Shown here in pieces: positions 1 through 64,000 of a DNA stretch of 64,000 nt. Every line of letters begins with the position of its first letter. The stretch's first letter is position 1. The position numbers and the translations under genes are program-made. This DNA is from Hyphomicrobiales bacterium. GTDB taxonomy: Bacteria; Pseudomonadota; Alphaproteobacteria; Rhizobiales; RI-29. The notes under the pieces are model-generated. The model searched no databases. It was not told where the DNA came from and saw only the letters and a program-made list of their open reading frames with translations. The stretch lies in contig WGLQ01000019.1 of assembly GCA_016125495.1 (NCBI GenBank), positions 62,001 through 126,000 of the forward strand. Reading direction: 5' to 3'.

Positions 1-677
1 GCCGGCTTCGTGCGCGAGCCGAAGATCGCCGAGCCGACACGGACGTGCGTGGCGCCGTGTGCGATCGCCGTCTCGAAATCGTCGCTCATACCCATCGAGA
101 GGCCAGTGAGGCCATGCTCGGCGGCGAGGCGGGCGAGGAATACGAAATGCGGCGCCGGGTCATCGTCCACCGGTGGCAGACACATGAGCCCCGCGACGTC
201 CAGCCCAGCGGCACGCGCCTGCTCGAGCAGACCCGCGAGCGCGCCCGGCGCGGCACCCGATTTCTGCGCCTCCGCCCCGGTGTTCACCTGGAGGAAGACC
301 TCGACGCGGCGACCGACGCGCACCTGCGCCTCGGCAATGGCGTCGACGAGGCGGGCGCGATCGACGGAGTGGATCACATCGAACAGAGCCACGGCGGCAC
401 GGGCCTTGTTGGTCTGGAGCGCGCCGATGAGATGGAGACGCACGCCCGGATAGGTGGCGACCAGAGCCGGCCACTTGCGCTCGGCCTCCTGAACCCGGTT
501 CTCGCCGAAGACACGGTGCCCCGCCCCGAGCACGGGCTCGATCGCTGCCGCCTCGAAGGTCTTGCTGACGGCAACGAGGGTCACGGAGCCGGGAGCGCGG
601 TGCGCCGCGATCGCGGCCTGCGCGATCCGATCGACGATGATACCCAGGCGCGCTGCGGCTCCGTCAGGTCGTGTCAA
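1..677 (-). CDS. yggS: YggS/PLPBP-family pyridoxal-phosphate homeostasis protein (3' end missing)
   Basis: This cytosolic PLP-binding protein of the YggS/PROSC family buffers vitamin B6 and affects amino-acid homeostasis. The reverse-strand translation reads VTLVAVSKTF, which carries the family PLP lysine. It continues with FGENRVQEAERKW, LHLIGALQTNKAR, VNTGAEAQKSG, GLMCLPP and LSMGMSDDFETAIAHGATHVRVGSAIFG, all characteristic blocks. The coding sequence runs off the left edge, so only the last few residues are missing. The likely start is a TTG at 677-675 with GAGGGG upstream; no ATG precedes the first conserved block in frame. It points away from the antiporter gene, and the gap of 176 bp is a divergent promoter region. 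Family assignment is firm; the start is less so. Confidence 0.88.
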   Translation of the reverse strand, partial: MTRPDGAAARLGIIVDRIAQAAIAAHRAPGSVTLVAVSKTFEAAAIEPVLGAGHRVFGENRVQEAERKWPALVATYPGVRLHLIGALQTNKARAAVALFDVIHSVDRARLVDAIAEAQVRVGRRVEVFLQVNTGAEAQKSGAAPGALAGLLEQARAAGLDVAGLMCLPPVDDDPAPHFVFLARLAAEHGLTGLSMGMSDDFETAIAHGATHVRVGSAIFGSRTKP

Positions 678-853
678 GATCGCACCCCTCGCTCGATCGA
701 ATGCCGATGCCAGCGCACCCGCGCCCGAGTTTTCAGCCCTTGCGAGGCGCGCGGGCCATTGCCGAAGCCGGCGGCATCGCTAGAGATAGGCGCGCCCTCC
801 GGCCGAATGCAATCGGACGCAAACCAAGTGCCAGGAGATCCTCGGAGCATTCG

Positions 854-1801
854 ATGACGATACTTCTCATGATCGGCGGGCTGGCGCTACTCCTGGTCGG
901 CGGCGATACGCTCGTGCGCGGGGCCGTGGCCATCGGCAACAGGATGGGTTTGACGCCACTGGTCGTCGGGATGGTCATCGTCGGGTTCGGTACATCGACA
1001 CCGGAACTCTTCGTCTCCGTGCAGGCCAGTCTGGCGAATTCGGGGGCGATCGCGGTCGGCAACGTCATCGGCAGTAACATCGCCAACGTCCTGCTCATCC
1101 TCGGGGCGACGGCGGTGCTCGCGCCGGTGGCGCGACCGAAGCAGAACTTCAAGTCGGACGGCTTCGTGCTGGTGCTGGTGACGCTGTTGTTCCTCGGTCT
1201 CGTCCTCCACGGGCGGCTGGAGCAGCCGGTGGCGCTGGTGCTCATCGGCCTGCTGCTCGCCTTCATCGCCTGGCAGGTCGTGCGCTGCATGGGCCAGCCT
1301 CTCGAGGACGATGGCGAGCATACGGGCGTGACGTTGCCGATCCCCGCGGCGCTCGCCATGCTCGCCTTCGGCTTTGCGGCGCTCTGGTTCGGCTCGGAAA
1401 TGCTGGTCGGGGCGTCGGTCACACTGGCGCGGGACTTCGGCGTCTCGGAGGCCCTGATCGGTATCACCATCATCGCCATCGGCACCTCGCTGCCGGAACT
1501 CGCGAGTTCGATGATGGCGGCCTGGCGCGGCCACGGCAACGTCGCCTACGGCAACATCGTCGGCAGCAACATCTTCAACATCCTCGGCATCCTCGGCGCG
1601 GCGGGCGCCACGGCGCCTGTCGTCTTTCCCGCCGGGATCATGCTGCTCGATGGTCCCGCCGTGCTCGGCGCCGCACTGGTCATGCTCGCGGCAATGGCGA
1701 CGGGGCGCGGCATCGGTAGACTGGAAGGGCTCGCTTTCCTCGGCCTCTATGTTGGTTACGTGGTGCTTCGCGCCCTGTCCGACGCGAGCGCGGCAGCCTG
1801 A
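854..1801 (+). CDS. Calcium/sodium antiporter, CaCA family (YrbG-like)
   Basis: This inner-membrane cation/Ca2+ antiporter has 315 residues and about ten hydrophobic segments in two homologous halves. Both alpha-repeats are visible. The first is [12 protein letters not shown] followed by [16 protein letters not shown]; the second is [12 protein letters not shown] followed by [16 protein letters not shown]. The acidic Glu of each TPELF/LPELA motif is the ion-binding residue of the family. The reading frame is open upstream, but the ATG at 854 begins the first membrane helix ([20 protein letters not shown]) and has CGGAG six bases ahead. It stands alone, and its transported ion is inferred from the family only. 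Confidence 0.9.
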
Positions 1802-2006
1802 AAGCGGCCACCACCCGGCAGCCTTCGCGCTCCCCGCGACGCTTGACGGTCATCGGGTTTCGGGCTTCAAACGCCCGACGCCATCCCACAGCGCGCCGAG
1901 CAGCCGGTCGGGCCGACGCCATGCCGGCGGGGCCATCGACAGGCGACGGGAAGATTCGAGCGCCAGCAATTCTCGCGACGACCTCACGCACCGCGGACAC
2001 ACGATC

Positions 2007-4640
2007 ATGAGCAGCGAACGCTACAATGCGCCCGAGCGCGAGAAGCACTGGCAGGCTGTTTGGAGCGAACGCCAAGTCTTCATGGCCAGCGCCGATCGCA
2101 GCAAGCCCAAATGCTATGTCCTCGAGATGTTCCCCTACCCCTCCGGGCGCATCCACATGGGGCACGTGCGTAACTACACGATGGGCGACGTGCTCGCGCG
2201 CTACAAGCGAGCCAAGGGCTTCAACGTGCTGCATCCGATGGGCTGGGATGCCTTCGGCATGCCAGCCGAAAACGCGGCGATGCAGAACAAGTCGCATCCG
2301 GCGACGTGGACCTACGCCAACATCGAGGCGATGAAGGCGCAGCTGAAGGCCATGGGCCTCGCCATCGACTGGTCGCGCGAGGTGGCGACATGCGGGCCGG
2401 AGTATTACAGGCACCAACAGCGCATCTTCCTCGACATGCTGGCCAAGGGGCTCGCCTACCGGAAATCCTCGAAGGTGAACTGGGACCCGGTGGACCAGAC
2501 GGTGCTCGCCAACGAGCAGGTGATCGATGGCAAGGGCTGGCGGTCCGGCGCCGAGGTCGAGCAGCGCGAGCTGACACAGTGGTTCTTCAAGATCACCGAC
2601 TACTCCGACGAGTTGCTGAGCGCACTCGAGACGCTCACCGCCTGGCCGGAAAAGGTCCGGTTGATGCAGGCCAACTGGATCGGGCGCTCGCAGGGCCTCA
2701 TGGTGCGATGGGCGCTCGACAAGTCGACCGCGCCCAAGGGCCATGGCGAACTCGAAATCTACACCACCCGGCCGGACACGCTGTTCGGTGCGTCCTTCAT
2801 GGCAATCGCGCCGGATCATCCGCTGGCGCTCGCGGCCTCTAAGAGCAACCCGGACCTCGCAGCCTTCTGTGACGAATGCCGCAAGGCCGGCACCTCGCTC
2901 GCCGAACTCGAAAAGGCCGACAAGAAGGGCTTCGACACTGGCATCCGGGCGATCCATCCCTTCGATGCCAAGTGGAAGCTGCCGGTCTACGTCGCCAACT
3001 TCATCCTTATGGACTACGGCACCGGCGCCATCTTCGGTTGCCCTTCCGGTGACCAGCGCGACCTCGAGTTCGCCCGCCGCTACGGTTTGCCGGTGGTGCC
3101 CGTGGTGATGCCGAAGGATGGTGATGCCGAGAGCTTTGCCATCGGCGACAAGGCCTATGTCGATGACGGCGTGATGATCAACTCGCAGTTCCTCGACGGC
3201 CTCGATACGACGACCGCGTTCGACAAGGTGGCGAGCCGCCTCGAAAACCAGAAGCTCGCGCGCAAGCCCGTCGCGAGGCGCAAGGTCAACTACCGCCTGC
3301 GCGATTGGGGCATCTCGCGCCAGCGCTACTGGGGCTGCCCCATTCCCGTCGTGCACTGCGCGTCCTGCGGCGTGGTGCCGGTGCCAGCCAAGGACCTGCC
3401 CGTGCGCTTGCCGCAGGACGCGAGCTTCGAGGCTCCCGGCAACCCGCTCGACCGGCACCCGACATGGAAGCATGTCGATTGCCCGAGCTGCGGCAAGCCG
3501 GCCCGGCGCGAAACCGACACGATGGACACCTTCGTCGATTCGTCCTGGTATTATGCCCGCTTCACGGCTCCCGACGCGCAAACGCCCGTCGACGATGAGG
3601 CCGCAGCCTACTGGTTGCCGGTTGACCAATACATCGGCGGCATCGAGCACGCGATCCTGCACCTCCTCTACTCGCGCTTCTTCTTTCGGGCGATGGGTGA
3701 AACTGGCCACGCGCCCAAGGAGCTCCGCGAGCCGTTCGCGGCGCTCTTCACCCAGGGCATGGTCGTGCACGAAACCTATCGGCGCGCGGGCCTCGAGCCA
3801 CCACAGTGGCTGTTGCCGAGCGACGTCGAAATCAGCGGCGAAGGCCCCGACAGAACAGCCATAGAAAAGGCGACCGGTAAGCCGGCCGTCATCGGCAGCA
3901 TCGAAAAGATGTCGAAGTCGAAGAAGAACCTCGTCGATCCGGACGAGATCATCGGCCACTTCGGGGCCGACTGCGCACGCTGGTTCATGCTTTCCGACAG
4001 CCCGCCCGAGCGCGACGTGATCTGGACCGAGGCCGGTGTCCAGGGCGCGAGCCGCTTCATCCAGCGAATCTGGCGGCTGTTGGACGAGGTGCTCGCGCTC
4101 GAGGCCGGCGTGACGGGCGGCGCCAAAGAGCCGGCCCGCGATGCGCTCGAGCTGCGGCGCACGGTTCACAAAGCGCTCGACGGGGTCGGGCGCAACATCG
4201 AAATGCTCCGGTTCAACGTCGCGGTGGCGCAAATCTACGAGGCGAGCAACGCGCTTTCGGCGGCGCTCGCAAAGGCCGGAACCGCCGACGCCCGGTTCCA
4301 CGCGGAGGCGCGCGAAGCCATCACCCTCATCGTCCAGATGATCGGGCCAATGATGCCCCACCTGGCTGAAGAGTGCTGGGCGCGGCTCGGAAACCACACC
4401 ATGCTGGCGGAAACGGCTTGGCCGGTGGCCGATCCGGCCATGCTCGTTGACGATGAGATCACCATTGCCGTACAGGTCAATGGTAAACGACGGGAAGAGC
4501 TGAGAATCGCCAAGGACGCAAGTCGCGACGATGTCCAAAGGGCGGCTCTTGCGCTCGACTCGGTCGCAAAGGCGGTCGCCGGACGCGAGATCAAGAAGAT
4601 CATCGTGGTCCCCCAGAGGATCGTGAATGTCGTTGTCTGA
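2007..4640 (+). CDS. leuS: Leucyl-tRNA synthetase
   Basis: This class I aminoacyl-tRNA synthetase charges tRNA-Leu and is essential and cytosolic. At 877 residues it has the normal bacterial length. The HIGH signature appears as HMGH at residues 50-53, and the KMSKS loop is intact at about 634-638. The CP1 editing domain (about residues 230-420) contains the [12 protein letters not shown] motif, and a zinc-type pair CPSCGK lies near residue 495. The C-terminal anticodon-binding region ends in [14 protein letters not shown]. The frame is open for 119 codons upstream, but similarity begins at the ATG at 2007. The last 14 bases overlap lptE, as in many alphaproteobacteria, which suggests co-transcription leuS-lptE-holA. 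Confidence 0.96.
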
Positions 4641-5187
4641 GACCAGCTCCAGGACGATGGCGACGAACCGGCGCCGGGCTTTCGCCGTTGCCTGCGTGGT
4701 CGCGGCCAGTTTCACACTGGCCGGTTGCGGCGGCAGCGGATTCCAGCCGCTCTATTCGTCGGTCACCGCGACGGGAGTGCCGGTCAGTGAAGCGATGGCG
4801 ACCATCGACATCGCCGCGATCCCCGGACGCGTCGGCCAGCGCCTCAGAAACGAACTGATCTTCCGCACGACCGGCGGCGGCTATGCCGTCGAACCGCGCT
4901 ACCGGCTCGACATTGCCATCCGCGAGTCGCTGCAGTCCATTCTCGTCGAAGTCGACGGCAACGCTCGAGGGCTCGTCTACCGCCTCGATGCCAACCTCCA
5001 GATCGTCGATCTCTCGACAAATCAGGTCGTCTTGAAGGACATCGCCTCGACGCGTGCGAGCTACGAGCAATTCAACTCGACCTTCGCCAACATCCGCGCC
5101 CGCCGCGACGCCGAGAATCGAGCGGCGGACGATATGGCGCAGTCCATCCGAACGCGCATCGCCGCGTTCCTCGCGCGCCCGGTCTAA
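4627..5187 (+). CDS. lptE: LPS-assembly lipoprotein LptE
   Basis: This is the outer-membrane lipoprotein partner of LptD in the lipopolysaccharide translocon. The 186-residue product has a basic N-terminus, a hydrophobic segment and the lipobox LAGC (Cys34), followed by GFQPLYS, the typical start of mature LptE. The body is mostly beta-strand ([28 protein letters not shown]). AGAGGA sits six bases before the first ATG; a second ATG ten codons later would give a more standard short signal peptide. It overlaps the end of leuS and precedes holA, the usual alphaproteobacterial order. The assignment rests on the lipobox, size and synteny, as LptE sequences are poorly conserved. Confidence 0.88.
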
Positions 5188-5238
5188 GGGCAGGCCGCCG
5201 GGGCCGCAAGCCGCGGCCGGATGACCGGAAGCAATCCC

Positions 5239-6267
5239 ATGACGTCCATCAAGGTCGGCGAGTTCGAACGTGCTCTCAAGGCCACGGGAGGCCTCGCCCG
5301 GGCCCTGCTCTTGCATGGTCAGGACGAGGGTCTCGTCGGCGAACTGGCGCAACGGGCCGCGCAACGGCTCGCCGAGTTGCATAACCCACAAGGCGAGATC
5401 CTGCGGCTCCAGGAGCAGGACCTCGCGGAGGAACCGGACCGAGCGATCGTCGAATTGCGGACGGTCCCGATGTTCGGGGGTCCGGTGGTGCTGCGCCTGC
5501 GCGCCGGCGCCCATCTCAAGCCGGAATTGGTCGACGCTCTGATCGAGGCGGCACAGGACGCCGGCGGCGTCGTCATCGAGGCCGGGGCACTCAAGAAGGA
5601 CGCCAAGCTGCGCAAGCAGTTCGAGGCCGCGCCGAATGCGGCGGCCATCGCCTGCTATAGCGACACCGGCGCGGATCTCTCACGGCTCGTCGACGAGGTG
5701 CTCGGCGAGGCGGGCCTCACCATCGCGGCCGAAGCGCGCACCCATCTCGTCGACCTGCTCGGTGCCGACCGCGCCCTCTCGCGCAACGAGATCGAGAAGC
5801 TCGCGCTCTATGCCGACGGGCAGGCGGAGATCACGATCGAGGACATCGATGCGGTGGTGGGCGACAGCGCCGCACAGGCTGTCGACCGGGTGACCATGGC
5901 GGCGGCGAGCGGTGACGGGGCGCTCGCCATCCGTGAACTCGACCGTGCCATCGCCGCCGGGCAGGCGACCCAGACCATTCTCCTTGCGCTGCAGCGCCAC
6001 ATGCTGCGGCTGCAAGACCTCGCAATCGCGGTCGAGGAAGGTAAGTCGCCGGAGGTTGCGATCCGCTCGGCGCGGCCGCCGATCCACTTCGCTCTCCATT
6101 CCGACGTGTCTCGGCAGCTCAGACGCTGGCGTGGGCGATCATTGGAGCGCGGCTGCTACGTGGTCCAGAGGGTCATCGCGGATTGCAGGCGTACGCCGGC
6201 GCTCGAGGATGCCCTCGCCGCGATGGCGCTCGTGGAGCTTGCGCGGCTGTCGCAAGCAGGCACGTGA
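5239..6267 (+). CDS. holA: DNA polymerase III subunit delta
   Basis: HolA is the clamp-loader wrench that opens the beta sliding clamp. The 342-residue product has the family layout. The N-terminal AAA+-like domain (LARALLLHGQDEGLVGELAQRAAQ) lacks a functional Walker A motif, as expected. LVDLLGADRALSRNEIEKLALYA is the conserved middle segment. The C-terminal collar domain carries QTILLALQRHMLRLQDL. The ATG at 5239 has GGAAG eight bases upstream; another in-frame ATG six codons earlier (5221) lacks a clear ribosome site. It closes the leuS-lptE-holA group and converges on parB. Confidence 0.94.
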   Translation: MTSIKVGEFERALKATGGLARALLLHGQDEGLVGELAQRAAQRLAELHNPQGEILRLQEQDLAEEPDRAIVELRTVPMFGGPVVLRLRAGAHLKPELVDALIEAAQDAGGVVIEAGALKKDAKLRKQFEAAPNAAAIACYSDTGADLSRLVDEVLGEAGLTIAAEARTHLVDLLGADRALSRNEIEKLALYADGQAEITIEDIDAVVGDSAAQAVDRVTMAAASGDGALAIRELDRAIAAGQATQTILLALQRHMLRLQDLAIAVEEGKSPEVAIRSARPPIHFALHSDVSRQLRRWRGRSLERGCYVVQRVIADCRRTPALEDALAAMALVELARLSQAGT

Positions 6268-6289
6268 GGGCAGCCGGAGCCCGACAACC

Positions 6290-7177
6290 TCAGTCCGTCA
6301 CGACCCGGATGAGGCGCTTACGCACGTAGTCGAGCTGATCGAAATTCCCGTAGCGGATGAGGAGAACACCGGTTTCCCCTCCCCCAGGCTTGATCTCCAC
6401 CTTGAGCCCGAGGGCATCCGCCAGCTCCTGTTCCACCGATACCGTGTCGGCATCCTTGTCGCGCCGGCGGCGGCGCGGCTTTTCCGTCGTGTCGTCCATC
6501 GCCTGCACGAGTTTTTCCACCTCGCGCACGCTCAGCTCGCGCTCGACGACGAGGAGGGCCAATTCCAGTGCGTCGTCACGACCGACGAGCTGGCGGGCGT
6601 GACCCGCGCTCAGGGCATTGGAGAGGAGCATGGACTGCACCTCGTCCGGCAGTTTCAACAGGCGCAGGGTATTGGCGAGGTGACTGCGGCTCTTGCCGAT
6701 CACCTGCGCAAGGTCCTCCTGGGTATAACCGTAGCGGCTGATCAACTCCCCATAACCCCGGGCTTCCTCGAGGGCATTGAGGTCAGCGCGTTGCACGTTC
6801 TCGATGATCGCGAGCTCGAGCACCTCCTGATCGTTCAACTCGCGCACGATGACGGGAACGGAATGAATTCCCGCGATCTGCGCACCCCGCCAGCGGCGCT
6901 CACCCGCAACGATCTCGAAGGTCGCCGCGCCGGGCGAGGAGGGGCGAACGATCAGCGGCTGGACGAGCCCCTTCTCGCGGATGGAATTGGCGAGTTCCTC
7001 CAGCTCCGCCTCCGGAAACGAGCGACGGGGGTTGAGCGGGCTCGGGGAGATCTGAGCGATCGGCACCAACCGCTGCTCGCCTTCCGGGGGCAGACGCACC
7101 GGGCCGTTCGCTGCTTCGCCGATGAGGGAAGCCAATCCGCGTCCCAACCGACCCGTCCGCTGTATCGTTGCCGACAT
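6290..7177 (-). CDS. parB: Chromosome-partitioning protein ParB
   Basis: ParB is the centromere-binding CTPase clamp that loads at parS, spreads along DNA and recruits SMC. The 295-residue protein starts GRLGRGLASLIGE, the usual ParA-stimulating N-terminus. It then has the nuclease-fold CTP-binding domain with NPRRSFPEAELEELANSI, GLVQPLIVRP and the GERRWRGAQ box. A helix-turn-helix domain follows (YGYTQEDLAQVIGKSRSHLANTLRLLKLP), then a linker rich in basic residues (KPRRRRRDKDAD) and a C-terminal dimerisation domain ending DQLDYVRKRL. The start ATG follows GGGGGAGATGAGG. It is downstream of parA with a 94-bp spacer, and two perfect parS sites lie 1.5-4 kb away. Confidence 0.96.
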   Translation of the reverse strand: MSATIQRTGRLGRGLASLIGEAANGPVRLPPEGEQRLVPIAQISPSPLNPRRSFPEAELEELANSIREKGLVQPLIVRPSSPGAATFEIVAGERRWRGAQIAGIHSVPVIVRELNDQEVLELAIIENVQRADLNALEEARGYGELISRYGYTQEDLAQVIGKSRSHLANTLRLLKLPDEVQSMLLSNALSAGHARQLVGRDDALELALLVVERELSVREVEKLVQAMDDTTEKPRRRRRDKDADTVSVEQELADALGLKVEIKPGGGETGVLLIRYGNFDQLDYVRKRLIRVVTD

Positions 7178-7271
7178 CGCCTCATCTCCCCCAAGCTCGA
7201 AACGCTTCACACCGAGACCGCCATCCGGGCACCGATCCAGCAGCGCGGCGCCCCCCTTGACCGACCGCCCG

Positions 7272-8107
<836 letters not shown>

Positions 8108-8111
<4 letters not shown>

Positions 8112-8776
8112 TGCGGCTCTCCCTTCAGCGGATGGAGATCCTCGATGGTGACGATCCGTCCGCCCGGATCCGTCACACTCGCTGCTCGGCCCATTGCGAA
8201 AGACCAACGCCGGCGGGCCACATCAACCTCGGCATCGAGCGTCGCCCCCTTCAACAGCACCGAGCGACCACGCGAGCCGACCAACGGCTGGCTCAAAGCC
8301 AAGAGCGCGTCGAGCGGTGCCACTGCCCGGGCCGTTACGACGTCGACCTCGGCACCGAAGACGCTCGTCGGGTCCTTCGCCGCCACCTCGATGCGCGTGT
8401 CGTGGACATCGACCTGCACACCCGTCTGGCGCGCGACGTCCCGAAGAAACGCGCACTTTCGCGCATTGCTCTCGACGAGATGAACACGCGAGAGCGAATC
8501 ATCACCGAGAAGTATAGCAAGGACGAGACCCGGAAACCCGGCTCCACTTCCGATATCGACAATGGTGCGTGCGCCGGCAACGAACGGGGCCAGTTGAGCG
8601 CTGTCGGCGAAATGGCGGCGCCAGGCGTCAGCGAGGGTCTGAGGAGCCACGAGGTTCTTCACCGGCTGCCAGCGCTGAAGCAGGGCATGGTGGATTTCGA
8701 GGCGCTCAAGTGTTTCACGTGAAACAGGAAAACGCCGTGCGAAGCGGGCTCGATCCCAAACGCCGTCGTCCGCCAT
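8108..8776 (-). CDS. rsmG: 16S rRNA (guanine527-N7)-methyltransferase RsmG (GidB)
   Basis: RsmG uses S-adenosylmethionine to methylate G527 of 16S rRNA; loss gives low-level streptomycin resistance in other bacteria. The 222-residue protein has the SAM-binding motif TIVDIGSGAGFPGLVLAI, the LVESNARKCAFLRDV strand and VVTARAVAPL. Near the N-terminus, codons for VSRET contain a perfect parS palindrome (8711-8726), so the reading frame and the centromere share the same bases. It overlaps parA by four bases and lies 46 bp downstream of mnmG. Confidence 0.95.
8711..8726. other. parS centromere site 1, inside rsmG
   Basis: The palindrome TGTTTCACGTGAAACA matches the bacterial parS consensus at all 16 positions. 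It encodes VSRET of RsmG on the minus strand. It is expected to be the loading site for the ParB encoded about 1.5 kb away. Confidence 0.95.
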
Positions 8777-8822
8777 CGTCGTGACCTCGCCAAGAACCTC
8801 TGTTGGAATGCCTCGACGGGGG

Positions 8823-10697
8823 CTACGCGGCGCCCGCTCTGGCGCTGGAACGGCGCAGGCGGGCCAGCACCAGGAGAATGGCGGCCGGCGTCATCCCGTC
8901 GATGGCGATAGCCTGGGCGATCGTCGCCGGGCGCCAGCGGGCCAACTTCTCACGCACCTCGTTCGACAACCCCGGAACGCTGGCATAATCGAAGTCCTCT
9001 GGGATCACCACCGCGGCGTCGCGGCGGTAGGCCGCGACATCCGCGCTCTGGCGGTCGAGGTAAACCGCATAACGCGCATCGTTCGCGACACGCTCGCCAA
9101 CCGTATCCGGATAGGCCGCGAGGTGCGGCCAGAGGCGCACCAGGTCGCGCCACCCGATCCCAGGCATGGCGAGCAGGTCGAGGGCGCCGCGCCGCCGCCC
9201 ATCGTGATTGAGGTGCAGCCCGTGGTAGGCGGCCTCGTTCGGCGTCAGCGAGAGGCCCTGGAGATCGCGCGTCAGCTCCTCGCGCCGCATCTGGCGCTCG
9301 CGGAATCGCACCGCACGATCCTCCTGGACCAAACCGAGTTCGATTCCGAGCGGTGTGAGGCGACTGTCGGCATTGTCGGCGCGCAAGTGCAGCCGGTATT
9401 CGGCCCGCGACGTGAACATCCGATATGGCTCGGTCACGCCCCGGCCGACGAGATCGTCCACCAGCACACCAATGTAGGCGTCGGCTCGCGATAGCAGCAG
9501 GCGGGCCGATCCGCCCGACGCCGTGAGCGCCGCGTTGGCACCGGCCACCAAGCCCTGGGCAGCCGCCTCCTCGTAACCCGTCGTGCCGTTGATCTGGCCC
9601 GCGAGGTAGAGCCCCTCCAGTCGCCGCAGCGCCAGCGTCGGCGAAAGTTCGCGCGGGTCCACGTAATCGTACTCGATGGCGTAGCCGGGCCGCACGATGC
9701 GGGCCTGCTCGAGACCTGGGATCGTCGAAACGAAGGCTTTCTGCACGTCCTCGGGTAGAGACGTCGATATGCCGTTTGGGTAGACGGTCGGGTCGTCCAA
9801 ACCCTCGGGCTCCAGGAAGACCTGGTGGCTTTCACGATCGGCGAAGCGGACGATCTTGTCCTCGACGGACGGACAATAGCGCGGACCGCGACCGACGACG
9901 TGGCCACCGTACATTGCCGAGCGCGACAGGTTGTCGGCGATGATGCGGTGGGTCTCGGCGGTGGTGTGGGTGATCGCACAAGCAATCTGCGGCGTGGTGA
10001 TGCGATCGGTCATGAACGAGAACGGCTCGGGCGGATCGTCGGCGAGCTGTCGCTCGAGGCGATGCCAGGCGATGGTGCGGCCATCGAGGCGTGGCGGCGT
10101 TCCGGTCTTCAGTCGGCCCATGGCGAGACCGAGGCCTGCCAGGCGCGCCGCGAGTGCCCGAGACGGGACCTCGTCGACACGACCAGCCGGCACGCGCTGG
10201 TCACCGATGAGGATGACACCGTTGAGGAACGTTCCCGTGGTGATGACGACAGCGCGGCAACCGACATGCCGCCCATCCGCGAGGCGGACGCCCGCGATCC
10301 GGTCGCCGGCGACAATGAGATCGACCGCCTCGCCCTCCAGCACCTCGAGATTTGGGGTGGCCGAAACCGCAGCCTGCATCGCGCTTCGGTAGAGTGCACG
10401 ATCCGCCTGGGTGCGCGGCCCCTGGACGGCCGGTCCCCGTGAGCGGTTCAAGACCCTGAACTGAATTCCGGCGCTATCGGCTACGCGGCCCATCAATCCG
10501 TCGAGGGCATCGATTTCGCGAACCAGGTGCCCCTTGCCGAGGCCGCCGATCGCGGGGTTGCACGACATCTCGCCGATCGTCGAAGCACGATGGGTGAGGA
10601 GCGCGGTCGCGGCGCCAATGCGGGCAGCCGCAGCCGCGGCCTCGACCCCGGCATGACCGCCCCCGATCACGATGACGTCGAAGCCAATGGCGCTCAT
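8823..10697 (-). CDS. mnmG: tRNA uridine-34 carboxymethylaminomethyl enzyme MnmG (GidA)
   Basis: This FAD enzyme, with MnmE, builds the cmnm5 group on the wobble uridine of several tRNAs. The 624-residue product begins [21 protein letters not shown] (dinucleotide fold). It contains the two signatures [15 protein letters not shown] and [15 protein letters not shown], plus [21 protein letters not shown]. The C-terminal helical domain that contacts MnmE ends with a Leu/Ala-rich tail. The frame is open for 64 codons upstream, but the ATG at 10697 precedes the conserved fold directly. It is followed by rsmG, parA and parB, and its partner mnmE lies just upstream across a 403-bp gap holding parS site 2. 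Confidence 0.96.
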
Positions 10698-11100
10698 GCT
10701 CTCTGGTTGCCTCGCTCTTGGATCGTCGTACGCCACAGGGCTCGACCCATCGGGACCCGGCGCACCATGCCGTGGAATGAGATAGGCGGGGCCCAGCGGC
10801 GAGGCAACCGCCGCATGCCAAACAGGTCCGCCTCCGGGCGACAGGGGCCGTCTCGGGACGGCCGCCCGCCGAGCCGGCCTAACCAGCACCGCTCACCGGC
10901 GACCAAGACCCCGAAATCGGGGCCGCAGGAGGCGTTGGAGACCCGCGGAATCCCGCCTTCGCATCCTCCAGCACCAGGAATCCCGTTGAATCGATTCAGG
11001 AATCACCAGATCGAAGCATCCCCAACATCAGGAATCCATCCACAACGGCCTCCCAGGCACCGGCCGGAGATGTTTCACGTGAAACATCGAGTCCGTCGAG
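10698..11100. other. mnmG-mnmE intergenic region (403 bp) with parS and short repeats
   Basis: No convincing gene is present. The stretch holds the parS palindrome at 11071-11086 and three copies of the octamer CAGGAATC at 10975, 10997 and 11029, the middle one beside the palindrome GAATCGATTC. Open frames crossing it lack conserved features. It probably contains the mnmG promoter and mnmE terminator sequences. Confidence 0.6.
11071..11086. other. parS centromere site 2, intergenic
   Basis: This is a second perfect TGTTTCACGTGAAACA palindrome, 15 bp beyond the mnmE stop codon and 2.36 kb from site 1. It is identical to site 1 over all 16 bases. Confidence 0.95.
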
Positions 11101-12474
11101 TCACTTGCCGATGCAGAAGCCCGCGAAGATGCGATCTAGCACCCGCTCGACATCGGACTTGCCCACAAGGCGGTCAATGGCGGCAACAGCAGATCTCAGC
11201 TCCTCGGCCGCCAGCTCGGGTCGCACTTCGCCAGGTTGCCGGCTGGCCTCGGCTTCGAAGTCGCGCAGGCTCGCCACAGCGGCCTCGAGTTCTCGGCGGT
11301 GGCGGGCGTTGGCGATCAAGGCCGGCGCTGCGTCGCCGGCCGCCAACCGCTCGCGGCAGAGCTCGGTCAGTCGGGCCACGAGGTCGGTGATCCCGGCGCC
11401 CGTCACGGTCGAGATCGCCAGATCATAGTCGCCCGGCGGTCGAGCGGCGGGCCTACCGATGTCCGATTTGCTGATCACCCGCAGGACATGAGCTTGGCCG
11501 TGCCTCGGGCCCGTGTGCGTCGCATCGGCCCAGCTGGCAGCATGCTGGGAATCGGCCGGTTGCAGGAACACGACGATCTCGGCATCGGCCATGGCCTTGC
11601 GAGCCCTGCGGATGCCCTCGATCTCGATCGCGCCCGCGCCGTCGCGAAGGCCAGCCGTGTCGCTCACCCGCACGGCCATGCCCGCAAGATCGAGTCGCAC
11701 CTCGACGATGTCGCGCGTGGTCCCCGGTTCCGGTGAAACGATTGCCACATCCCGAGCGGCGAGTGCGTTGAGCAGGGACGACTTGCCGGCATTGACCGGG
11801 CCGGCAATGACGATCCGCAGGCCGTCTCCAACCAACTCGCCCCGACGCCCATCCGCCAAGTTGGCTGCCATGGCATCGACCAGGCCAGCGGCGATCGCCC
11901 GCGCGTCCCCGAGCCAGGCGCTCGCCCCGACGTCGGCCTCGTCGGAAAAGTCGAGCCCGGCCTCGACCAGGGCCAGGGCATCCAAGAGCCGCTCGCGCCA
12001 GCCTTCGAGGGTCAACCGCATGTGGCCCTCGAGGTGGGCGAGCGCTTGTCGCCGCTGCAATTCGGTCTCGGCATCGATCAACGCGGCAAGCGCCTCGATG
12101 GCAGTCAAATCCAGCTTGCCGTTCTCGAAGGCCCGGCGGGCGAACTCACCAGGTTCCGCCAAGCGCAGTCCGGGGTCGCGGCCCAACACCTCCAGAACCG
12201 CCGCGATCACGGCTCGGCTGCCATGGACGTGCAACTCGATCACGTCTTCGCCGGTGAAGCTCGCCGGCCCGGTGAAGCCGAGTATCAGGGCCTTGTCCAG
12301 GGCAATGCCGCTTTCGGGATCTCGTAGTGTCGTCAAAATGGGAGAACGAACCGGAATCATTCGACGGGTCATTCGCTCGGCCACATCGAATGCCTGGGGG
12401 CCCGAGAGGCGCAGGATCGCTACCCCGGCTCTGCCCTGCGCGCTGGACAGGGCATAAATCGTCGTGCCACTCAT
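11101..12474 (-). CDS. mnmE: tRNA modification GTPase MnmE (TrmE)
   Basis: MnmE is the GTPase partner of MnmG in wobble-uridine modification. The 457-residue protein has the tetrahydrofolate-binding N-domain ([33 protein letters not shown]), then a GTPase domain inserted in a helical domain. G1 is [12 protein letters not shown], with Val where most homologues have Pro; G2 is SPEPGTTRD and G3 is DTAGLRD. The C-terminus is FCIGK, the invariant C-x-G-K catalytic tail. A long N-terminal reach to ATG 12474 matches the family. It lies upstream of mnmG in the same direction. Confidence 0.96.
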
Positions 12475-12594
12475 CGCGACCGCTACAACTCCCGTTCATG
12501 GCTTGCGCCCGATCGTGGCGCTGCCGACTTGCGGTGCCGCCCTCGCCCCAAAACCGGTGCCGGTCGACTCCGACCGTTCCGAGAGGAGCCACAC

Positions 12595-14640
<2,046 letters not shown>

Positions 14641-14693
14641 GTTGGGCGGTCCGCCTGACCCGTTCGCACGGATCAAGCGGTCCGAATGGCTCC

Positions 14694-14948
14694 TCAGCTC
14701 CAGCGCACGAGGCCGATCACGGCGGAGGCAACGTAGAACCCCTGGAGCAACAGGAACGACCAGCGATGATCGATGACCGCCCACGCGGCAAAGAGGCAGG
14801 ACGACACCAGCAACAAGGCGAAGCCGAGCACCTCGTTGCCCGTGTTCGATGCGATCAAGAGTGCATAGGCCATCGCCAGAAGCGAACCCGAGACCTCGAA
14901 CAGCGTCGTCCAACGTCTTGCATCCGTCGGCATCGTGCGGTTGCTCAC
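14694..14948 (-). CDS. Small membrane protein (CBU_0592-like)
   Basis: The product is an 84-residue hypothetical membrane protein with three hydrophobic segments, approximately LFEVSGSLLAMAYALLIAS, VLGFALLLVSSCLFAAWAVI and FLLLQGFYVASAVIGLV. The pattern resembles the short CBU_0592-type family, whose role is unknown. A GTG start at 14948 has GAGGGTGC upstream; an ATG five codons later is the alternative. It begins 11 bp after the rho stop codon and is probably co-transcribed with rho. Confidence 0.65.
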   Translation of the reverse strand: MSNRTMPTDARRWTTLFEVSGSLLAMAYALLIASNTGNEVLGFALLLVSSCLFAAWAVIDHRWSFLLLQGFYVASAVIGLVRWS

Positions 14949-14959
14949 TGCGAGCACCC

Positions 14960-16225
14960 TCAGGTGTTCATGCTGTCGAAGAAGTCGTCGTTGTTCTTGC
15001 GCTGGCGCAGCTTGTCGAGAAGGAACTCGATCGCCTCCATCAAGCCCATGGGGTTCAGGATGCGGCGCAACACGAAGGTCTTCTTGAGGTTGACCGGCGG
15101 AACCAGCAACTCCTCCTTGCGGGTGCCGGAGCGCGCGATGTCGATCGCCGGGAAGACGCGCTTGTCGGCAACCTTGCGGTCGAGAATGATCTCGCTGTTG
15201 CCGGTGCCCTTGAACTCCTCGAAGATCACCTCGTCCATGCGCGATCCGGTGTCGATGAGGGCCGTTGCGATGATGGTCAGCGAGCCGCCTTCCTCGATGT
15301 TGCGGGCGGCGCCGAAGAACCGCTTGGGCCGCTGCAAGGCATTGGAATCGACACCGCCCGTCAACACCTTGCCGGAGGAGGGAACGACCGTGTTGTAGGC
15401 ACGACCGAGGCGGGTGATCGAATCGAGGAGGATCACGACGTCGCGCTTGTGTTCTACCAGGCGCTTGGCCTTCTCGATGACCATCTCGGAGACCTGCACG
15501 TGGCGTGTCGGAGGCTCATCGAAGGTTGAGGATACAACTTCCCCTTTCACCGATCGCTGCATGTCCGTCACCTCCTCCGGTCGCTCGTCGATGAGCAGCA
15601 CGATGAGGTAGACCTCGGGATGGTTGGTGGTGATGGCGTGCGCGATGTTCTGGAGCAGCACGGTCTTGCCGGTACGCGGCGGCGCGACGATGAGCGCGCG
15701 CTGGCCCTTACCGAGCGGCGCGACGATGTCGATGACGCGGCCCGAGAGGTCCTTGACGGTCGGATCCGGCAATTCCATCGGCATCCATTCGTCCGGATAG
15801 AGCGGCGTCAGGTTGTCGAAGTGGATCTTGTGTCGAACAGCTTCCGGGTCGTCGAAGTTTATGGTGTTGACCTTGAGGAGAGCAAAATAGCGCTCGCCCT
15901 CCTTGGGGCTGCGGATCTGTCCCTCGACAGTATCGCCCGTGCGCAAGCCGAAACGACGGATCTGACTCGGGCTGACATAAATGTCGTCCGGCCCTGGCAG
16001 GTAGTTCGCATCGGGCGAGCGCAGGAAGCCGAAGCCGTCGAGCAGGACCTCGACGACGCCGACGCCGGTGATCTCGATATCGCGGGCGGCAAGCTGCTTC
16101 AGAATGGCGAACATCAGCTCCTGCTTGCGCAGGGTGCTCGCGTTCTCGACGTTGACCTCCTCAGCGAAGCTCAAGAGCTCTGTCGGGCTCTTGGCCTTGA
16201 GGTCCTCAAGTCTCATCTGCTCCAT
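14960..16225 (-). CDS. rho: Transcription termination factor Rho
   Basis: Rho is the hexameric RNA-dependent ATPase that ends many transcripts. The 421-residue product has the N-terminal helical domain, then the RNA-binding cold-shock-like domain ([40 protein letters not shown]). The ATPase core carries Walker [12 protein letters not shown], the [12 protein letters not shown] and [15 protein letters not shown] Walker B region, the Q-loop [23 protein letters not shown], and a normal C-terminus. The ATG at 16225 is where family similarity begins; the open frame continues 21 codons upstream. A 217-bp leader separates it from hemJ. Rho often regulates its own leader, but no site was identified here. 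Confidence 0.97.
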
Positions 16226-16442
16226 GGGGAAGGCTCCGGTGTGCCGGGGAGGCGGAATCGTCGCGGGGTGGGACCCGATCGAGGGCAAAGGCGACGAATG
16301 GTGCGTGGGGAGGCGTCCGATGCGGACGAGGGCCGACTAACGCTCGGCGAGCCAGGAAACTCGGCTACCAAATCTATCGATAGCAGGAATCCGCGCGCGG
16401 CGAAAGGGCGAACATGCGGATCCGATCTGTGCGGTCGCCCGA

Positions 16443-16871
16443 TCAGAAGGGGCGCACGACGGCGAGAACCACGATCACGATCATGATCAGCGTCGGTACT
16501 TCGTTGGCGATCCGATAGAAGCGCTGCGGCCGGCGGTTACGATCCGCCTCGAAGCCCTTGCGCCAGACCGCCAGAAAGCCATGGAACACGGTGAGCGCCA
16601 CGACCGCCACGAGTTTCACGTGGAACCACCCGGCAGCGTAGTGCCCCGATGCCACCGCCGCCCAGAGCCCGAAGCCCCAGGTCGCCAGCATCGCCGGGTT
16701 CATGATCAGGCGCAGCAAGCGCCGCTCCATGATCTTCAAGGTCTCGGATAGCTCGCCGCCCGGCGATGCCGAGACGTGGTAGACATAGAGCCGCGGCAAA
16801 TAGAGCAACCCCGCCATCCAGGCGATCACCGCTATCACATGGAGGGTCTTGATCCAGATCGGGTCGGGCAT
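16443..16871 (-). CDS. hemJ: Protoporphyrinogen oxidase HemJ
   Basis: HemJ is the oxygen-independent membrane protoporphyrinogen IX oxidase common in alphaproteobacteria. The 142-residue protein has four predicted helices and the conserved N-terminal WIKTLHVIAVIAWMAGLLYLPRLYVYH with its His residue. GWFHVKLVAVVALTVFHG and a C-terminal RIANEVPTLIMIVIVVLAVVRPF complete the family pattern. It follows hemE with a 23-bp gap, so the two haem genes form a leftward operon ahead of rho. Codons for WFHVK contain a parS-like palindrome. Confidence 0.93.
   Translation of the reverse strand: MPDPIWIKTLHVIAVIAWMAGLLYLPRLYVYHVSASPGGELSETLKIMERRLLRLIMNPAMLATWGFGLWAAVASGHYAAGWFHVKLVAVVALTVFHGFLAVWRKGFEADRNRRPQRFYRIANEVPTLIMIVIVVLAVVRPF
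16612..16627. other. Degenerate parS-like palindrome inside hemJ
   Basis: AGTTTCACGTGGAACC differs from perfect parS at three of 16 positions, and its 14-bp core (GTTTCACGTGGAAC) differs at only one. It lies within the conserved codons for WFHVK, so the likeness may come partly from protein constraint. Confidence 0.4.
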
Positions 16872-16894
16872 CGGCGCAGGCTCCGGGGAGGGGA

Positions 16895-17956
16895 TCAGGC
16901 GGCGGTCCGGCGGACCCGCTCGACGAGCCGGGCCACGTTCTCGGGCGGTGTCTCGGGGACGATGCCATGGCCGAGGTTGAAGATGAACGGCCTCGCGCTT
17001 GCCGCCATAGCCTCCAGCGTCGCATCGATCCGGCGGTCGAGCGCATCACCGCCAACGACAAGCAGTAGGGGATCGAGGTTGCCTTGCACGATGCAATCGA
17101 GGCTCTCGAACTGCTCGTTGAGATCGCTCATGATCTCGAGGTCCATCGAGGTATCGCAGCCGTAGCCGTCGACGCCCGTGGCCAAGGCATAGTCATAGGC
17201 CGCCGGACCGGCGCCACGTGGAAAGCCGATGATGGGAATATCTGGATGGCGTTCACGTACGCCGGCGACGATGCGTTGTGTCGGGCGGACTACCCAGCGG
17301 GCGAACTCGCCGTCCGGCAGGCTGCCTGCCCAGGTGTCGAAGATTTGCAGCACGTCGGCGCCCGCCGCCACCTGGCCCAAGAGGTACTCGATCGAGCTTT
17401 CGGTGAGGATATCGATGAGCCGTGCGAAACCCGCCGGGTCGCGGTAGGCCCACAACCTGGCCGCTGCCTGATCCTTGCTGCCCCGTCCTTCGACCATGTA
17501 GGTCGCGACCGTCCACGGCGCGCCGCAGAACCCGATCAGCGACGTCCCGGCCGGGAGCGCCTCGCGAATGCGGGCAACCGTCTCGGCCACGATCGCGTAT
17601 TTCGGCTTGGCCTTCGACGGATCGAGCACCGAAAGTGCGGCGGCCTCGTTGATCGGCTCCAGAACCGGTCCTTCGCCCTCGAGGAAGCGGACAGGCTGGC
17701 CGAGCGCATCCGGGACCACCAGAATGTCCGAAAAGAGGATCGCGGCATCGAAGCCGTAGCGACGGATCGGCTGCAGCGTCACTTCCGCAGCGAGCGTCGG
17801 TGCGTAGCAGAGATCCAGGAAGCTGCCGGCGCTCGCGCGGACCTGCCGATACTCTGGCAGATAGCGACCAGCCTGCCGCATGAGCCAGATGGGGGGTGGT
17901 CCAGAGCGATTGCCTGCAAAGGCGGCTCCGAGACCAGTGGCTGCGAGGTTGTCCAC
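16895..17956 (-). CDS. hemE: Uroporphyrinogen decarboxylase
   Basis: HemE converts uroporphyrinogen III to coproporphyrinogen III in haem synthesis. The 353-residue protein contains the first family signature, PIWLMRQAGRYLPEYR, with both catalytic arginines. It also has DAAILFSDILVVPDALG, the second signature GFCGAPWTVATYMVEG and GFPRGAGPA. The GTG at 17956 is preceded by GGGAG eight bases upstream. The gene borders the putative origin on its left side and transcribes away from it, as in Caulobacter and rhizobia. It leads the hemE-hemJ pair. Confidence 0.96.
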   Translation of the reverse strand: MDNLAATGLGAAFAGNRSGPPPIWLMRQAGRYLPEYRQVRASAGSFLDLCYAPTLAAEVTLQPIRRYGFDAAILFSDILVVPDALGQPVRFLEGEGPVLEPINEAAALSVLDPSKAKPKYAIVAETVARIREALPAGTSLIGFCGAPWTVATYMVEGRGSKDQAAARLWAYRDPAGFARLIDILTESSIEYLLGQVAAGADVLQIFDTWAGSLPDGEFARWVVRPTQRIVAGVRERHPDIPIIGFPRGAGPAAYDYALATGVDGYGCDTSMDLEIMSDLNEQFESLDCIVQGNLDPLLLVVGGDALDRRIDATLEAMAASARPFIFNLGHGIVPETPPENVARLVERVRRTAA

Positions 17957-18385
17957 GTGTCGGCTCCCGAGTGAGGGCTCTTCAAAACTGAAATCCAGAT
18001 CTGAAGTCTTACTGCAGATTTTGTTAGGCGGTGGAAAAGCGCAATTCCCGAGTTGCCGACAGAAGGTGCATGCAACCGATCCCTGCGCCTCGGGGCAAGG
18101 ACGTTCTCACCCTCCGATTCCGGCTCCTGGACTGGATAGGTCAGATAAGAGGTGGTTTCCAGCACCTTGGCGCCCGACCGATGCACGGTGAGCAGTGGAG
18201 GGCTTGTTGACAGGTCGAGGAGTGCGGCCAAAGAAGGTTGCCAGGCACGCCGGTTTTCCAGCTAGCCTCGCACGGGCTGCATCCCGGACGTGGCTGTGCA
18301 TGCCGCTGTGGGTGGGTGTGGGATCAGCGCCCGGCGCGTCGGCGGACGCCGCGGCACTGTGGACAAGAAAGCAGGCTTTCAACAG
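17957..18385. other. oriC: Putative chromosomal replication origin (hemE-ppsR gap)
   Basis: This 429-bp gene-free region lies between divergent hemE and ppsR, the position of the characterised Caulobacter and Sinorhizobium origins. Near-consensus DnaA boxes are TGTGGACAA (18358-18366, minus orientation, one mismatch to TTATCCACA) and GGTGGAAAA (18030-18038, revcomp TTTTCCACC). Weaker ones are TTTTCCAGC (18254-18262) and TTGTCCACG (17949-17957, at the hemE start). Positions 17981-18050 are clearly richer in A/T than the surroundings and could be the unwinding element. No perfect DnaA box was seen and GC skew was not computed. Confidence 0.6.
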
Positions 18386-19258
18386 ATGAACCAGGCCCCG
18401 CCGGAATTCATACATCTGCATCTCGTGTCGGACTCGACCGGCGAAACGCTGACCACGGTGACCAAGGCCGTCGTCGTCCAGTACCCGCGCGTCAGAGCCA
18501 TCGAACACTTCCACCCGCTGGTCCGAAACCGCAAGCAGCTCGCGCGCGTGCTCCAGGAGATCGAGGCGGCACCCGGAATCGTGCTCTATACGATCGTGAA
18601 CCCGGAGCTGGCCGGCGAACTGGAGCAGAGCTGCAAGCAGTGGAACATGCCCTGCGTCGCGGTGCTCGATCGGGTGATGCAGGTGTTCGAGGTCTATATC
18701 GGAGCGCCGAAATCGGAGACCGTCGGCGGGCAGCACATGCTGGACGCGGAGTATTTCCGCCGGATCGATGCGCTCAACTTCTCGATGGCGCACGACGACG
18801 GTCAGCTGCCCAGGGACCTCGACGATGCCGATATCATCGTCCTCGGAATCTCTCGGACATCGAAAACACCGACCAGCATCTACCTCGCCAATCGCGGCTA
18901 CAAGACCGCGAACCTTCCGCTGGTGCCCGGCATCGAGGTGCCGGAGCGGCTGTTGCGGCCGACCCGAGCGTTCGTCGTCGGTCTCGTTGCGAGCGCCGAC
19001 CGGATCGTGCAGATCCGTCGCAACAGGGTGCTGACGCTGGCCGACCGCAATCTCGAGGACTATGTCGACAAGTCGGCCATACAGGAAGAGATCGCCTACA
19101 CGCGCCGCCTCTGTCAGCGCAATGGCTGGCCCGTGATCGACGTGACACGCCGCTCGATCGAGGAAACGGCCGCGGCCATCCTCAAACTGAAGTCGGACCG
19201 GGACGCCGGGCATGCGACCACACAATTGGACCGGGGCGTTGGCGATGACGATGCCTGA
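18386..19258 (+). CDS. ppsR: Pyruvate,phosphate dikinase regulatory protein (PPSR, DUF299)
   Basis: This bifunctional ADP-dependent kinase and phosphate-dependent phosphorylase controls PPDK or PEP synthetase by phosphorylating a threonine. The 290-residue product begins FIHLHLVSDSTGETL, the invariant DUF299 start. It has the P-loop-like motif GISRTSKTPTSIYLANRG and ends with KSAIQEEIAYTRRLCQRNGWPVIDVTRRSIEETAA. The ATG at 18386 fits the family; a GTG at 18359 is an alternative. This is the first rightward gene beyond the putative origin, and it overlaps maf by 14 bases. Confidence 0.94.
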   Translation: MNQAPPEFIHLHLVSDSTGETLTTVTKAVVVQYPRVRAIEHFHPLVRNRKQLARVLQEIEAAPGIVLYTIVNPELAGELEQSCKQWNMPCVAVLDRVMQVFEVYIGAPKSETVGGQHMLDAEYFRRIDALNFSMAHDDGQLPRDLDDADIIVLGISRTSKTPTSIYLANRGYKTANLPLVPGIEVPERLLRPTRAFVVGLVASADRIVQIRRNRVLTLADRNLEDYVDKSAIQEEIAYTRRLCQRNGWPVIDVTRRSIEETAAAILKLKSDRDAGHATTQLDRGVGDDDA

Positions 19259-19883
19259 GCAAGCGGCGTTCAAGGATGCGCGGCCGCTGGTGCTGGCTTC
19301 GGGCAGTCGGGCGCGGCGGATGATGCTGGAGGGCGCGGGCCTCGTATTCGAGGTCGTGCCGGCGGACATCGACGAGGCTTTCCTTCGCGACAATTTCCTC
19401 GACGACAATCCGGGGGCTTCGGCCGGCGATGTGGCCGAGTTGTTGGCCCAGGCCAAGGCCGCCACCGTCAGCGAGGTCAGGCGCGGGACCGTCGCGGTCG
19501 GCTCGGATCAGGTTCTGGTTCTCGAAGGGCGACTGTTCGAGAAGCCGGGCGATATGGAGGACGCGGCCGATCGGCTTCTCGCGATGGCTGGAAAGACGCA
19601 CGAGCTGCATTCGGCGGTGGCGATCGCGGTCGACGGTGTCGTCGAATGGAGCCATACGGAGGTTGCGTACCTCACCATGCGGCGCTTCGATGCGGCATTC
19701 GTCGGTCGCTATCTCGCCGCGGCGGGCCCGAGTGTTCTTTCAAGTGTCGGCGCCTATGCGCTGGAGCGCCACGGGCCACACCTCTTCGATCGGATAGACG
19801 GCGATTATTTCACCATTCTCGGCATGCCGCTGCTCGCCCTCTTGAAGCGACTACGGGAACAGTACGGGATCACCATCCGATGA
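19245..19883 (+). CDS. maf: Maf-family nucleoside triphosphate pyrophosphatase
   Basis: Maf proteins hydrolyse non-canonical or specific NTPs (dTTP/UTP or m7GTP) to the monophosphates. The 212-residue sequence starts PLVLASGSRARRMMLEGAGL, the family substrate-binding signature. VAVGSDQVLVLEGRLFEKP supplies the catalytic Asp region, and the C-terminus has FTILGMPLLALLKRLREQ. The ATG at 19245 overlaps ppsR; a second ATG two codons on is equally possible. The stop codon overlaps the aroE start as ATGA. The exact nucleotide specificity cannot be read from sequence. Confidence 0.92.
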   Translation: MTMPEQAAFKDARPLVLASGSRARRMMLEGAGLVFEVVPADIDEAFLRDNFLDDNPGASAGDVAELLAQAKAATVSEVRRGTVAVGSDQVLVLEGRLFEKPGDMEDAADRLLAMAGKTHELHSAVAIAVDGVVEWSHTEVAYLTMRRFDAAFVGRYLAAAGPSVLSSVGAYALERHGPHLFDRIDGDYFTILGMPLLALLKRLREQYGITIR

Positions 19884-20752
19884 ACGATGGAAGGACCGCA
19901 TGCGTCATCGGCTGGCCGATACTGCATTCGCGCTCGCCGATCATCCATGGTTACTGGTTGCGCCGCCACGCGATCGCTGGTTCCTACGTCAAGCATGCGG
20001 TCGCACCGGGCGAGTTGGCGGATTTCCTCTCGCGGATGGAAAACGACGGCATCGTCGGGGGCAATGCGACCGTTCCGCACAAGGTGGAGCTGCTGCGGCT
20101 CGCAGACGAGGCGAGCGAGGTGGCACGCACGATCGGGGCGGCGAACACGTTCTGGCGGGAGGACGGCAAGCTCCGTGTGACCAACACGGATGCCTATGGG
20201 TTCCTGGCGCATCTCGATGCCGAACAGCCCGGATGGCGCGGGCGCGACGAACCGGTCCTCGTGGTCGGCGCCGGCGGGGCGGCGCGCGCCGTCGTCCAGG
20301 CCCTGCTCACGGCCGGCGTTGGGCGGATCGTCGTTGCCAACCGATCGCCAGGGCGCGCCGAAGAGCTGGTTGCGCATTTCGGTCCGTGTGTCAGGGTCAC
20401 CAATCTCCCCGGCATGCCGGAGGCGGCGAGCACCTGCGGTCTTCTGGTCAATACGACGACGCTGGGCATGGAGGGCAAGGGCGCGGAAGAAGGGGCGGAG
20501 GCTATGCAACTCCTCCTCGAGGCGGTCGGGCGGCTCAGGCCGGCGGCGATCGTCTACGACATCGTCTATGTACCGTTGCGCACGCGGCTGCTGGCGGCGG
20601 CGGAAGCGCGCGGTCTCGCAACCGTCGATGGGCTCGGTATGCTGCTTCATCAGGCAGTACCCGGCTTCGAGAGATGGTTCGGGGTGCGCCCGGTCGTCGA
20701 TGAAGCGTTGCGAGAGCTGGTCGTTGCCGATCTCGCCGGGGATGCCGCGTGA
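19880..20752 (+). CDS. aroE: Shikimate dehydrogenase
   Basis: AroE reduces 3-dehydroshikimate to shikimate with NADPH in aromatic amino-acid synthesis. The 290-residue protein has the substrate motif GWPILHSRSPIIHGYWL, the catalytic lysine in GGNATVPHK, the NADP-binding glycine loop VGAGGAARAVVQALL, and INTT-like LVNTTTLGM. The C-terminal helix carries DGLGMLLHQAVPGFERWFG. Start and stop codons overlap maf (ATGA) and coaE (GTGATG), consistent with a ppsR-maf-aroE-coaE-dnaQ operon. Confidence 0.96.
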   Translation: MNDGRTACVIGWPILHSRSPIIHGYWLRRHAIAGSYVKHAVAPGELADFLSRMENDGIVGGNATVPHKVELLRLADEASEVARTIGAANTFWREDGKLRVTNTDAYGFLAHLDAEQPGWRGRDEPVLVVGAGGAARAVVQALLTAGVGRIVVANRSPGRAEELVAHFGPCVRVTNLPGMPEAASTCGLLVNTTTLGMEGKGAEEGAEAMQLLLEAVGRLRPAAIVYDIVYVPLRTRLLAAAEARGLATVDGLGMLLHQAVPGFERWFGVRPVVDEALRELVVADLAGDAA

Positions 20753-21408
20753 TGCGCGTTCTCGGTCTCACCGGCTCGATCGGGATGGGAAAGACGACTG
20801 CCGGGGCACGTTTCTCCGTCCATTCCATTTCAGTCCTCGAGTCCGACGCGGTCGTTCACGACCTCTACCGGGGGCGCGCCGTTGCGGCGGTCGAAGCGGC
20901 GTTTCCAGGGACGACGCGCGACGGGCAGGTGGACCGGGCTCGACTCTCGGCAGCGCTGCTGGACGCGCCCGGGCGCTTCGGCGTGCTCGAGAAAATCGTG
21001 CATCCGCTGGTGCTTGTCGAGCAGGCCCTGTTTCTGGAGCGCGAGTTCGCAAGAGGAGCGCGGGCCGCGGTGCTCGATATTCCCCTCCTCTTCGAGACTG
21101 GCCGCAGTGCATGGATGGATGCAACGATCGTGGTTTCCGCTCCGCTCGATGTGCAGCGCGAACGGGTGCTGGCGCGACCGGGGATGACGCCGGAGAAATT
21201 CGCCGCGATCGTCGCACGCCAGTTGCCGGACAGCGAAAAGCGACAGAGAGCCGACTTCGTGATCGACACCTCCGGAACGATCGAGGAGACGCATGCGCAA
21301 GTGGACGGCATCGTCGCAAGGCTGGAGGACATCTGCGGGACTGCCTATGATCGACACTGGCGGGTGATCGCGGAGCAGGCAGGGAGCGATAGGGGGGGCG
21401 GGGCATGA
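20752..21408 (+). CDS. coaE: Dephospho-CoA kinase
   Basis: CoaE performs the last step of coenzyme A synthesis, phosphorylating the ribose 3'-hydroxyl of dephospho-CoA. The 218-residue protein begins with the P-loop GLTGSIGMGKTTAGARF. It then has ESDAVVHDLYRG, the lid region and DIPLLFETG. A GTG immediately before the ATG (20749) is an alternative start, with GGGGA six bases ahead. It overlaps aroE by one base and dnaQ by four (ATGA). Confidence 0.95.
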   Translation: MRVLGLTGSIGMGKTTAGARFSVHSISVLESDAVVHDLYRGRAVAAVEAAFPGTTRDGQVDRARLSAALLDAPGRFGVLEKIVHPLVLVEQALFLEREFARGARAAVLDIPLLFETGRSAWMDATIVVSAPLDVQRERVLARPGMTPEKFAAIVARQLPDSEKRQRADFVIDTSGTIEETHAQVDGIVARLEDICGTAYDRHWRVIAEQAGSDRGGGA

Positions 21409-22118
21409 GGGAAATCATTCTCGATACCGAGACCACCGGGCTCGATCCGAGGAGCGGGGATCGGCTCGTCGAAATCGGCTGTGTCGAGCTGGTGAACCGC
21501 TTCCCGACCGGCGCGACCTGGCACGAGTACATCAATCCGGAACGGTCGATGCCGGAGGCCGCGTTCAAGGTTCACGGGCTCGGGGACGAGGTCCTCAGCG
21601 ACAAACCCGTCTTCGCCAACGTGGCTGATGCCTTCCTCGATTTCATCGGGGACGCCACGCTGGTCATCCACAATGCACCCTTCGACATGGGGTTCATCAA
21701 TCACGAGCTTGGAGCGCTCGGGCGCATTCCGATCGGTTCCGAACGGGTCGTCGACACGCTCGCTATCGCCAAGCGCAAGCACCCCGGGGCGCAGAACAAT
21801 CTCGACGCGCTCTGCCGTCGATATCGGATCGACAACGGATCGCGAACGCTGCATGGCGCTCTGCTCGATGCACAGTTGCTGGCGGAGGTCTACCTCGAGC
21901 TGATCGGCGCGCAACAGGGGGCGCTCGATCTTGCGGCGTCGGCCAAGCGCACTTCAGCGGTGAGGGGTGTGACGAAGGTGCGCGTTCGTCCCGTGCCGCT
22001 CGCGCCGCGCCTCAGCGATGAAGAGGAGGCCGCGCATCGGGCATTCGTCGAACAACTCGGCGCTCATGCGCTCTGGTTCGAGAGGGGTCTGTTGGCGCGC
22101 CCAGTCGAAAAAGACTGA
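21405..22118 (+). CDS. dnaQ: DNA polymerase III epsilon subunit (proofreading exonuclease)
   Basis: This is the 3'-5' proofreading exonuclease of the replicative polymerase. The 237-residue product carries Exo I DTETTGLDP with the catalytic Asp and Glu, Exo II VIHNAPFDMGFINHEL, and Exo III RTLHGALLDAQLLAEVY. The C-terminal tail beyond about residue 185 links to the alpha subunit. It terminates the rightward origin-proximal operon and converges on secB, with only 39 bp between stop codons. Confidence 0.94.
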   Translation: MREIILDTETTGLDPRSGDRLVEIGCVELVNRFPTGATWHEYINPERSMPEAAFKVHGLGDEVLSDKPVFANVADAFLDFIGDATLVIHNAPFDMGFINHELGALGRIPIGSERVVDTLAIAKRKHPGAQNNLDALCRRYRIDNGSRTLHGALLDAQLLAEVYLELIGAQQGALDLAASAKRTSAVRGVTKVRVRPVPLAPRLSDEEEAAHRAFVEQLGAHALWFERGLLARPVEKD

Positions 22119-22157
22119 ACGCGGGCCGTCACGGGGGCCACCCGGTTCGGGCGCCGC

Positions 22158-22673
22158 CTAGGCGGAACCGTTGGTCGGGTTCGCCGGCTGTTGGGCCGCT
22201 GCCTTGGCGAGATTGCGCTGATAGAGGCTCGTGAAGTCGATCGGGTCGATCAGAAGAGGCGGAAAGCCGCCTTCGCGGGTCAGGTCCGCGGCCAGCCGGC
22301 GGGCGAACGGGAACAGCAGCGCGGGGCACTGGATGAGCAGAACCGGCCGCAGTGCATCGTCCGGGATGTTGGCGAGCTGGAAGGCGCCGGCGTAGATGAA
22401 TTCGAGATGGTAGAGCGTGCCGGCCTGCATCTGGGCGCTGGCGATCACCTGGAGCTGGCTTTCGAAGATGTTCTTTTCAATCGGTCGCGCGTTGACGTTG
22501 ACCTCGACCCGCATCTTGGGTTGCTCGCTGGTCGTCTGCAACGACTTCGGCGCGCCCGGGTTCTCGAACGACAGGTCGCGGATGTACTGTGCGAGCACGC
22601 CGATCTGTGGACGCGTATCGGCACTCGCATCGGCTGAGCCCGGCAATCCGGCTCCTGTGTTCTGGTCGGCCAT
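22158..22673 (-). CDS. secB: Protein-export chaperone SecB
   Basis: SecB is the tetrameric cytosolic chaperone that keeps precursor proteins unfolded and hands them to SecA. The 171-residue protein has IGVLAQYIRDLSFENPGAP, VNVNARPIEKNIFESQLQVIASAQ and LYHLEFIYAGAFQLANIPDDALRPVLLIQCPALLFPFARRL, all hallmark blocks. The tail is Ala/Gln/Asn-rich (AAAQQPANPTNGSA). The ATG at 22673 is preceded by GAGGAACC. Confidence 0.95.
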   Translation of the reverse strand: MADQNTGAGLPGSADASADTRPQIGVLAQYIRDLSFENPGAPKSLQTTSEQPKMRVEVNVNARPIEKNIFESQLQVIASAQMQAGTLYHLEFIYAGAFQLANIPDDALRPVLLIQCPALLFPFARRLAADLTREGGFPPLLIDPIDFTSLYQRNLAKAAAQQPANPTNGSA

Positions 22674-22806
22674 TGGTTCCTCGCCCTCGGGGCCACGGGT
22701 GACCGGCGAGCTAGCATGCGGGCGCGCGCGCCGCAACCGCGCCAGGGGCCATCACACAAGAGGAGCCGGGAGAACGAGCCACCGGCAATCAGGTGGGCGG
22801 ACAGGT

Positions 22807-23433
22807 TCAGGGCTGCTCACCATCACCCGTCGACCATGGGGAGCGAGCCGCGGGTGTTGTTCGGTGGGTTTGCGATGAACCCTTGGCCTCGGGCCCCGAT
22901 GTCGGCGTCACGTCGCGGAATTCGCCGTCGATGACCTTGCCGGGTGACGTGGAGCCGGTGGACGGGCGGGCGTTGTCGGCATTGCTGCGGCCCCGGCTCG
23001 AACCATGGCCGGGCGGCGGGCCCCATGCCTTCTTGCCTTCGGGAGCGCGTGCCGGCGAAAAGGTCGCGATATGCATGCGTTTCGCGAGCCACGTTGTGAT
23101 GCGGCGACCCAGCCACACGCGGACCCAAGGCACGAAAAGGAGCAGCCCGACCGTGTCCGTGACGAAGCCGGGCGTCAGCAGCAGCGCGCCCGCCAAAAGA
23201 ATGCAGACCCCGTCACGGATCGCCTCGACGGGCTCCTGACCCTTGGTGAGCGCCGCATTCGCCTTGCGCAGCACCTCGAGACCCTGCGCGCGCAACAGGA
23301 ACGTGCCCAGCACGGCCGTCAACACCACCAGCGCGATGGTTGCGGGGATGCCGATGAACGAACCAACCTGCAGAAGCAGGGCGATTTCGACGATCGGCAC
23401 GATCACGAAGGCGGCAAGGATCAAGAAGCCCAT
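22807..23433 (-). CDS. fxsA: FxsA-family membrane protein
   Basis: FxsA family members are small inner-membrane proteins; the E. coli one overcomes F exclusion of phage T7 when overproduced. The 208-residue protein has the core ILAAFVIVPIVEIALLLQVGSFIG, TIALVVLTAVLGTFLLRAQG, and a later segment GALLLTPGFVTDTVGLLLFVPWVR. A hydrophilic tail of about 85 residues follows, rich in Pro, Ser and Gly, which is common in alphaproteobacteria. It is divergent from timA across a 223-bp gap, the usual arrangement next to secB. Confidence 0.88.
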   Translation of the reverse strand: MGFLILAAFVIVPIVEIALLLQVGSFIGIPATIALVVLTAVLGTFLLRAQGLEVLRKANAALTKGQEPVEAIRDGVCILLAGALLLTPGFVTDTVGLLLFVPWVRVWLGRRITTWLAKRMHIATFSPARAPEGKKAWGPPPGHGSSRGRSNADNARPSTGSTSPGKVIDGEFRDVTPTSGPEAKGSSQTHRTTPAARSPWSTGDGEQP

Positions 23434-23656
23434 GACTCTCACTGTTTCCGGGTGGTGGCATTGCGCAATCCAACCCGCCATGCCGCAGCAATGCGGTTGG
23501 CTTGACCGTTGCGATCGCCTAGTGTCTCTGAGCCCCAATCTGGCCAATGGATCATGTCACGATGCCCTCGTGGGGGTGGCGCGGCAACAGCCTGATCACA
23601 TATAGGGGCTAAGGCGGCGTCCACCATCCTACCCTCAGTGCGAGAAGACGAGAACG

Positions 23657-24379
23657 ATGAACGGTTCACTCGATATCGGCACTCTGCTGTTCCTGGTGCT
23701 GGCGGTCGTGATTTTCTTGCGCCTGCGCAGTGTGCTCGGGCGGCGAACCGGCAACGAGAGGCCGCCGATCGACCCCTATGCCCCGCGTGAAGCCGCACGG
23801 GCTCCGAGGGATAGTGAAGACAACGTCGTGCCGCTGCCGCGGTCGGGTCAACCCGAACCGCAGGCGACCTATGGGCGCGAAGATACGCCCGAGGATCTCA
23901 TTCGCGATTTCATGCCGAACGGGGGCGCGATCGCCGCCGGGTTGCTGGAGATCGCCAAGTTGGATCGCAGCTTCGAGCCCAAGCATTTCCTGCAAGGCGC
24001 GCGGACTGCCTACGAGCTCATTGTGACCTCGTTCGCCGAGGGCAACCGTAAGATGTTGCGCCAGTTGCTGAGCCCGGAAGTCTTCCAGGGCTTCGACCAG
24101 GCCATCAGCGAGCGCGAGAAGCGTGGTGAGGTGGCGGATACCAACTTCGTCGGGATCAACAAGGCCGATATCGTCGAGGCCGAACTGCGCAATCGAACCG
24201 CGCAGATCACGGTGAAGTTCGTCAGCCAGCTCATCACCGCCATCCGCAATCGGCAGGGCGACGTGGTCGACGGCGATCCGAGCCAGGTGCGCGAAGTGAC
24301 GGATATCTGGACGTTCGCGCGTGACCTCGGTTCACGGGATCCGAACTGGAAGCTGGTCGAGACACAGGCCGCCAATTGA
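23657..24379 (+). CDS. Tim44/TimA domain protein
   Basis: The bacterial relative of mitochondrial Tim44 is an inner-membrane-anchored protein. The 240-residue sequence has an N-terminal transmembrane helix (IGTLLFLVLAVVIFLRLRSVLG), a proline-rich hydrophilic linker, then a Tim44-like domain from about residue 85. That domain includes FDPKHF-like FEPKHFLQGARTAYELIVTSFAEGNRKMLRQLLSPEVF, and it ends DIWTFARDLGSRDPNWKLVETQ. It is followed by mltA and smr in one direction, a very conserved alphaproteobacterial order. Confidence 0.92.
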   Translation: MNGSLDIGTLLFLVLAVVIFLRLRSVLGRRTGNERPPIDPYAPREAARAPRDSEDNVVPLPRSGQPEPQATYGREDTPEDLIRDFMPNGGAIAAGLLEIAKLDRSFEPKHFLQGARTAYELIVTSFAEGNRKMLRQLLSPEVFQGFDQAISEREKRGEVADTNFVGINKADIVEAELRNRTAQITVKFVSQLITAIRNRQGDVVDGDPSQVREVTDIWTFARDLGSRDPNWKLVETQAAN

Positions 24380-24471
24380 CGAGCGCGCCGCCAGTGAGAT
24401 CGGTCACCACGGCGTTGTGTCAGCGGGAGGCCGGGTCCAATGATCGCAAGGTCGAGGGACCCGCCCTAGGG

Positions 24472-25707
24472 ATGTCGGTTTGGCTGGCTGCCTCGCTCCG
24501 CATCGTTCTCGTCGCTGGTTCGATTTTGCAGTTCGGGGTCTCGGAGGCCACTGCCTTGACGAACGAGGAGGCACCCGCCGTTGCCGTGGCGGCCGAGACC
24601 GGACCGCTCGTTCCGGTTGCCTTCAACCAGGTTCGGGGCTGGGACGAGGAGGACCACGCGGAGGCATTCGCGGCGTTCCGGCAAACCTGCCGCTCGGCCG
24701 TCGCGCGCGCAAGACGCGGTGGACCGGCGCTTGGTCGGGGGGTAGCCGCAGGGTTGGCCCGAACCTGCCGGTTGGCGCATTCCGTGTCCGGACGACCGGA
24801 CCGGCGCACCGCGCGGCGGTTCTTCGAAACGCATTTTCGCGCCTATGCCCATGCCTCTGACGCAACAGGTCTCCTTACCGGGTATTACGAGCCGGTTCTG
24901 AGGGCTTCGCGAACGGTGAGCGAACGGTTCCGTTATCCGTTGTTGCGGCGACCGAGCGATCTGATCGACCAGGTGCCGCACACGCTGCGCGGTCACCATG
25001 ACGGCAAGCTGACGGCCGGTCGTTGGTCGGGCGGGTCGATCGTGCCCTATTTCACCCGTCAGGAGATCGAGGAGGGGGCGCTGTCCTCGCGCGGCCTCGA
25101 ATTTTTCTACCTCGAAGACCCGATCGAAGCGTTCGTGCTGCACGTCCAGGGCTCCGGCGCATTGCGCCTCGAAGACGGCAGCGTCGTGCGGGTCCACTAC
25201 GACGGCAAGAACGGCCACCCCTACACGTCGATCGGCGGCCGCATGGTGGCCGAGGGTCATCTCACCCGCGACGAGGTGACGCTGGAGAGCATCGCGAGCT
25301 GGCTCCGAGCGGACCCCGAGCGCGGGCAACGGATGATGTGGGAGAACCGATCCTACATCTTCTTTCGTGAACTCGGTCCTACGGAAGGACGCAAGGGGGC
25401 GCTCGGCGCTCTCGGCGCGCCGCTTTGGACCGGGCGAAGCCTCGCCGTCGATGCCGGGCGGTATGCCCTCGGGTTGCCTATCTTCGTCGCCAGCCAGTCC
25501 CTTCACGATCCGGTCACGCGGGCGCCCTTTGCCAGACTGATGGTCGCGAGCGATGTCGGCTCGGCGATCAAGGGTTGGCAGCGGGGCGATATCTATTGGG
25601 GCAGCGGCGAGGCGGCGGGGCTGCTCGCTGGAACGACGGCCCACCAGGGCCGGTTCGCGATCCTCTATCCCAGGGGAAGCCGGCCCCCGGCACCTCAGCG
25701 GCCATGA
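24472..25707 (+). CDS. mltA: Membrane-bound lytic murein transglycosylase A
   Basis: MltA cleaves peptidoglycan glycan strands to 1,6-anhydro products in the periplasm. The ATG at 24472 begins a plausible signal peptide (MSVWLAASLRIVLVAGSILQ). A TTG at 24376 overlapping the timA stop would add 32 hydrophilic residues and is less likely. Family motifs are LLTGYYEPVL, ARTVSERFRYPLL-type segments, HVQGSGALRLEDG, YDGKNGHPYTSIG, MWENRSYIFF and the catalytic-Asp block SAIKGWQRGDIYWGSGEAAGLLAG. No lipobox is evident. The stop overlaps the smr start (ATGA). Confidence 0.93.
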   Translation: MSVWLAASLRIVLVAGSILQFGVSEATALTNEEAPAVAVAAETGPLVPVAFNQVRGWDEEDHAEAFAAFRQTCRSAVARARRGGPALGRGVAAGLARTCRLAHSVSGRPDRRTARRFFETHFRAYAHASDATGLLTGYYEPVLRASRTVSERFRYPLLRRPSDLIDQVPHTLRGHHDGKLTAGRWSGGSIVPYFTRQEIEEGALSSRGLEFFYLEDPIEAFVLHVQGSGALRLEDGSVVRVHYDGKNGHPYTSIGGRMVAEGHLTRDEVTLESIASWLRADPERGQRMMWENRSYIFFRELGPTEGRKGALGALGAPLWTGRSLAVDAGRYALGLPIFVASQSLHDPVTRAPFARLMVASDVGSAIKGWQRGDIYWGSGEAAGLLAGTTAHQGRFAILYPRGSRPPAPQRP

Positions 25708-26387
25708 CGTCCGGCCGGCGGGAGCGCACGCGAAAGCTCTCGGAGCGCGAGACGGCACTGTGGAGCGAGTTCGTGCGTAGCGTCGCGCCCTTGACGCGAT
25801 CGCATCGGCACGATGGTCCCGAGCCAGGAGCGGACGGGGAACGCCCGATACCGGAATCGAGGCACCATGCTGGCGAGCAACCGGCCGCCACGAGCCCGGC
25901 GCAAGCTTCGGGCGCAAAGCCCGGACCGGCCCGAGAGCGCGAGGCTCGAGTTCGACCCGCCGGCGTCCAGACGACACACGCCACGAACCCAGGACCCAAG
26001 CCGGCTGTCACGCAGCCATTCGATGCGCGCAGTGCCCGCCGCCTCGCGCGCAAGCACCTCGAGATCGACGCCGTGCTCGATCTGCACGGAATGCGCCAGC
26101 AGGAGGCGCACAACGCGCTGCGGCATTTCCTCGGCGAGGCGCATCGCAGGGGCCACCGTTTCGTCAAGGTGATCACGGGCAAGGGCGGACCGGCGGGTGA
26201 GACCGGGGACGTAGGTCGCGGCAGCGGCGCGAGCGAGGTGCGACGCGGCGTGCTGAGGGAAATGGTTCCGCGCTGGCTCGAGGAAGTGGCGCTTCGCCAA
26301 TTCGTCGTCAGCTACACGTCGGCCGGGCGGGCGCATGGCGGCGAGGGCGCGCTCTACATCCACGTTCGCCGGGCGGGCCGCTCCTGA
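25704..26387 (+). CDS. Smr-domain protein (MutS2 C-terminal-like)
   Basis: Smr domains are small DNA- or RNA-cleaving or binding modules first seen at the C-terminus of MutS2. In this 227-residue protein the first 115 residues are hydrophilic, Arg/Pro/Ala-rich and probably disordered. The Smr domain follows: LDLHGMRQQEAHNALRHFLGEAHRRGHRFVKVITGKGG, then RRGVLREMVPRWLEE and a final strand with GGEGALYIHVRR. It is translationally coupled to mltA and converges on hslU. Confidence 0.9.
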   Translation: MTSGRRERTRKLSERETALWSEFVRSVAPLTRSHRHDGPEPGADGERPIPESRHHAGEQPAATSPAQASGAKPGPAREREARVRPAGVQTTHATNPGPKPAVTQPFDARSARRLARKHLEIDAVLDLHGMRQQEAHNALRHFLGEAHRRGHRFVKVITGKGGPAGETGDVGRGSGASEVRRGVLREMVPRWLEEVALRQFVVSYTSAGRAHGGEGALYIHVRRAGRS

Positions 26388-26431
26388 AGGCTGCGGCGGC
26401 CCGGGGAACGTGGAAGCCGAACGCGCCGGCC

Positions 26432-27736
26432 TCAGAGGATGAAGCGCGAGAGATCTGCGTTGCGCGCGAGATCACCGACATTCTTTTCCACGTAGGCGGC
26501 ATCGACCGTGACGCTCTCGCCGTTGCGGTCGGCCGCATCGAAGCTCAGGGCTTCGAGCACGCGCTCGAGCACGGTCATCAGGCGCCGGGCGCCGATATTC
26601 TCCACCGAAGCGTTCACCGCCACCGCGACATCCGCGAGAGCGTCAATTCCATCCTCTGTGAACGTCAGTTCCACGCCTTCGGTGCGCATCAGCGCCGTGT
26701 ACTGCTTGATGAGGCTGGCGCGTGGTTCCGTCAGGATGCGTTTGAAATCCGTCTTGTCGAGGGCACGCAGTTCAACGCGGATTGGGAGCCGGCCCTGCAA
26801 TTCGGGCAGGAGGTCGGAGGGGCGCGAGACGTGGAAGGCGCCGGAGGCGATGAAGAGGATATGATCGGTGCGTACGGGGCCGTGCTTGGTGGCGACGGTG
26901 GTTCCCTCGATCAGCGGGAGGAGATCGCGCTGCACGCCCTCCCGGCTGACATCGCCGACGCGCTCGGAGCGGGCGCAGATCTTGTCGATCTCGTCGAGGA
27001 AGACGATGCCATTGTTCTCCACGGCGCGGATGGCTTCCTGGACGATCTGTTCCTGGTCGACGAGCTTGTCGGACTCCTCGGCGATCAGGACTTTGTAGCT
27101 TTCGGCGACCGACATGCGTCGACGCTTGGTGCGTCCGCCGAGGGCCTTGCCAAGCATGTCGTTGAGGTTCGCCATCCCGATATTGCCGCCGGGCATGCCG
27201 GGAATGTCGAAGCCCCCGAAGGGGTTGCCGCTGTCGACGATCTCGACCTCGATCTGGCGGTCGTCGAACTCCCCGTCGCGCAGGCGCTTGCGGACATGGT
27301 CGCGCGTTCCGCCGCGCGCCTCGGGACCGGCGAGCACCTGGAGGACGCGCTCCTCGGCATTGAGATGCGCCTGGGCCTGCACGCTCTTGCGCTTTTCGTC
27401 GCGCACGAGGCCTATGCCGACCTCCACGAGGTCGCGCACGATCTGCTCGACGTCACGACCGACGTAGCCGACCTCGGTGAATTTGGTCGCCTCGACCTTG
27501 AGGAACGGCGCGCCGGCGAGGCGGGCAAGGCGTCTCGATATCTCCGTTTTGCCGACACCGGTCGGGCCGATCATCAGGATGTTCTTGGGGAGAACCTCCT
27601 CGCGCATCTCGCCTTCGAGCTGCTGGCGGCGCCAGCGGTTGCGCAGCGCGATGGCCACGGCGCGTTTGGCGTCCTTCTGGCCGATGATGTAGCGGTCGAG
27701 CTCGGAGACGATCTCGCGGGGGGAAAAACTGGTCAT
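26432..27736 (-). CDS. hslU: ATP-dependent protease ATPase subunit HslU (ClpY)
   Basis: HslU is the AAA+ unfoldase ring that feeds substrates to HslV. The 434-residue product has [36 protein letters not shown], Walker [16 protein letters not shown], the pore loop and [14 protein letters not shown], and Walker [12 protein letters not shown]. The tail ends DLSRFIL, which docks into HslV. It forms a leftward operon hslV-GNAT-hslU. Confidence 0.97.
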
Positions 27737-27737
27737 G

Positions 27738-28277
27738 TCAAGCAGGGCTCGCGGTGGGAACGTGTTGCATGATGAGGACGCCGCTGGTGCGACCCTCGAG
27801 GCTGGCTATGGGTGCAAACCCCGCCTTGCGGTAGGCGCGCACGGCGCGGAGGTTTTCGGGGTCGGGGTCGATGAGGACGGTGGTGTGCCCCTCCGCCCGG
27901 AGCATCGCGACGAAGTCGACGAGAGCTGCCGAGCCAATGCCCCGACCGAGATCGGCGGTGTCCGCTATCGAGAGGTCGACGCCGACCGCTTCGGCCGGCA
28001 CGAGGGAAAGCCATGGTTCGCTCACCGTCCAGCCCGCGTCGATCTGGTCGGCGATCGACCAGACCTGGATGTAGCCGACGTCACGGCCGTCGATGGCGAA
28101 TATGAAGGGGCGCGTGCTGTCACGTCCCTCGATCATTTCACGGATATGGGCGACCTCCTCGGCGGGGTCACCCCACCATTGCTGCCAATGCGGCCTGGCG
28201 ATCCATTCGGCGAGCACCGGCAGGTCGCTGGCCGTGACCGGGCGAATGCCGATGTCGTAGGTCGGCTCAGACGTCAC
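27738..28277 (-). CDS. GNAT-family acetyltransferase between hslV and hslU
   Basis: This GCN5-related N-acetyltransferase has 179 residues and resembles AAC(6')-type enzymes. The visible blocks are [25 protein letters not shown], the acetyl-CoA loop [14 protein letters not shown] (RGxGxG/A) and [13 protein letters not shown]. The start is a GTG at 28277 overlapping the hslV stop; the gene ends two bases before the hslU start, so translation is coupled across all three genes. A GNAT gene in this place is common in Hyphomicrobiales. The natural substrate is unknown, and aminoglycoside resistance should not be assumed. Confidence 0.85.
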
Positions 28278-28845
28278 TTTGGAGGCTTTCGATGACGACG
28301 TTTTCGTTCGTATAGACGCAGATGTCGGCGGCAATCCGCATGGCGCGACGCGCGATCTCCTCGGCATCGTGCGAGCTGTCGATCAGCGCCCTGGCGGCGG
28401 CCAGCGCATAATTGCCGCCCGAGCCGATGCCCATGACGCCGCCGGTCGGCTCCAGCACGTCGCCGGCGCCGGTGAGGACGAGCGTGTCCTTGCGGTCGGC
28501 GACCAGCATCATGGCCTCGAGACGGCGCAGGAATCGATCGGTGCGCCAGTCCTTGGCGAGTTCGACGGAAGCGCGGACCAGTTGGCCGGGATACTGCTCC
28601 AGCTTGGCCTCGAGGCGTTCGAAGAGGGTGAAGGCATCGGCCGTCGCGCCGGCAAAGCCCGCGATGACACTGCCCTTGGCGAGGCTGCGCACCTTGCGGG
28701 CATTGGCCTTGACGATGGTCGGGCCGATGCTGACCTGGCCGTCGCCGGCGATGACGACGTGGCCGGCCTTGCGGACGGTGACAATGGTGGTGGCGTGCCA
28801 GCCCGGCGAACCGGCCCCGGCGATGCTTCGATCGGTGGTTTCCAT
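28267..28845 (-). CDS. hslV: ATP-dependent protease peptidase subunit HslV (ClpQ)
   Basis: HslV is the threonine protease core of the HslUV bacterial proteasome relative. The 192-residue sequence has [59 protein letters not shown] and [16 protein letters not shown]. The catalytic Thr lies about 18 residues in, behind a short N-terminal extension ([18 protein letters not shown]) presumably removed on maturation, as in other rhizobial HslV proteins. It is divergent from hisB with 148 bp between. Confidence 0.96.
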
Positions 28846-28993
28846 GTCCGGGAGATATCGGCTGGAGGCGGTCGAGTTCAAGGGGCTGCCCGCAACGCTT
28901 TGCGGGCGGCGCGCGATGCTGCTAGACCGCGCACGATGGCCGTCCGGTGCGACCGGCTGTGGCGTGTGGACGTTCGGACGGGCGAGGTGGACG

Positions 28994-29596
28994 ATGGGTG
29001 CAGCCAGAAGCGCTGAGATCACGCGCAAGACGAGGGAAACCGAGATCGCCTGCAAGATCGATCTCGATGGCAGCGGTCGTTCGAAGATCGAGACCGGGGT
29101 CGGTTTCTTCGATCACATGTTGGACCAGCTCGCGCGCCACGGTCTCATGGACATCGAGCTGACGGCCAAGGGCGATCTCCACATCGACCAGCATCACACG
29201 GTCGAGGATTGCGGCATCGTCCTCGGCCAGGCCTTTGCAAAGGCCCTCGGCGACAAGGCGGGCATCACACGCTATGCCGATGTCCACCTCGTCATGGACG
29301 AGGCGATGACGCGCGTCGCGGTGGATGTCTCCGGCAGGCCCTATCTGGTCTGGGACGTGACCTTCGGGCGCGACAAGATCGGGACCATGGACACCGAGCT
29401 CTTTCGCGAATGGTTCCAGGCCTTCGCGCAGAACGCCGGGATCACGCTGCACGTCGCCAATCTCACCGGTGAGAACAACCACCACATCGCCGAGACGTGC
29501 TTCAAGGGTTTGGCGCGGTGCCTCAGAGCGGCGGTCGCGATCGACGAGCGGCAGGCTGGTCGCGTGCCTTCGACGAAGGGCACGCTCCAGGGTTGA
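28994..29596 (+). CDS. hisB: Imidazoleglycerol-phosphate dehydratase
   Basis: HisB removes water from imidazole glycerol phosphate in histidine synthesis. The 200-residue single-domain protein shows [36 protein letters not shown], the repeat H-x-x-E-x-x-F pattern in [20 protein letters not shown], and a normal C-terminus ending PSTKGTL. The His and Glu residues of the two HHxxE motifs bind manganese. GAGGTGG precedes the ATG at 28994. It is first in the his operon. Confidence 0.96.
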
Positions 29597-29629
29597 GCGG
29601 GGACGGAACCGGGGCGGGAGGCGGAGCGC

Positions 29630-30109
29630 ATGAAGACGTTCACCGTTTACGAGCCGACCGGCAACGGGCGCGACGCCATGGCGCGGGCCGAGTCCTTCGT
29701 GCTGGTGAGCGAGGGGTTTTCCTGGTTCGCCTTCCTGCTCGCACCGGTCTGGGCGATCGCCAACCGGGCGTGGCTGGTGCTCGTCGGGGTCATCGCGGCG
29801 GCGATCGGGATCGAACTGCTGCTCCAAGCGATCGGTGTCGCCGAATGGGCGCGGGGCTTCGCCGGGCTGTTGGTCAGCCTGCTGATCGGCCTCGAGGCGC
29901 CGAACCTCTTGCGCTGGACCCTCGAGCGCAAGGGCTACCGTGAGGCCGGCATGGTCAGCGGCGCCGACCGGGCGCTGTGCGAGCTGCAGTTCCTCGAGGC
30001 CTGGGCCGCGGGGCTGGAGCGCGGGGGCGCTGGCCGGGAGGATGGTCCGCAGGTGTTCCGTGGCGGCCACGCCAGTGTGACGATCCAAGGCTCCGGGGTG
30101 GCCGGCTGA
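29630..30109 (+). CDS. DUF2628 membrane protein
   Basis: This 159-residue protein belongs to DUF2628, whose function is unknown. It has a cytosolic start ([11 protein letters not shown]) and hydrophobic stretches [36 protein letters not shown] and [19 protein letters not shown], then a soluble tail. DUF2628 genes commonly sit between hisB and hisH in Hyphomicrobiales, which hints at a conserved but unexplained link to the his operon. Its stop codon overlaps the hisH ATG by one base. Confidence 0.85.
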
Positions 30110-30762
30110 TGGAGCGGGTGGTCATCATCGACTACGGCTCCGGCAACCTTCATTCGGCGGCCAAGGCGTTCGAGCGGGCGGCCCGCGAGAGTGGCGCGGC
30201 GGTTTCCATCGAAGTGAGTGGACGCCCGGATGCGTTGGCGCGGGCCGACCGTGTCGTGCTGCCGGGGGTCGGGGCGTTCGGCGATTGCCGCGCCGGGCTC
30301 GATGCGGTGCCGGAATTGATCGAGACGCTGGAGGCGCGCGTCATCGCGGGCGGGCGGCCTTTCCTCGGCATTTGCGTCGGTATGCAGCTCATGGCGACGC
30401 GCGGGCGTGAACATGGCGAGCACGCCGGGCTCGGCTGGATTGGCGGCGAAGTGGTCGCGATCGAGCCGGCGGACCCGGCGCTCAAGATCCCGCACATGGG
30501 CTGGAACACGCTCACGAGCCTGCGTCAGCATCCGGTGCTCGAGGGCATCGCGACCGGGCCGAACGGGCTCAACGCCTATTTCGTGCACTCGTTCCACATG
30601 CGGGTGGCGGCGCGCGGGGACGTGCTGGCCGAGACCGATTACGGCGGGCCGATCACCGCCATGGTGGCGCGCGACAACCTCGTCGGCACCCAGTTCCACC
30701 CGGAAAAAAGCCAGCGGCTCGGGCTCGCGCTCATCGCGAACTTCCTGCGCTGGCGGGTGTGA
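30109..30762 (+). CDS. hisH: Imidazole glycerol phosphate synthase, glutamine amidotransferase subunit
   Basis: HisH hydrolyses glutamine and channels ammonia to HisF. The 217-residue class I amidotransferase has [11 protein letters not shown], the nucleophile elbow FLGICVGMQ with the catalytic Cys, and the His/Glu pair in [18 protein letters not shown] and [10 protein letters not shown] are further family blocks. It is translationally coupled to DUF2628. A leftward orphan gene separates it from hisA. Confidence 0.96.
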
Positions 30763-30784
30763 GGGGGGCTAGGCGACCGCCAAC

Positions 30785-31174
30785 TCAACCGAAGAGGTCG
30801 AGCTGGCCGGGGATCACCCAGCGGCCGGTGCGCCGGTGGCTCTCGAACCGGGTGGTTGCGACGCGCTGCGGATAGAGGGCGGCGAAGATGCGCCGGGCGT
30901 GTTCGTAGCTCGCCGGATGGCGGCGGAACTCGATGATCTCGTAGATGCGGCGGCGGTCGACGTCGTAGCGCTCGGCGAGCCGCTGTTTCGGAAGGCCCAG
31001 CCAATGGGCGATCCAGATCACCACGGCCTGGCGGTAACCGATGCGCCGGCTCGCCCGCTGTATCACCGCCGGTCTCCCGCCAGCTGCCGCGGAGCCAGCC
31101 TCGAACGAGATGCGTTGGTCGCGCGCGGAGCCGCCGATCGGGGTGCCATCATGACCGTTCGCTGCAAGTGACAA
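30785..31174 (-). CDS. Orphan protein with HTH-like segment and C-terminal sliding-clamp-binding motif
   Basis: I do not recognise this family. The 129-residue protein is encoded against the his operon between hisH and hisA. About the first 40 residues are low-complexity. The core [38 protein letters not shown] looks like a helix-turn-helix, and [10 protein letters not shown] follows. The C-terminus is GQLDLFG; QL(S/D)LF is the established consensus for beta-clamp binding by bacterial replication and repair proteins, where it often sits at an exposed terminus. The start is uncertain: TTG at 31174 with GGAG upstream, or GTG at 31066 just before the HTH region. The clamp partner is inferred from the motif only. 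Confidence 0.65.
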
Positions 31175-31203
31175 GTGGGGCGCTCCGTGCCAAAGAGCCC
31201 GCC

Positions 31204-31950
31204 ATGAGGCTCTATCCTGCCATAGACTTGAAAGACGGCCAATGTGTGCGCCTGCGCCAGGGCGACATGGCGGCCGCGACCGTGTTCAACGACGATCCGG
31301 CGGCGCAGGCTCGGGACTTCGAGGCGTTGGGTTTCAGCTATCTCCACATCGTCGATCTCAACGGTGCTTTCGCGGGAGCGTCCGTCAATCGGGCGGCGGT
31401 GGAGGCGATCCTCGCCACGGTGACGATGCCGGTGCAACTCGGGGGCGGCATCCGCGACATGGCCGGCATCGAGGGCTGGCTCGAGAAGGGTGTCGCGCGG
31501 GTCATCCTCGGTACCGTCGCGGTGAAGGACCCGGAATTGGTGCGTCAGGCCTGCAAGCGGTTCCCGGGGCGCGTGGCTGTCGGCATCGATGCGAGGGACG
31601 GCTTCGTTGCCGTCGAGGGGTGGGCCGAGGCGAGCACGCTCGGGGCGGTGGAGCTGGCAGCGCGTTTCGCGGATGCGGGGGTCGCCGCTATCATCTACAC
31701 CGACATCGCTCGGGACGGCCTGCTCCGGGGGCTCAACTTCGCGGCGACGGCAACGCTGGCTGCCACCACGCCGATCCCGGTGATCGCCTCGGGTGGGTTC
31801 GCTTCCCTCGCCGACGTCGAAGCGCTGCTGCGTCCGGAAAACGCCAAGCTCGACGGGGCGATCGTCGGGCGCGCGCTCTATGACGGGCGCGTGGACGCGA
31901 GGGTGGCCCTGCGACTGGTGGGGGAGCGAAACCGGGGGAATCACTCATGA
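31204..31950 (+). CDS. hisA: HisA: phosphoribosylformimino-AICAR-phosphate isomerase
   Basis: HisA is the (beta/alpha)8-barrel isomerase that opens the ribose of ProFAR. The 248-residue protein has the catalytic Asp in [15 protein letters not shown], then [13 protein letters not shown] and [14 protein letters not shown]. The second catalytic Asp lies in [13 protein letters not shown], followed by [17 protein letters not shown] and [16 protein letters not shown] overlap couples it to the arginase-like gene. Confidence 0.96.
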
Positions 31951-32774
31951 ATTTGCCGACGGTCGCCCTCATCTACGCCTACTGGCCGAACCAGCCTTTC
32001 GGTGTCACGTGGTGTGATCTGCCGTGGGCGATCCGCTCGGCCGGCTTGCCGGAGCGGCTGACCAAGGCCGGTCACCAGGTGGTCGAAAGTGTCCTCATGG
32101 TGGAGGACGAGAGCCCGGAGGAGCTGCGCGCCGGCTTTCGGTTGGCGGGCCAGATCGCGGAGGAGGTGCGCAAGGCGCGGGCGGCCGGCGAACTGCCGGT
32201 GATCCTCTGTGGCAGCTGTGCGCTGGCGGCGGTCGGTGGGGTCGCGGGGCTCGGCGCGGACTGCGGAATCGTGTGGCTCGATGCGCATCCGGACATGAAT
32301 ACGCCCGAGACGACCACGAGCGCGCTGCTCGAGGGCATGGCGTTGGCGGTGGCGACGGGGACGGCTTGGCGCGCGATGGCGCGCGAGCATGCCGGGCTCG
32401 AGCCCGCGAGCCTCGGGCGGACGGTGCTGGTCGGGGCGAGAGACATCGAAAGGGCCGAGGCCGAGACGTTGCTTTCGGCCGGGGTGCCGGAGACGAAGGA
32501 GGCAGGTGTGGTCCTGGCGCGGCTCGCCGGAGCGCAACAGGTCTACGTGCATCTCGACATGGACGTGCACGATGCGCTCGCCGTGCGCAGCAATGCGTTC
32601 GCGGTGGAGGATGGGCCGGATGTCGCGACCGTCCGCGAGATCCTCACGGCCATCGACGGGCTCGGCGCGCTGGCCGTGACGGGGCTCGATCCCCAGGCCG
32701 AGGATGCCGAACGGGCACTCGAGATCGCCATCGAGCATATCGCCGCCGTGGCGGCAGGCTGGAGGGGCGAATGA
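31947..32774 (+). CDS. Arginase/ureohydrolase-fold protein embedded in the his operon
   Basis: This 275-residue protein belongs to the arginase/agmatinase/formiminoglutamase superfamily. The second metal motif is intact ([12 protein letters not shown]-x-H-x-D), and D-x-D of the third motif is kept ([11 protein letters not shown]). The first motif, normally GGDHS, reads CGSCA here, so the metal-binding His appears replaced by Cys. The third motif also lacks the usual following Asp-Pro. The protein may bind metals differently or not at all, and its substrate is unknown. It is locked between hisA and hisF by four-base ATGA overlaps at both ends, so it must be co-translated with them. Family assignment is good; any link to histidine metabolism is inference. 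Confidence 0.82.
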
Positions 32775-33625
32775 GCCTCAAGGCGCGGGTCATTCCCTGC
32801 CTCGACGTGAAGGACGGGCGGGTCGTCAAGGGCGTCAATTTCGTCGATCTGGTCGATGCCGGCGATCCGGTGGAGGCTGCGGCCGCCTATGATGCGGCTG
32901 GTGCGGACGAGCCTTGCTTCCTCGACATAACCGCGAGCCAAGAGCGGCGCGGAACTCTCATCGACATCGTGCGGCGGACGGCGGAGCGTTGCTTCATGCC
33001 GCTGACCGTCGGTGGCGGCGTTAGGGCGCCCGAGGACGTCCGTACCCTTCTCAATGCCGGCGCCGACAAGGTTTCGATCAACACGGCGGCCGTCAAGGAC
33101 CCGGTGATCGTCGCGCGGGCGGCGGAAAAGTTCGGTTCGCAGTGCATCGTCGTCGCCATCGACGCCAAACGCGTCGCCGGGGGTGGCGGGCAGGACGGCG
33201 GCGGCATGGCTGGTCGCTGGGAGATCTTCACGCATGGCGGACGCACGGCGACGGGGATCGATGCCGTTGAATTCGCCCGCGAGGTCGTGCGGCTCGGAGC
33301 GGGGGAAATCCTGCTCACCTCCATGGATCGGGACGGCACGCGCGCGGGATTCGATCTGGAGCTGACCCGGACGGTGGCGGAGGCGGTCGCGGTGCCCGTG
33401 ATCGCCAGCGGCGGTGTCGGAACGCTCGAGCATCTCGCCGAAGGAGTTCTCGTTGGCAAGGCGAGCGCGGTGCTCGCGGCCTCGATCTTCCATTTCGGTC
33501 AGCATTCGATTGCGGAGGCCAAGCGGCACATGGCGGCTCGTGGCATCCCGGTCCGTCTCGACGGCCTGGCGGCATACGACGGTGGCCGGGTTGGCGCTGA
33601 CACGGGGGTGGCACATGGTGCTTGA
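32771..33625 (+). CDS. hisF: Imidazole glycerol phosphate synthase, cyclase subunit
   Basis: HisF is the synthase barrel that closes the imidazole ring with ammonia from HisH. The 284-residue sequence has [18 protein letters not shown] with the catalytic Asp, then [24 protein letters not shown] and [31 protein letters not shown] carries the second Asp, followed by [14 protein letters not shown]. It is about 25 residues longer than typical HisF, owing to a glycine-rich loop ([13 protein letters not shown], about residue 137) and a C-terminal extension. The start overlaps the arginase-like gene and the end overlaps hisE. Confidence 0.95.
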
Positions 33626-33968
33626 GGGCGAGCGAGCCGACATGGGCGCCGAAGTGCTCGTCTCGCTCGCGGCAACCATCAAGGCAAGGCGGGGGGAAGA
33701 TGCTTCCCTGTCCTACACCGCGAAGCTGCTCGCGGCCGGGCCCGCGCGCTGTGCCAGGAAACTCGGCGAGGAGGCCGTGGAATTGCTCGTGGCGGCGCTC
33801 AGCGAGGACGACGAACACGTCAAAGCGGAAGCTGCCGATCTTTTGTATCACTTGCTCGTGCTGCTCGAGGCGCGCAATATCCCGCTCTCCGACGTGCTCG
33901 ACGTGCTGGCGGCAAGGGCCGGCACCTCGGGGATCGCGGAAAAGGCGGCACGCAAGGCGAGCGAATGA
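33615..33968 (+). CDS. hisE: Phosphoribosyl-ATP pyrophosphatase
   Basis: HisE hydrolyses phosphoribosyl-ATP in the second step of histidine synthesis. The 117-residue all-helical protein contains [30 protein letters not shown] and [16 protein letters not shown], the acidic metal-binding EE and E-x-x-D pattern of the MazG-like fold. An ATG at 33642 is a shorter alternative start, but the 33615 ATG has GGGGGTGG just upstream and overlaps hisF, which fits coupling. The stop overlaps coaA (ATGA). Confidence 0.93.
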
Positions 33969-34987
33969 GCAGGCGCCGCGGTTCTTCCAGAAGGCCGGAC
34001 AAGATGCCGTCCCGCGTTGCGCTCGATTTTTCACCCTACTCGCGCTTCACGCGCGGAGAGTGGGCGCGACTTCGGGCGGACACGCCCATGACGCTGGACG
34101 AGGCCGACGTCGAGATGCTGGCGGGTCTCAATGTCCAACTGTCGATGGACGAGGTGATCGATATCTACCTGCCGATCTCGCGCCTCATAAACCTTTACGT
34201 CCGCGCCTCTCAGGACCTGCATTCCGTGACCTCGCTGTTCCTCGGCAAGACGAACGGCGATGCCGGTAATGTCAGGCGGAACAACCACAAGATGCCCTTC
34301 ATCGTCGGGCTCGCCGGCAGTGTCGCCGTCGGCAAGAGCACGACGGCGCGCGTGCTGCAGGCGCTGCTTTCGCGTTGGCCGGACCATCCGCGGGTCGATC
34401 TGGTCACGACCGACGGCTTCCTGCTGCCAAATGCGGAGCTGGCGAGGCTCGGGCTGATGGAGCGGAAAGGTTTTCCAGAGAGTTTCGACGGCGGGCGGCT
34501 GATCAACTTCGTCGCCGACGTCAAGGCGGGGCGACCCAACGTGCTGGCACCGGTCTATTCGCATTTCGACTACGACATCATCGCGGGCGAGCACATCATC
34601 GTCGATCGACCCGATATCCTCATCGTCGAGGGCCTCAACGTCCTGCAGCCGGCCACGCTTCCGCGTGCCGGCGACGCGGTGCCGTTCGTCTCCGATTTCT
34701 TCGACTTCTCGATCTACATCGACGCCGACGAGGCGCTGATCGGGCGCTGGTACATCGAGCGGTTCCTGCGGCTCCGGGAGACGGCGTTCCGCGATCCCGC
34801 CGCTTATTTCCATCGCTATGCCCACCTCAACGACGAGGAGGCCTACGAGACGGCCAAGGGCATCTGGGAGCGGATCAACCTCAAGAACCTGGTGGAGAAC
34901 ATCCGGCCGACGCGCATGCGAGCCGATCTCATCCTGCGCAAGGGCGAAGGGCACCGGGTGGAAACGGTGATGCTCCGCAAGCTCTGA
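33965..34987 (+). CDS. coaA: Pantothenate kinase, type I
   Basis: CoaA phosphorylates pantothenate, the controlling step of CoA synthesis. The 340-residue protein has [27 protein letters not shown], Walker [33 protein letters not shown] and [18 protein letters not shown] and [12 protein letters not shown] are also present, all type I (prokaryotic PanK-I) blocks. It closes the his operon, a usual place in Hyphomicrobiales. Bacterial type I enzymes are feedback-inhibited by CoA. Confidence 0.96.
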
Positions 34988-35028
34988 GACGGCGGGGGGC
35001 TCGACACAAGGGAGGCGTAAAATGCGAA

Positions 35029-35050
35029 AGGGCCGGCGGTTGCCGGCCCT
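35029..35050. terminator. Hairpin between convergent coaA and the AT-hook gene
   Basis: A perfect 9-bp stem (AGGGCCGGC / GCCGGCCCT) with a GGTT loop lies between the two stop codons. Read leftward it is followed by a weakly T-rich stretch (TTTCGCATTTTACG), so it best serves the leftward gene; it may act in both directions. Confidence 0.7.
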
Positions 35051-35081
35051 CAGCGCTGTTCTCGGTCCGGATCGCTCGAAA

Positions 35082-36041
35082 TCACGATCCGGATGGACGT
35101 GGACGCCTCCTTGCCCATTGCTGCTGCGCCTTCAGGATCGACAACGACATGTCGATCATGAAGGCCTGCTGCCGCAGGAAAGCCGCCAGAGGAGAGTTCT
35201 TGATGGCGGATTCGTAAACCTGGATTTGGTTCTCCACCATGCTTCCCACGGCGGCGTCGACGTCCTTGGGCAGTCTGCCGAACTGCTTCAAGAGCTGTTC
35301 GGGCTCGGAGATGAACCGCAGCAACTGGGCTGCACCGGCCGTTTTCTCGCCCGCCGCTCCGGCCGGATCACCTGCCGCCGCGCTCACCTTGCCGGAAGCG
35401 GCGAGGCGCGAGGAGGCAGGCATCGATTTGAGCGGTCGGCTGGGTAAGTGGTCCGAAGAGGACTTCTTGGCCGAACCCTTTCCGGCGGCCTTGGCGACGG
35501 TGCGCTTGGCGGGTGCACGGCCGGCCGTCGGCTTCTTGGCCGGTGCCTTGGCCGCCGCACGGGCCGGTGCCTTGGCCGCAGCCTTCGTTGCCTTGGCGGC
35601 AGGCTTCTTTGCGGCCGGGGCGGCTGCCTTGCGTGCCGGAGCGGCCTTGGCAGCCGGCTTGCGGGCGGCGGGAGCGGCGGGAGCGGGAGCCTTGGCGGCC
35701 GCCTTGCGTGCCGGAGCGGCCTTGGCTGCCTTGGCCGCAGGAGCCTTGGCGGCCACCTTGGGAGCCGCTGCCGGTTTTGCGGCCTTCTTTGCCGCCGCCG
35801 GTGCCGCCTTGCGGCGTTGCGGCTTTCCGCCCGCTGCCTTCATGAGCTTTCTCTCATCCTGGCTGAACTTGTCGCGAAGACGGCGGATCGTCGACGGGTT
35901 GGTGATTCCGGCCTTCTTGATGGCCGTGGTCGGCTTCACCTCTGGATCGGCTGCCATGATGGCCGCGATCTTCGCCAGCATTTCGCTGTCATCGATCCCC
36001 GAACCTTTGGGTCTGCCACGCTTTGCTTTCTTCTCTGCCAT
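35082..36041 (-). CDS. Lys/Ala-rich AT-hook (histone H1-like) protein
   Basis: This 319-residue protein has three parts. Residues 1-75 are a basic start with the AT-hook core RGRPKG (residues 8-13) and a helical segment (EMLAKIAAIMAADPEVKPTTAIKKAGI, STIRRLRDKF) that could be a small HTH. Residues about 80-200 are a low-complexity run of AAKP/KAAPA repeats like eukaryotic histone H1 tails. Residues about 225-310 form a predicted helical domain ending in ENQIQVYESAIKNSPLAAFLRQQAFMIDMSLSILKAQQQWA. It is probably a nucleoid-associated or DNA-compacting protein, inferred from composition and the AT-hook. I know no characterised family with this full architecture. It has a 246-bp upstream gap. Confidence 0.78.
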   Translation of the reverse strand: MAEKKAKRGRPKGSGIDDSEMLAKIAAIMAADPEVKPTTAIKKAGITNPSTIRRLRDKFSQDERKLMKAAGGKPQRRKAAPAAAKKAAKPAAAPKVAAKAPAAKAAKAAPARKAAAKAPAPAAPAARKPAAKAAPARKAAAPAAKKPAAKATKAAAKAPARAAAKAPAKKPTAGRAPAKRTVAKAAGKGSAKKSSSDHLPSRPLKSMPASSRLAASGKVSAAAGDPAGAAGEKTAGAAQLLRFISEPEQLLKQFGRLPKDVDAAVGSMVENQIQVYESAIKNSPLAAFLRQQAFMIDMSLSILKAQQQWARRRPRPSGS

Positions 36042-36287
36042 TTCTATTCCCCACAGAATTGATTCGACACTTGCGAGTCTGCCTTCCACCCCACTGAATA
36101 TCCACATAAAAGTCGAGGAAATGCTGTGATTTGAGTTACTTGGGTCGCCCAGGCGCGATTTCTTCCGCGTCTTGGGCGAAAATGTTGCGAAAAAGCCTCG
36201 TCGACTTCGCCAGACAACCGTTCCGTCGAGAGTGTTTTCGCCAAGTATTCGTGCCTCCGTACCTCGGCGGGTCGACCGCGCGCGTGC

Positions 36288-37292
36288 CTAAAACTCCACT
36301 CCCTCCCGCCGGACGAGGGTGTCGAGCGGAACCTCGGGGCGGGCGCCGACGTGGCCGATGACCTCCGCCGCGGCGATCGAACCGAGCCTACCACACGTCT
36401 CCAGAGGGAGGCCGCGGCCGAGCCCGAAAATAAAGCCGGCAGCATATAAATCACCCGCGCCCGTTGTGTCGACAACTTTTCGCACGCGACCGGCGGGGAT
36501 CGATATGCGACCTTCGCCCGAGACGATCACCGAGCCCTCGGCACTGCGCGTTACGACGGCGAGACGGCATTCCCCGGCCACGAGTTCGATCGCCTTGTCG
36601 AGATCGCTGGTTTGGTAGAGGGCGAGGAGTTCCTCCTGGTTGGCAAAGAGGAGATCGACACCGTCGCGGACCAGGCGGCGAAAGGCGTCTCGGTGACGGT
36701 CGACGCAGAAGACGTCGGAAAGGGAGAGCGCGACGGATCGCCCGTGCGCCTGGGCGATGCTCGCTGCGCGCTCGAAAGCGCGTTTGGCGGCTTCACGATC
36801 GAAGAGGTAACCCTCGAGGTAGGTGAAGGCCGAGGCGGCGATGACCGCGGTATCGATTTCGGTCTCCGAGAGGTGGGGGCTGATGCCGAGGAACGTATTC
36901 ATGGTGCGCTGGCCGTCCGGCGTGACCAGGATGAGGCAGCGGGCGGTTCGTGCTTCGGGTTCGGGAGCGGCGGCGGTCGCAAAATGCACGCCGGTTGCCG
37001 TCAGGTCGTGGCGGAAGACCGTGCCGAAGTCGTCGTTCGCCACCTTGCCGATGAAGGCCGCCTTGCCACCGAGGGAGGCTATGCCAGCAAGCGTGTTCGC
37101 CGCGGAGCCGCCGGAGACTTCGACCGTTGGTCCCATCGCCCCGTAAATTGGGGCGATCTCGTGCTCCTCTATGAGCTTCATGCGTCCCTTGTCGAGCGAA
37201 AGGGCGGCGAGGTCCTCTTCCTCGCAGCGGGCGATGACGTCGACGATGGCGTTACCGATGCCGACGGCATCGTAGGTGGCGGGTGTGCTCAT
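36288..37292 (-). CDS. PfkB-family sugar/adenosine kinase
   Basis: This ribokinase-fold kinase has 334 residues. Its N-terminus YDAVGIGNAIVDVIARCEEEDL and the segment VEVSGGSAANTLAGIASLGGKAAFIGKVANDDFG match the alphaproteobacterial adenosine-kinase-like subgroup. The C-terminal signature VVDTTGAGDLYAAGFIFGLGRG contains the catalytic-base Asp and anion hole (DTTGAGD). GGAG lies six bases before the ATG at 37292. Substrate (adenosine versus other nucleoside or sugar) is not decided by sequence. Confidence 0.88.
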   Translation of the reverse strand: MSTPATYDAVGIGNAIVDVIARCEEEDLAALSLDKGRMKLIEEHEIAPIYGAMGPTVEVSGGSAANTLAGIASLGGKAAFIGKVANDDFGTVFRHDLTATGVHFATAAAPEPEARTARCLILVTPDGQRTMNTFLGISPHLSETEIDTAVIAASAFTYLEGYLFDREAAKRAFERAASIAQAHGRSVALSLSDVFCVDRHRDAFRRLVRDGVDLLFANQEELLALYQTSDLDKAIELVAGECRLAVVTRSAEGSVIVSGEGRISIPAGRVRKVVDTTGAGDLYAAGFIFGLGRGLPLETCGRLGSIAAAEVIGHVGARPEVPLDTLVRREGVEF

Positions 37293-37378
37293 TTGCTCCT
37301 CGGGGAAAGCGGGTGGTGGATCGGAACTGGGCGGTCGCGCGAGGCGTTGCTGCTGGGGCGATATGGCTCGGCGGGGGC

Positions 37379-38086
37379 TCAGGGCTCGGGTGTGATGTGG
37401 GGGGCGGTCTTCGCGTCGAAGCGGCAGAGGTCGCGCACGAGGCATTCGGCGCAGCGCGGCTTGCGCGCGGTGCAGACATATCGGCCGTGGAGGATGAGCC
37501 AGTGATGGCAGTGGAGCTTGTGGCTCTCCGGCACGAGACGCTCGAGATTGCGCTCCACGGCGAGCGGATCGTCTCCGGGCGCGAGCCCCGTGCGGTTGGC
37601 GACGCGGAAGAGATGGGTGTCGACGGCGATCGTCGGCTTGCCGAAGGCGATGTTCAGGACCACATTGGCAGTCTTGCGGCCGACACCGGGGAGGCGCTCG
37701 AGGGCCTCGCGCTCTGTCGGCACCTTTCCGCCGTGTTCACGCAGCAGGATTTCGGACAGCGCGATCACATTCTTCGCCTTGGTGCGAAAAAGACCGATGG
37801 TGCGGATGTATTCGCGTAGCCGCTCCTCGCCGAGGGCGAGCATGGCAGCGGGCGTCTCCGCGATCGCAAAGAGTGGCGCGGTGGCCTTGTTCACGCTCGC
37901 GTCGGTGGCCTGTGCCGAGAGGACCACGGCGACGAGGAGTGTGAACGGATTGGTGGCGTCGAGTTCTCCCTTCGGCTCGGGATCGGCGCGGCGAAAGCGC
38001 TCGAACATCTCGAGGCGCTCGGCCGCCGTGAGCCGCGAGGGCCGGGCGCGGCGGGGGCCTTTGGAAGTACGGCGGGTCGTGTTCAT
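37379..38086 (-). CDS. nth: Endonuclease III
   Basis: Nth is a base-excision DNA glycosylase/AP lyase for oxidised pyrimidines. The 235-residue protein has the helix-hairpin-helix LERLPGVGRKTANVVLN with the catalytic Lys, and the catalytic Asp in AVDTHLFRVANR. The 4Fe-4S cluster is C-x6-C-x2-C-x5-C (CTARKPRCAECLVRDLC). About 30 basic residues precede the core. It is divergent from the DUF2244 gene, a typical neighbour in rhizobia. Confidence 0.96.
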   Translation of the reverse strand: MNTTRRTSKGPRRARPSRLTAAERLEMFERFRRADPEPKGELDATNPFTLLVAVVLSAQATDASVNKATAPLFAIAETPAAMLALGEERLREYIRTIGLFRTKAKNVIALSEILLREHGGKVPTEREALERLPGVGRKTANVVLNIAFGKPTIAVDTHLFRVANRTGLAPGDDPLAVERNLERLVPESHKLHCHHWLILHGRYVCTARKPRCAECLVRDLCRFDAKTAPHITPEP

Positions 38087-38125
38087 TTGGGTTGCCCGGT
38101 CGAGCTACACTGGCGATAAGTAGGG

Positions 38126-38623
38126 ATGATCGAGAACACGCTTAAAGGAAGCACTCGCGGCGGGCAAACGCGTATCCTGCTCGCGCCCAATCGCTCGCTG
38201 AGCCGGCGAGGCTTCCTGCTGCTCATGACCCTCTTCGGGGTGATTTCGTTCGCCTGCGGCGTGGCATTCGCGCTGATCGGGGCTTGGCCGGTGCTGGGAT
38301 TCTTCGGTCTCGACGTGCTGATCGTCTACGTGGCGTTTCGTCTGAATTATCGGGACGGTCGCCATCTGGAGCTGATCGATATCGGCGACGAGGAGCTTTC
38401 GCTGCATGCGCTCGGATCATCGGGCGGGCGCAGGACCTGGGTTTTCAATCCTTATTGGACCCGCGTGGCGCTCGAGCCGACCTCGCCCGTCACGAACGAC
38501 CTTCGGATCGGTTCGCACGGCGAGTGGATCACCTTCGGACGGTTTCTCAGCGAGGAGGAGAAGGTCGAGGTCGCCGACCTGCTCGGGGGATTACTCGCGC
38601 ACCGACGCGGTTTCCGAGGGTGA
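38126..38623 (+). CDS. DUF2244 membrane protein
   Basis: This 165-residue protein belongs to DUF2244, whose function is unknown. It has a hydrophilic start with ILLAPNRSLSRRGF and two adjacent transmembrane helices (LLLMTLFGVISFACGVAFALIGAWPVLGFFGLDVLIVYVAF). A cytosolic domain ending WITFGRFLSEEEKVEVADLLGGLL follows. Its position divergent from nth, 39 bp away, is conserved in alphaproteobacteria. Confidence 0.88.
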   Translation: MIENTLKGSTRGGQTRILLAPNRSLSRRGFLLLMTLFGVISFACGVAFALIGAWPVLGFFGLDVLIVYVAFRLNYRDGRHLELIDIGDEELSLHALGSSGGRRTWVFNPYWTRVALEPTSPVTNDLRIGSHGEWITFGRFLSEEEKVEVADLLGGLLAHRRGFRG

Positions 38624-38797
38624 GACGCGCCGACGCGTTTCGCGCTCCGTCTGGTCTCGCCGGAACGCAACCCCGGCTCTTTGCCCGTTTTCGGGTGGCC
38701 GAAGCTGTTCGCAGGTGACAATTCTGCGGGCTCGAGGCGCAGTGTCCGCGGCGCATGTCCGGCGGCCCTGCGTCGGCAGCGGTCGGGGAGATTGGAC

Positions 38798-39736
38798 ATG
38801 GCTGGCTTACGCATCGTCGAGCGGGGAGAGGACCTGGTGACGGAGCAATCGGGCGGATGGGCGATGGAGGCGCCGGATCGCGACTACGAGCGCGTGCGCC
38901 GGGCGATCGAGTTTCTCAGCGAAAACAGGCTCGATCAGCCGGAGCTCGCGGAACTGGCCGGTGTCATGGGGCTTTCGCCGACGCAATGCCAACGGCTGTT
39001 CAAGCGCTGGTGCGGGCTCAGTCCGAAGTCGTTCCTGCAAGCGATCACTGTCGACCATGCGCGCCAGCTGCTCGAGGGCTCGGCGAGCCTGCTCGATGCC
39101 AGCCTCGAGGTCGGCCTTTCGGGTCCCGGGAGATTGCACGATCTTTTCGTCGAGCACGAGGCCATGACGCCGGGGGACTACAAGCGTCGCGGCGATGGAC
39201 TTCTCATCCGCTACGGGTACGCTCCGTCTCCGTTCGGAGAGTGTCTGGTGATGGCGACGGAGCGCGGGCTGTGCGGGCTGGCGTTCTGCGACGAAGCGGC
39301 GGGGGAAGGCGCCGGTCCAAACGGGCGCGTTGCAGCATTCGAGGATATGGCCCGCCGCTGGCCGGCGGCGCGCTTCCTCGAGGACGCCAGCATGGCGTCG
39401 GCTGCCGCGAGCGAGGTGTTCGGATGCGCGGGCGAGGGCCGCGAGGCGACGGTGCGCATCGTGCTCATCGGCACAGACTTCGAAATCCGCGTCTGGGAGA
39501 CGCTGCTGCGAATTCCGATTGGCAGGGCCGTTACCTACAGCGACATTGCCGCGCACGTCGGCCAGCCGACGGCATCGCGGGCGGTCGGGAGTGCGGTCGG
39601 GCGCAATCCGATATCCTTCGTCGTGCCTTGCCACAGGGTGCTGCGGCGGGACGGTGGGCTCGGCGGGTATCACTGGGGGGTGACGCGCAAGCGCGCCTTG
39701 ATCGGCTGGGAGCGCGGTCGGCTCGAACCCGCGTGA
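38798..39736 (+). CDS. Ada-like AraC regulator fused to methylated-DNA-cysteine methyltransferase
   Basis: This 312-residue fusion carries an N-terminal AraC-type DNA-binding domain (residues about 30-125; LAELAGVMGLSPTQCQRLFKRWCGLSPKSFLQAITVDHAR). A C-terminal O6-alkylguanine transferase follows, with the active-site block PISFVVPCHRVLRRDGGLGGYHWG and the winged-helix RIPIGRAVTYSDIAAHVG. Unlike E. coli Ada there is no N-terminal zinc-Cys domain that senses methylphosphotriesters, so the usual activation switch is absent. The ATG at 38798 has GGGGAG eight bases upstream; an ATG at 38864 is possible. No other alkylation-repair gene is adjacent. Confidence 0.88.
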   Translation: MAGLRIVERGEDLVTEQSGGWAMEAPDRDYERVRRAIEFLSENRLDQPELAELAGVMGLSPTQCQRLFKRWCGLSPKSFLQAITVDHARQLLEGSASLLDASLEVGLSGPGRLHDLFVEHEAMTPGDYKRRGDGLLIRYGYAPSPFGECLVMATERGLCGLAFCDEAAGEGAGPNGRVAAFEDMARRWPAARFLEDASMASAAASEVFGCAGEGREATVRIVLIGTDFEIRVWETLLRIPIGRAVTYSDIAAHVGQPTASRAVGSAVGRNPISFVVPCHRVLRRDGGLGGYHWGVTRKRALIGWERGRLEPA

Positions 39737-40054
39737 TGCTCGGCGGCGCCGGAAATCGAGCGGCAGCCAAAAAAAGAGCGGGCGGCCATGCCGCCCGCAA
39801 GATCAGAGAAAGTCGTCACAGAACTAGAAATCCGGGATATCGTTCATCATGGCCAAGTCGAGATGACCAGAATAACGATGCAACCCGGTACACGCCCGTC
39901 CGACGCCTCCAAGGGGTGGATCGGAGGCCTCAGCACAGCAAATGAATATCGCGCGTGGCGGTGATTCGCCTAGTGATAGTGCTGAATTCGCACACAAGGC
40001 CCAAGATACGCCTGTGGATCAGGGGCACCCCGCGAGGCAATCGGGCGTTGCCCG
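39737..40054. other. Gene-poor gap between the Ada-like gene and gpmA
   Basis: No confident gene was found. Just past the gpmA stop, minus strand, is a small hairpin CGGGC-AAC-GCCCG. At about 39906-39929 an imperfect GCCTCC/GGAGGC stem occurs. A leftward terminator lies at the far end, 256 nt beyond gpmA. A short leftward frame ending MMNDIPDF and a short rightward frame of 33 codons (about 39855-39955) exist without convincing ribosome sites. The span could be a long 3' UTR or a small RNA. Confidence 0.45.
39770..39798 (-). terminator. Intrinsic terminator for leftward transcription
   Basis: A perfect 9-bp stem, GCGGGCGGC / GCCGCCCGC with a CAT loop (39778-39798), is followed on the minus strand by TCTTTTTTTGG. 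The U-tract exists only in the leftward direction, so it serves gpmA or an RNA in the preceding 250 bp, not the Ada-like gene. Confidence 0.8.
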
Positions 40055-40672
40055 CTAGCCCAGTTCTGCTCGCGGCGAGATCGTGCCGTCGGCCGCCAGG
40101 CGGTAGACCATCGGAACGCCGGTCGCGAGGTTGATTTCGACGATCTCTGCGGGCGAAAGGCCTTCGAGCGCCATGATGAGGGCGCGCAACGAGTTGCCGT
40201 GGGCCGCCACGATCACGCAACGCCCGTCGCGCAGTTCCGGCCTTATCGTGCCCTCATAGTAGGGCAGTACGCGCTCGGCGGTATCAGCGAGGCTTTCTCC
40301 GCCGGGCGGGGCGATATCGTAGGAACGGCGCCAGAGGTGAACCTGGTCGTCGCCCCAGCGGCGGCGCGCATCGTCCTTGTTCAGTCCGACCAACTCGCCA
40401 TAGTCGCGCTCGTTGAGGGCCTCGGACCGAATGGTTCGGAGATCGGGTTGGCCGAGTTCGGCGAGTATGATCGCGAGGGTTCGCTGGGCCCGTTTCAGGG
40501 CGCTCGTGAAAGCGAGGTCGAAGCGGTAGCCCGCGGCGGCGAGCCGCACGCCGGCTGCTTTGGCCTCGGCCTCGCCCTTGGCCGTCAGGTCGACGTCCTC
40601 CCAGCCGGTAAAGAGGTTCTTCTCGTTCCAGACGCTTTGGCCATGGCGGACGAGAACAAGCGTTGCGGTCAT
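40055..40672 (-). CDS. gpmA: 2,3-bisphosphoglycerate-dependent phosphoglycerate mutase
   Basis: GpmA interconverts 3- and 2-phosphoglycerate in glycolysis. The 205-residue protein has the phosphohistidine motif [41 protein letters not shown], and [21 protein letters not shown]. It is somewhat shorter than E. coli GpmA (250), which is the usual form in alphaproteobacteria. It lies 55 bp downstream of dapB in the same direction, a common rhizobial pairing. Confidence 0.95.
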
Positions 40673-40727
40673 CGGGCGGTGCTCCTGTCGGCTGGCAAAT
40701 TCGGGGCGGGCGCTGTCCCAATCGGTG

Positions 40728-41534
40728 TCACAGGCCGAGAACGTCAACCATCGAGAACAGGCCCGGGCCGCGACCACGGCCCCAGAGCGCGGCCTTGACG
40801 GCGCCGCGCGCGTAAATCGTCCGGTCGGCCGACCGGTGCGTCAGCTCGATACGCTCGCCCTGGCCGGCAAAGACGACCGTGTGGTCGCCGACGACGGAGC
40901 CGCCGCGCAAGGTGGCAAAGCCGATGTCGCCCTCGCGGCGCGGTCCCGTATGACCATCACGCGAGCGCACGGACCGTTCGGCAAGGTCGATGCCGCGCCC
41001 CTCGGCGGCGGCGCCGCCGAGCATGAGGGCGGTACCGGACGGGGCATCGACCTTGTGGCGGTGGTGCATCTCGACGATCTCGATGTCGAAATCGGCACCG
41101 AGAGCGGCGGCCACTTGGCGGGTGAGCTGGGTCAGCAGGTTGACGCCAAGACTCATGTTGCCGGCCTTGACGATGGTGGCATGGCGGGCGGCGGCGGCGA
41201 GCGCCTTCTCGTCATCGGCCGAAAAGCCCGTGGTGCCGATGACGTGGACGATGCGGGCCTGGGCCGCGAGGCCGGCGCATGCGACGCTGGTGGCTGGACT
41301 TGTGAAGTCGATGATGCCGTCGACGTCGACGATGAGGGCGAGGGGGTCGTCTGTGACCGGAACGCCACACTCTGGCAGGCCGGCGAGGGTGGCGGCGTCC
41401 CGGCCGATCCATTCGCTGCCCGGGCGCTCGATGGCGCCGGTGAGGCGCGCGCCCGGAACGGCGTCGATGGTCTCGATGAGCTGGCGACCCATTCGGCCCG
41501 CGGCGCCGATCACGGCCAGTCGCATCTCACTCAT
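40728..41534 (-). CDS. dapB: 4-hydroxy-tetrahydrodipicolinate reductase
   Basis: DapB catalyses the NAD(P)H-dependent step of the diaminopimelate/lysine pathway. The 268-residue sequence has the nucleotide-binding loop [50 protein letters not shown] and the active-site block [25 protein letters not shown] lies five bases before the ATG. It is divergent from pyrE across 156 bp. Confidence 0.96.
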
Positions 41535-41690
41535 ATCGTCCTCCAAGGTTCGTCCTCTGCCTATACCAGGGCGCGCGCCGTGGTAAAGCTCAGTGCGCCG
41601 GCCATGGCCCGGTTGGTGAAGCGCGGTCAGATTGCGCGGCCAGTGGCCGGGCCTGCCTGTTCGGGGACGAAAGCGGAAGGAAATCAGGAC

Positions 41691-42290
41691 ATGCGGGACA
41701 GCGAGATCCATGCCGATGCGGCGAGGCTCGTCGAAATCATCCGGGAGCGTTCGTTCTCCCAGGGCGCCGAGGTCAAGCTCGCCTCCGGCAGAAGCTCGAA
41801 CTTCTATTTCAACATGAAGCCGACGATGCTGCATCCCGAGGGGGCGACCCTCATCGGCCGTCTGGTTCTCGCCAAGTGCCAGGCACTCGGGGCCGAAATG
41901 GTGGGCGGCCTCGAGATGGGCGCGGTGCCGATCGCGACGGCGGTCGCAATCGCGAGCCATGCGGCCGGAAGCCCCCTCGAGGCCTTCTTCGTGCGCAAGG
42001 AGGCAAAGGCGCATGGAACGCGGAGCCTCATCGAAGGGCTCACCAGTGGTGGCACGATCGCCGGGCGGCGCGTCGCCATCGTCGAGGATGTGACGACGAC
42101 GGGCGGCTCGGCGATGAAGGCCGTCGAGGCGGTGCGCGCGGCGGGAGCGCAAGTGGTCGGGATCGTCACCGTGGTCGATCGCAGGAAGGAGCGGCGGACG
42201 GTTTTTCGGGGGCGGGCCTGCGCTTCGAACCGGTGCTCGTGGCGGAGGCTTTCCGCTGAGGTGACGGGGCGCCCGACATTGGCGCTGTGA
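41691..42290 (+). CDS. pyrE: Orotate phosphoribosyltransferase with an apparent 3'-terminal frameshift
   Basis: PyrE joins orotate to PRPP in pyrimidine synthesis. The first 163 residues are normal: [55 protein letters not shown] and the PRPP loop [14 protein letters not shown]. After VVDR (about 42182) the frame reads an unrelated Arg-rich tail to 42290. The neighbouring frame instead reads [24 protein letters not shown] with a stop at 42257-42259, which is the expected PyrE C-terminus. One missing base at 42182-42185 (CGCCAGG to CGCAGG) explains this. It may be a real mutation or a sequencing error; the active site is kept. GGAAGGAAA precedes the ATG. Confidence 0.85.
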
Positions 42291-42465
42291 ACCGCATATA
42301 TATAGAGAGTGAAGCGGGTGCGGCTGGGTGGCTGGACGCACGGGATCCTCGATCGGGACGAGAAAGGGTGGCCGCCGATCACGAGCATGTGTCCATGTGA
42401 GAGATCCGGAGGTTGGCAAGGAGCGTAATCGGCACGTCAACAAGCCAATCTCGAAGGAGAGATGC
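42291..42465 (+). promoter_or_regulatory. Leader of the fasciclin gene with AT-rich element
   Basis: A TATATATATAG tract (about 42297-42307) stands out in the GC-rich sequence some 160 bp before the FAS1 start and may be part of a promoter. The strong ribosome site AAGGAGAGATGC precedes the ATG at 42466. No clear -35/-10 pair was assigned. Confidence 0.35.
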
Positions 42466-42978
42466 ATGAGAGTCGTTCGGCGTACGTTCGTTGCGGCTGC
42501 GATCGCAGCTGCCGCCCTGGTGCCCTTCGGGCTCGCGAATGCGGGTGGCCAGAAGGATATCGTGGACACCGCGGTTGGTGCGGGTAATTTCACTTCGCTG
42601 GTCAAGGCGGTGCAGACCGCGGGTCTCGTCGAAACGCTCAAGGGGCCGGGGCCGTTCACGGTTTTCGCTCCGACCGATGAAGCGTTCGCCAAGCTTCCGG
42701 CCAACGTGCTCGCCACGCTGCTCGACGGCAATCACAACAAGGAGCTGGCCGCTGTCCTCACCTACCACGTCATTCCTGGTAAGGTGATGAGCGCGGACAT
42801 CGCCGGCAAGAAGACCGAGGCGGCGACCGTGCAGGGCGCAGCCGCGATGATCGACGCGACGGACGGGGTGAAAATCGAGGGAGCGAATGTCGTGACCGCC
42901 GATATCGAAGCCTCGAACGGCGTCATTCACGTGATCGACACGGTGATCCTGCCGCCGGCGATGCGCGGCTCGTTCTGA
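42466..42978 (+). CDS. Secreted fasciclin (FAS1)-domain protein
   Basis: This 170-residue exported protein has a typical signal peptide ([22 protein letters not shown], cleavage before GGQKD). A single FAS1 domain follows: [48 protein letters not shown] (H1 motif) and [16 protein letters not shown] (YH motif). The end reads [13 protein letters not shown] (H2). FAS1 proteins are surface or periplasmic adhesion-type modules; bacterial roles vary. It stands alone with a strong ribosome site. Confidence 0.92.
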
Positions 42979-43092
42979 CGTCCCGTCGTTCCTGAACCGG
43001 ACGGAAAGAGCCGTAAACTCGCGGGCGCGTTCCACACGGAGCGCGCCCGCTGTCGAAATCATCCGCCGCTACAGGGTGCGCCGGTGCAAATC

Positions 43093-44655
43093 TCAGACGA
43101 TCGAAGCGGCGCCTTCGCGGCGGGGATCGGCGAAGGCGGAGAGTTTCCCCTCTCGATCGACACGGACACCGTGGACGCCGCCGAAGAACATGTGCGGCTC
43201 TGGCCAAGCGCGCGCTTCGGGAAAGGTTTCGAGGAGGGCCGCGCGTTCGCCGCCTTCGAGGCCTTCCTCGAAGTCGGCGGTGCCACCGGTCTCGACATGG
43301 ACACGTGGGGCGAGGATCGCCGGCTCGAGCGCCCGCCCGGCGATCAATTCGCACGCAACGCGCAGGATCGCGGAGCGAATCCGATTGGAGCCACCGCTTC
43401 CGAGTACGGTGCGCGCGCCCGAAGCCTCCTCGATCAGCGTCGGGCACATCATGCTGGAGAGGCGGCGATCCGGCTGCCAACCGTAGGCGCCGGAGGGATG
43501 GACGTCGGTCTCGCCGAGCATGTTGTTCAGCATGAAGCCGAGGGAGGGATGAACGAAGCCGTTCCCGGCTCCGTTCGAAAATGTGGCCGCTGCGATGGAG
43601 CCTTTGCCATCGGCAACGGAGACGTGCGTCGTGCCGAGACGGCTCGCCCTGTGGTTGGCGATGATCGCGAGGGCGGCGGCGAGGCGTTCGTCGGGCGCGG
43701 CGGGGCGCTTCGGGCCGCGGCCGGGCGACCGGCCGGAGTTGACCGCAGTCGTTGCGGCGATCTCGAGAGAGCGGTGCTGTAGAAGGGAGAGCCGGCGGGC
43801 ATCGAGGGCTGGACGGTGTCGCTCCTCGGGATCGGTGGCGGCAAGAGCGAGAGGGAGAGCAACCATGGTTCCGCCCGCGGCCGGCGGCGGGTTGAGCGCC
43901 AGGGCATGGTCGCGAAAGTTCATGGCGAGCGGATCGCGGGCGATCACCCGGTAGCGGCGCAGATCATCGGGGGCGAGAAAGCCACCGGTACCCGCAACCG
44001 CTTCGACGATGATGCGGCCGAGTTCTCCCCGGCGATAGAAATCCGCGCCTTCAATGGCGAGATTGTCGAGCACGTCGGCATAGGCCGGGCTGCGAAACAG
44101 CTCCCCCTTGGAAAGGAGGCGTTCCTGGGGGGCGAAAAGTGCTCGGGCGCCCGGGGTCGCCGTGACGATCGGGGCGATGATCGCGAGCACGGAGCTTTGA
44201 AAGGAGGAAAGCCGGACACCTTCTCGTGCCGCCATGGCGGCCGGCTCGACGAGCCGTGCGAGGGGCAGCGTTCCGAGGCGTTCGTGGATGGCAAAGAAGC
44301 CTTCGAGGAAGCCGGGTGTCGCGGTGGTGCCGTTGCCGATGTGGAAAGTCTGGCTGGCGGTCGTGAAATCGGCTTCGACGGGGCGGAAATCAGCAAGGGC
44401 TTCCTCTTCGCTCGCGGGTGCGCGTCGCGGCGTCTGGACGAAGAAATCGAGGATCCCTGCCCGCGGGCGAGCGGTCGGACGAAGGAGGGCGAAGCCGCCG
44501 CCGGCGGGTGAGGCGAGAAGCGGTTCGGCAACGGTTGCGACCAACATGGCTGCGAGCAGGGCGTCGAAAGCGTTGCCGCCCTCGCGCAGGACTTCGGCCG
44601 CTGCTTCCGTCGTCATGGCGTGGCCGGAGGCAATGGCGCCGCGCCGCGATTTCAT
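43093..44655 (-). CDS. Gamma-glutamyltransferase-family protein
   Basis: These Ntn-hydrolases cleave gamma-glutamyl bonds such as in glutathione. The 520-residue precursor has GAIASGHAMTTEAAAEVLREGGNAFDALLAAML near the start. The autoprocessing nucleophile is in LGTTHVSVADGKGSIAAAT (second Thr of the TTH). The small-subunit blocks FMLNNMLGE and GSGGSNRIRSAILRV follow. There is no obvious signal peptide, so it may be cytosolic, unlike E. coli Ggt. Activity versus glutathione is inferred only from the family. Confidence 0.9.
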   Translation of the reverse strand: MKSRRGAIASGHAMTTEAAAEVLREGGNAFDALLAAMLVATVAEPLLASPAGGGFALLRPTARPRAGILDFFVQTPRRAPASEEEALADFRPVEADFTTASQTFHIGNGTTATPGFLEGFFAIHERLGTLPLARLVEPAAMAAREGVRLSSFQSSVLAIIAPIVTATPGARALFAPQERLLSKGELFRSPAYADVLDNLAIEGADFYRRGELGRIIVEAVAGTGGFLAPDDLRRYRVIARDPLAMNFRDHALALNPPPAAGGTMVALPLALAATDPEERHRPALDARRLSLLQHRSLEIAATTAVNSGRSPGRGPKRPAAPDERLAAALAIIANHRASRLGTTHVSVADGKGSIAAATFSNGAGNGFVHPSLGFMLNNMLGETDVHPSGAYGWQPDRRLSSMMCPTLIEEASGARTVLGSGGSNRIRSAILRVACELIAGRALEPAILAPRVHVETGGTADFEEGLEGGERAALLETFPEARAWPEPHMFFGGVHGVRVDREGKLSAFADPRREGAASIV

Positions 44656-44732
44656 GTCCGCTCTTCCACGTCGGTTCGCCGCTCCCCTCGCCTCGTTCGG
44701 CAGGCTCCACGTCGCCCGTCGTCCGCCCGCTG

Positions 44733-45440
44733 TCAATCCTCGCGCAGTAGGCGCGTCGCGACCGGATAGACGTCGTTCTGGCCCAGCATCCACACCTTCA
44801 GCGGTGCGTTCCCGAGGACGGGTGTGAAAGCCGGGTCGAGGACGTTGAGTCCGCCCGTGAAGCTGCCGAACGCAGGCATGATCAGGCGGCGGCCGTCGGA
44901 GACGAAACAAGGCCGGCGAACCAGGCTGCGGTTGATTTCGACGCGGGCCGCGGGATGGAGATGACCGGAAATCTCGAGGGTTGCCGGGCCGGAGCGCGGC
45001 GCGTGGCGAAGCTTCAGTCCGCCGAGCGTTGCCTCCGCGAGCACCTCGCCGCCGAGTGTGGCGGGTATTTCCGGGTCATGGTTGCCGGTGATCCATATCC
45101 AGCGGCGCCGGGCCTGAAGTGAGTGCAGCGCCAACAGGTCGTCGCTGGCGATGCGCTCGAGGGCGCCGCTGTCATGAAAACTGTCGCCGAGCGCCACCAC
45201 GATCGAGGGCGAGAGCCGGCGCAGCACGTCCTCGAGGCGCAACAAGGTGTCGCGGGTGTCATAGGGCGGCAAGAAGCGGCCCGCCGGGGCGAACGAACTC
45301 GCCTTCTCGAGGTGCAGGTCGGCGAAGATGAGGGCATCGCTCGCCGCGCAATGGAGCGCGCCGGATGCGTCGGCCCGCAGGGTTCGTCCCGCGATCGCGA
45401 TATCGCATCCAAGGTTTCCGCCGCCAGCAACCTCAATCAT
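44733..45440 (-). CDS. pdeM: Ligase-associated metallophosphoesterase PdeM
   Basis: This calcineurin-like phosphoesterase has 235 residues. The metal motifs are all visible: LIFADLHLEKAS (D-x-H), VALGDSFHDSG (G-D), WITGNHDPE (GNHD) and EISGHLHP (GH-x-H). It matches the family encoded beside Lhr helicases and ATP-dependent DNA ligases. The ATG at 45440 overlaps the lhr stop codon, so the pair is coupled. ATG codons at 45458 and 45473 are alternative starts. Confidence 0.88.
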   Translation of the reverse strand: MIEVAGGGNLGCDIAIAGRTLRADASGALHCAASDALIFADLHLEKASSFAPAGRFLPPYDTRDTLLRLEDVLRRLSPSIVVALGDSFHDSGALERIASDDLLALHSLQARRRWIWITGNHDPEIPATLGGEVLAEATLGGLKLRHAPRSGPATLEISGHLHPAARVEINRSLVRRPCFVSDGRRLIMPAFGSFTGGLNVLDPAFTPVLGNAPLKVWMLGQNDVYPVATRLLRED

Positions 45441-48030
45441 CGCCCTCGACCGACGCATCATCGTCAACGCCACGGGTCACCTCCTCGCTCAACGCCGCGG
45501 CCGCTTGCCGCAGCAACTCGTCGCGAGCCTCACCGGAAACCGATTCGCGTCCCACTTCCAGCATGATCGGAACCGAGAGCGGCGAGATTTCCCCGAGAGC
45601 CACATGCCGGATGTGTCCCTCGATGCGGGTCAGGAAGTCGTTCAGCCGGCCGAGGTCGAGGAGGCCCGTGGCCGCATCCGCCCAGGCCGCTTCGATCAGG
45701 ATGTGGTCCGGCTCGTGGCGGCGCAGGACGTCATAGACGAGGTCGGTGGAGAGGACCATCTGGCGCCCGGATTTCTCGCGGCCCGGATGACGGCGCTCGA
45801 TGAGGCCGGCGATGACCGCGCAAATGTGGAAGGTGCGGCGCATGATGCTGGAGCGCGCGAGCCAGTCCTCGAGGTCGTCGCCGAGCATGTCGACAGCGAA
45901 GATCGCGTCGAGGGCGAGTTCGCCACGGGCGGTCATGGCGCCGAGGTCGCCGAGGCACCAGACGCCGAGGGCATAGTCCGTCGCCACGAAGCCGAGTGGG
46001 CGGGCGCCGGCGCGCTCGAGGCGGCGGGTGACGAGAACGCCGAGCGTCTGGTGCGCGAGGCGGCCCTCGAAGGGGTAGCAGACGAGATAGTGGCGACCGC
46101 CGCGCGGGAAGGTTTCGACCAGCACCTCGCCCGGGCCCGGCAGCAGGGAGCGCTGGCGCTGGAGGTCCAGCCAGTGGCGGACCTGGTCCGGCAGGCCCGC
46201 CCAACGCGTCTGGTCGGCGAGCATGGCGCGAACGCGCTCGGCCAGCGAGGTCGTCAATGGGAATTTTCCACCCTGGTAGGTCGGGATCATGACGTTGCCG
46301 GCCGTGGTCCGGCTGGCGATGGCTTCGGTGCCAACGAGGCCTTCGAAGCGCAGGATCTCGCCGGCGAATGCGAAGGTGTCGCCCGGGGTGAGCTGGCTGA
46401 TGAACCACTCGTCGACCTCGCCGAGGACGCGGCCGCCGTACGCCCGAAGCGTGGCGCCGGGCTCGCCGGGTCGCCCGGGAGCGCCGCCAGCATGACCCTT
46501 GCGGATGCGGCCGAGGCGGACCTTGAACATCGGGGCATCGACGATGGTGCCCATGTTCATGCGGTACTGCTGGGCAAAGCGCGGGTGCGAGAGCCGCAGG
46601 CGGCCGTCCGGCAGGGGGCGCAGCTTGGCGAACCGATCGTAGGTCGAAAGCGCGTAGCCGCCGGTCCCAACGAAGGCGACGACACGGTCGAACTGGGCGC
46701 GGGTGACACACGAATAGGGCAGTGCGCTGGTGATCTCGGCAAAGAGGTCGGCCGGGTCGAACGGGCCGGCGCAGGCCATGCCGAGGACATGCTGGGCCAG
46801 GACGTCGAGGGTGCCCTTGCGCTCGAGGATGGTGTCCTGGGCGCCCTCCTCGGCCGCCTCGAGCGCGGCGCGGCATTCCAGAACCTCGAAGCGGTTGGCC
46901 GGCACGAGGAGGGCCGACGAGGGCTCGTCCATGCGGTGGTTGGCGCGGCCGATGCGCTGGAGGAGGCGGCTCGAGCCCTTCGGTGCGCCGACATGGACGA
47001 CGAGGTCGACGTCGCCCCAGTCGATGCCGAGGTCGAGGGTCGAGGTGCAGACGACGGCGCGCAGCTTACCGGCCGCCATGGCCGCCTCGACCTTGCGGCG
47101 CTGGCCGACGTCGAGCGAGCCGTGGTGAAGGGCGATGGGCAGGCCGTCCTCGTTCTCCTCCCAGAGGCCTTGGAAATCCATCTCGGCCTGGCTGCGCGTG
47201 TTGACGAAGACGAGGGCGAGGCGGTGGCGGGCGATTTCGCGGTAGACATCGGCGAAGGCATAGCGGGCGGAGTGGCCGGACCAGGGCAGGCGTTCGCCGG
47301 ATTCGAGGATGCGGATGGCGGGGCGTGTGCCGCCGTCGGCGTGGACGATGTCGGCGAGGCGGATGTGGGCGGGCTCCTCGGCGGGTCGTTGCGGCTCGAG
47401 GTAGGCGGCAAGTTCGCTCGGACGGGCGACGGTCGCCGAGAGGCCGAAGGCCGTGGCGTCCGGGGCGAGCCGTCGCAGACGCGCGAGATCGAGGGCGAGG
47501 AGGTCGCCGCGCTTGGAGCCGGCCAGGGCGTGCAATTCGTCGAGGACGATGGCGCGCAGGTCCGCAAAAAAGCGCTCCATGTCCGGTTGGGCGAGCAGCA
47601 GGGCGACCTGCTCGGGGGTGGTCAGGAGGATGTCGGGCGGCGTGCGGGTCTGGCGGGCGCGGCGCGAATGGGGGGTGTCGCCGGTGCGCGTTTCGAGACG
47701 GACGGGCAGCGCCATTTCGGCGACGGGGCCCGAAAGGTTGCGGGCGATGTCGACGGTGAGGGCCTTCAAGGGCGAGACGTAGAGCGTGTGGAGGCCGCGC
47801 CCGGCGCGGCCGGCGGCGAGTTCGAGGAGGCTCGGCAGGAAGCCGGCGAGGGTCTTGCCGGCGCCGGTCGGGGCGATGAGGAGGGTGTTGCGGCGCTCAC
47901 GCCAGCGGTCGAGCATGGCGAGCTGATGCTCGCGCGGCTGCCAGCCCCGGCCAGCGAACCAGCCGCCGAAGGGGTCGGGCAGCGTGGGCGGCGGTGGCCG
48001 GCGGGTGCGCTTTCCGGTCCTGTCGGTCAT
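45433..48030 (-). CDS. lhr: Ligase-associated DEXH-box DNA-damage-response helicase (Lhr-type)
   Basis: This 865-residue superfamily 2 DNA helicase is of the Lhr core type. Motifs are Q-like QPREHQLAMLDRW, I APTGAGKTLAGFLPSL, Ia YVSPLKAL, II VLDELHAL, III GLSATVARP, and VI near QRIGRANHR. A C-terminal winged-helix/DUF4145-like region continues to about residue 860. ATG 48030 is preferred; a TTG five codons upstream is possible. In many bacteria Lhr, PdeM, an ATP-dependent ligase and an exonuclease form one cluster; here only helicase and phosphoesterase are present. Confidence 0.93.
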   Translation of the reverse strand: MTDRTGKRTRRPPPPTLPDPFGGWFAGRGWQPREHQLAMLDRWRERRNTLLIAPTGAGKTLAGFLPSLLELAAGRAGRGLHTLYVSPLKALTVDIARNLSGPVAEMALPVRLETRTGDTPHSRRARQTRTPPDILLTTPEQVALLLAQPDMERFFADLRAIVLDELHALAGSKRGDLLALDLARLRRLAPDATAFGLSATVARPSELAAYLEPQRPAEEPAHIRLADIVHADGGTRPAIRILESGERLPWSGHSARYAFADVYREIARHRLALVFVNTRSQAEMDFQGLWEENEDGLPIALHHGSLDVGQRRKVEAAMAAGKLRAVVCTSTLDLGIDWGDVDLVVHVGAPKGSSRLLQRIGRANHRMDEPSSALLVPANRFEVLECRAALEAAEEGAQDTILERKGTLDVLAQHVLGMACAGPFDPADLFAEITSALPYSCVTRAQFDRVVAFVGTGGYALSTYDRFAKLRPLPDGRLRLSHPRFAQQYRMNMGTIVDAPMFKVRLGRIRKGHAGGAPGRPGEPGATLRAYGGRVLGEVDEWFISQLTPGDTFAFAGEILRFEGLVGTEAIASRTTAGNVMIPTYQGGKFPLTTSLAERVRAMLADQTRWAGLPDQVRHWLDLQRQRSLLPGPGEVLVETFPRGGRHYLVCYPFEGRLAHQTLGVLVTRRLERAGARPLGFVATDYALGVWCLGDLGAMTARGELALDAIFAVDMLGDDLEDWLARSSIMRRTFHICAVIAGLIERRHPGREKSGRQMVLSTDLVYDVLRRHEPDHILIEAAWADAATGLLDLGRLNDFLTRIEGHIRHVALGEISPLSVPIMLEVGRESVSGEARDELLRQAAAALSEEVTRGVDDDASVEGDD

Positions 48031-48169
48031 CGATGGGGCGTCCAACGGGCCCGGCTCCGGAAAGGGTCGGTTGGCCAGCTACTCATGGGCCGGATGACGT
48101 GCTAGGGGACGGGCGGTCGAGGCGCCCGGGAGCCCGGCCAGCCGACACGAACCGGCGCGGAGTGAGGCA

Positions 48170-48442
48170 ATGGAAAGTTTCTTCGGCGGCCGGCCGCTCA
48201 TGGTGCTGCTCAAGCTGGTCGTCATCTCGATCATCGTCGGCATCGTTTTGGCGGCGCTGAACCTCGATGCCGTGGCGATCATTCGCGGCATTCGCGATCT
48301 CGCAGAGCGCATCTATGCCATGGGGTTCGATGCCGTCGAGTGGGTGCTGCAGTACTTCCTGCTCGGGGCGATCATCGTGTTCCCCATCTGGCTCATTGCC
48401 CGGCTCCTGCGGATCGGCAGTGGCGGGTCGCGCAACGGTTAG
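48170..48442 (+). CDS. Small integral membrane protein (DUF6460-like)
   Basis: This 90-residue protein has two hydrophobic segments: LMVLLKLVVISIIVGIVLAALNL and VLQYFLLGAIIVFPIWLIARLL. The intervening helix DAVAIIRGIRDLAERIYAMGFDAVEW is amphipathic. It resembles DUF6460 proteins of Hyphomicrobiales, whose role is unknown. GAGTGAGG precedes the ATG. It ends five bases before the MATE gene, suggesting an operon. Confidence 0.75.
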   Translation: MESFFGGRPLMVLLKLVVISIIVGIVLAALNLDAVAIIRGIRDLAERIYAMGFDAVEWVLQYFLLGAIIVFPIWLIARLLRIGSGGSRNG

Positions 48443-48446
48443 CGCG

Positions 48447-49847
48447 GTGTCGGAGAGGGCCGGCGGAGAGGTCGTCGCGCCGGAACGGGGTGCGGAGCGG
48501 CATATCGCGGCGGGGCCGAGCCACGGCCAAGTGCTGCGGGTCGCCGTTCCGATCGTCATTGCCAACGCCACCACGGCGCTGCTCGGCATCGTCGACACCG
48601 CCATCGTCGGACAATTGGGACCCGCGCACCTCATCGGCGGCGTCGCGTTCGGGGCGCTCATCCTCGAATTCCTCTTCTGGGGTTTCGGCTTCCTCAGGAT
48701 GGGGACGACCGGCCTCACGGCGCAGGCGGACGGTGCCGGGGACGCGGGCGAGGTGCGTTCCGTGCTGGCACGCGCGGTGGTGATCGGGGTCTGCTTCGGC
48801 GCCATGCTCTCGCTCCTGCAGCTGCCGATCCGCTGGACGGCACTCGCCATTCTACCGGGTTCGCAGGCCGTGGAGGCGGCAGCCGCCACGTATTTCGACA
48901 TTCGGATCTGGTTCGCGCCCGTCACGCTCGCCAACTTCGCCGTGCTCGGGTGGCTCATCGGGCTCGGGCGCAGCGATCTCGCCCTGTTGCGACAACTGGT
49001 GATGAACGCGGCCAACATCGCCATCAGTGTTTATCTGGTGGTCGGGCTCGGTTGGGGCATCGCGGGTGTCGCCATCGGCACCGTGCTCGCCGAAGTGCTC
49101 GCCCTCCTCGTCGGGCTCGGGTTCGCCGGGCGGATCATCGGTCGGGACGGCGCCGACTGGTCGCTGGCGCGCCTTTTCGATCGCCGCGCCGTGGTCAAGC
49201 TGGCCGGCGTCAGCTCCGACATCATGGTGCGCACGGTGCTCGTGGTCTTCGCGTTCAATTTCTTCACAGCGCAGAGTGCGCGCGGCGGCGATGTCACTCT
49301 CGCGGCGAATGCCGTGCTCATGCATTTCGCGTCGATCGCCAACGCGTTGCTCGACGGATTCGCCTTTGCCGCCGAGCGCTTCGTCGGCCATGAGATCGGC
49401 GGTGGCCGGCGCGATGGGCTGGCCCGGGCGATCCGCCGGACGGCGTTCTGGTCGGTGGCGATGGGGGCGGCGATGAGCGCCCTTTTCCTCGCCTTCGGCG
49501 GGCTCGTGGTGGATCTGCTGACGGTCAGCCCCGACGTGCGCGTTCAGGCGCGGGCTTTTCTCTTCTGGGCCGCCATGGTGCCGCTGATCGGGGCAGCGGC
49601 CATCCATCTCGATGGCGTCTTCATCGGTGCGACGCGGACGCGCGACATGCGCAACATGATGGCGGTGAGCGTTGCCATTTTCCTTGCCGCCTGGGCGATC
49701 CTCGTGCCGCTGCTCGGCAACCATGGCCTCTGGGCTTCGCTCTGGGTGTTTTTCCTTGCGCGGGCGATCAGCCTCTGGAGCCGGCTGGGCTCGCTCGAGA
49801 TCGGGATCGGGGCGCGGCTCGGCAGCGGCGGCCCGAACGAAGGGTAG
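48447..49847 (+). CDS. MATE-family efflux transporter (DinF-like)
   Basis: This 466-residue multidrug/toxic-compound extrusion transporter has about twelve helices in two halves. Family features are VAVPIVIANATTALLGIVDTAIVGQLGP, GFGFLRMGTTGLTAQADG, ANIAISVYLVVGLGWGIAGVAIGTVLAE and a second-half FIGATRTRDMRN. It is nearest the DinF subgroup. The start is a GTG, either 48447 or 48420; the first avoids overlap with the upstream gene. Substrate is unknown. Confidence 0.9.
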   Translation: MSERAGGEVVAPERGAERHIAAGPSHGQVLRVAVPIVIANATTALLGIVDTAIVGQLGPAHLIGGVAFGALILEFLFWGFGFLRMGTTGLTAQADGAGDAGEVRSVLARAVVIGVCFGAMLSLLQLPIRWTALAILPGSQAVEAAAATYFDIRIWFAPVTLANFAVLGWLIGLGRSDLALLRQLVMNAANIAISVYLVVGLGWGIAGVAIGTVLAEVLALLVGLGFAGRIIGRDGADWSLARLFDRRAVVKLAGVSSDIMVRTVLVVFAFNFFTAQSARGGDVTLAANAVLMHFASIANALLDGFAFAAERFVGHEIGGGRRDGLARAIRRTAFWSVAMGAAMSALFLAFGGLVVDLLTVSPDVRVQARAFLFWAAMVPLIGAAAIHLDGVFIGATRTRDMRNMMAVSVAIFLAAWAILVPLLGNHGLWASLWVFFLARAISLWSRLGSLEIGIGARLGSGGPNEG

Positions 49848-49973
49848 GGGGCGCCATGGGCGGTCACGCGCGGCGGACCTGGCCGGATGTCGTTCTCCGG
49901 GAGCGTCGCAGGGCCGCAACCGTTCGAAGGTCCTGGCCCTGCGATTGCCGGTCTCGGCACGGGTGCCTCGGGA

Positions 49974-50537
49974 TCAGGCGCGCTTGCGACCCGTGATCAT
50001 GGCCTTCACCAGGTTCTCGCCGTGGCTGAGACTGGCGTAGAGGACGCCGGCGACGTGGAGCGCCACCAGGGCGAGCAGGCCATTGGCCGCCAGCTCGTGG
50101 ACTTCCTCGAGCCAGTCCACGCCCGAGAACTGGTCCAAAGTCATCATCCATCCCGTGCCCGAGACCACGACGAGGCCGAAGAGAAGCGCGACGATCATTG
50201 CGGCCCCAGCGGGGTTGTGTTGGAGACAACGGGCCTCGCGGCGGCGAAGCATGTCACCGAGGTAGGCAAGTGTCGTCGCCGGGCCGCGAACGAAGGAGGC
50301 AAAGCGCGCGTTGCGCGTGCCGACCAAACCCCAGACGATGCGCACGACCACCAGCCCGGCCACGGCGTAGCCCGCCCATTCATGGGCGGCGTCCCATTCG
50401 TCCGCCGTCAACCATGCGACCGTGAAGGCCGCAACCAAGCTCCAGTGAAAGAGCCGGACGACCGGGTCCCAGACTTGGACCTCCGGCGGTGCCACCGCAC
50501 CGCCGGTATCGGCCGCCTTCGAGGTCGAGAGGGCCAT
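49974..50537 (-). CDS. Cytochrome b561-like membrane protein
   Basis: This 187-residue membrane protein has four helices of the Ni-hydrogenase-type/b561 cytochrome domain. Haem-ligand candidates are His in VRLFHWSLVAAFTVAWLT, DAAHEWAGYAVAGLVVVRIVWGLVG, VHELAANGLLALVALHVAGVLYASLSHGE. It overlaps the upstream PepSY gene by one base (TGATG), so the two are translated together. Such pairs are often under the control of a linked two-component system; here one is encoded divergently. Confidence 0.88.
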   Translation of the reverse strand: MALSTSKAADTGGAVAPPEVQVWDPVVRLFHWSLVAAFTVAWLTADEWDAAHEWAGYAVAGLVVVRIVWGLVGTRNARFASFVRGPATTLAYLGDMLRRREARCLQHNPAGAAMIVALLFGLVVVSGTGWMMTLDQFSGVDWLEEVHELAANGLLALVALHVAGVLYASLSHGENLVKAMITGRKRA

Positions 50538-50830
50538 CAGTCGTCAACCTCGCTGGAAATGATCTCCATCGTGACCGGATGGACGTTGACCTCGCGGCGT
50601 GCGCCTTGCCGATCGCGCGCATAGGCCTCGTAGCAGCCATCGTCGACCTTCACGCGCACGACCGAGTAGCCCTGGGCCTCGAGTGCCGCCTTGACGTCAT
50701 CGGCCGAGCGCCACTCCGCACGCGATGTGCGCGGGCAGTCGTCGTCGTCACTGGCCGCTGCCGGCGCTGCTCCAGCAATGGTCGTGGCGATGGCGATCAC
50801 TGCGAGCCGAGTGACATATGAGCGTGTCAT
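50537..50830 (-). CDS. Exported PepSY-domain protein
   Basis: The product has 97 residues: a signal peptide (RSYVTRLAVIAIATTIAGAAPAAA) followed by a short PepSY domain, TSRAEWRSADDVKAALEAQGYSVVRVKVDDGCYEAYARDRQGARREVNVHPVTMEII. Two cysteines in the mature part (DDDDCPRT and DDGCYEAY) could form a disulfide. PepSY modules are periplasmic sensing or inhibitory domains. It leads the leftward PepSY-cytochrome pair. Confidence 0.87.
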   Translation of the reverse strand: MTRSYVTRLAVIAIATTIAGAAPAAASDDDDCPRTSRAEWRSADDVKAALEAQGYSVVRVKVDDGCYEAYARDRQGARREVNVHPVTMEIISSEVDD

Positions 50831-50917
50831 GATATTCTCCCTGTTCCTGACCAGCCGGTGCGGTCCGGCATGGCGGGAGACGTACCAGTCGCCACGTGAC
50901 AGACCGCTGAGTGGTCC

Positions 50918-50956
50918 TGTCAGCTCTCAGCAAGGCAGATGTCAGCGATCTGTCAG
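50918..50956. promoter_or_regulatory. Candidate response-regulator operator: TGTCAG direct repeats
   Basis: TGTCAG occurs at 50918, 50940 and 50951. The last two form TGTCAG-N5-TGTCAG, an 11-bp repeat period, and the first lies exactly 22 bp before the second. PhoP/OmpR-type regulators bind tandem hexamers separated by five bases. The site lies in the gap between the two divergent PepSY operons, one of which encodes such a regulator. Confidence 0.55.
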
Positions 50957-51005
50957 GCTCGGTCACTTATGGTAGCTGGTCGAACCGCGGCCGAACCTCT
51001 CAAAG

Positions 51006-51369
<364 letters not shown>

Positions 51370-51377
<8 letters not shown>

Positions 51378-52056
51378 CGTGCGCATCCTGCTGGTCGAGG
51401 ACGAGGACGGTATCGCCCGGCGCGTCGCCAGCGCTCTCGAGGCGGCCGGCTATCTCGTCGAGCGCTCAAGCGACGGGGAAGATGCGTGGTACCGTGGCGA
51501 GAATGAAGCCTTCGATGCGGTTGTCCTCGATCTCGGTTTGCCACACATGGACGGCATACAGGTGCTCAAGCGCTGGCGTGCCGCCGGGCGGGACATGCCG
51601 GTGATCGTGTTGACCGCTCGCGGGACCTGGATGGAAAGGGTCGAGGGAATCGATGCCGGCGCGGACGACTACCTGCCCAAACCGTTTCGCATGGAGGAGC
51701 TGAAGGCTCGGCTGCGCGCGTTGTTGCGTCGCTCGGTGGGAACCGGCCAGCCGATCCTGACGGCGGGACCCGTAACGCTCGATACGCGCCAGATGACCGT
51801 CGCCGTGGACGGCGTGGAAGTGTTGCTGACAGCTCTCGAGTATCGGCTGCTGAGCTATCTGATGCACCACCGCGGGCGAGTGGCCTCCCAGCTCGAGCTG
51901 ACCGAGCATGTCTACGGCGAAGATATTGAGCGAGACAGCAACGCCCTCGAAGTCCTCGTCGCGCGCCTGCGCAGGAAGCTCGATGCCGATGTCATCAAGA
52001 CCCGTCGCGGTTACGGCTACATCATTCCTGAAGGCAGTGTCGCTGGCGATGAATAA
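51370..52056 (+). CDS. OmpR/PhoP-family response regulator
   Basis: This 228-residue regulator has a receiver domain (ILLVEDEDGIARRV acidic pocket; phospho-acceptor Asp54 in VVLDLGLPHMDG; switch Thr in VLTARG; Lys in YLPKPF). The C-terminal winged helix contains LLTALEYRLLSYLMHHRGRV and ALEVLVARLRRKLDADVIKTRRGYGY, as in PhoP. GGAGA precedes the ATG. It overlaps both the PepSY gene and the sensor kinase, giving a tightly coupled PepSY-RR-HK operon. Confidence 0.94.
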
Positions 52057-53425
52057 CCGTCCCGCTGCGCGGTCCCTACGGATGCGCCTCGTTCTGTCGG
52101 CCGCGTTCGCCATCCTGGTCGCGCTCGCATTCGCCGGCTGGGGAGTGAGCTTGCTGTTCGAGCGCCACGTCGAGCGGCGCGTGGTCACGGAACTCGAGAT
52201 CGATCTGCGCCAGCTGATTTCCGGCCTCGACGTCGCACCCGACGGTGCCATCTCCCTCGGCCGGACACCGAGTGATCCGCGGTACTCGCAACCCCTGAGT
52301 GGGGTTTATTGGCAGGTCAACCGCGACGCGATACCGGTCGAGCGGTCACGTTCCTTGTGGGATGAGCACTTGGCGCTGCCGGACGATCAGTTGGGTCCGG
52401 GCGAACGTCATCGTCACGTGGTTCCGGGGCCCGGCGGTGTCCAGTTGCTGATCGTCGAGCGCCGGATCAGGCTGGAACGTCCGTCACCCTCGGAACTGCG
52501 CTTTTCCGTCGCCATGCCGATCACCGAGATTGCCGACGCGGTCGAGGGCTTTCGTGTCGAGCTGGCGGTTGCGCTACTGCTTCTCGGTGGAATGCTGCTT
52601 CTCGGGCTCGCACTTGCCCTGAGCGTCAGTCTTCTCCCGCTCGAAAGTCTGCGGCGCACGCTCGCGGACTTGCGCGAAGGGCGAATTGCGCGTCTCGACG
52701 GTGATTTCCCAGGGGAGGTTCGACCGCTCGTCGATGATCTCAACGATCTACTGGAGGACCGCGAGCAGGCCGTCGAAAGAGCCCGTTCGCGAGCCGCGGA
52801 CCTTGCGCACGGGCTCAAGACACCTCTTGCCGCCGTGGCGATGATTGCCGAGGACCTCGAAGCGGAGGGACGTCACGCCCTCGCCTCGGAACTCGCCAAC
52901 TACACGCGTGGCATGCATGGGCACGTCGAGCGCCAATTGCTTCAGGTCCGCGCGCAACACCGGCAGGTCAAGATGCCGGTCGCGCCTGTCGTCACCCGTC
53001 TCCTCGGTGGCATGCGACGCCTCCCGCGCGGCGAACAGCTCTCTTGGGAGTGCCGATTGACTCCGGACTTTTCGCTCCCGCTCGACGAAGACGTTGTGGG
53101 TGAAATACTCGGCAACCTCCTCGACAACGCGCGCAAGTGGGCGAGGTCCAGGGTCCTCGTCGCTGGGAGACGCGAAGGTGCGGCTCTCATCCTCGAGGTC
53201 GAGGACGACGGTGTCGGCATTCTGGAAGAGGCACGGCAACAGGCACTCGGGCGTGGTCATCGCCTCGACGAAACGCAGCCCGGCACCGGTCTCGGACTCG
53301 CCATCGTCTCGGATCTCGTGGACTCGGCAGGCGGTACATTCGAACTTCGCAGGGGTGAGATGGGAGGCCTTCTCGCCCACCTCCGGTTCGCGGCGCCCGA
53401 TGCCGCGATGAGACCCGCCCACTGA
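52049..53425 (+). CDS. Sensor histidine kinase (PhoQ-like)
   Basis: This 458-residue membrane kinase has an N-terminal helix (LRMRLVLSAAFAILVALAFAGWGVSLLF), a periplasmic domain of about 130 residues, and a second helix (LAVALLLLGGMLLLGLALALSVSLL). A HAMP-like linker follows, then the H-box ADLAHGLKTPLAAVAMIAEDL (His254). The ATPase domain has EILGNLLDNARKWA, EVEDDGVGI and GTGLGLAIVSDLVDSAGG. It has no PhoQ-type acidic cluster that I can identify, so the signal is unknown. It follows its regulator with an eight-base overlap. Confidence 0.93.
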   Translation: MNNRPAARSLRMRLVLSAAFAILVALAFAGWGVSLLFERHVERRVVTELEIDLRQLISGLDVAPDGAISLGRTPSDPRYSQPLSGVYWQVNRDAIPVERSRSLWDEHLALPDDQLGPGERHRHVVPGPGGVQLLIVERRIRLERPSPSELRFSVAMPITEIADAVEGFRVELAVALLLLGGMLLLGLALALSVSLLPLESLRRTLADLREGRIARLDGDFPGEVRPLVDDLNDLLEDREQAVERARSRAADLAHGLKTPLAAVAMIAEDLEAEGRHALASELANYTRGMHGHVERQLLQVRAQHRQVKMPVAPVVTRLLGGMRRLPRGEQLSWECRLTPDFSLPLDEDVVGEILGNLLDNARKWARSRVLVAGRREGAALILEVEDDGVGILEEARQQALGRGHRLDETQPGTGLGLAIVSDLVDSAGGTFELRRGEMGGLLAHLRFAAPDAAMRPAH

Positions 53426-53514
53426 TTTCGTGAGGCCCGATCCGGCCGCCGCCGTCGGATGATAAGCCTTGCTGCAACGTCACGACCCGCGGCCCGGTCA
53501 GTGGCAGGACCCCC

Positions 53515-54603
53515 TCACACCCCCCTTGCCAGCCAATCTTCCGAGCGGGTGCCGACGAGATCGGCGATCGAACGCGAGCCGGTGCGACGGACGGCGGCGG
53601 CGAGGTGGCGCAGAATGTCGGTGACCAGCGCGGGGCCGCGATAGACGAGCCCCGTATAGAGCTGGAGCAGCGATGCGCCGGCCTCGATCTTGGCGAGCGC
53701 GCGTTCGGGTGTGTCGATGCCGCCGACGCCGATCAAGGGAATGCTGCCATCGGTCATGCGGTGGATGCGCGCGAGCATCGCGGTCGAGAGTTCGAAGAGC
53801 GGTCGGCCAGAGAGGCCCCCGGCTTCGACCGCATGGAGCGAGCGCAGGCCATCGCGGCGCAGCGTGGTGTTGGAAACGCAGATGGCGGCAACGCCGTGGT
53901 CCACCAACCGCTCGACGACGGCCGGCAGATCCTCTGGTGCGATGTCCGGCGCCAGCTTGACGACGATCGGGCGAAGCGGCCCGCCCTGGCCGGCGAGGCG
54001 GGAGCGCTCCTCGAGGAGGCGAGAGAGCAATTCGTCGAGAGCCGCCGGGGCCTGGAGATCGCGTAGACCCGGCGTATTCGGCGACGAGATGTTGACCATG
54101 AAATAGGAGGCGTGGGCGTTGAAGACGCGCAGCCCCGCCAGATAGTCGGCGGTGCGGTCGGTACTCGTTCGGTTGGCGCCGATGTTGACGCCGACGACGC
54201 CGGTCGCGCGATGGCGACCGGCGAGGTTGGCCAGGGTGGTCGAATGGCCGGAGCTGTTGAAGCCCAGCCGGTTGATCAGGGCCTCGTCCTCGAGCAGGCG
54301 AAAGACCCGCGGGCGCGGGTTTCCGCCTTGCGGCTGGGGCGTCACCGTGCCGACTTCCGTGAAGCCGAATCCCATGGCGAGGAGGGCGTCCGGGACGCGG
54401 GCGTCCTTGTCGTAGCCGGCCGCCATGCCGAGCGGATTCGGAAACTCGAGGCCGAACAGGGTTTGGCCGAGCCCGGTGTGACCGGTGGCGGAGGCCCGCG
54501 GGTGGAAGCCCCGTTCGAGCGCGCGCAGGCTGCGCTCGTGGGCGACCTCGGGGTCCATGCGGAACAGCCCCGCGCGGATCAGCGGATAGGCGAGACGCAT
54601 CAT
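53515..54603 (-). CDS. pyrD: Dihydroorotate dehydrogenase (quinone), class 2
   Basis: PyrD oxidises dihydroorotate to orotate using membrane quinone. The 362-residue protein has the class 2 N-terminal membrane-binding helices (MRLAYPLIRAGLFRMDPEVAHE), then NPLGMAAGYDKDARVPDAL, FTEVGTVTPQPQGGNPRPRVFRL, NRLGFNSSGH and VNISSPNTPGLRDLQ with the catalytic-Ser region. KLAPDI, CVSNTTL and LIGVGGIDTPERALAKIEAGA complete it. Tandem ATG codons at 54603 and 54600 overlap the DUF952 stop codon. Confidence 0.96.
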   Translation of the reverse strand: MMRLAYPLIRAGLFRMDPEVAHERSLRALERGFHPRASATGHTGLGQTLFGLEFPNPLGMAAGYDKDARVPDALLAMGFGFTEVGTVTPQPQGGNPRPRVFRLLEDEALINRLGFNSSGHSTTLANLAGRHRATGVVGVNIGANRTSTDRTADYLAGLRVFNAHASYFMVNISSPNTPGLRDLQAPAALDELLSRLLEERSRLAGQGGPLRPIVVKLAPDIAPEDLPAVVERLVDHGVAAICVSNTTLRRDGLRSLHAVEAGGLSGRPLFELSTAMLARIHRMTDGSIPLIGVGGIDTPERALAKIEAGASLLQLYTGLVYRGPALVTDILRHLAAAVRRTGSRSIADLVGTRSEDWLARGV

Positions 54604-54974
54604 TGCGGGATCACTCCCTCGAGCGGGAAGATGCGGTCTGCGCCGCCGCCGTCGGCGGGTTCCCTGCGCACGAGCCAGTGTGCGTCGACGTCGGCGCGTG
54701 TCAGGGCGCGGTAGAGGTGCGGAAAGAGCTCGCCCCGGCGCGACGGCTCCCAGCGAAGTCCGGCGGACTCGGGAGCGAGGGCGAGGCGCACGATCACGAC
54801 CTCGGCCGCGGCCCCGAAGTGCCGCTCCAGGGTGCCGGCGAGCTGGGGGCGCGTCGAGAGGTGCACGAAGCCGTCGGCAAGGTCGTCCGTGGAGCCGGAA
54901 AACCGCCCGGAACGGCGAAGTTCGAGCCACTCATCGGGGAGCAGGACCTTGTAGACAGAAGCGATTTCCGTCAC
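54600..54974 (-). CDS. DUF952-family protein
   Basis: This 124-residue protein belongs to DUF952, a small family related by fold to ADP-ribosyl-transfer domains; its function is unknown. Conserved blocks are YKVLLPDEWLELRRSGRFSGSTDDLADGFVHLSTRPQLAGTLERHF and LRWEPSRRGELFPHLYRALTRADV. A GTG start at 54974 has GGGGATG upstream; the frame stays open further upstream without similarity. It is coupled to pyrD by a TGATG overlap, as in many Hyphomicrobiales. Confidence 0.85.
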   Translation of the reverse strand: MTEIASVYKVLLPDEWLELRRSGRFSGSTDDLADGFVHLSTRPQLAGTLERHFGAAAEVVIVRLALAPESAGLRWEPSRRGELFPHLYRALTRADVDAHWLVRREPADGGGADRIFPLEGVIPQ

Positions 54975-55326
54975 CGCCGCATCCCCTTCACGTTCCACAC
55001 CGGCCACGGCCGGCTGTCGCGTCAGCGCATGGCCAAGAGGTTTGCGTGCCGCGCAGCGTGATCGCGTGCATGTTCTGCCACGCACCATGTTGCGGAGGCA
55101 ACAGCGAGGCTCTACCGTCGACATGATGATGATCCGGACCGCGCAAGCCATTACGTGGCTGGCGCGGCGGGAGGCGTCCACGCGGCTTGGCCGCTCGGGG
55201 TGAGCGGGGCGCGATCGGTGGTGATGCCATCGGGCGCGAACGCGGGGGCGTGCGCCAGAATGCAGCCGGGTCGATGTCGAGCAATTTTCCGAGCCGGCGA
55301 GCGCTGGCGGCGAGCCAGTCGAAGAC
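54975..55326. other. Gap between DUF952 and the DUF262 gene (352 bp)
   Basis: I see no convincing gene. A rightward 18-codon frame at 55070-55126 would encode a Cys-rich peptide (MFCHAPCCGGNSEALPST) with no clear ribosome site. Promoters for the divergent genes probably lie here. Confidence 0.4.
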
Positions 55327-57042
55327 ATGACCCTCGGTAGCATCTATTCCTCCACTTGCCTCTCGCTCGGACAACTCCTGGCAACGGACCGCCGTTTGCG
55401 CATTCCCGTTTACCAGCGCGCCTATGCGTGGACGTCGCGCCAAGCGGGGCGACTGCTCGACGACATCCTCACCATGATGGAGGAGGGCGAGGAGACCGGT
55501 GCCGCCGATGCCGGACGTTTTTACTTCCTCGGTGCCATGGTTCTGCTTGGCAAGAATGAAAGCGGTGCACCCGAGGATGGTGAGACGAGCGGAAAGATCT
55601 ACGACGTCATCGACGGGCAACAGCGGCTCGTCTCGCTGACGATCCTCCTGGCGGTGTTGCGCGACCATTGTCTCGAAGCAGGCGACACGGCAGCGGCCGC
55701 ACTCGCCGATGCCGCCATCAATGCCGACGATACCGCCGGAAAGACCTCGCAACCTCGCCTCTCACTGCGCCTCTCGGAAGCGGCATTCTTCGAGAGCACC
55801 GTGCAGCGGCCGGGCGCCAGTCTCACCGAGCCGGACAGCGCCGTGCCCCTCGGGTCGGCGGCGCAGATCATGGAGAACCTCGCCGGCTTTCGTCACGAGA
55901 TCGCCAATCTCGACGCGCGAAAGCGGCGGCGCCTGTTGTCGTTCCTGCTGGAGCGGTGTGTCACGGCGGTCATCGAGACGACCGACATCGAGAACGCCTA
56001 TCGCATCTACCTCACGCTCAACGACCGGGGGCTGGTGCTCTCGCGCTCGAGCATCCTGAAGGCCTATCTGCTCGGCGACCTGACCGGAGACGAGCAGGCG
56101 CGGCTACACGAGACCTGGGCGGGCTGGGAGGCTTCGATCGGGGAGCAGCGTCTCGACGAGCTGTTCAGTCACGTCCACAAGATCGCTGGGCGCCGTGGCA
56201 CGCCGATCACGACGGAGCTCCTGGCCCTCGGGCGCCAGCGCGGGGCGGCGCGATTGCTCGACGATGAAATCGCGCCCTATGCACGGATTTTCACGCATCT
56301 TGCGGCGATCGCGGACGGCTCCTCGACACCGGTTTCCGTGGTCGAGCGCTATCTGCACTATCTCTGCTGGCTACGGCATTCGGAATGGATGCCGAGCGCG
56401 CTCGTCGCACTGTCGCGGTTCGGGAGCGAGGGAGAGGAGATCAATGGCTTCATGCGCCAGCTCGACAGGCTGTCGTACGCCATGCTCATCCTCGGCTACG
56501 GGAGCGACAAGCGGGTGGTTCGCTACCGGGCCGTGCTCGGCGCATTGAAGTCGGGGGACGACAAGGCTCTCGCCGAGGCGCTCAAGATCTCCGGCACCGA
56601 GCAGCGCAATATCATCTACAATCTTTCCAACGACATGCACGCCCGGAACAAGCCGTGCTGCCGGCTGGTGCTGCTCAGGGTCAACGATTGGTTGACCGGC
56701 GACGTCACGATGGAGGATCCCGGCAGCGTGACCGTCGAACACGTCATGCCGCGCAATCCGCGGCGCGACAGCCAGTGGACGAAATCGTATTCCGATCCGA
56801 ACGAACGCACCCGGCGCGTGCGCTGGCTCGGCAACCTCGTTCTGGTGCGCAAGGAGCACAACGACGCGGCGCGGAACGCGGAATTTCCCGCCAAGAAGGA
56901 GATTTTCTTTCCGAACGGCGCGGCGCACCCGTTCGCGCTCACCGACCTGCTGCGCGAGCGCGAGAACTGGGGGCCGGACGACATCGCGGAGCACAACGCG
57001 CTCGTGATGGGCATCGTCAAGCAGATGTGGGGTCTGACGTAG
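55327..57042 (+). CDS. Solitary DUF262/DUF1524 (GmrSD-like) putative nuclease
   Basis: This 571-residue protein has the architecture of fused GmrSD-type enzymes. The N-terminal DUF262 domain has LRIPVYQRAYAWTSRQAGRLLDDI (residues 26-45) and the ParB-like nucleotide motif DVIDGQQRL (93-101). A long helical middle includes IENAYRIYLTLNDRGLVLS. The C-terminal DUF1524 domain has an HNH-like VTVEHVMPRNP (His472) followed by RWLGNLVLVRKEHND with the conserved Asn residues. GmrSD cuts glucosylated-cytosine phage DNA; other relatives are anti-phage effectors. A defence role is inferred from family only; no modification or partner genes adjoin it. It is inserted between DUF952 and lysS. Confidence 0.85.
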   Translation: MTLGSIYSSTCLSLGQLLATDRRLRIPVYQRAYAWTSRQAGRLLDDILTMMEEGEETGAADAGRFYFLGAMVLLGKNESGAPEDGETSGKIYDVIDGQQRLVSLTILLAVLRDHCLEAGDTAAAALADAAINADDTAGKTSQPRLSLRLSEAAFFESTVQRPGASLTEPDSAVPLGSAAQIMENLAGFRHEIANLDARKRRRLLSFLLERCVTAVIETTDIENAYRIYLTLNDRGLVLSRSSILKAYLLGDLTGDEQARLHETWAGWEASIGEQRLDELFSHVHKIAGRRGTPITTELLALGRQRGAARLLDDEIAPYARIFTHLAAIADGSSTPVSVVERYLHYLCWLRHSEWMPSALVALSRFGSEGEEINGFMRQLDRLSYAMLILGYGSDKRVVRYRAVLGALKSGDDKALAEALKISGTEQRNIIYNLSNDMHARNKPCCRLVLLRVNDWLTGDVTMEDPGSVTVEHVMPRNPRRDSQWTKSYSDPNERTRRVRWLGNLVLVRKEHNDAARNAEFPAKKEIFFPNGAAHPFALTDLLRERENWGPDDIAEHNALVMGIVKQMWGLT

Positions 57043-57050
57043 CGTTCGGG

Positions 57051-58685
57051 TCAGGCGCTCGAAGCCGCGCCATCGTCCTTGCCAGTCGGCAGAAGAGCAC
57101 CGGAAAGCGCCTCGGTGATGAGCCGGCGCGTTTCGTCGCGACCATAGAGCGCGATGAACGAGCCGAAGCGTGGCCCTTGCTCGGCACCGAGGAGAACTTC
57201 GTAGAGGGCGCCGAACCAGTCGCGCAGATTGGCGAAGGGGTGCGCCTTTCCGACCTCGTAGACGAGGTTCTGGTAGGTTTCCGCGTCGGCGTTCACCGGG
57301 GCATCCGCGAGCCGGGCTTCGAGGTCGGCGAGGGCCGTGCGCTCCAGATCGGTCGGGGCGCGGTGGCGCTTCTTGGGGCGGATGCGTTCGGCATAATAGG
57401 CGATGGCATAGCCGGCGAGCGCATCGAGGTGCGGCTCGCTCTCGGGCGAGGCGCCCGGTGCATAGCGGCGAATAAAGCCCCAGAGCACGTCCTTGTCGTT
57501 CGCGTTCGCGGCGCCGACGAGATTGAGGAGAAGATTGAAGCTGACCGGCGTGGTGGCGGCCGGCGGCGGTCCGCTGTGGATGTGCCAGGTCGGATTGGCG
57601 AGACGTGCGCCTTCGTCCTGGCCGGGGAAAGCCGCGACGTGCTGGAAATATTCATCTACCGCGCGCGGGATCACGTCGATGTAGAGGCGCTTTGCCACCC
57701 GGGGCTTCTGGAACATGAAGAGCGCGAGGCTTTCGGGGGAGGCGAACCGTAGCCATTCGTCGACAGTGATCCCGTTGCCGATGGACTTCGAAATCTTCTC
57801 TCCCTTCTCGTCGAGGAACAGTTCGTAGACGTACTGGACCGGCGGCTCGGCGCCGAGGATGCGCGTGATCGCCGAATAGATCGGGGCGTTGGTCTGATGG
57901 TCCTTTCCGAACATTTCGAAATCGACGCCGAGGGCGGCCCACCGCATCCCGAAGTCGGGCTTCCACTGCAGCTTGGTGCGCCCTCCGGTGACCTCGAGGG
58001 TGACGTCGGTGCCGTCCTCGTCAGCGAAGGTGATCGTGCCCTTGCCCGGGTCGATGGCCTTCATCGGCACGTAGAGGACGCGGCCGGTCGTCGGGGAGAT
58101 CGGCAGGAAGGGGCTGTAGGTGCGGCGCCGCTCCTCGCCGAGGGTCGGCAGCATGACCGCCATGATCTCGTCGTAGCGTTCGAGGGCGCGCAGCAGCATC
58201 TCGTCGAAGCGGCCGGAGCGGTAGAGCTGAGTCGCGGAGGCGAATTCGTAGCGAAAGCCGAAATGGTCGAGGAAGGCACGCAGGCGGGCATTCATGTGCG
58301 CGCCGTAGCTTTCGTGGGTGCCGAACGGGTCGGGCACTTGCGTCAGCGGGCGCTGGAGGTGGGGCACCAGGGCCTGCGGGTTCGGGACATTGTCCGGAAC
58401 CTTGCGCAGACCGTCCATGTCGTCGGAGACGCACAGGAGGTGCGTTTCGTGGGCGCCGCCCGTCAGCACCTCGAACGCATGGCGGACCATCGTGGTCCGG
58501 GCGACCTCGCCGAAGGTGCCGATGTGGGGCAATCCGGACGGACCGTAACCGGTCTCGAAGAGGACGGGCCGGCCGCCGCGCCCGGGTCGTTCGACGCGAT
58601 CGCGCAGGCGCCGCGCCTCCTCGAACGGCCAAGCCTTGCACTGTTCGGCCGCCTCTCGCTGCGCCTTCGTCACGTCGTTCGCCAT
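57051..58685 (-). CDS. lysS: Lysyl-tRNA synthetase, class I
   Basis: This class I LysRS is the form used by many alphaproteobacteria and archaea in place of class II. The 544-residue product has the HIGH-like [20 protein letters not shown], the KMSKS-like [11 protein letters not shown], and [38 protein letters not shown] is a class I LysRS block. The ATG at 58685 begins [15 protein letters not shown]; the open frame extends 57 codons further without similarity. It converges on the DUF262 gene with eight bases between stops. Confidence 0.95.
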
Positions 58686-59068
58686 CGCTCGAATTCTCTT
58701 GGAACGGCTGGTTCGGCACGCGGAGCGCAAGCCGTCGGCCATGTCTGTTCGCGGCAACCTATGCGGCTTCGACCCGCGACGCCAGCTCACCCTGATCGTG
58801 CCATCGCGCGGCGGCCGGGGATCGGGCGAACGCAAGTCCGTTGCATGGTGCGGCAAGGTCCTTAGGGATGGGGGCCGGCGCCGTCAATGCGGGTCGGGGA
58901 CGGCGAGCGACAAGGTTGCCCGGGTTGACGAAATCTCCTAGACGTCACGGCAAGTGGCAGGGGGTTCCGCGGCCCTCCACGGGCGAGCAACCGCGGGAAT
59001 ACCGCCGGGGGCCTCGTGGGCTTCGTTTCCTTGCCGGCGCACACAACCAGCCGCATCGAGGACGGACC
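58686..59068. other. Divergent gap between lysS and the TerB-like gene (383 bp)
   Basis: No gene, RNA or clear repeat was recognised. It presumably holds the lysS promoter (minus) and the promoter of the TerB-like gene (plus). No T-box or other leader structure was identified. Confidence 0.4.
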
Positions 59069-59482
59069 ATGCCCTATGAACTCAGCACGCACGAGGCCCT
59101 GATCTACGTCATGGTGACGATGTCGGCCGTGGATCGGAACATGGGCGACGAGGAGTTGGCGCGCATCGGGTCGATCGTCAACGACCTGCCGGCCTTCCAC
59201 GGCTTCGATGCCGACGGGCTCATCGCCATCGCACAGACCTGTGGCGAGCGGCTCTCGGCGGAATCCGGGCTCGACACGGTGCTCGCGAGCATCGCGCAAG
59301 CACTGCCCAAGCGGATGCACGAAACGGCCTATGCGCTGGCCGTCGAAGTTGCTGCCGCCGACCTCGAAATCCGCCAAGAGGAGCTTCGCTTCCTCGCGAT
59401 GCTTCGCGACAGGCTCCATCTCGACAAGCTCATCGTTGCCGCGCTCGAGCGTGGCGCGCGCGCGCGGTATCAGACCGCATAG
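59069..59482 (+). CDS. TerB-like (tellurite-resistance-type) helical protein
   Basis: This 137-residue all-helical cytosolic protein resembles the TerB/DjlA N-terminal fold. EALIYVMVTMSAVDRNMGDEELARIGSIV contains the D-x-x-M-x-x-E-E metal-binding pattern, and AYALAVEVAAADLEIRQEELRFLAMLRDRLHL contains its duplicate. Function in tellurite resistance should not be assumed; the fold appears in many stress proteins. GAGGACGG precedes the ATG. Confidence 0.82.
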   Translation: MPYELSTHEALIYVMVTMSAVDRNMGDEELARIGSIVNDLPAFHGFDADGLIAIAQTCGERLSAESGLDTVLASIAQALPKRMHETAYALAVEVAAADLEIRQEELRFLAMLRDRLHLDKLIVAALERGARARYQTA

Positions 59483-59532
59483 TCGGTGGCGGCGAACGGA
59501 TGTGACCGGGCTGGCAAACGCACGAGACCGAA

Positions 59533-60165
59533 ATGGCCGAGTACACGCTGCATTGCTTTGCCCAGTCGGGTAACGCCTACAAGGTGGCGCTGATGCTGGC
59601 GCTGACCGGTGCCGATTGGCAGGCTCGCTTTGTCGATTATTTCGGTGGCGAAACGCGCGGCGAGGCGTTCCGCAAGCTCAACCCGATGGGCGAAGTGCCG
59701 GTGCTCGAGCATGGCGAGCGCGTGCTGACCCAGTCGGGGGTGATGCTCGACTATCTCGCTGGCCAGACAGGACGCTTCGGGGCGCGCAGCGCCGACGAGG
59801 GACGGGAAATCCTGCGCTGGCTGCTGTGGGACAACCACAAGCTGACGAGCTACACCGCGACCTATCGCTTCCTCGGCCGGTTCGCGCCGGGCGCCTCGCC
59901 GGAGGTCATCGCCTTCTTCGGGCAGCGGGCTCGCACGGCCTGGGACGTGCTCGAGCAGCAGCTCGCGGGCCGCACCTTCCTGGTTGGCGAGCGCCCGACC
60001 ATCGCCGACCTCTCGGCCTGCGGCTATCTCTATTTCGACGACGAGATCGGCGTCGACTGGGGCGAGTTCCCGAACGTGCTGGCGTGGCTCGAGCGGATCA
60101 GATCGCTCGAGGGCTGGCGTCATCCCTACGATCTGATGCCTGGCCAGCCGGTGGGGGCCACCTGA
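59533..60165 (+). CDS. Glutathione S-transferase family protein
   Basis: This 210-residue protein has an N-terminal thioredoxin-fold domain (YTLHCFAQSGNAYKVALMLALTGADW) with Ser as the likely catalytic residue. The glutathione-binding NPMGEVPVLEHGERVLTQSGVMLDYLA follows, then an all-helical C-terminal domain with GERPTIADLSACGYLYFDDE (the N-capping D-x-S motif). Its substrate is unknown. It is 50 bp after the TerB-like gene. Confidence 0.92.
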   Translation: MAEYTLHCFAQSGNAYKVALMLALTGADWQARFVDYFGGETRGEAFRKLNPMGEVPVLEHGERVLTQSGVMLDYLAGQTGRFGARSADEGREILRWLLWDNHKLTSYTATYRFLGRFAPGASPEVIAFFGQRARTAWDVLEQQLAGRTFLVGERPTIADLSACGYLYFDDEIGVDWGEFPNVLAWLERIRSLEGWRHPYDLMPGQPVGAT

Positions 60166-60189
60166 GAGGAGGTCCCGGCTTCCGCGCGA

Positions 60190-60765
60190 TCAGGCAGCGT
60201 TGACGATGCGGCTCTGGATGTCGAGTACGGCCACCATGAAGGCGTGCTGATCCTCGATCGCCTCCTCGAACAGGGAAATGTAGCTCGGCGTGGTCGGCAC
60301 GATGTCGCCGATGACATCGCCGTACTCGAAACGCAGGACCGCGTCGTGCTTGCGCGCGACCTTCTGCATGGCGATGTTGTCGGCAAGGCAGGTCACGTAA
60401 AGATGGGCTACGCCTCGGTTGCGGGCAGCCCGGATGACGCGGCCCATCAGTTCCGTGCCGATGCCATGACCGCGCCAAGCCGTTTCGACCGAGAATGCGC
60501 CCTCGGCCTCCTTGCCCCAGGCGATGCCGAGCTTGCGCAATTCGGCGACCGCACGCAGCTCGCCATCCTCGAAATAGCCGTAGGTCACGCCGGACGTATC
60601 ACTGAGGCTCGCGGCGTACTCGCGCAAGAATGCATTGGAGACACTGTGGCCGAAGCGAAGGCGTCTACCCTCGAGGTCGAGCCGCAACAGATGTGCCTCG
60701 AAACGGGACTTCTCATGGGCCCAGAGCTTTCGGATGAAGCCGGAGCCGAAGGCGATCTCTGACAT
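60190..60765 (-). CDS. GNAT-family acetyltransferase
   Basis: This 191-residue GNAT protein carries the acetyl-CoA loop in SVETAWRGHGIGTELMGRVIRAARNRG (R/Q-x-x-G-x-G/A) and VTCLADNIAMQKVARKHDA at the C-terminal side. YGYFEDGELRAVAELRKLG is the central strand region. AGAGG is six bases before the ATG at 60765; an ATG five codons upstream is possible. The substrate is unknown. Confidence 0.85.
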   Translation of the reverse strand: MSEIAFGSGFIRKLWAHEKSRFEAHLLRLDLEGRRLRFGHSVSNAFLREYAASLSDTSGVTYGYFEDGELRAVAELRKLGIAWGKEAEGAFSVETAWRGHGIGTELMGRVIRAARNRGVAHLYVTCLADNIAMQKVARKHDAVLRFEYGDVIGDIVPTTPSYISLFEEAIEDQHAFMVAVLDIQSRIVNAA

Positions 60766-60964
60766 GTCGCGCCTCTTCATGTATGGCTGGCCGACGACGG
60801 TTGTGCGCTGCACATGAAACTAGTGACCAGATTGCTGCATTGCAATATGAGCAAGCGAGATGTCCGGATCGTGACGCAGGCAGCCAGACCAAAGGCATAG
60901 TTGTCATGCGTGGCCGGCAGGTGTCGTGTGGTGCCGGGGCGGAGCCGGCCGGGGTCGACGGACG

Positions 60965-62074
60965 ATGAACGAGACGGTGCTCGAGAGTTATCGCCGGCTG
61001 GTGCGCGAGGGTCGGCTCGACCACGATCCAGCCCAGTTGCGTGCCGTCGAGGAGCTGCATCTGCTGGCTCGCCGCCTCGAGAGCCACGAGCGCTCGGGTG
61101 CCTCCTGGTTCTCCTCTCTGGCGCGGCGCCGCCCGGAGCCTCCCAAGGGGCTCTACATGTTCGGCGGGGTCGGTCGTGGCAAGACGATGCTGATGGACCT
61201 CTTCCATTCGAGGGTGCCGGTTGCCTCCAAGCAGCGTTGGCATTTCCATGCGTTCATGCGCGATGTGCACGAGCGCATAAGGGTGCGGCGCAGCACGTCG
61301 AACGGCGATCCGCTGGCGTTCGTCGGGGCGCAGATCGCCGAGCGCGGGCGGTTGCTCTGCCTCGACGAGTTCCAGGTCACGGACATTACCGACGCGATGC
61401 TGCTCGGTCGCTTGTTCGAAGCGCTGTTGGACAACGACGCCGTGATGGTGGCCACGTCGAATACGGCGCCGCGCGACCTTTATGAGAACGGCCTCAACAG
61501 GCAGCTCTTCCTGCCGTTCATCGAGCGGCTGGAGGCGAGCCTCGAGGTGCTCGAGCTCGATTCGCCGACCGACTACAGGTTGCGCAAGCTCGCCAGCGCG
61601 CCGCGCTACTTCAATCCGCTCGGAGCTCGAACGAGCGCACAGCTCCGCCAGGCGTGGCAGGGTCTCACGGGGGTCGAGCGGGGCGCGCCCGAGGTGTTGA
61701 AGGTCGCCGGGCGGGACGTCGTGGTGCCCGAGGCGCACGACGGTGTGGCGTTCATGCAGTTTGCCGACCTCTTCGAAAAGCCGCTCGGAGCGGGCGACTA
61801 TCTCGCAATGGCGGCGCGATACCATACGATCATTCTCGACGGCGTGCCGCGCCTCGGGCCGGAGAGGCGCAACGAGGCGCGCCGCCTCATCACGTTCGTC
61901 GACGCCCTCTACGACAATGGCGTGCGGCTGGTCGTCGGGGCCGATGGGGAGCCGGACGAACTCTATCAGGCGGGCGATGGCGCCGACGCCTTCGCAAGAA
62001 CCTCGTCGCGGCTCATCGAAATGCGCAGTGACAGCTATCTGGAGACCGAGCGGCGGGCCGGACGTGTCTCCTGA
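60965..62074 (+). CDS. zapE: Cell division protein ZapE (AFG1-like ATPase)
   Basis: ZapE is a Z-ring-associated AAA-like ATPase related to mitochondrial AFG1/LACE1. The 369-residue protein has Walker A GLYMFGGVGRGKTMLMDLFH, KQRWHFHAFMRDVHERI, Walker B LLCLDEFQVTDITDAMLLGRLFEAL, sensor ATSNTAPRDLYENGLNRQLFLPFI, and a C-terminal FVDALYDNGVRLVVGAD with the SSRLIEMRSDSYL tail. In Hyphomicrobiales it commonly lies just upstream of mdh and sucC, as here. Confidence 0.95.
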   Translation: MNETVLESYRRLVREGRLDHDPAQLRAVEELHLLARRLESHERSGASWFSSLARRRPEPPKGLYMFGGVGRGKTMLMDLFHSRVPVASKQRWHFHAFMRDVHERIRVRRSTSNGDPLAFVGAQIAERGRLLCLDEFQVTDITDAMLLGRLFEALLDNDAVMVATSNTAPRDLYENGLNRQLFLPFIERLEASLEVLELDSPTDYRLRKLASAPRYFNPLGARTSAQLRQAWQGLTGVERGAPEVLKVAGRDVVVPEAHDGVAFMQFADLFEKPLGAGDYLAMAARYHTIILDGVPRLGPERRNEARRLITFVDALYDNGVRLVVGADGEPDELYQAGDGADAFARTSSRLIEMRSDSYLETERRAGRVS

Positions 62075-62081
62075 GACGATC

Positions 62082-62106
62082 CGGCCGGCGGCATGGCCGC
62101 CGGCCG
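62082..62106. terminator. Strong hairpin after zapE
   Basis: An 11-bp perfect stem, CGGCCGGCGGC / GCCGCCGGCCG with an ATG loop, begins seven bases after the zapE stop codon. There is no U-tract, so termination may need Rho or act by pausing. Confidence 0.6.
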
Positions 62107-62141
62107 TCACGCGGTGCACTTGCATGAAACCAGGCTGAAGG

Positions 62142-62161
62142 CCGGCGCCCGTGGGCGCCGG
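62142..62161. terminator. Hairpin after the 51-residue ORF
   Basis: A 9-bp inverted repeat CCGGCGCCC / GGGCGCCGG lies between the convergent zapE and 51-codon gene, 15 bp from the latter's stop. No U-tract follows in either direction. Confidence 0.5.
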
Positions 62162-62176
62162 AAGGGTTCAGCTCGT

Positions 62177-62332
62177 TCAACGGCTGGGTTTGCCGCCGGT
62201 GCCACCGGTGCCGCTCTTGCCGCCGGTCTGCGGCGAAACGGGAGTCGGCTTTCCGGTTGGGCCACCCGTCGAAGCGGGTTTGGCTCCCGTCTGCGGTTTG
62301 GACGGGCCGGAGGGCGAACCTGGCTTGTTCAT
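62177..62332 (-). CDS. Small Gly/Pro/Lys low-complexity protein
   Basis: This 51-residue hydrophilic protein is made of repeats such as PSGPSKPQTG, PTGKPTPVSPQTGGKSGTGGTGGKPS. AGGAG lies eight bases before the ATG, which favours real translation. It has no hydrophobic or cysteine residues and no recognised domain; probably it is fully disordered. It is convergent with zapE and divergent from mdh. Function is unknown. Confidence 0.5.
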   Translation of the reverse strand: MNKPGSPSGPSKPQTGAKPASTGGPTGKPTPVSPQTGGKSGTGGTGGKPSR

Positions 62333-63616
<1,284 letters not shown>

Positions 63617-63718
63617 CGCCGGGTCGGCATGGTCGCCGCGCGAAAACGGCAGTAGACGCCAAGTCGGACGTGGTATACCAGATGCCAAGAGCGTCCTGAC
63701 GCGACGGGAGGAGCGACG

Positions 63719-64000
63719 GTGAACATTCACGAGTATCAGGCCAAAGCCGTGCTCCGGTCGTTCGGCGTTGCGACCGGCGAGGGGCATCCGGCGTTCACGC
63801 CGGATGAGGCGGTCGAAGCGGCGCGCAAGCTGGCCGGGCCGGTCTATGTGGTCAAGGCGCAGATCCACGCCGGCGGGCGTGGCAAGGGCCGGTTCAAGGA
63901 GACGGCAGCCGGCGACAAGGGCGGTGTGCGCGTCGTGCGCTCCGTGGAAGACGTCCGCCGGGCCGCCGAGGAAATGCTCGGGCATACGCTGGTCACGCAC
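63719..64000 (+). CDS. sucC: Succinyl-CoA ligase beta subunit (5' portion only)
   Basis: The window contains the first 94 codons of this TCA-cycle enzyme. Translation gives [18 protein letters not shown], then [15 protein letters not shown] (ATP-grasp nucleotide site), [17 protein letters not shown] and [13 protein letters not shown], exactly as in SucC. The start is a GTG at 63719 with GGGAGGAG seven bases upstream. The gene continues past the right edge; sucD, sucA and sucB are expected to follow. Confidence 0.94.

Follow-up and report, generated by a model that had tools for sequence, protein, structure and literature searches.

The window analysed here, a stretch of 64,000 nucleotides from a Hyphomicrobiales bacterium, contains an open reading frame that lies between hisH and hisA and opposite to them in strand (Table 1). 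In the ORF list it is the minus-strand frame 30785-31174, 129 aa long from a TTG and ending in ...GQLDLFG. The G+C content of the frame resembles that of its flanks. The sequence-only reading that drew attention to the locus took the frame at this full length; its existence stands, but the TTG start at 31174 is probably wrong, a GTG at 31066 (93 aa) being likelier. In 68 homologues the gap between hisA and the earliest core-proximal ATG has a median of 142 bp. The GTG, with a gap of 137 bp, fits that median, and the TTG, 29 bp from hisA, does not. The 36 extra N-terminal residues of the TTG form are modeled with low AlphaFold2 confidence (block means 50-66), and the closest homologue, L015, lacks them, given the ATG that we chose for it. 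The true start, as judged from these comparisons, is probably GTG 31066, yielding a protein of 93 aa.

Table 1. Features of the hisH-hisA region, in window coordinates (residue numbers are those of the 129-aa ORF).
Feature	Position	Strand	Remarks
Probable gene: HTH, linker and C-terminal clamp-binding motif (predicted)	30785..31066	-	GTG start, 93 aa
Full ORF of the sequence-only reading	30785..31174	-	TTG start, 129 aa
Predicted tri-helical helix-turn-helix, residues 45-82	30929..31042	-	AF2 helices, conserved columns, VIA-align
C-terminal predicted beta-clamp-binding motif QLDLF	30791..30805	-	Loose form in 79/79 complete homologues
Divergent spacer to hisA (given the GTG 31066 start)	31067..31203	.	
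hisH, convergent neighbour	30109..30762	+	Stop at 30762
hisA, divergent neighbour	31204..31950	+	ATG at 31204

The protein had been assigned to no known family, and the searches agree. Neither Pfam nor NCBIfam gave a match above the curated cut-off for the family, PADLOC gave none, and PHROGs gave a single weak one. A sequence search of the PDB returned one match (E 0.88). Nor is the family described in the titles and abstract openings among the matches listed for the literature on sliding-clamp ligands and Hyphomicrobium. No relative was found in a phage and plasmid search with homologue L013 or in a viral-contig scan with alignment A3.

Relatives are found close to home. A protein search matched 10 of 61 related genomes (some by HTH-only proteins), and an alignment search found matches in 37 of the 397 genomes screened within the order. 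The 37 comprise 23 genomes with full-length members that carry the tail (the window's included), one with a remote member (G071) and 13 with short HTH ORFs; seven of the 13 short ORFs were inspected and all seven lack the tail. The full-length genomes bear the family labels f1, f2, f10 and f46, and G071 bears f30. The remote f30 member ends in KQKELF and adjoins a hisH gene; its genomic context is uncertain because G071 has 5% contamination and a further hisH that lies upstream of hisA. Genome contigs were also scanned: the window protein alone as query confirmed no relatives, and an alignment-based scan of named genomes, seeded with HTH-only peptide patterns and confirmed by the whole protein, confirmed 89, of which 80 were retained. 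The record titles of 57 of the 80 name Hyphomicrobium, Filomicrobium or Hyphomicrobiaceae; that of L092 names Hyphomonadaceae. A sample of 385 genomes of the class gave two matches, one in the window's genome and one to an HTH-only ORF from this order. The family appears, in the genomes covered here, solely within the window's order. The idea that diverged copies might be hidden upstream of hisA in other families was dropped: a profile run on 60 hisA-upstream regions outside f1, f2, f10 and f46 (three of them short, at 760, 624 and 130 bp) gave nothing at E <=1. G302 also has a family match, and in G123 a second, weaker one (C6:769374-769610, minus strand) lies roughly 1 kb away from the copy at the his locus.

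The C-terminal tail was surveyed in 79 homologues, L098 being excluded because its end is cut off; this set shares genomes with the 23 aligned full-length members, and the two counts are not additive. Q-x-x-[LMF]-[FL] occurs within the last 16 residues of all 79, with 65 fitting Q[LM]x[LM]F and 50 fitting QLxLF. Against a background of 495 other ORFs, called mechanically at a length of at least 150 aa across the homologues' loci and the window, the strict form is found in none and the loose form in two. In the alignment columns of the motif, Q is present in 61 of 61 sequences, L in 57 and F in 60, the preceding columns scoring mostly 0.2-0.6, and Q124 and F128 are kept in 23 of 23 aligned full-length members. 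The codons at the motif are used synonymously (CAG 57 and CAA 22; TTC 43 and TTT 35); since third bases vary, selection acts on the protein. In 60 of the 79, D or E stands one or two positions after the motif; in the window protein the motif is followed by Gly and then the carboxylate, and across homologues by 0-9 residues. Some tails are less canonical: ten of the 79 have P, S, A or G at position 2, three have F at position 4, L061 has QLSML, and in the remote f30 member position 2 is occupied by K. The sequence-only reading had equated QLDLF with the sliding-clamp consensus and had named homologues without the motif as a finding that would speak against a clamp ligand. The tail does have the canonical form, Q-aliphatic-x-[LM]-[FL], it is conserved beyond its surroundings, and every homologue with a complete end retains at least its loose form.

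In the excerpted account of clamp ligands, QLxLF is the highest-affinity consensus and QLDLF the strongest peptide; some ligands carry the motif in a C-terminal tail, and flanks are mostly negative, with a negative flank or a free carboxylate after the motif (PMC11139829). The polymerases of these bacteria provide a comparison. Of six best-hit DnaE proteins, five, that of the window's genome among them, have a motif of this class near residues 931-993 of the sequence read (GQIGLF, GQDDLF, GQNDLF, GQADFF and GQLGLL). The sixth (G219, L218) lacks one at that recurrent site, and so do the second DnaE copies (L224-L228). The loose pattern is weak evidence by itself, as it also matches elsewhere inside DnaE. 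The Y-family polymerases (PF00817) were uninformative as a control: two DinB-type tails end in a PPDLF-type sequence, and the pattern picked out no clear motif in the other five proteins. Taken with its conservation, the tail makes it quite likely that the protein binds the DnaN clamp, as predicted from the motif.

An HTH-like core had also been proposed. The AlphaFold2 model, built from 61 sequences, has a mean pLDDT of 79.3 and places helices at 47-59, 63-70, 74-81, 88-100, 102-105 and 124-128. The first three are confident, yet the fold matches are weak: Foldseek found nothing below E 0.001 in the PDB (best E 1.1) and no match among viral models. Re-examination of Foldseek's own 613 chains with VIA-align returned mostly HTH domains at Z 3.9-5.7, those of IstA, Tc3 transposase and resolvase included; a Z of up to 5.7 is a common level and says nothing on function. 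The model, with these weak matches to HTH domains, lends support to the proposal, and the predicted fold of the core is a tri-helical helix-turn-helix. It very likely binds DNA, again as a prediction from the fold. Elsewhere in the order, short HTH-only ORFs (e.g., L035-L040) have a related HTH core but stop soon after it, and the tail with its motif is present in none of these six.

The place of the gene is also conserved. In 74 of the 79 homologues hisA lies divergently within 600 bp. The antisense position between hisH and hisA had been called odd for a compact operon, and odd it is: of 60 regions in other families, 55 allowed both hisH and hisA to be located, and in 45 of these the two genes are at most 100 bp apart or overlap. 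As the HTH family was not found there, the gene belongs to lineages in which the his operon is split at this point. Five copies (L106, L107, L110, L112 and L113) have no hisA in the flank examined and retain QLxLFE. These five also have an upstream sequence of their own in common (GTTGCCGCAATGTTCTG...).

In 62 of the 79 loci a small gene of the same strand follows within 1,600 bp (e.g., L005:924-1370, minus strand, and L041:4534-4899, plus strand). Its protein begins MRTYLISYDL..., Asp8 is invariant in 33 aligned members, and the model has a beta-alpha-beta-beta-alpha-beta fold. The best PDB matches by Foldseek are Cas2 proteins, with 5h1o (E 3.8e-4) as the sole match below 0.001. Pfam offers no naming family: the first member has no match and the others have weak, scattered ones. 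The Cas2-fold gene is absent beside the window gene, and as a query it was unmatched in the window's genome; it matched four of 121 genomes. In two other families, tblastn located Cas2-like ORFs in the hisH-hisA gap (L151 and L166). These, and L170 by eye, are divergent from hisA in families without a detected HTH gene. Part of the Hyphomicrobium loci have a second small gene past the Cas2-like one (L005:301-705, minus strand, and equivalents; MKTYLIHHTPKFAG...).

The spacer between the gene and hisA carries a conserved DNA footprint in Hyphomicrobiaceae. CTTGAC/GTCAAG is present in 68 of 74 spacers, AGATTGCT in 28 and CGATCAATCG in 20, as against a shuffled maximum of seven for any 8-mer and three for any 10-mer (a single shuffle within 20-base blocks); the 74 spacers come from related loci and so are not independent. 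In L041-L120 (e.g., L077) the order upstream of hisA is GCCATCAGATTGCT ... GCGATCAATCGC ... GTCAAG, and the spacer alignment has 66 rows. Part of the footprint resembles a core promoter, and CTTGAC/GTCAAG is a likely -35 element of hisA, though by eye the spacer elements could belong to the promoter of either the HTH gene or hisA. In the window's own spacer the Hyphomicrobiaceae footprint was not recognised by eye. A regulon built on two of the spacer elements was considered and rejected, site counts in nine genomes being about what an order-2 Markov model predicts after training on the loci examined. One element has 39 exact sites (4.3 per genome, 4.7 expected), and the other has 23 sites with one mismatch (2.6 per genome, 2.4 expected), four of them at the his locus. 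Reversed controls yielded 0 and 1 sites and are too strict a standard, because the model expects far fewer control than element sites (0.07 and 0.26 per genome). Nineteen of 20 GCGATCAATCGC sites fall inside stop-free frames of at least 150 aa. With the elements at Markov frequency elsewhere, control, if there is any, is local. That the protein controls the hisA spacer in this way is an appreciable possibility suggested by the sequence, to which we give somewhat less than an even chance.

We favor the view, with reasonable confidence, that the protein is a two-part adaptor in which the HTH grips DNA and the tail docks on the DnaN clamp. Residues ~45-105 would form the DNA-binding HTH domain, and a variable linker would join it to the C-terminal Q-L-x-L-F, which would insert into the hydrophobic pocket of the sliding clamp. 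By binding the spacer footprint, the HTH protein could regulate its own gene, hisA, or both. The clamp could deliver the protein to DNA behind the fork, or the protein could recruit the clamp; on either course DNA binding would be tied to replication. We infer these steps (binding to DnaN, binding to the footprint, and clamp delivery or recruitment) from the sequences. At this locus the role is perhaps clamp-coupled control of the hisA region. That replication-coupled regulation is the main role of the protein we put forward tentatively, as rather unlikely on present grounds. A somewhat more doubtful proposal is that of a chromosomal transcription or chromatin factor tied to the clamp, its HTH reading DNA only during or just after passage of the fork, and in Hyphomicrobiaceae joined by a non-CRISPR Cas2-fold partner in a two-gene module by hisA.

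Known clamp ligands offer partial parallels. Pol II, Pol IV and the Pol III alpha tail are described as having likewise a C-terminal QLxLF-class motif with an acidic residue or carboxylate after it (PMC11139829); the window protein, in contrast, is a small HTH protein without a polymerase domain. The clamp-binding IS transposases, according to the extract consulted, are also DNA-binding proteins with a C-terminal Q-L-x-L-F, and the clamp of Acidiphilium, an alphaproteobacterium, is reported there to bind transposase tails of this type (PMC4549789). The window family differs from them in having no catalytic domain and in being fixed beside hisA in 74 of 79 cases. By description, gp55 and gp33 of T4 are a precedent for a clamp epitope on a transcription protein: in these late-transcription proteins C-terminal clamp epitopes couple transcription to replication (PMC9690074). 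They differ from the window family in being phage proteins, and they work with RNA polymerase. The same partial source gives SocB of Caulobacter as a case of clamp blocking and TnsE as one of transposon targeting (PMC9690074); RipA of Streptococcus pneumoniae is summarized elsewhere as a clamp-acting toxin (PMC12795458). SocB and RipA are thus, by description, also bacterial proteins that act on the clamp, as is predicted for the window family; they differ in being the toxins of toxin-antitoxin pairs (SocAB and RipAB).

It is virtually certain that the HTH-tail ORF is a genuine gene. Spurious antisense ORFs are abundant in high-GC genomes, and the window's ORF list has many, but conservation at the protein level across families, the synonymous codon change at the motif and the conserved gene context leave a negligible chance that the frame yields no protein. 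The sequence comparisons describe it instead as a conserved coding gene with a conserved motif and a conserved place divergent from hisA. The divergent position in 74 of 79 loci, the conserved spacer footprint and the HTH model would also suit a regulator that acts only locally, on transcription of hisA and of its own gene, its tail binding not the clamp but RNA polymerase, a protease or a partner protein. We regard this as improbable: the motif matches the clamp consensus at each position, and the five copies without hisA in the flank keep QLxLFE, so the tail does not track hisA. That 0-9 residues follow the motif, together with its position-wise fit to the clamp consensus, argues against a carboxylate-dependent degron.

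That the protein inhibits the clamp or serves as a toxin-like checkpoint, as SocB or RipA would exemplify, with the Cas2-fold gene as partner or antidote, seems to us quite improbable. A DNA-binding domain is unnecessary for plain clamp blocking, the window gene has no such partner beside it, and a chromosomal position fixed in 74 of 79 cases, with no match by PADLOC, in the phage and plasmid search with L013 or in the viral-contig scan with A3, speaks against it. It draws support from the existence of small clamp-acting proteins, SocB (PMC9690074, as excerpted) and RipA (PMC12795458, likewise), and from the Cas2-fold gene itself, which follows in 62 of 79 loci and matches Cas2 in Foldseek at E 3.8e-4. 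Descent from a transposase deserves mention since IstA and Tc3 transposase HTHs are among the VIA-align rows (Z 5.0) and, in the part of the source at hand, Q-L-x-L-F ends are frequent in IS transposases (PMC4549789). The gene would then be a domesticated N-terminal HTH fragment of an IS transposase that has kept or regained the clamp motif, and would now serve as a host DNA-binding protein or be a relic. Yet every fold match is weak, the Pfam and NCBIfam scans name no transposase family, the next-best profile matches come from short HTH-only ORFs within the order, the gene is syntenic in 74 of 79, and an ORF of 93-129 aa that ends at the motif has no space for a catalytic domain; we consider such an origin highly improbable.

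Most of the known clamp ligands in bacteria are polymerases, repair proteins, replication regulators or transposases. If the two-part adaptor view is right, the list of clamp partners would gain a small stand-alone HTH DNA-binding factor with a strictly kept motif, and Hyphomicrobiaceae and their relatives would provide a simple case of replication-tied DNA binding. The motif is short and readily removed for a genetic test.

On the other side of hisA, between it and hisF, the window has a plus-strand ORF (31947-32774) with a DAHPD motif, which we take to be arginase-like; L002 has a similar ORF after its hisA.
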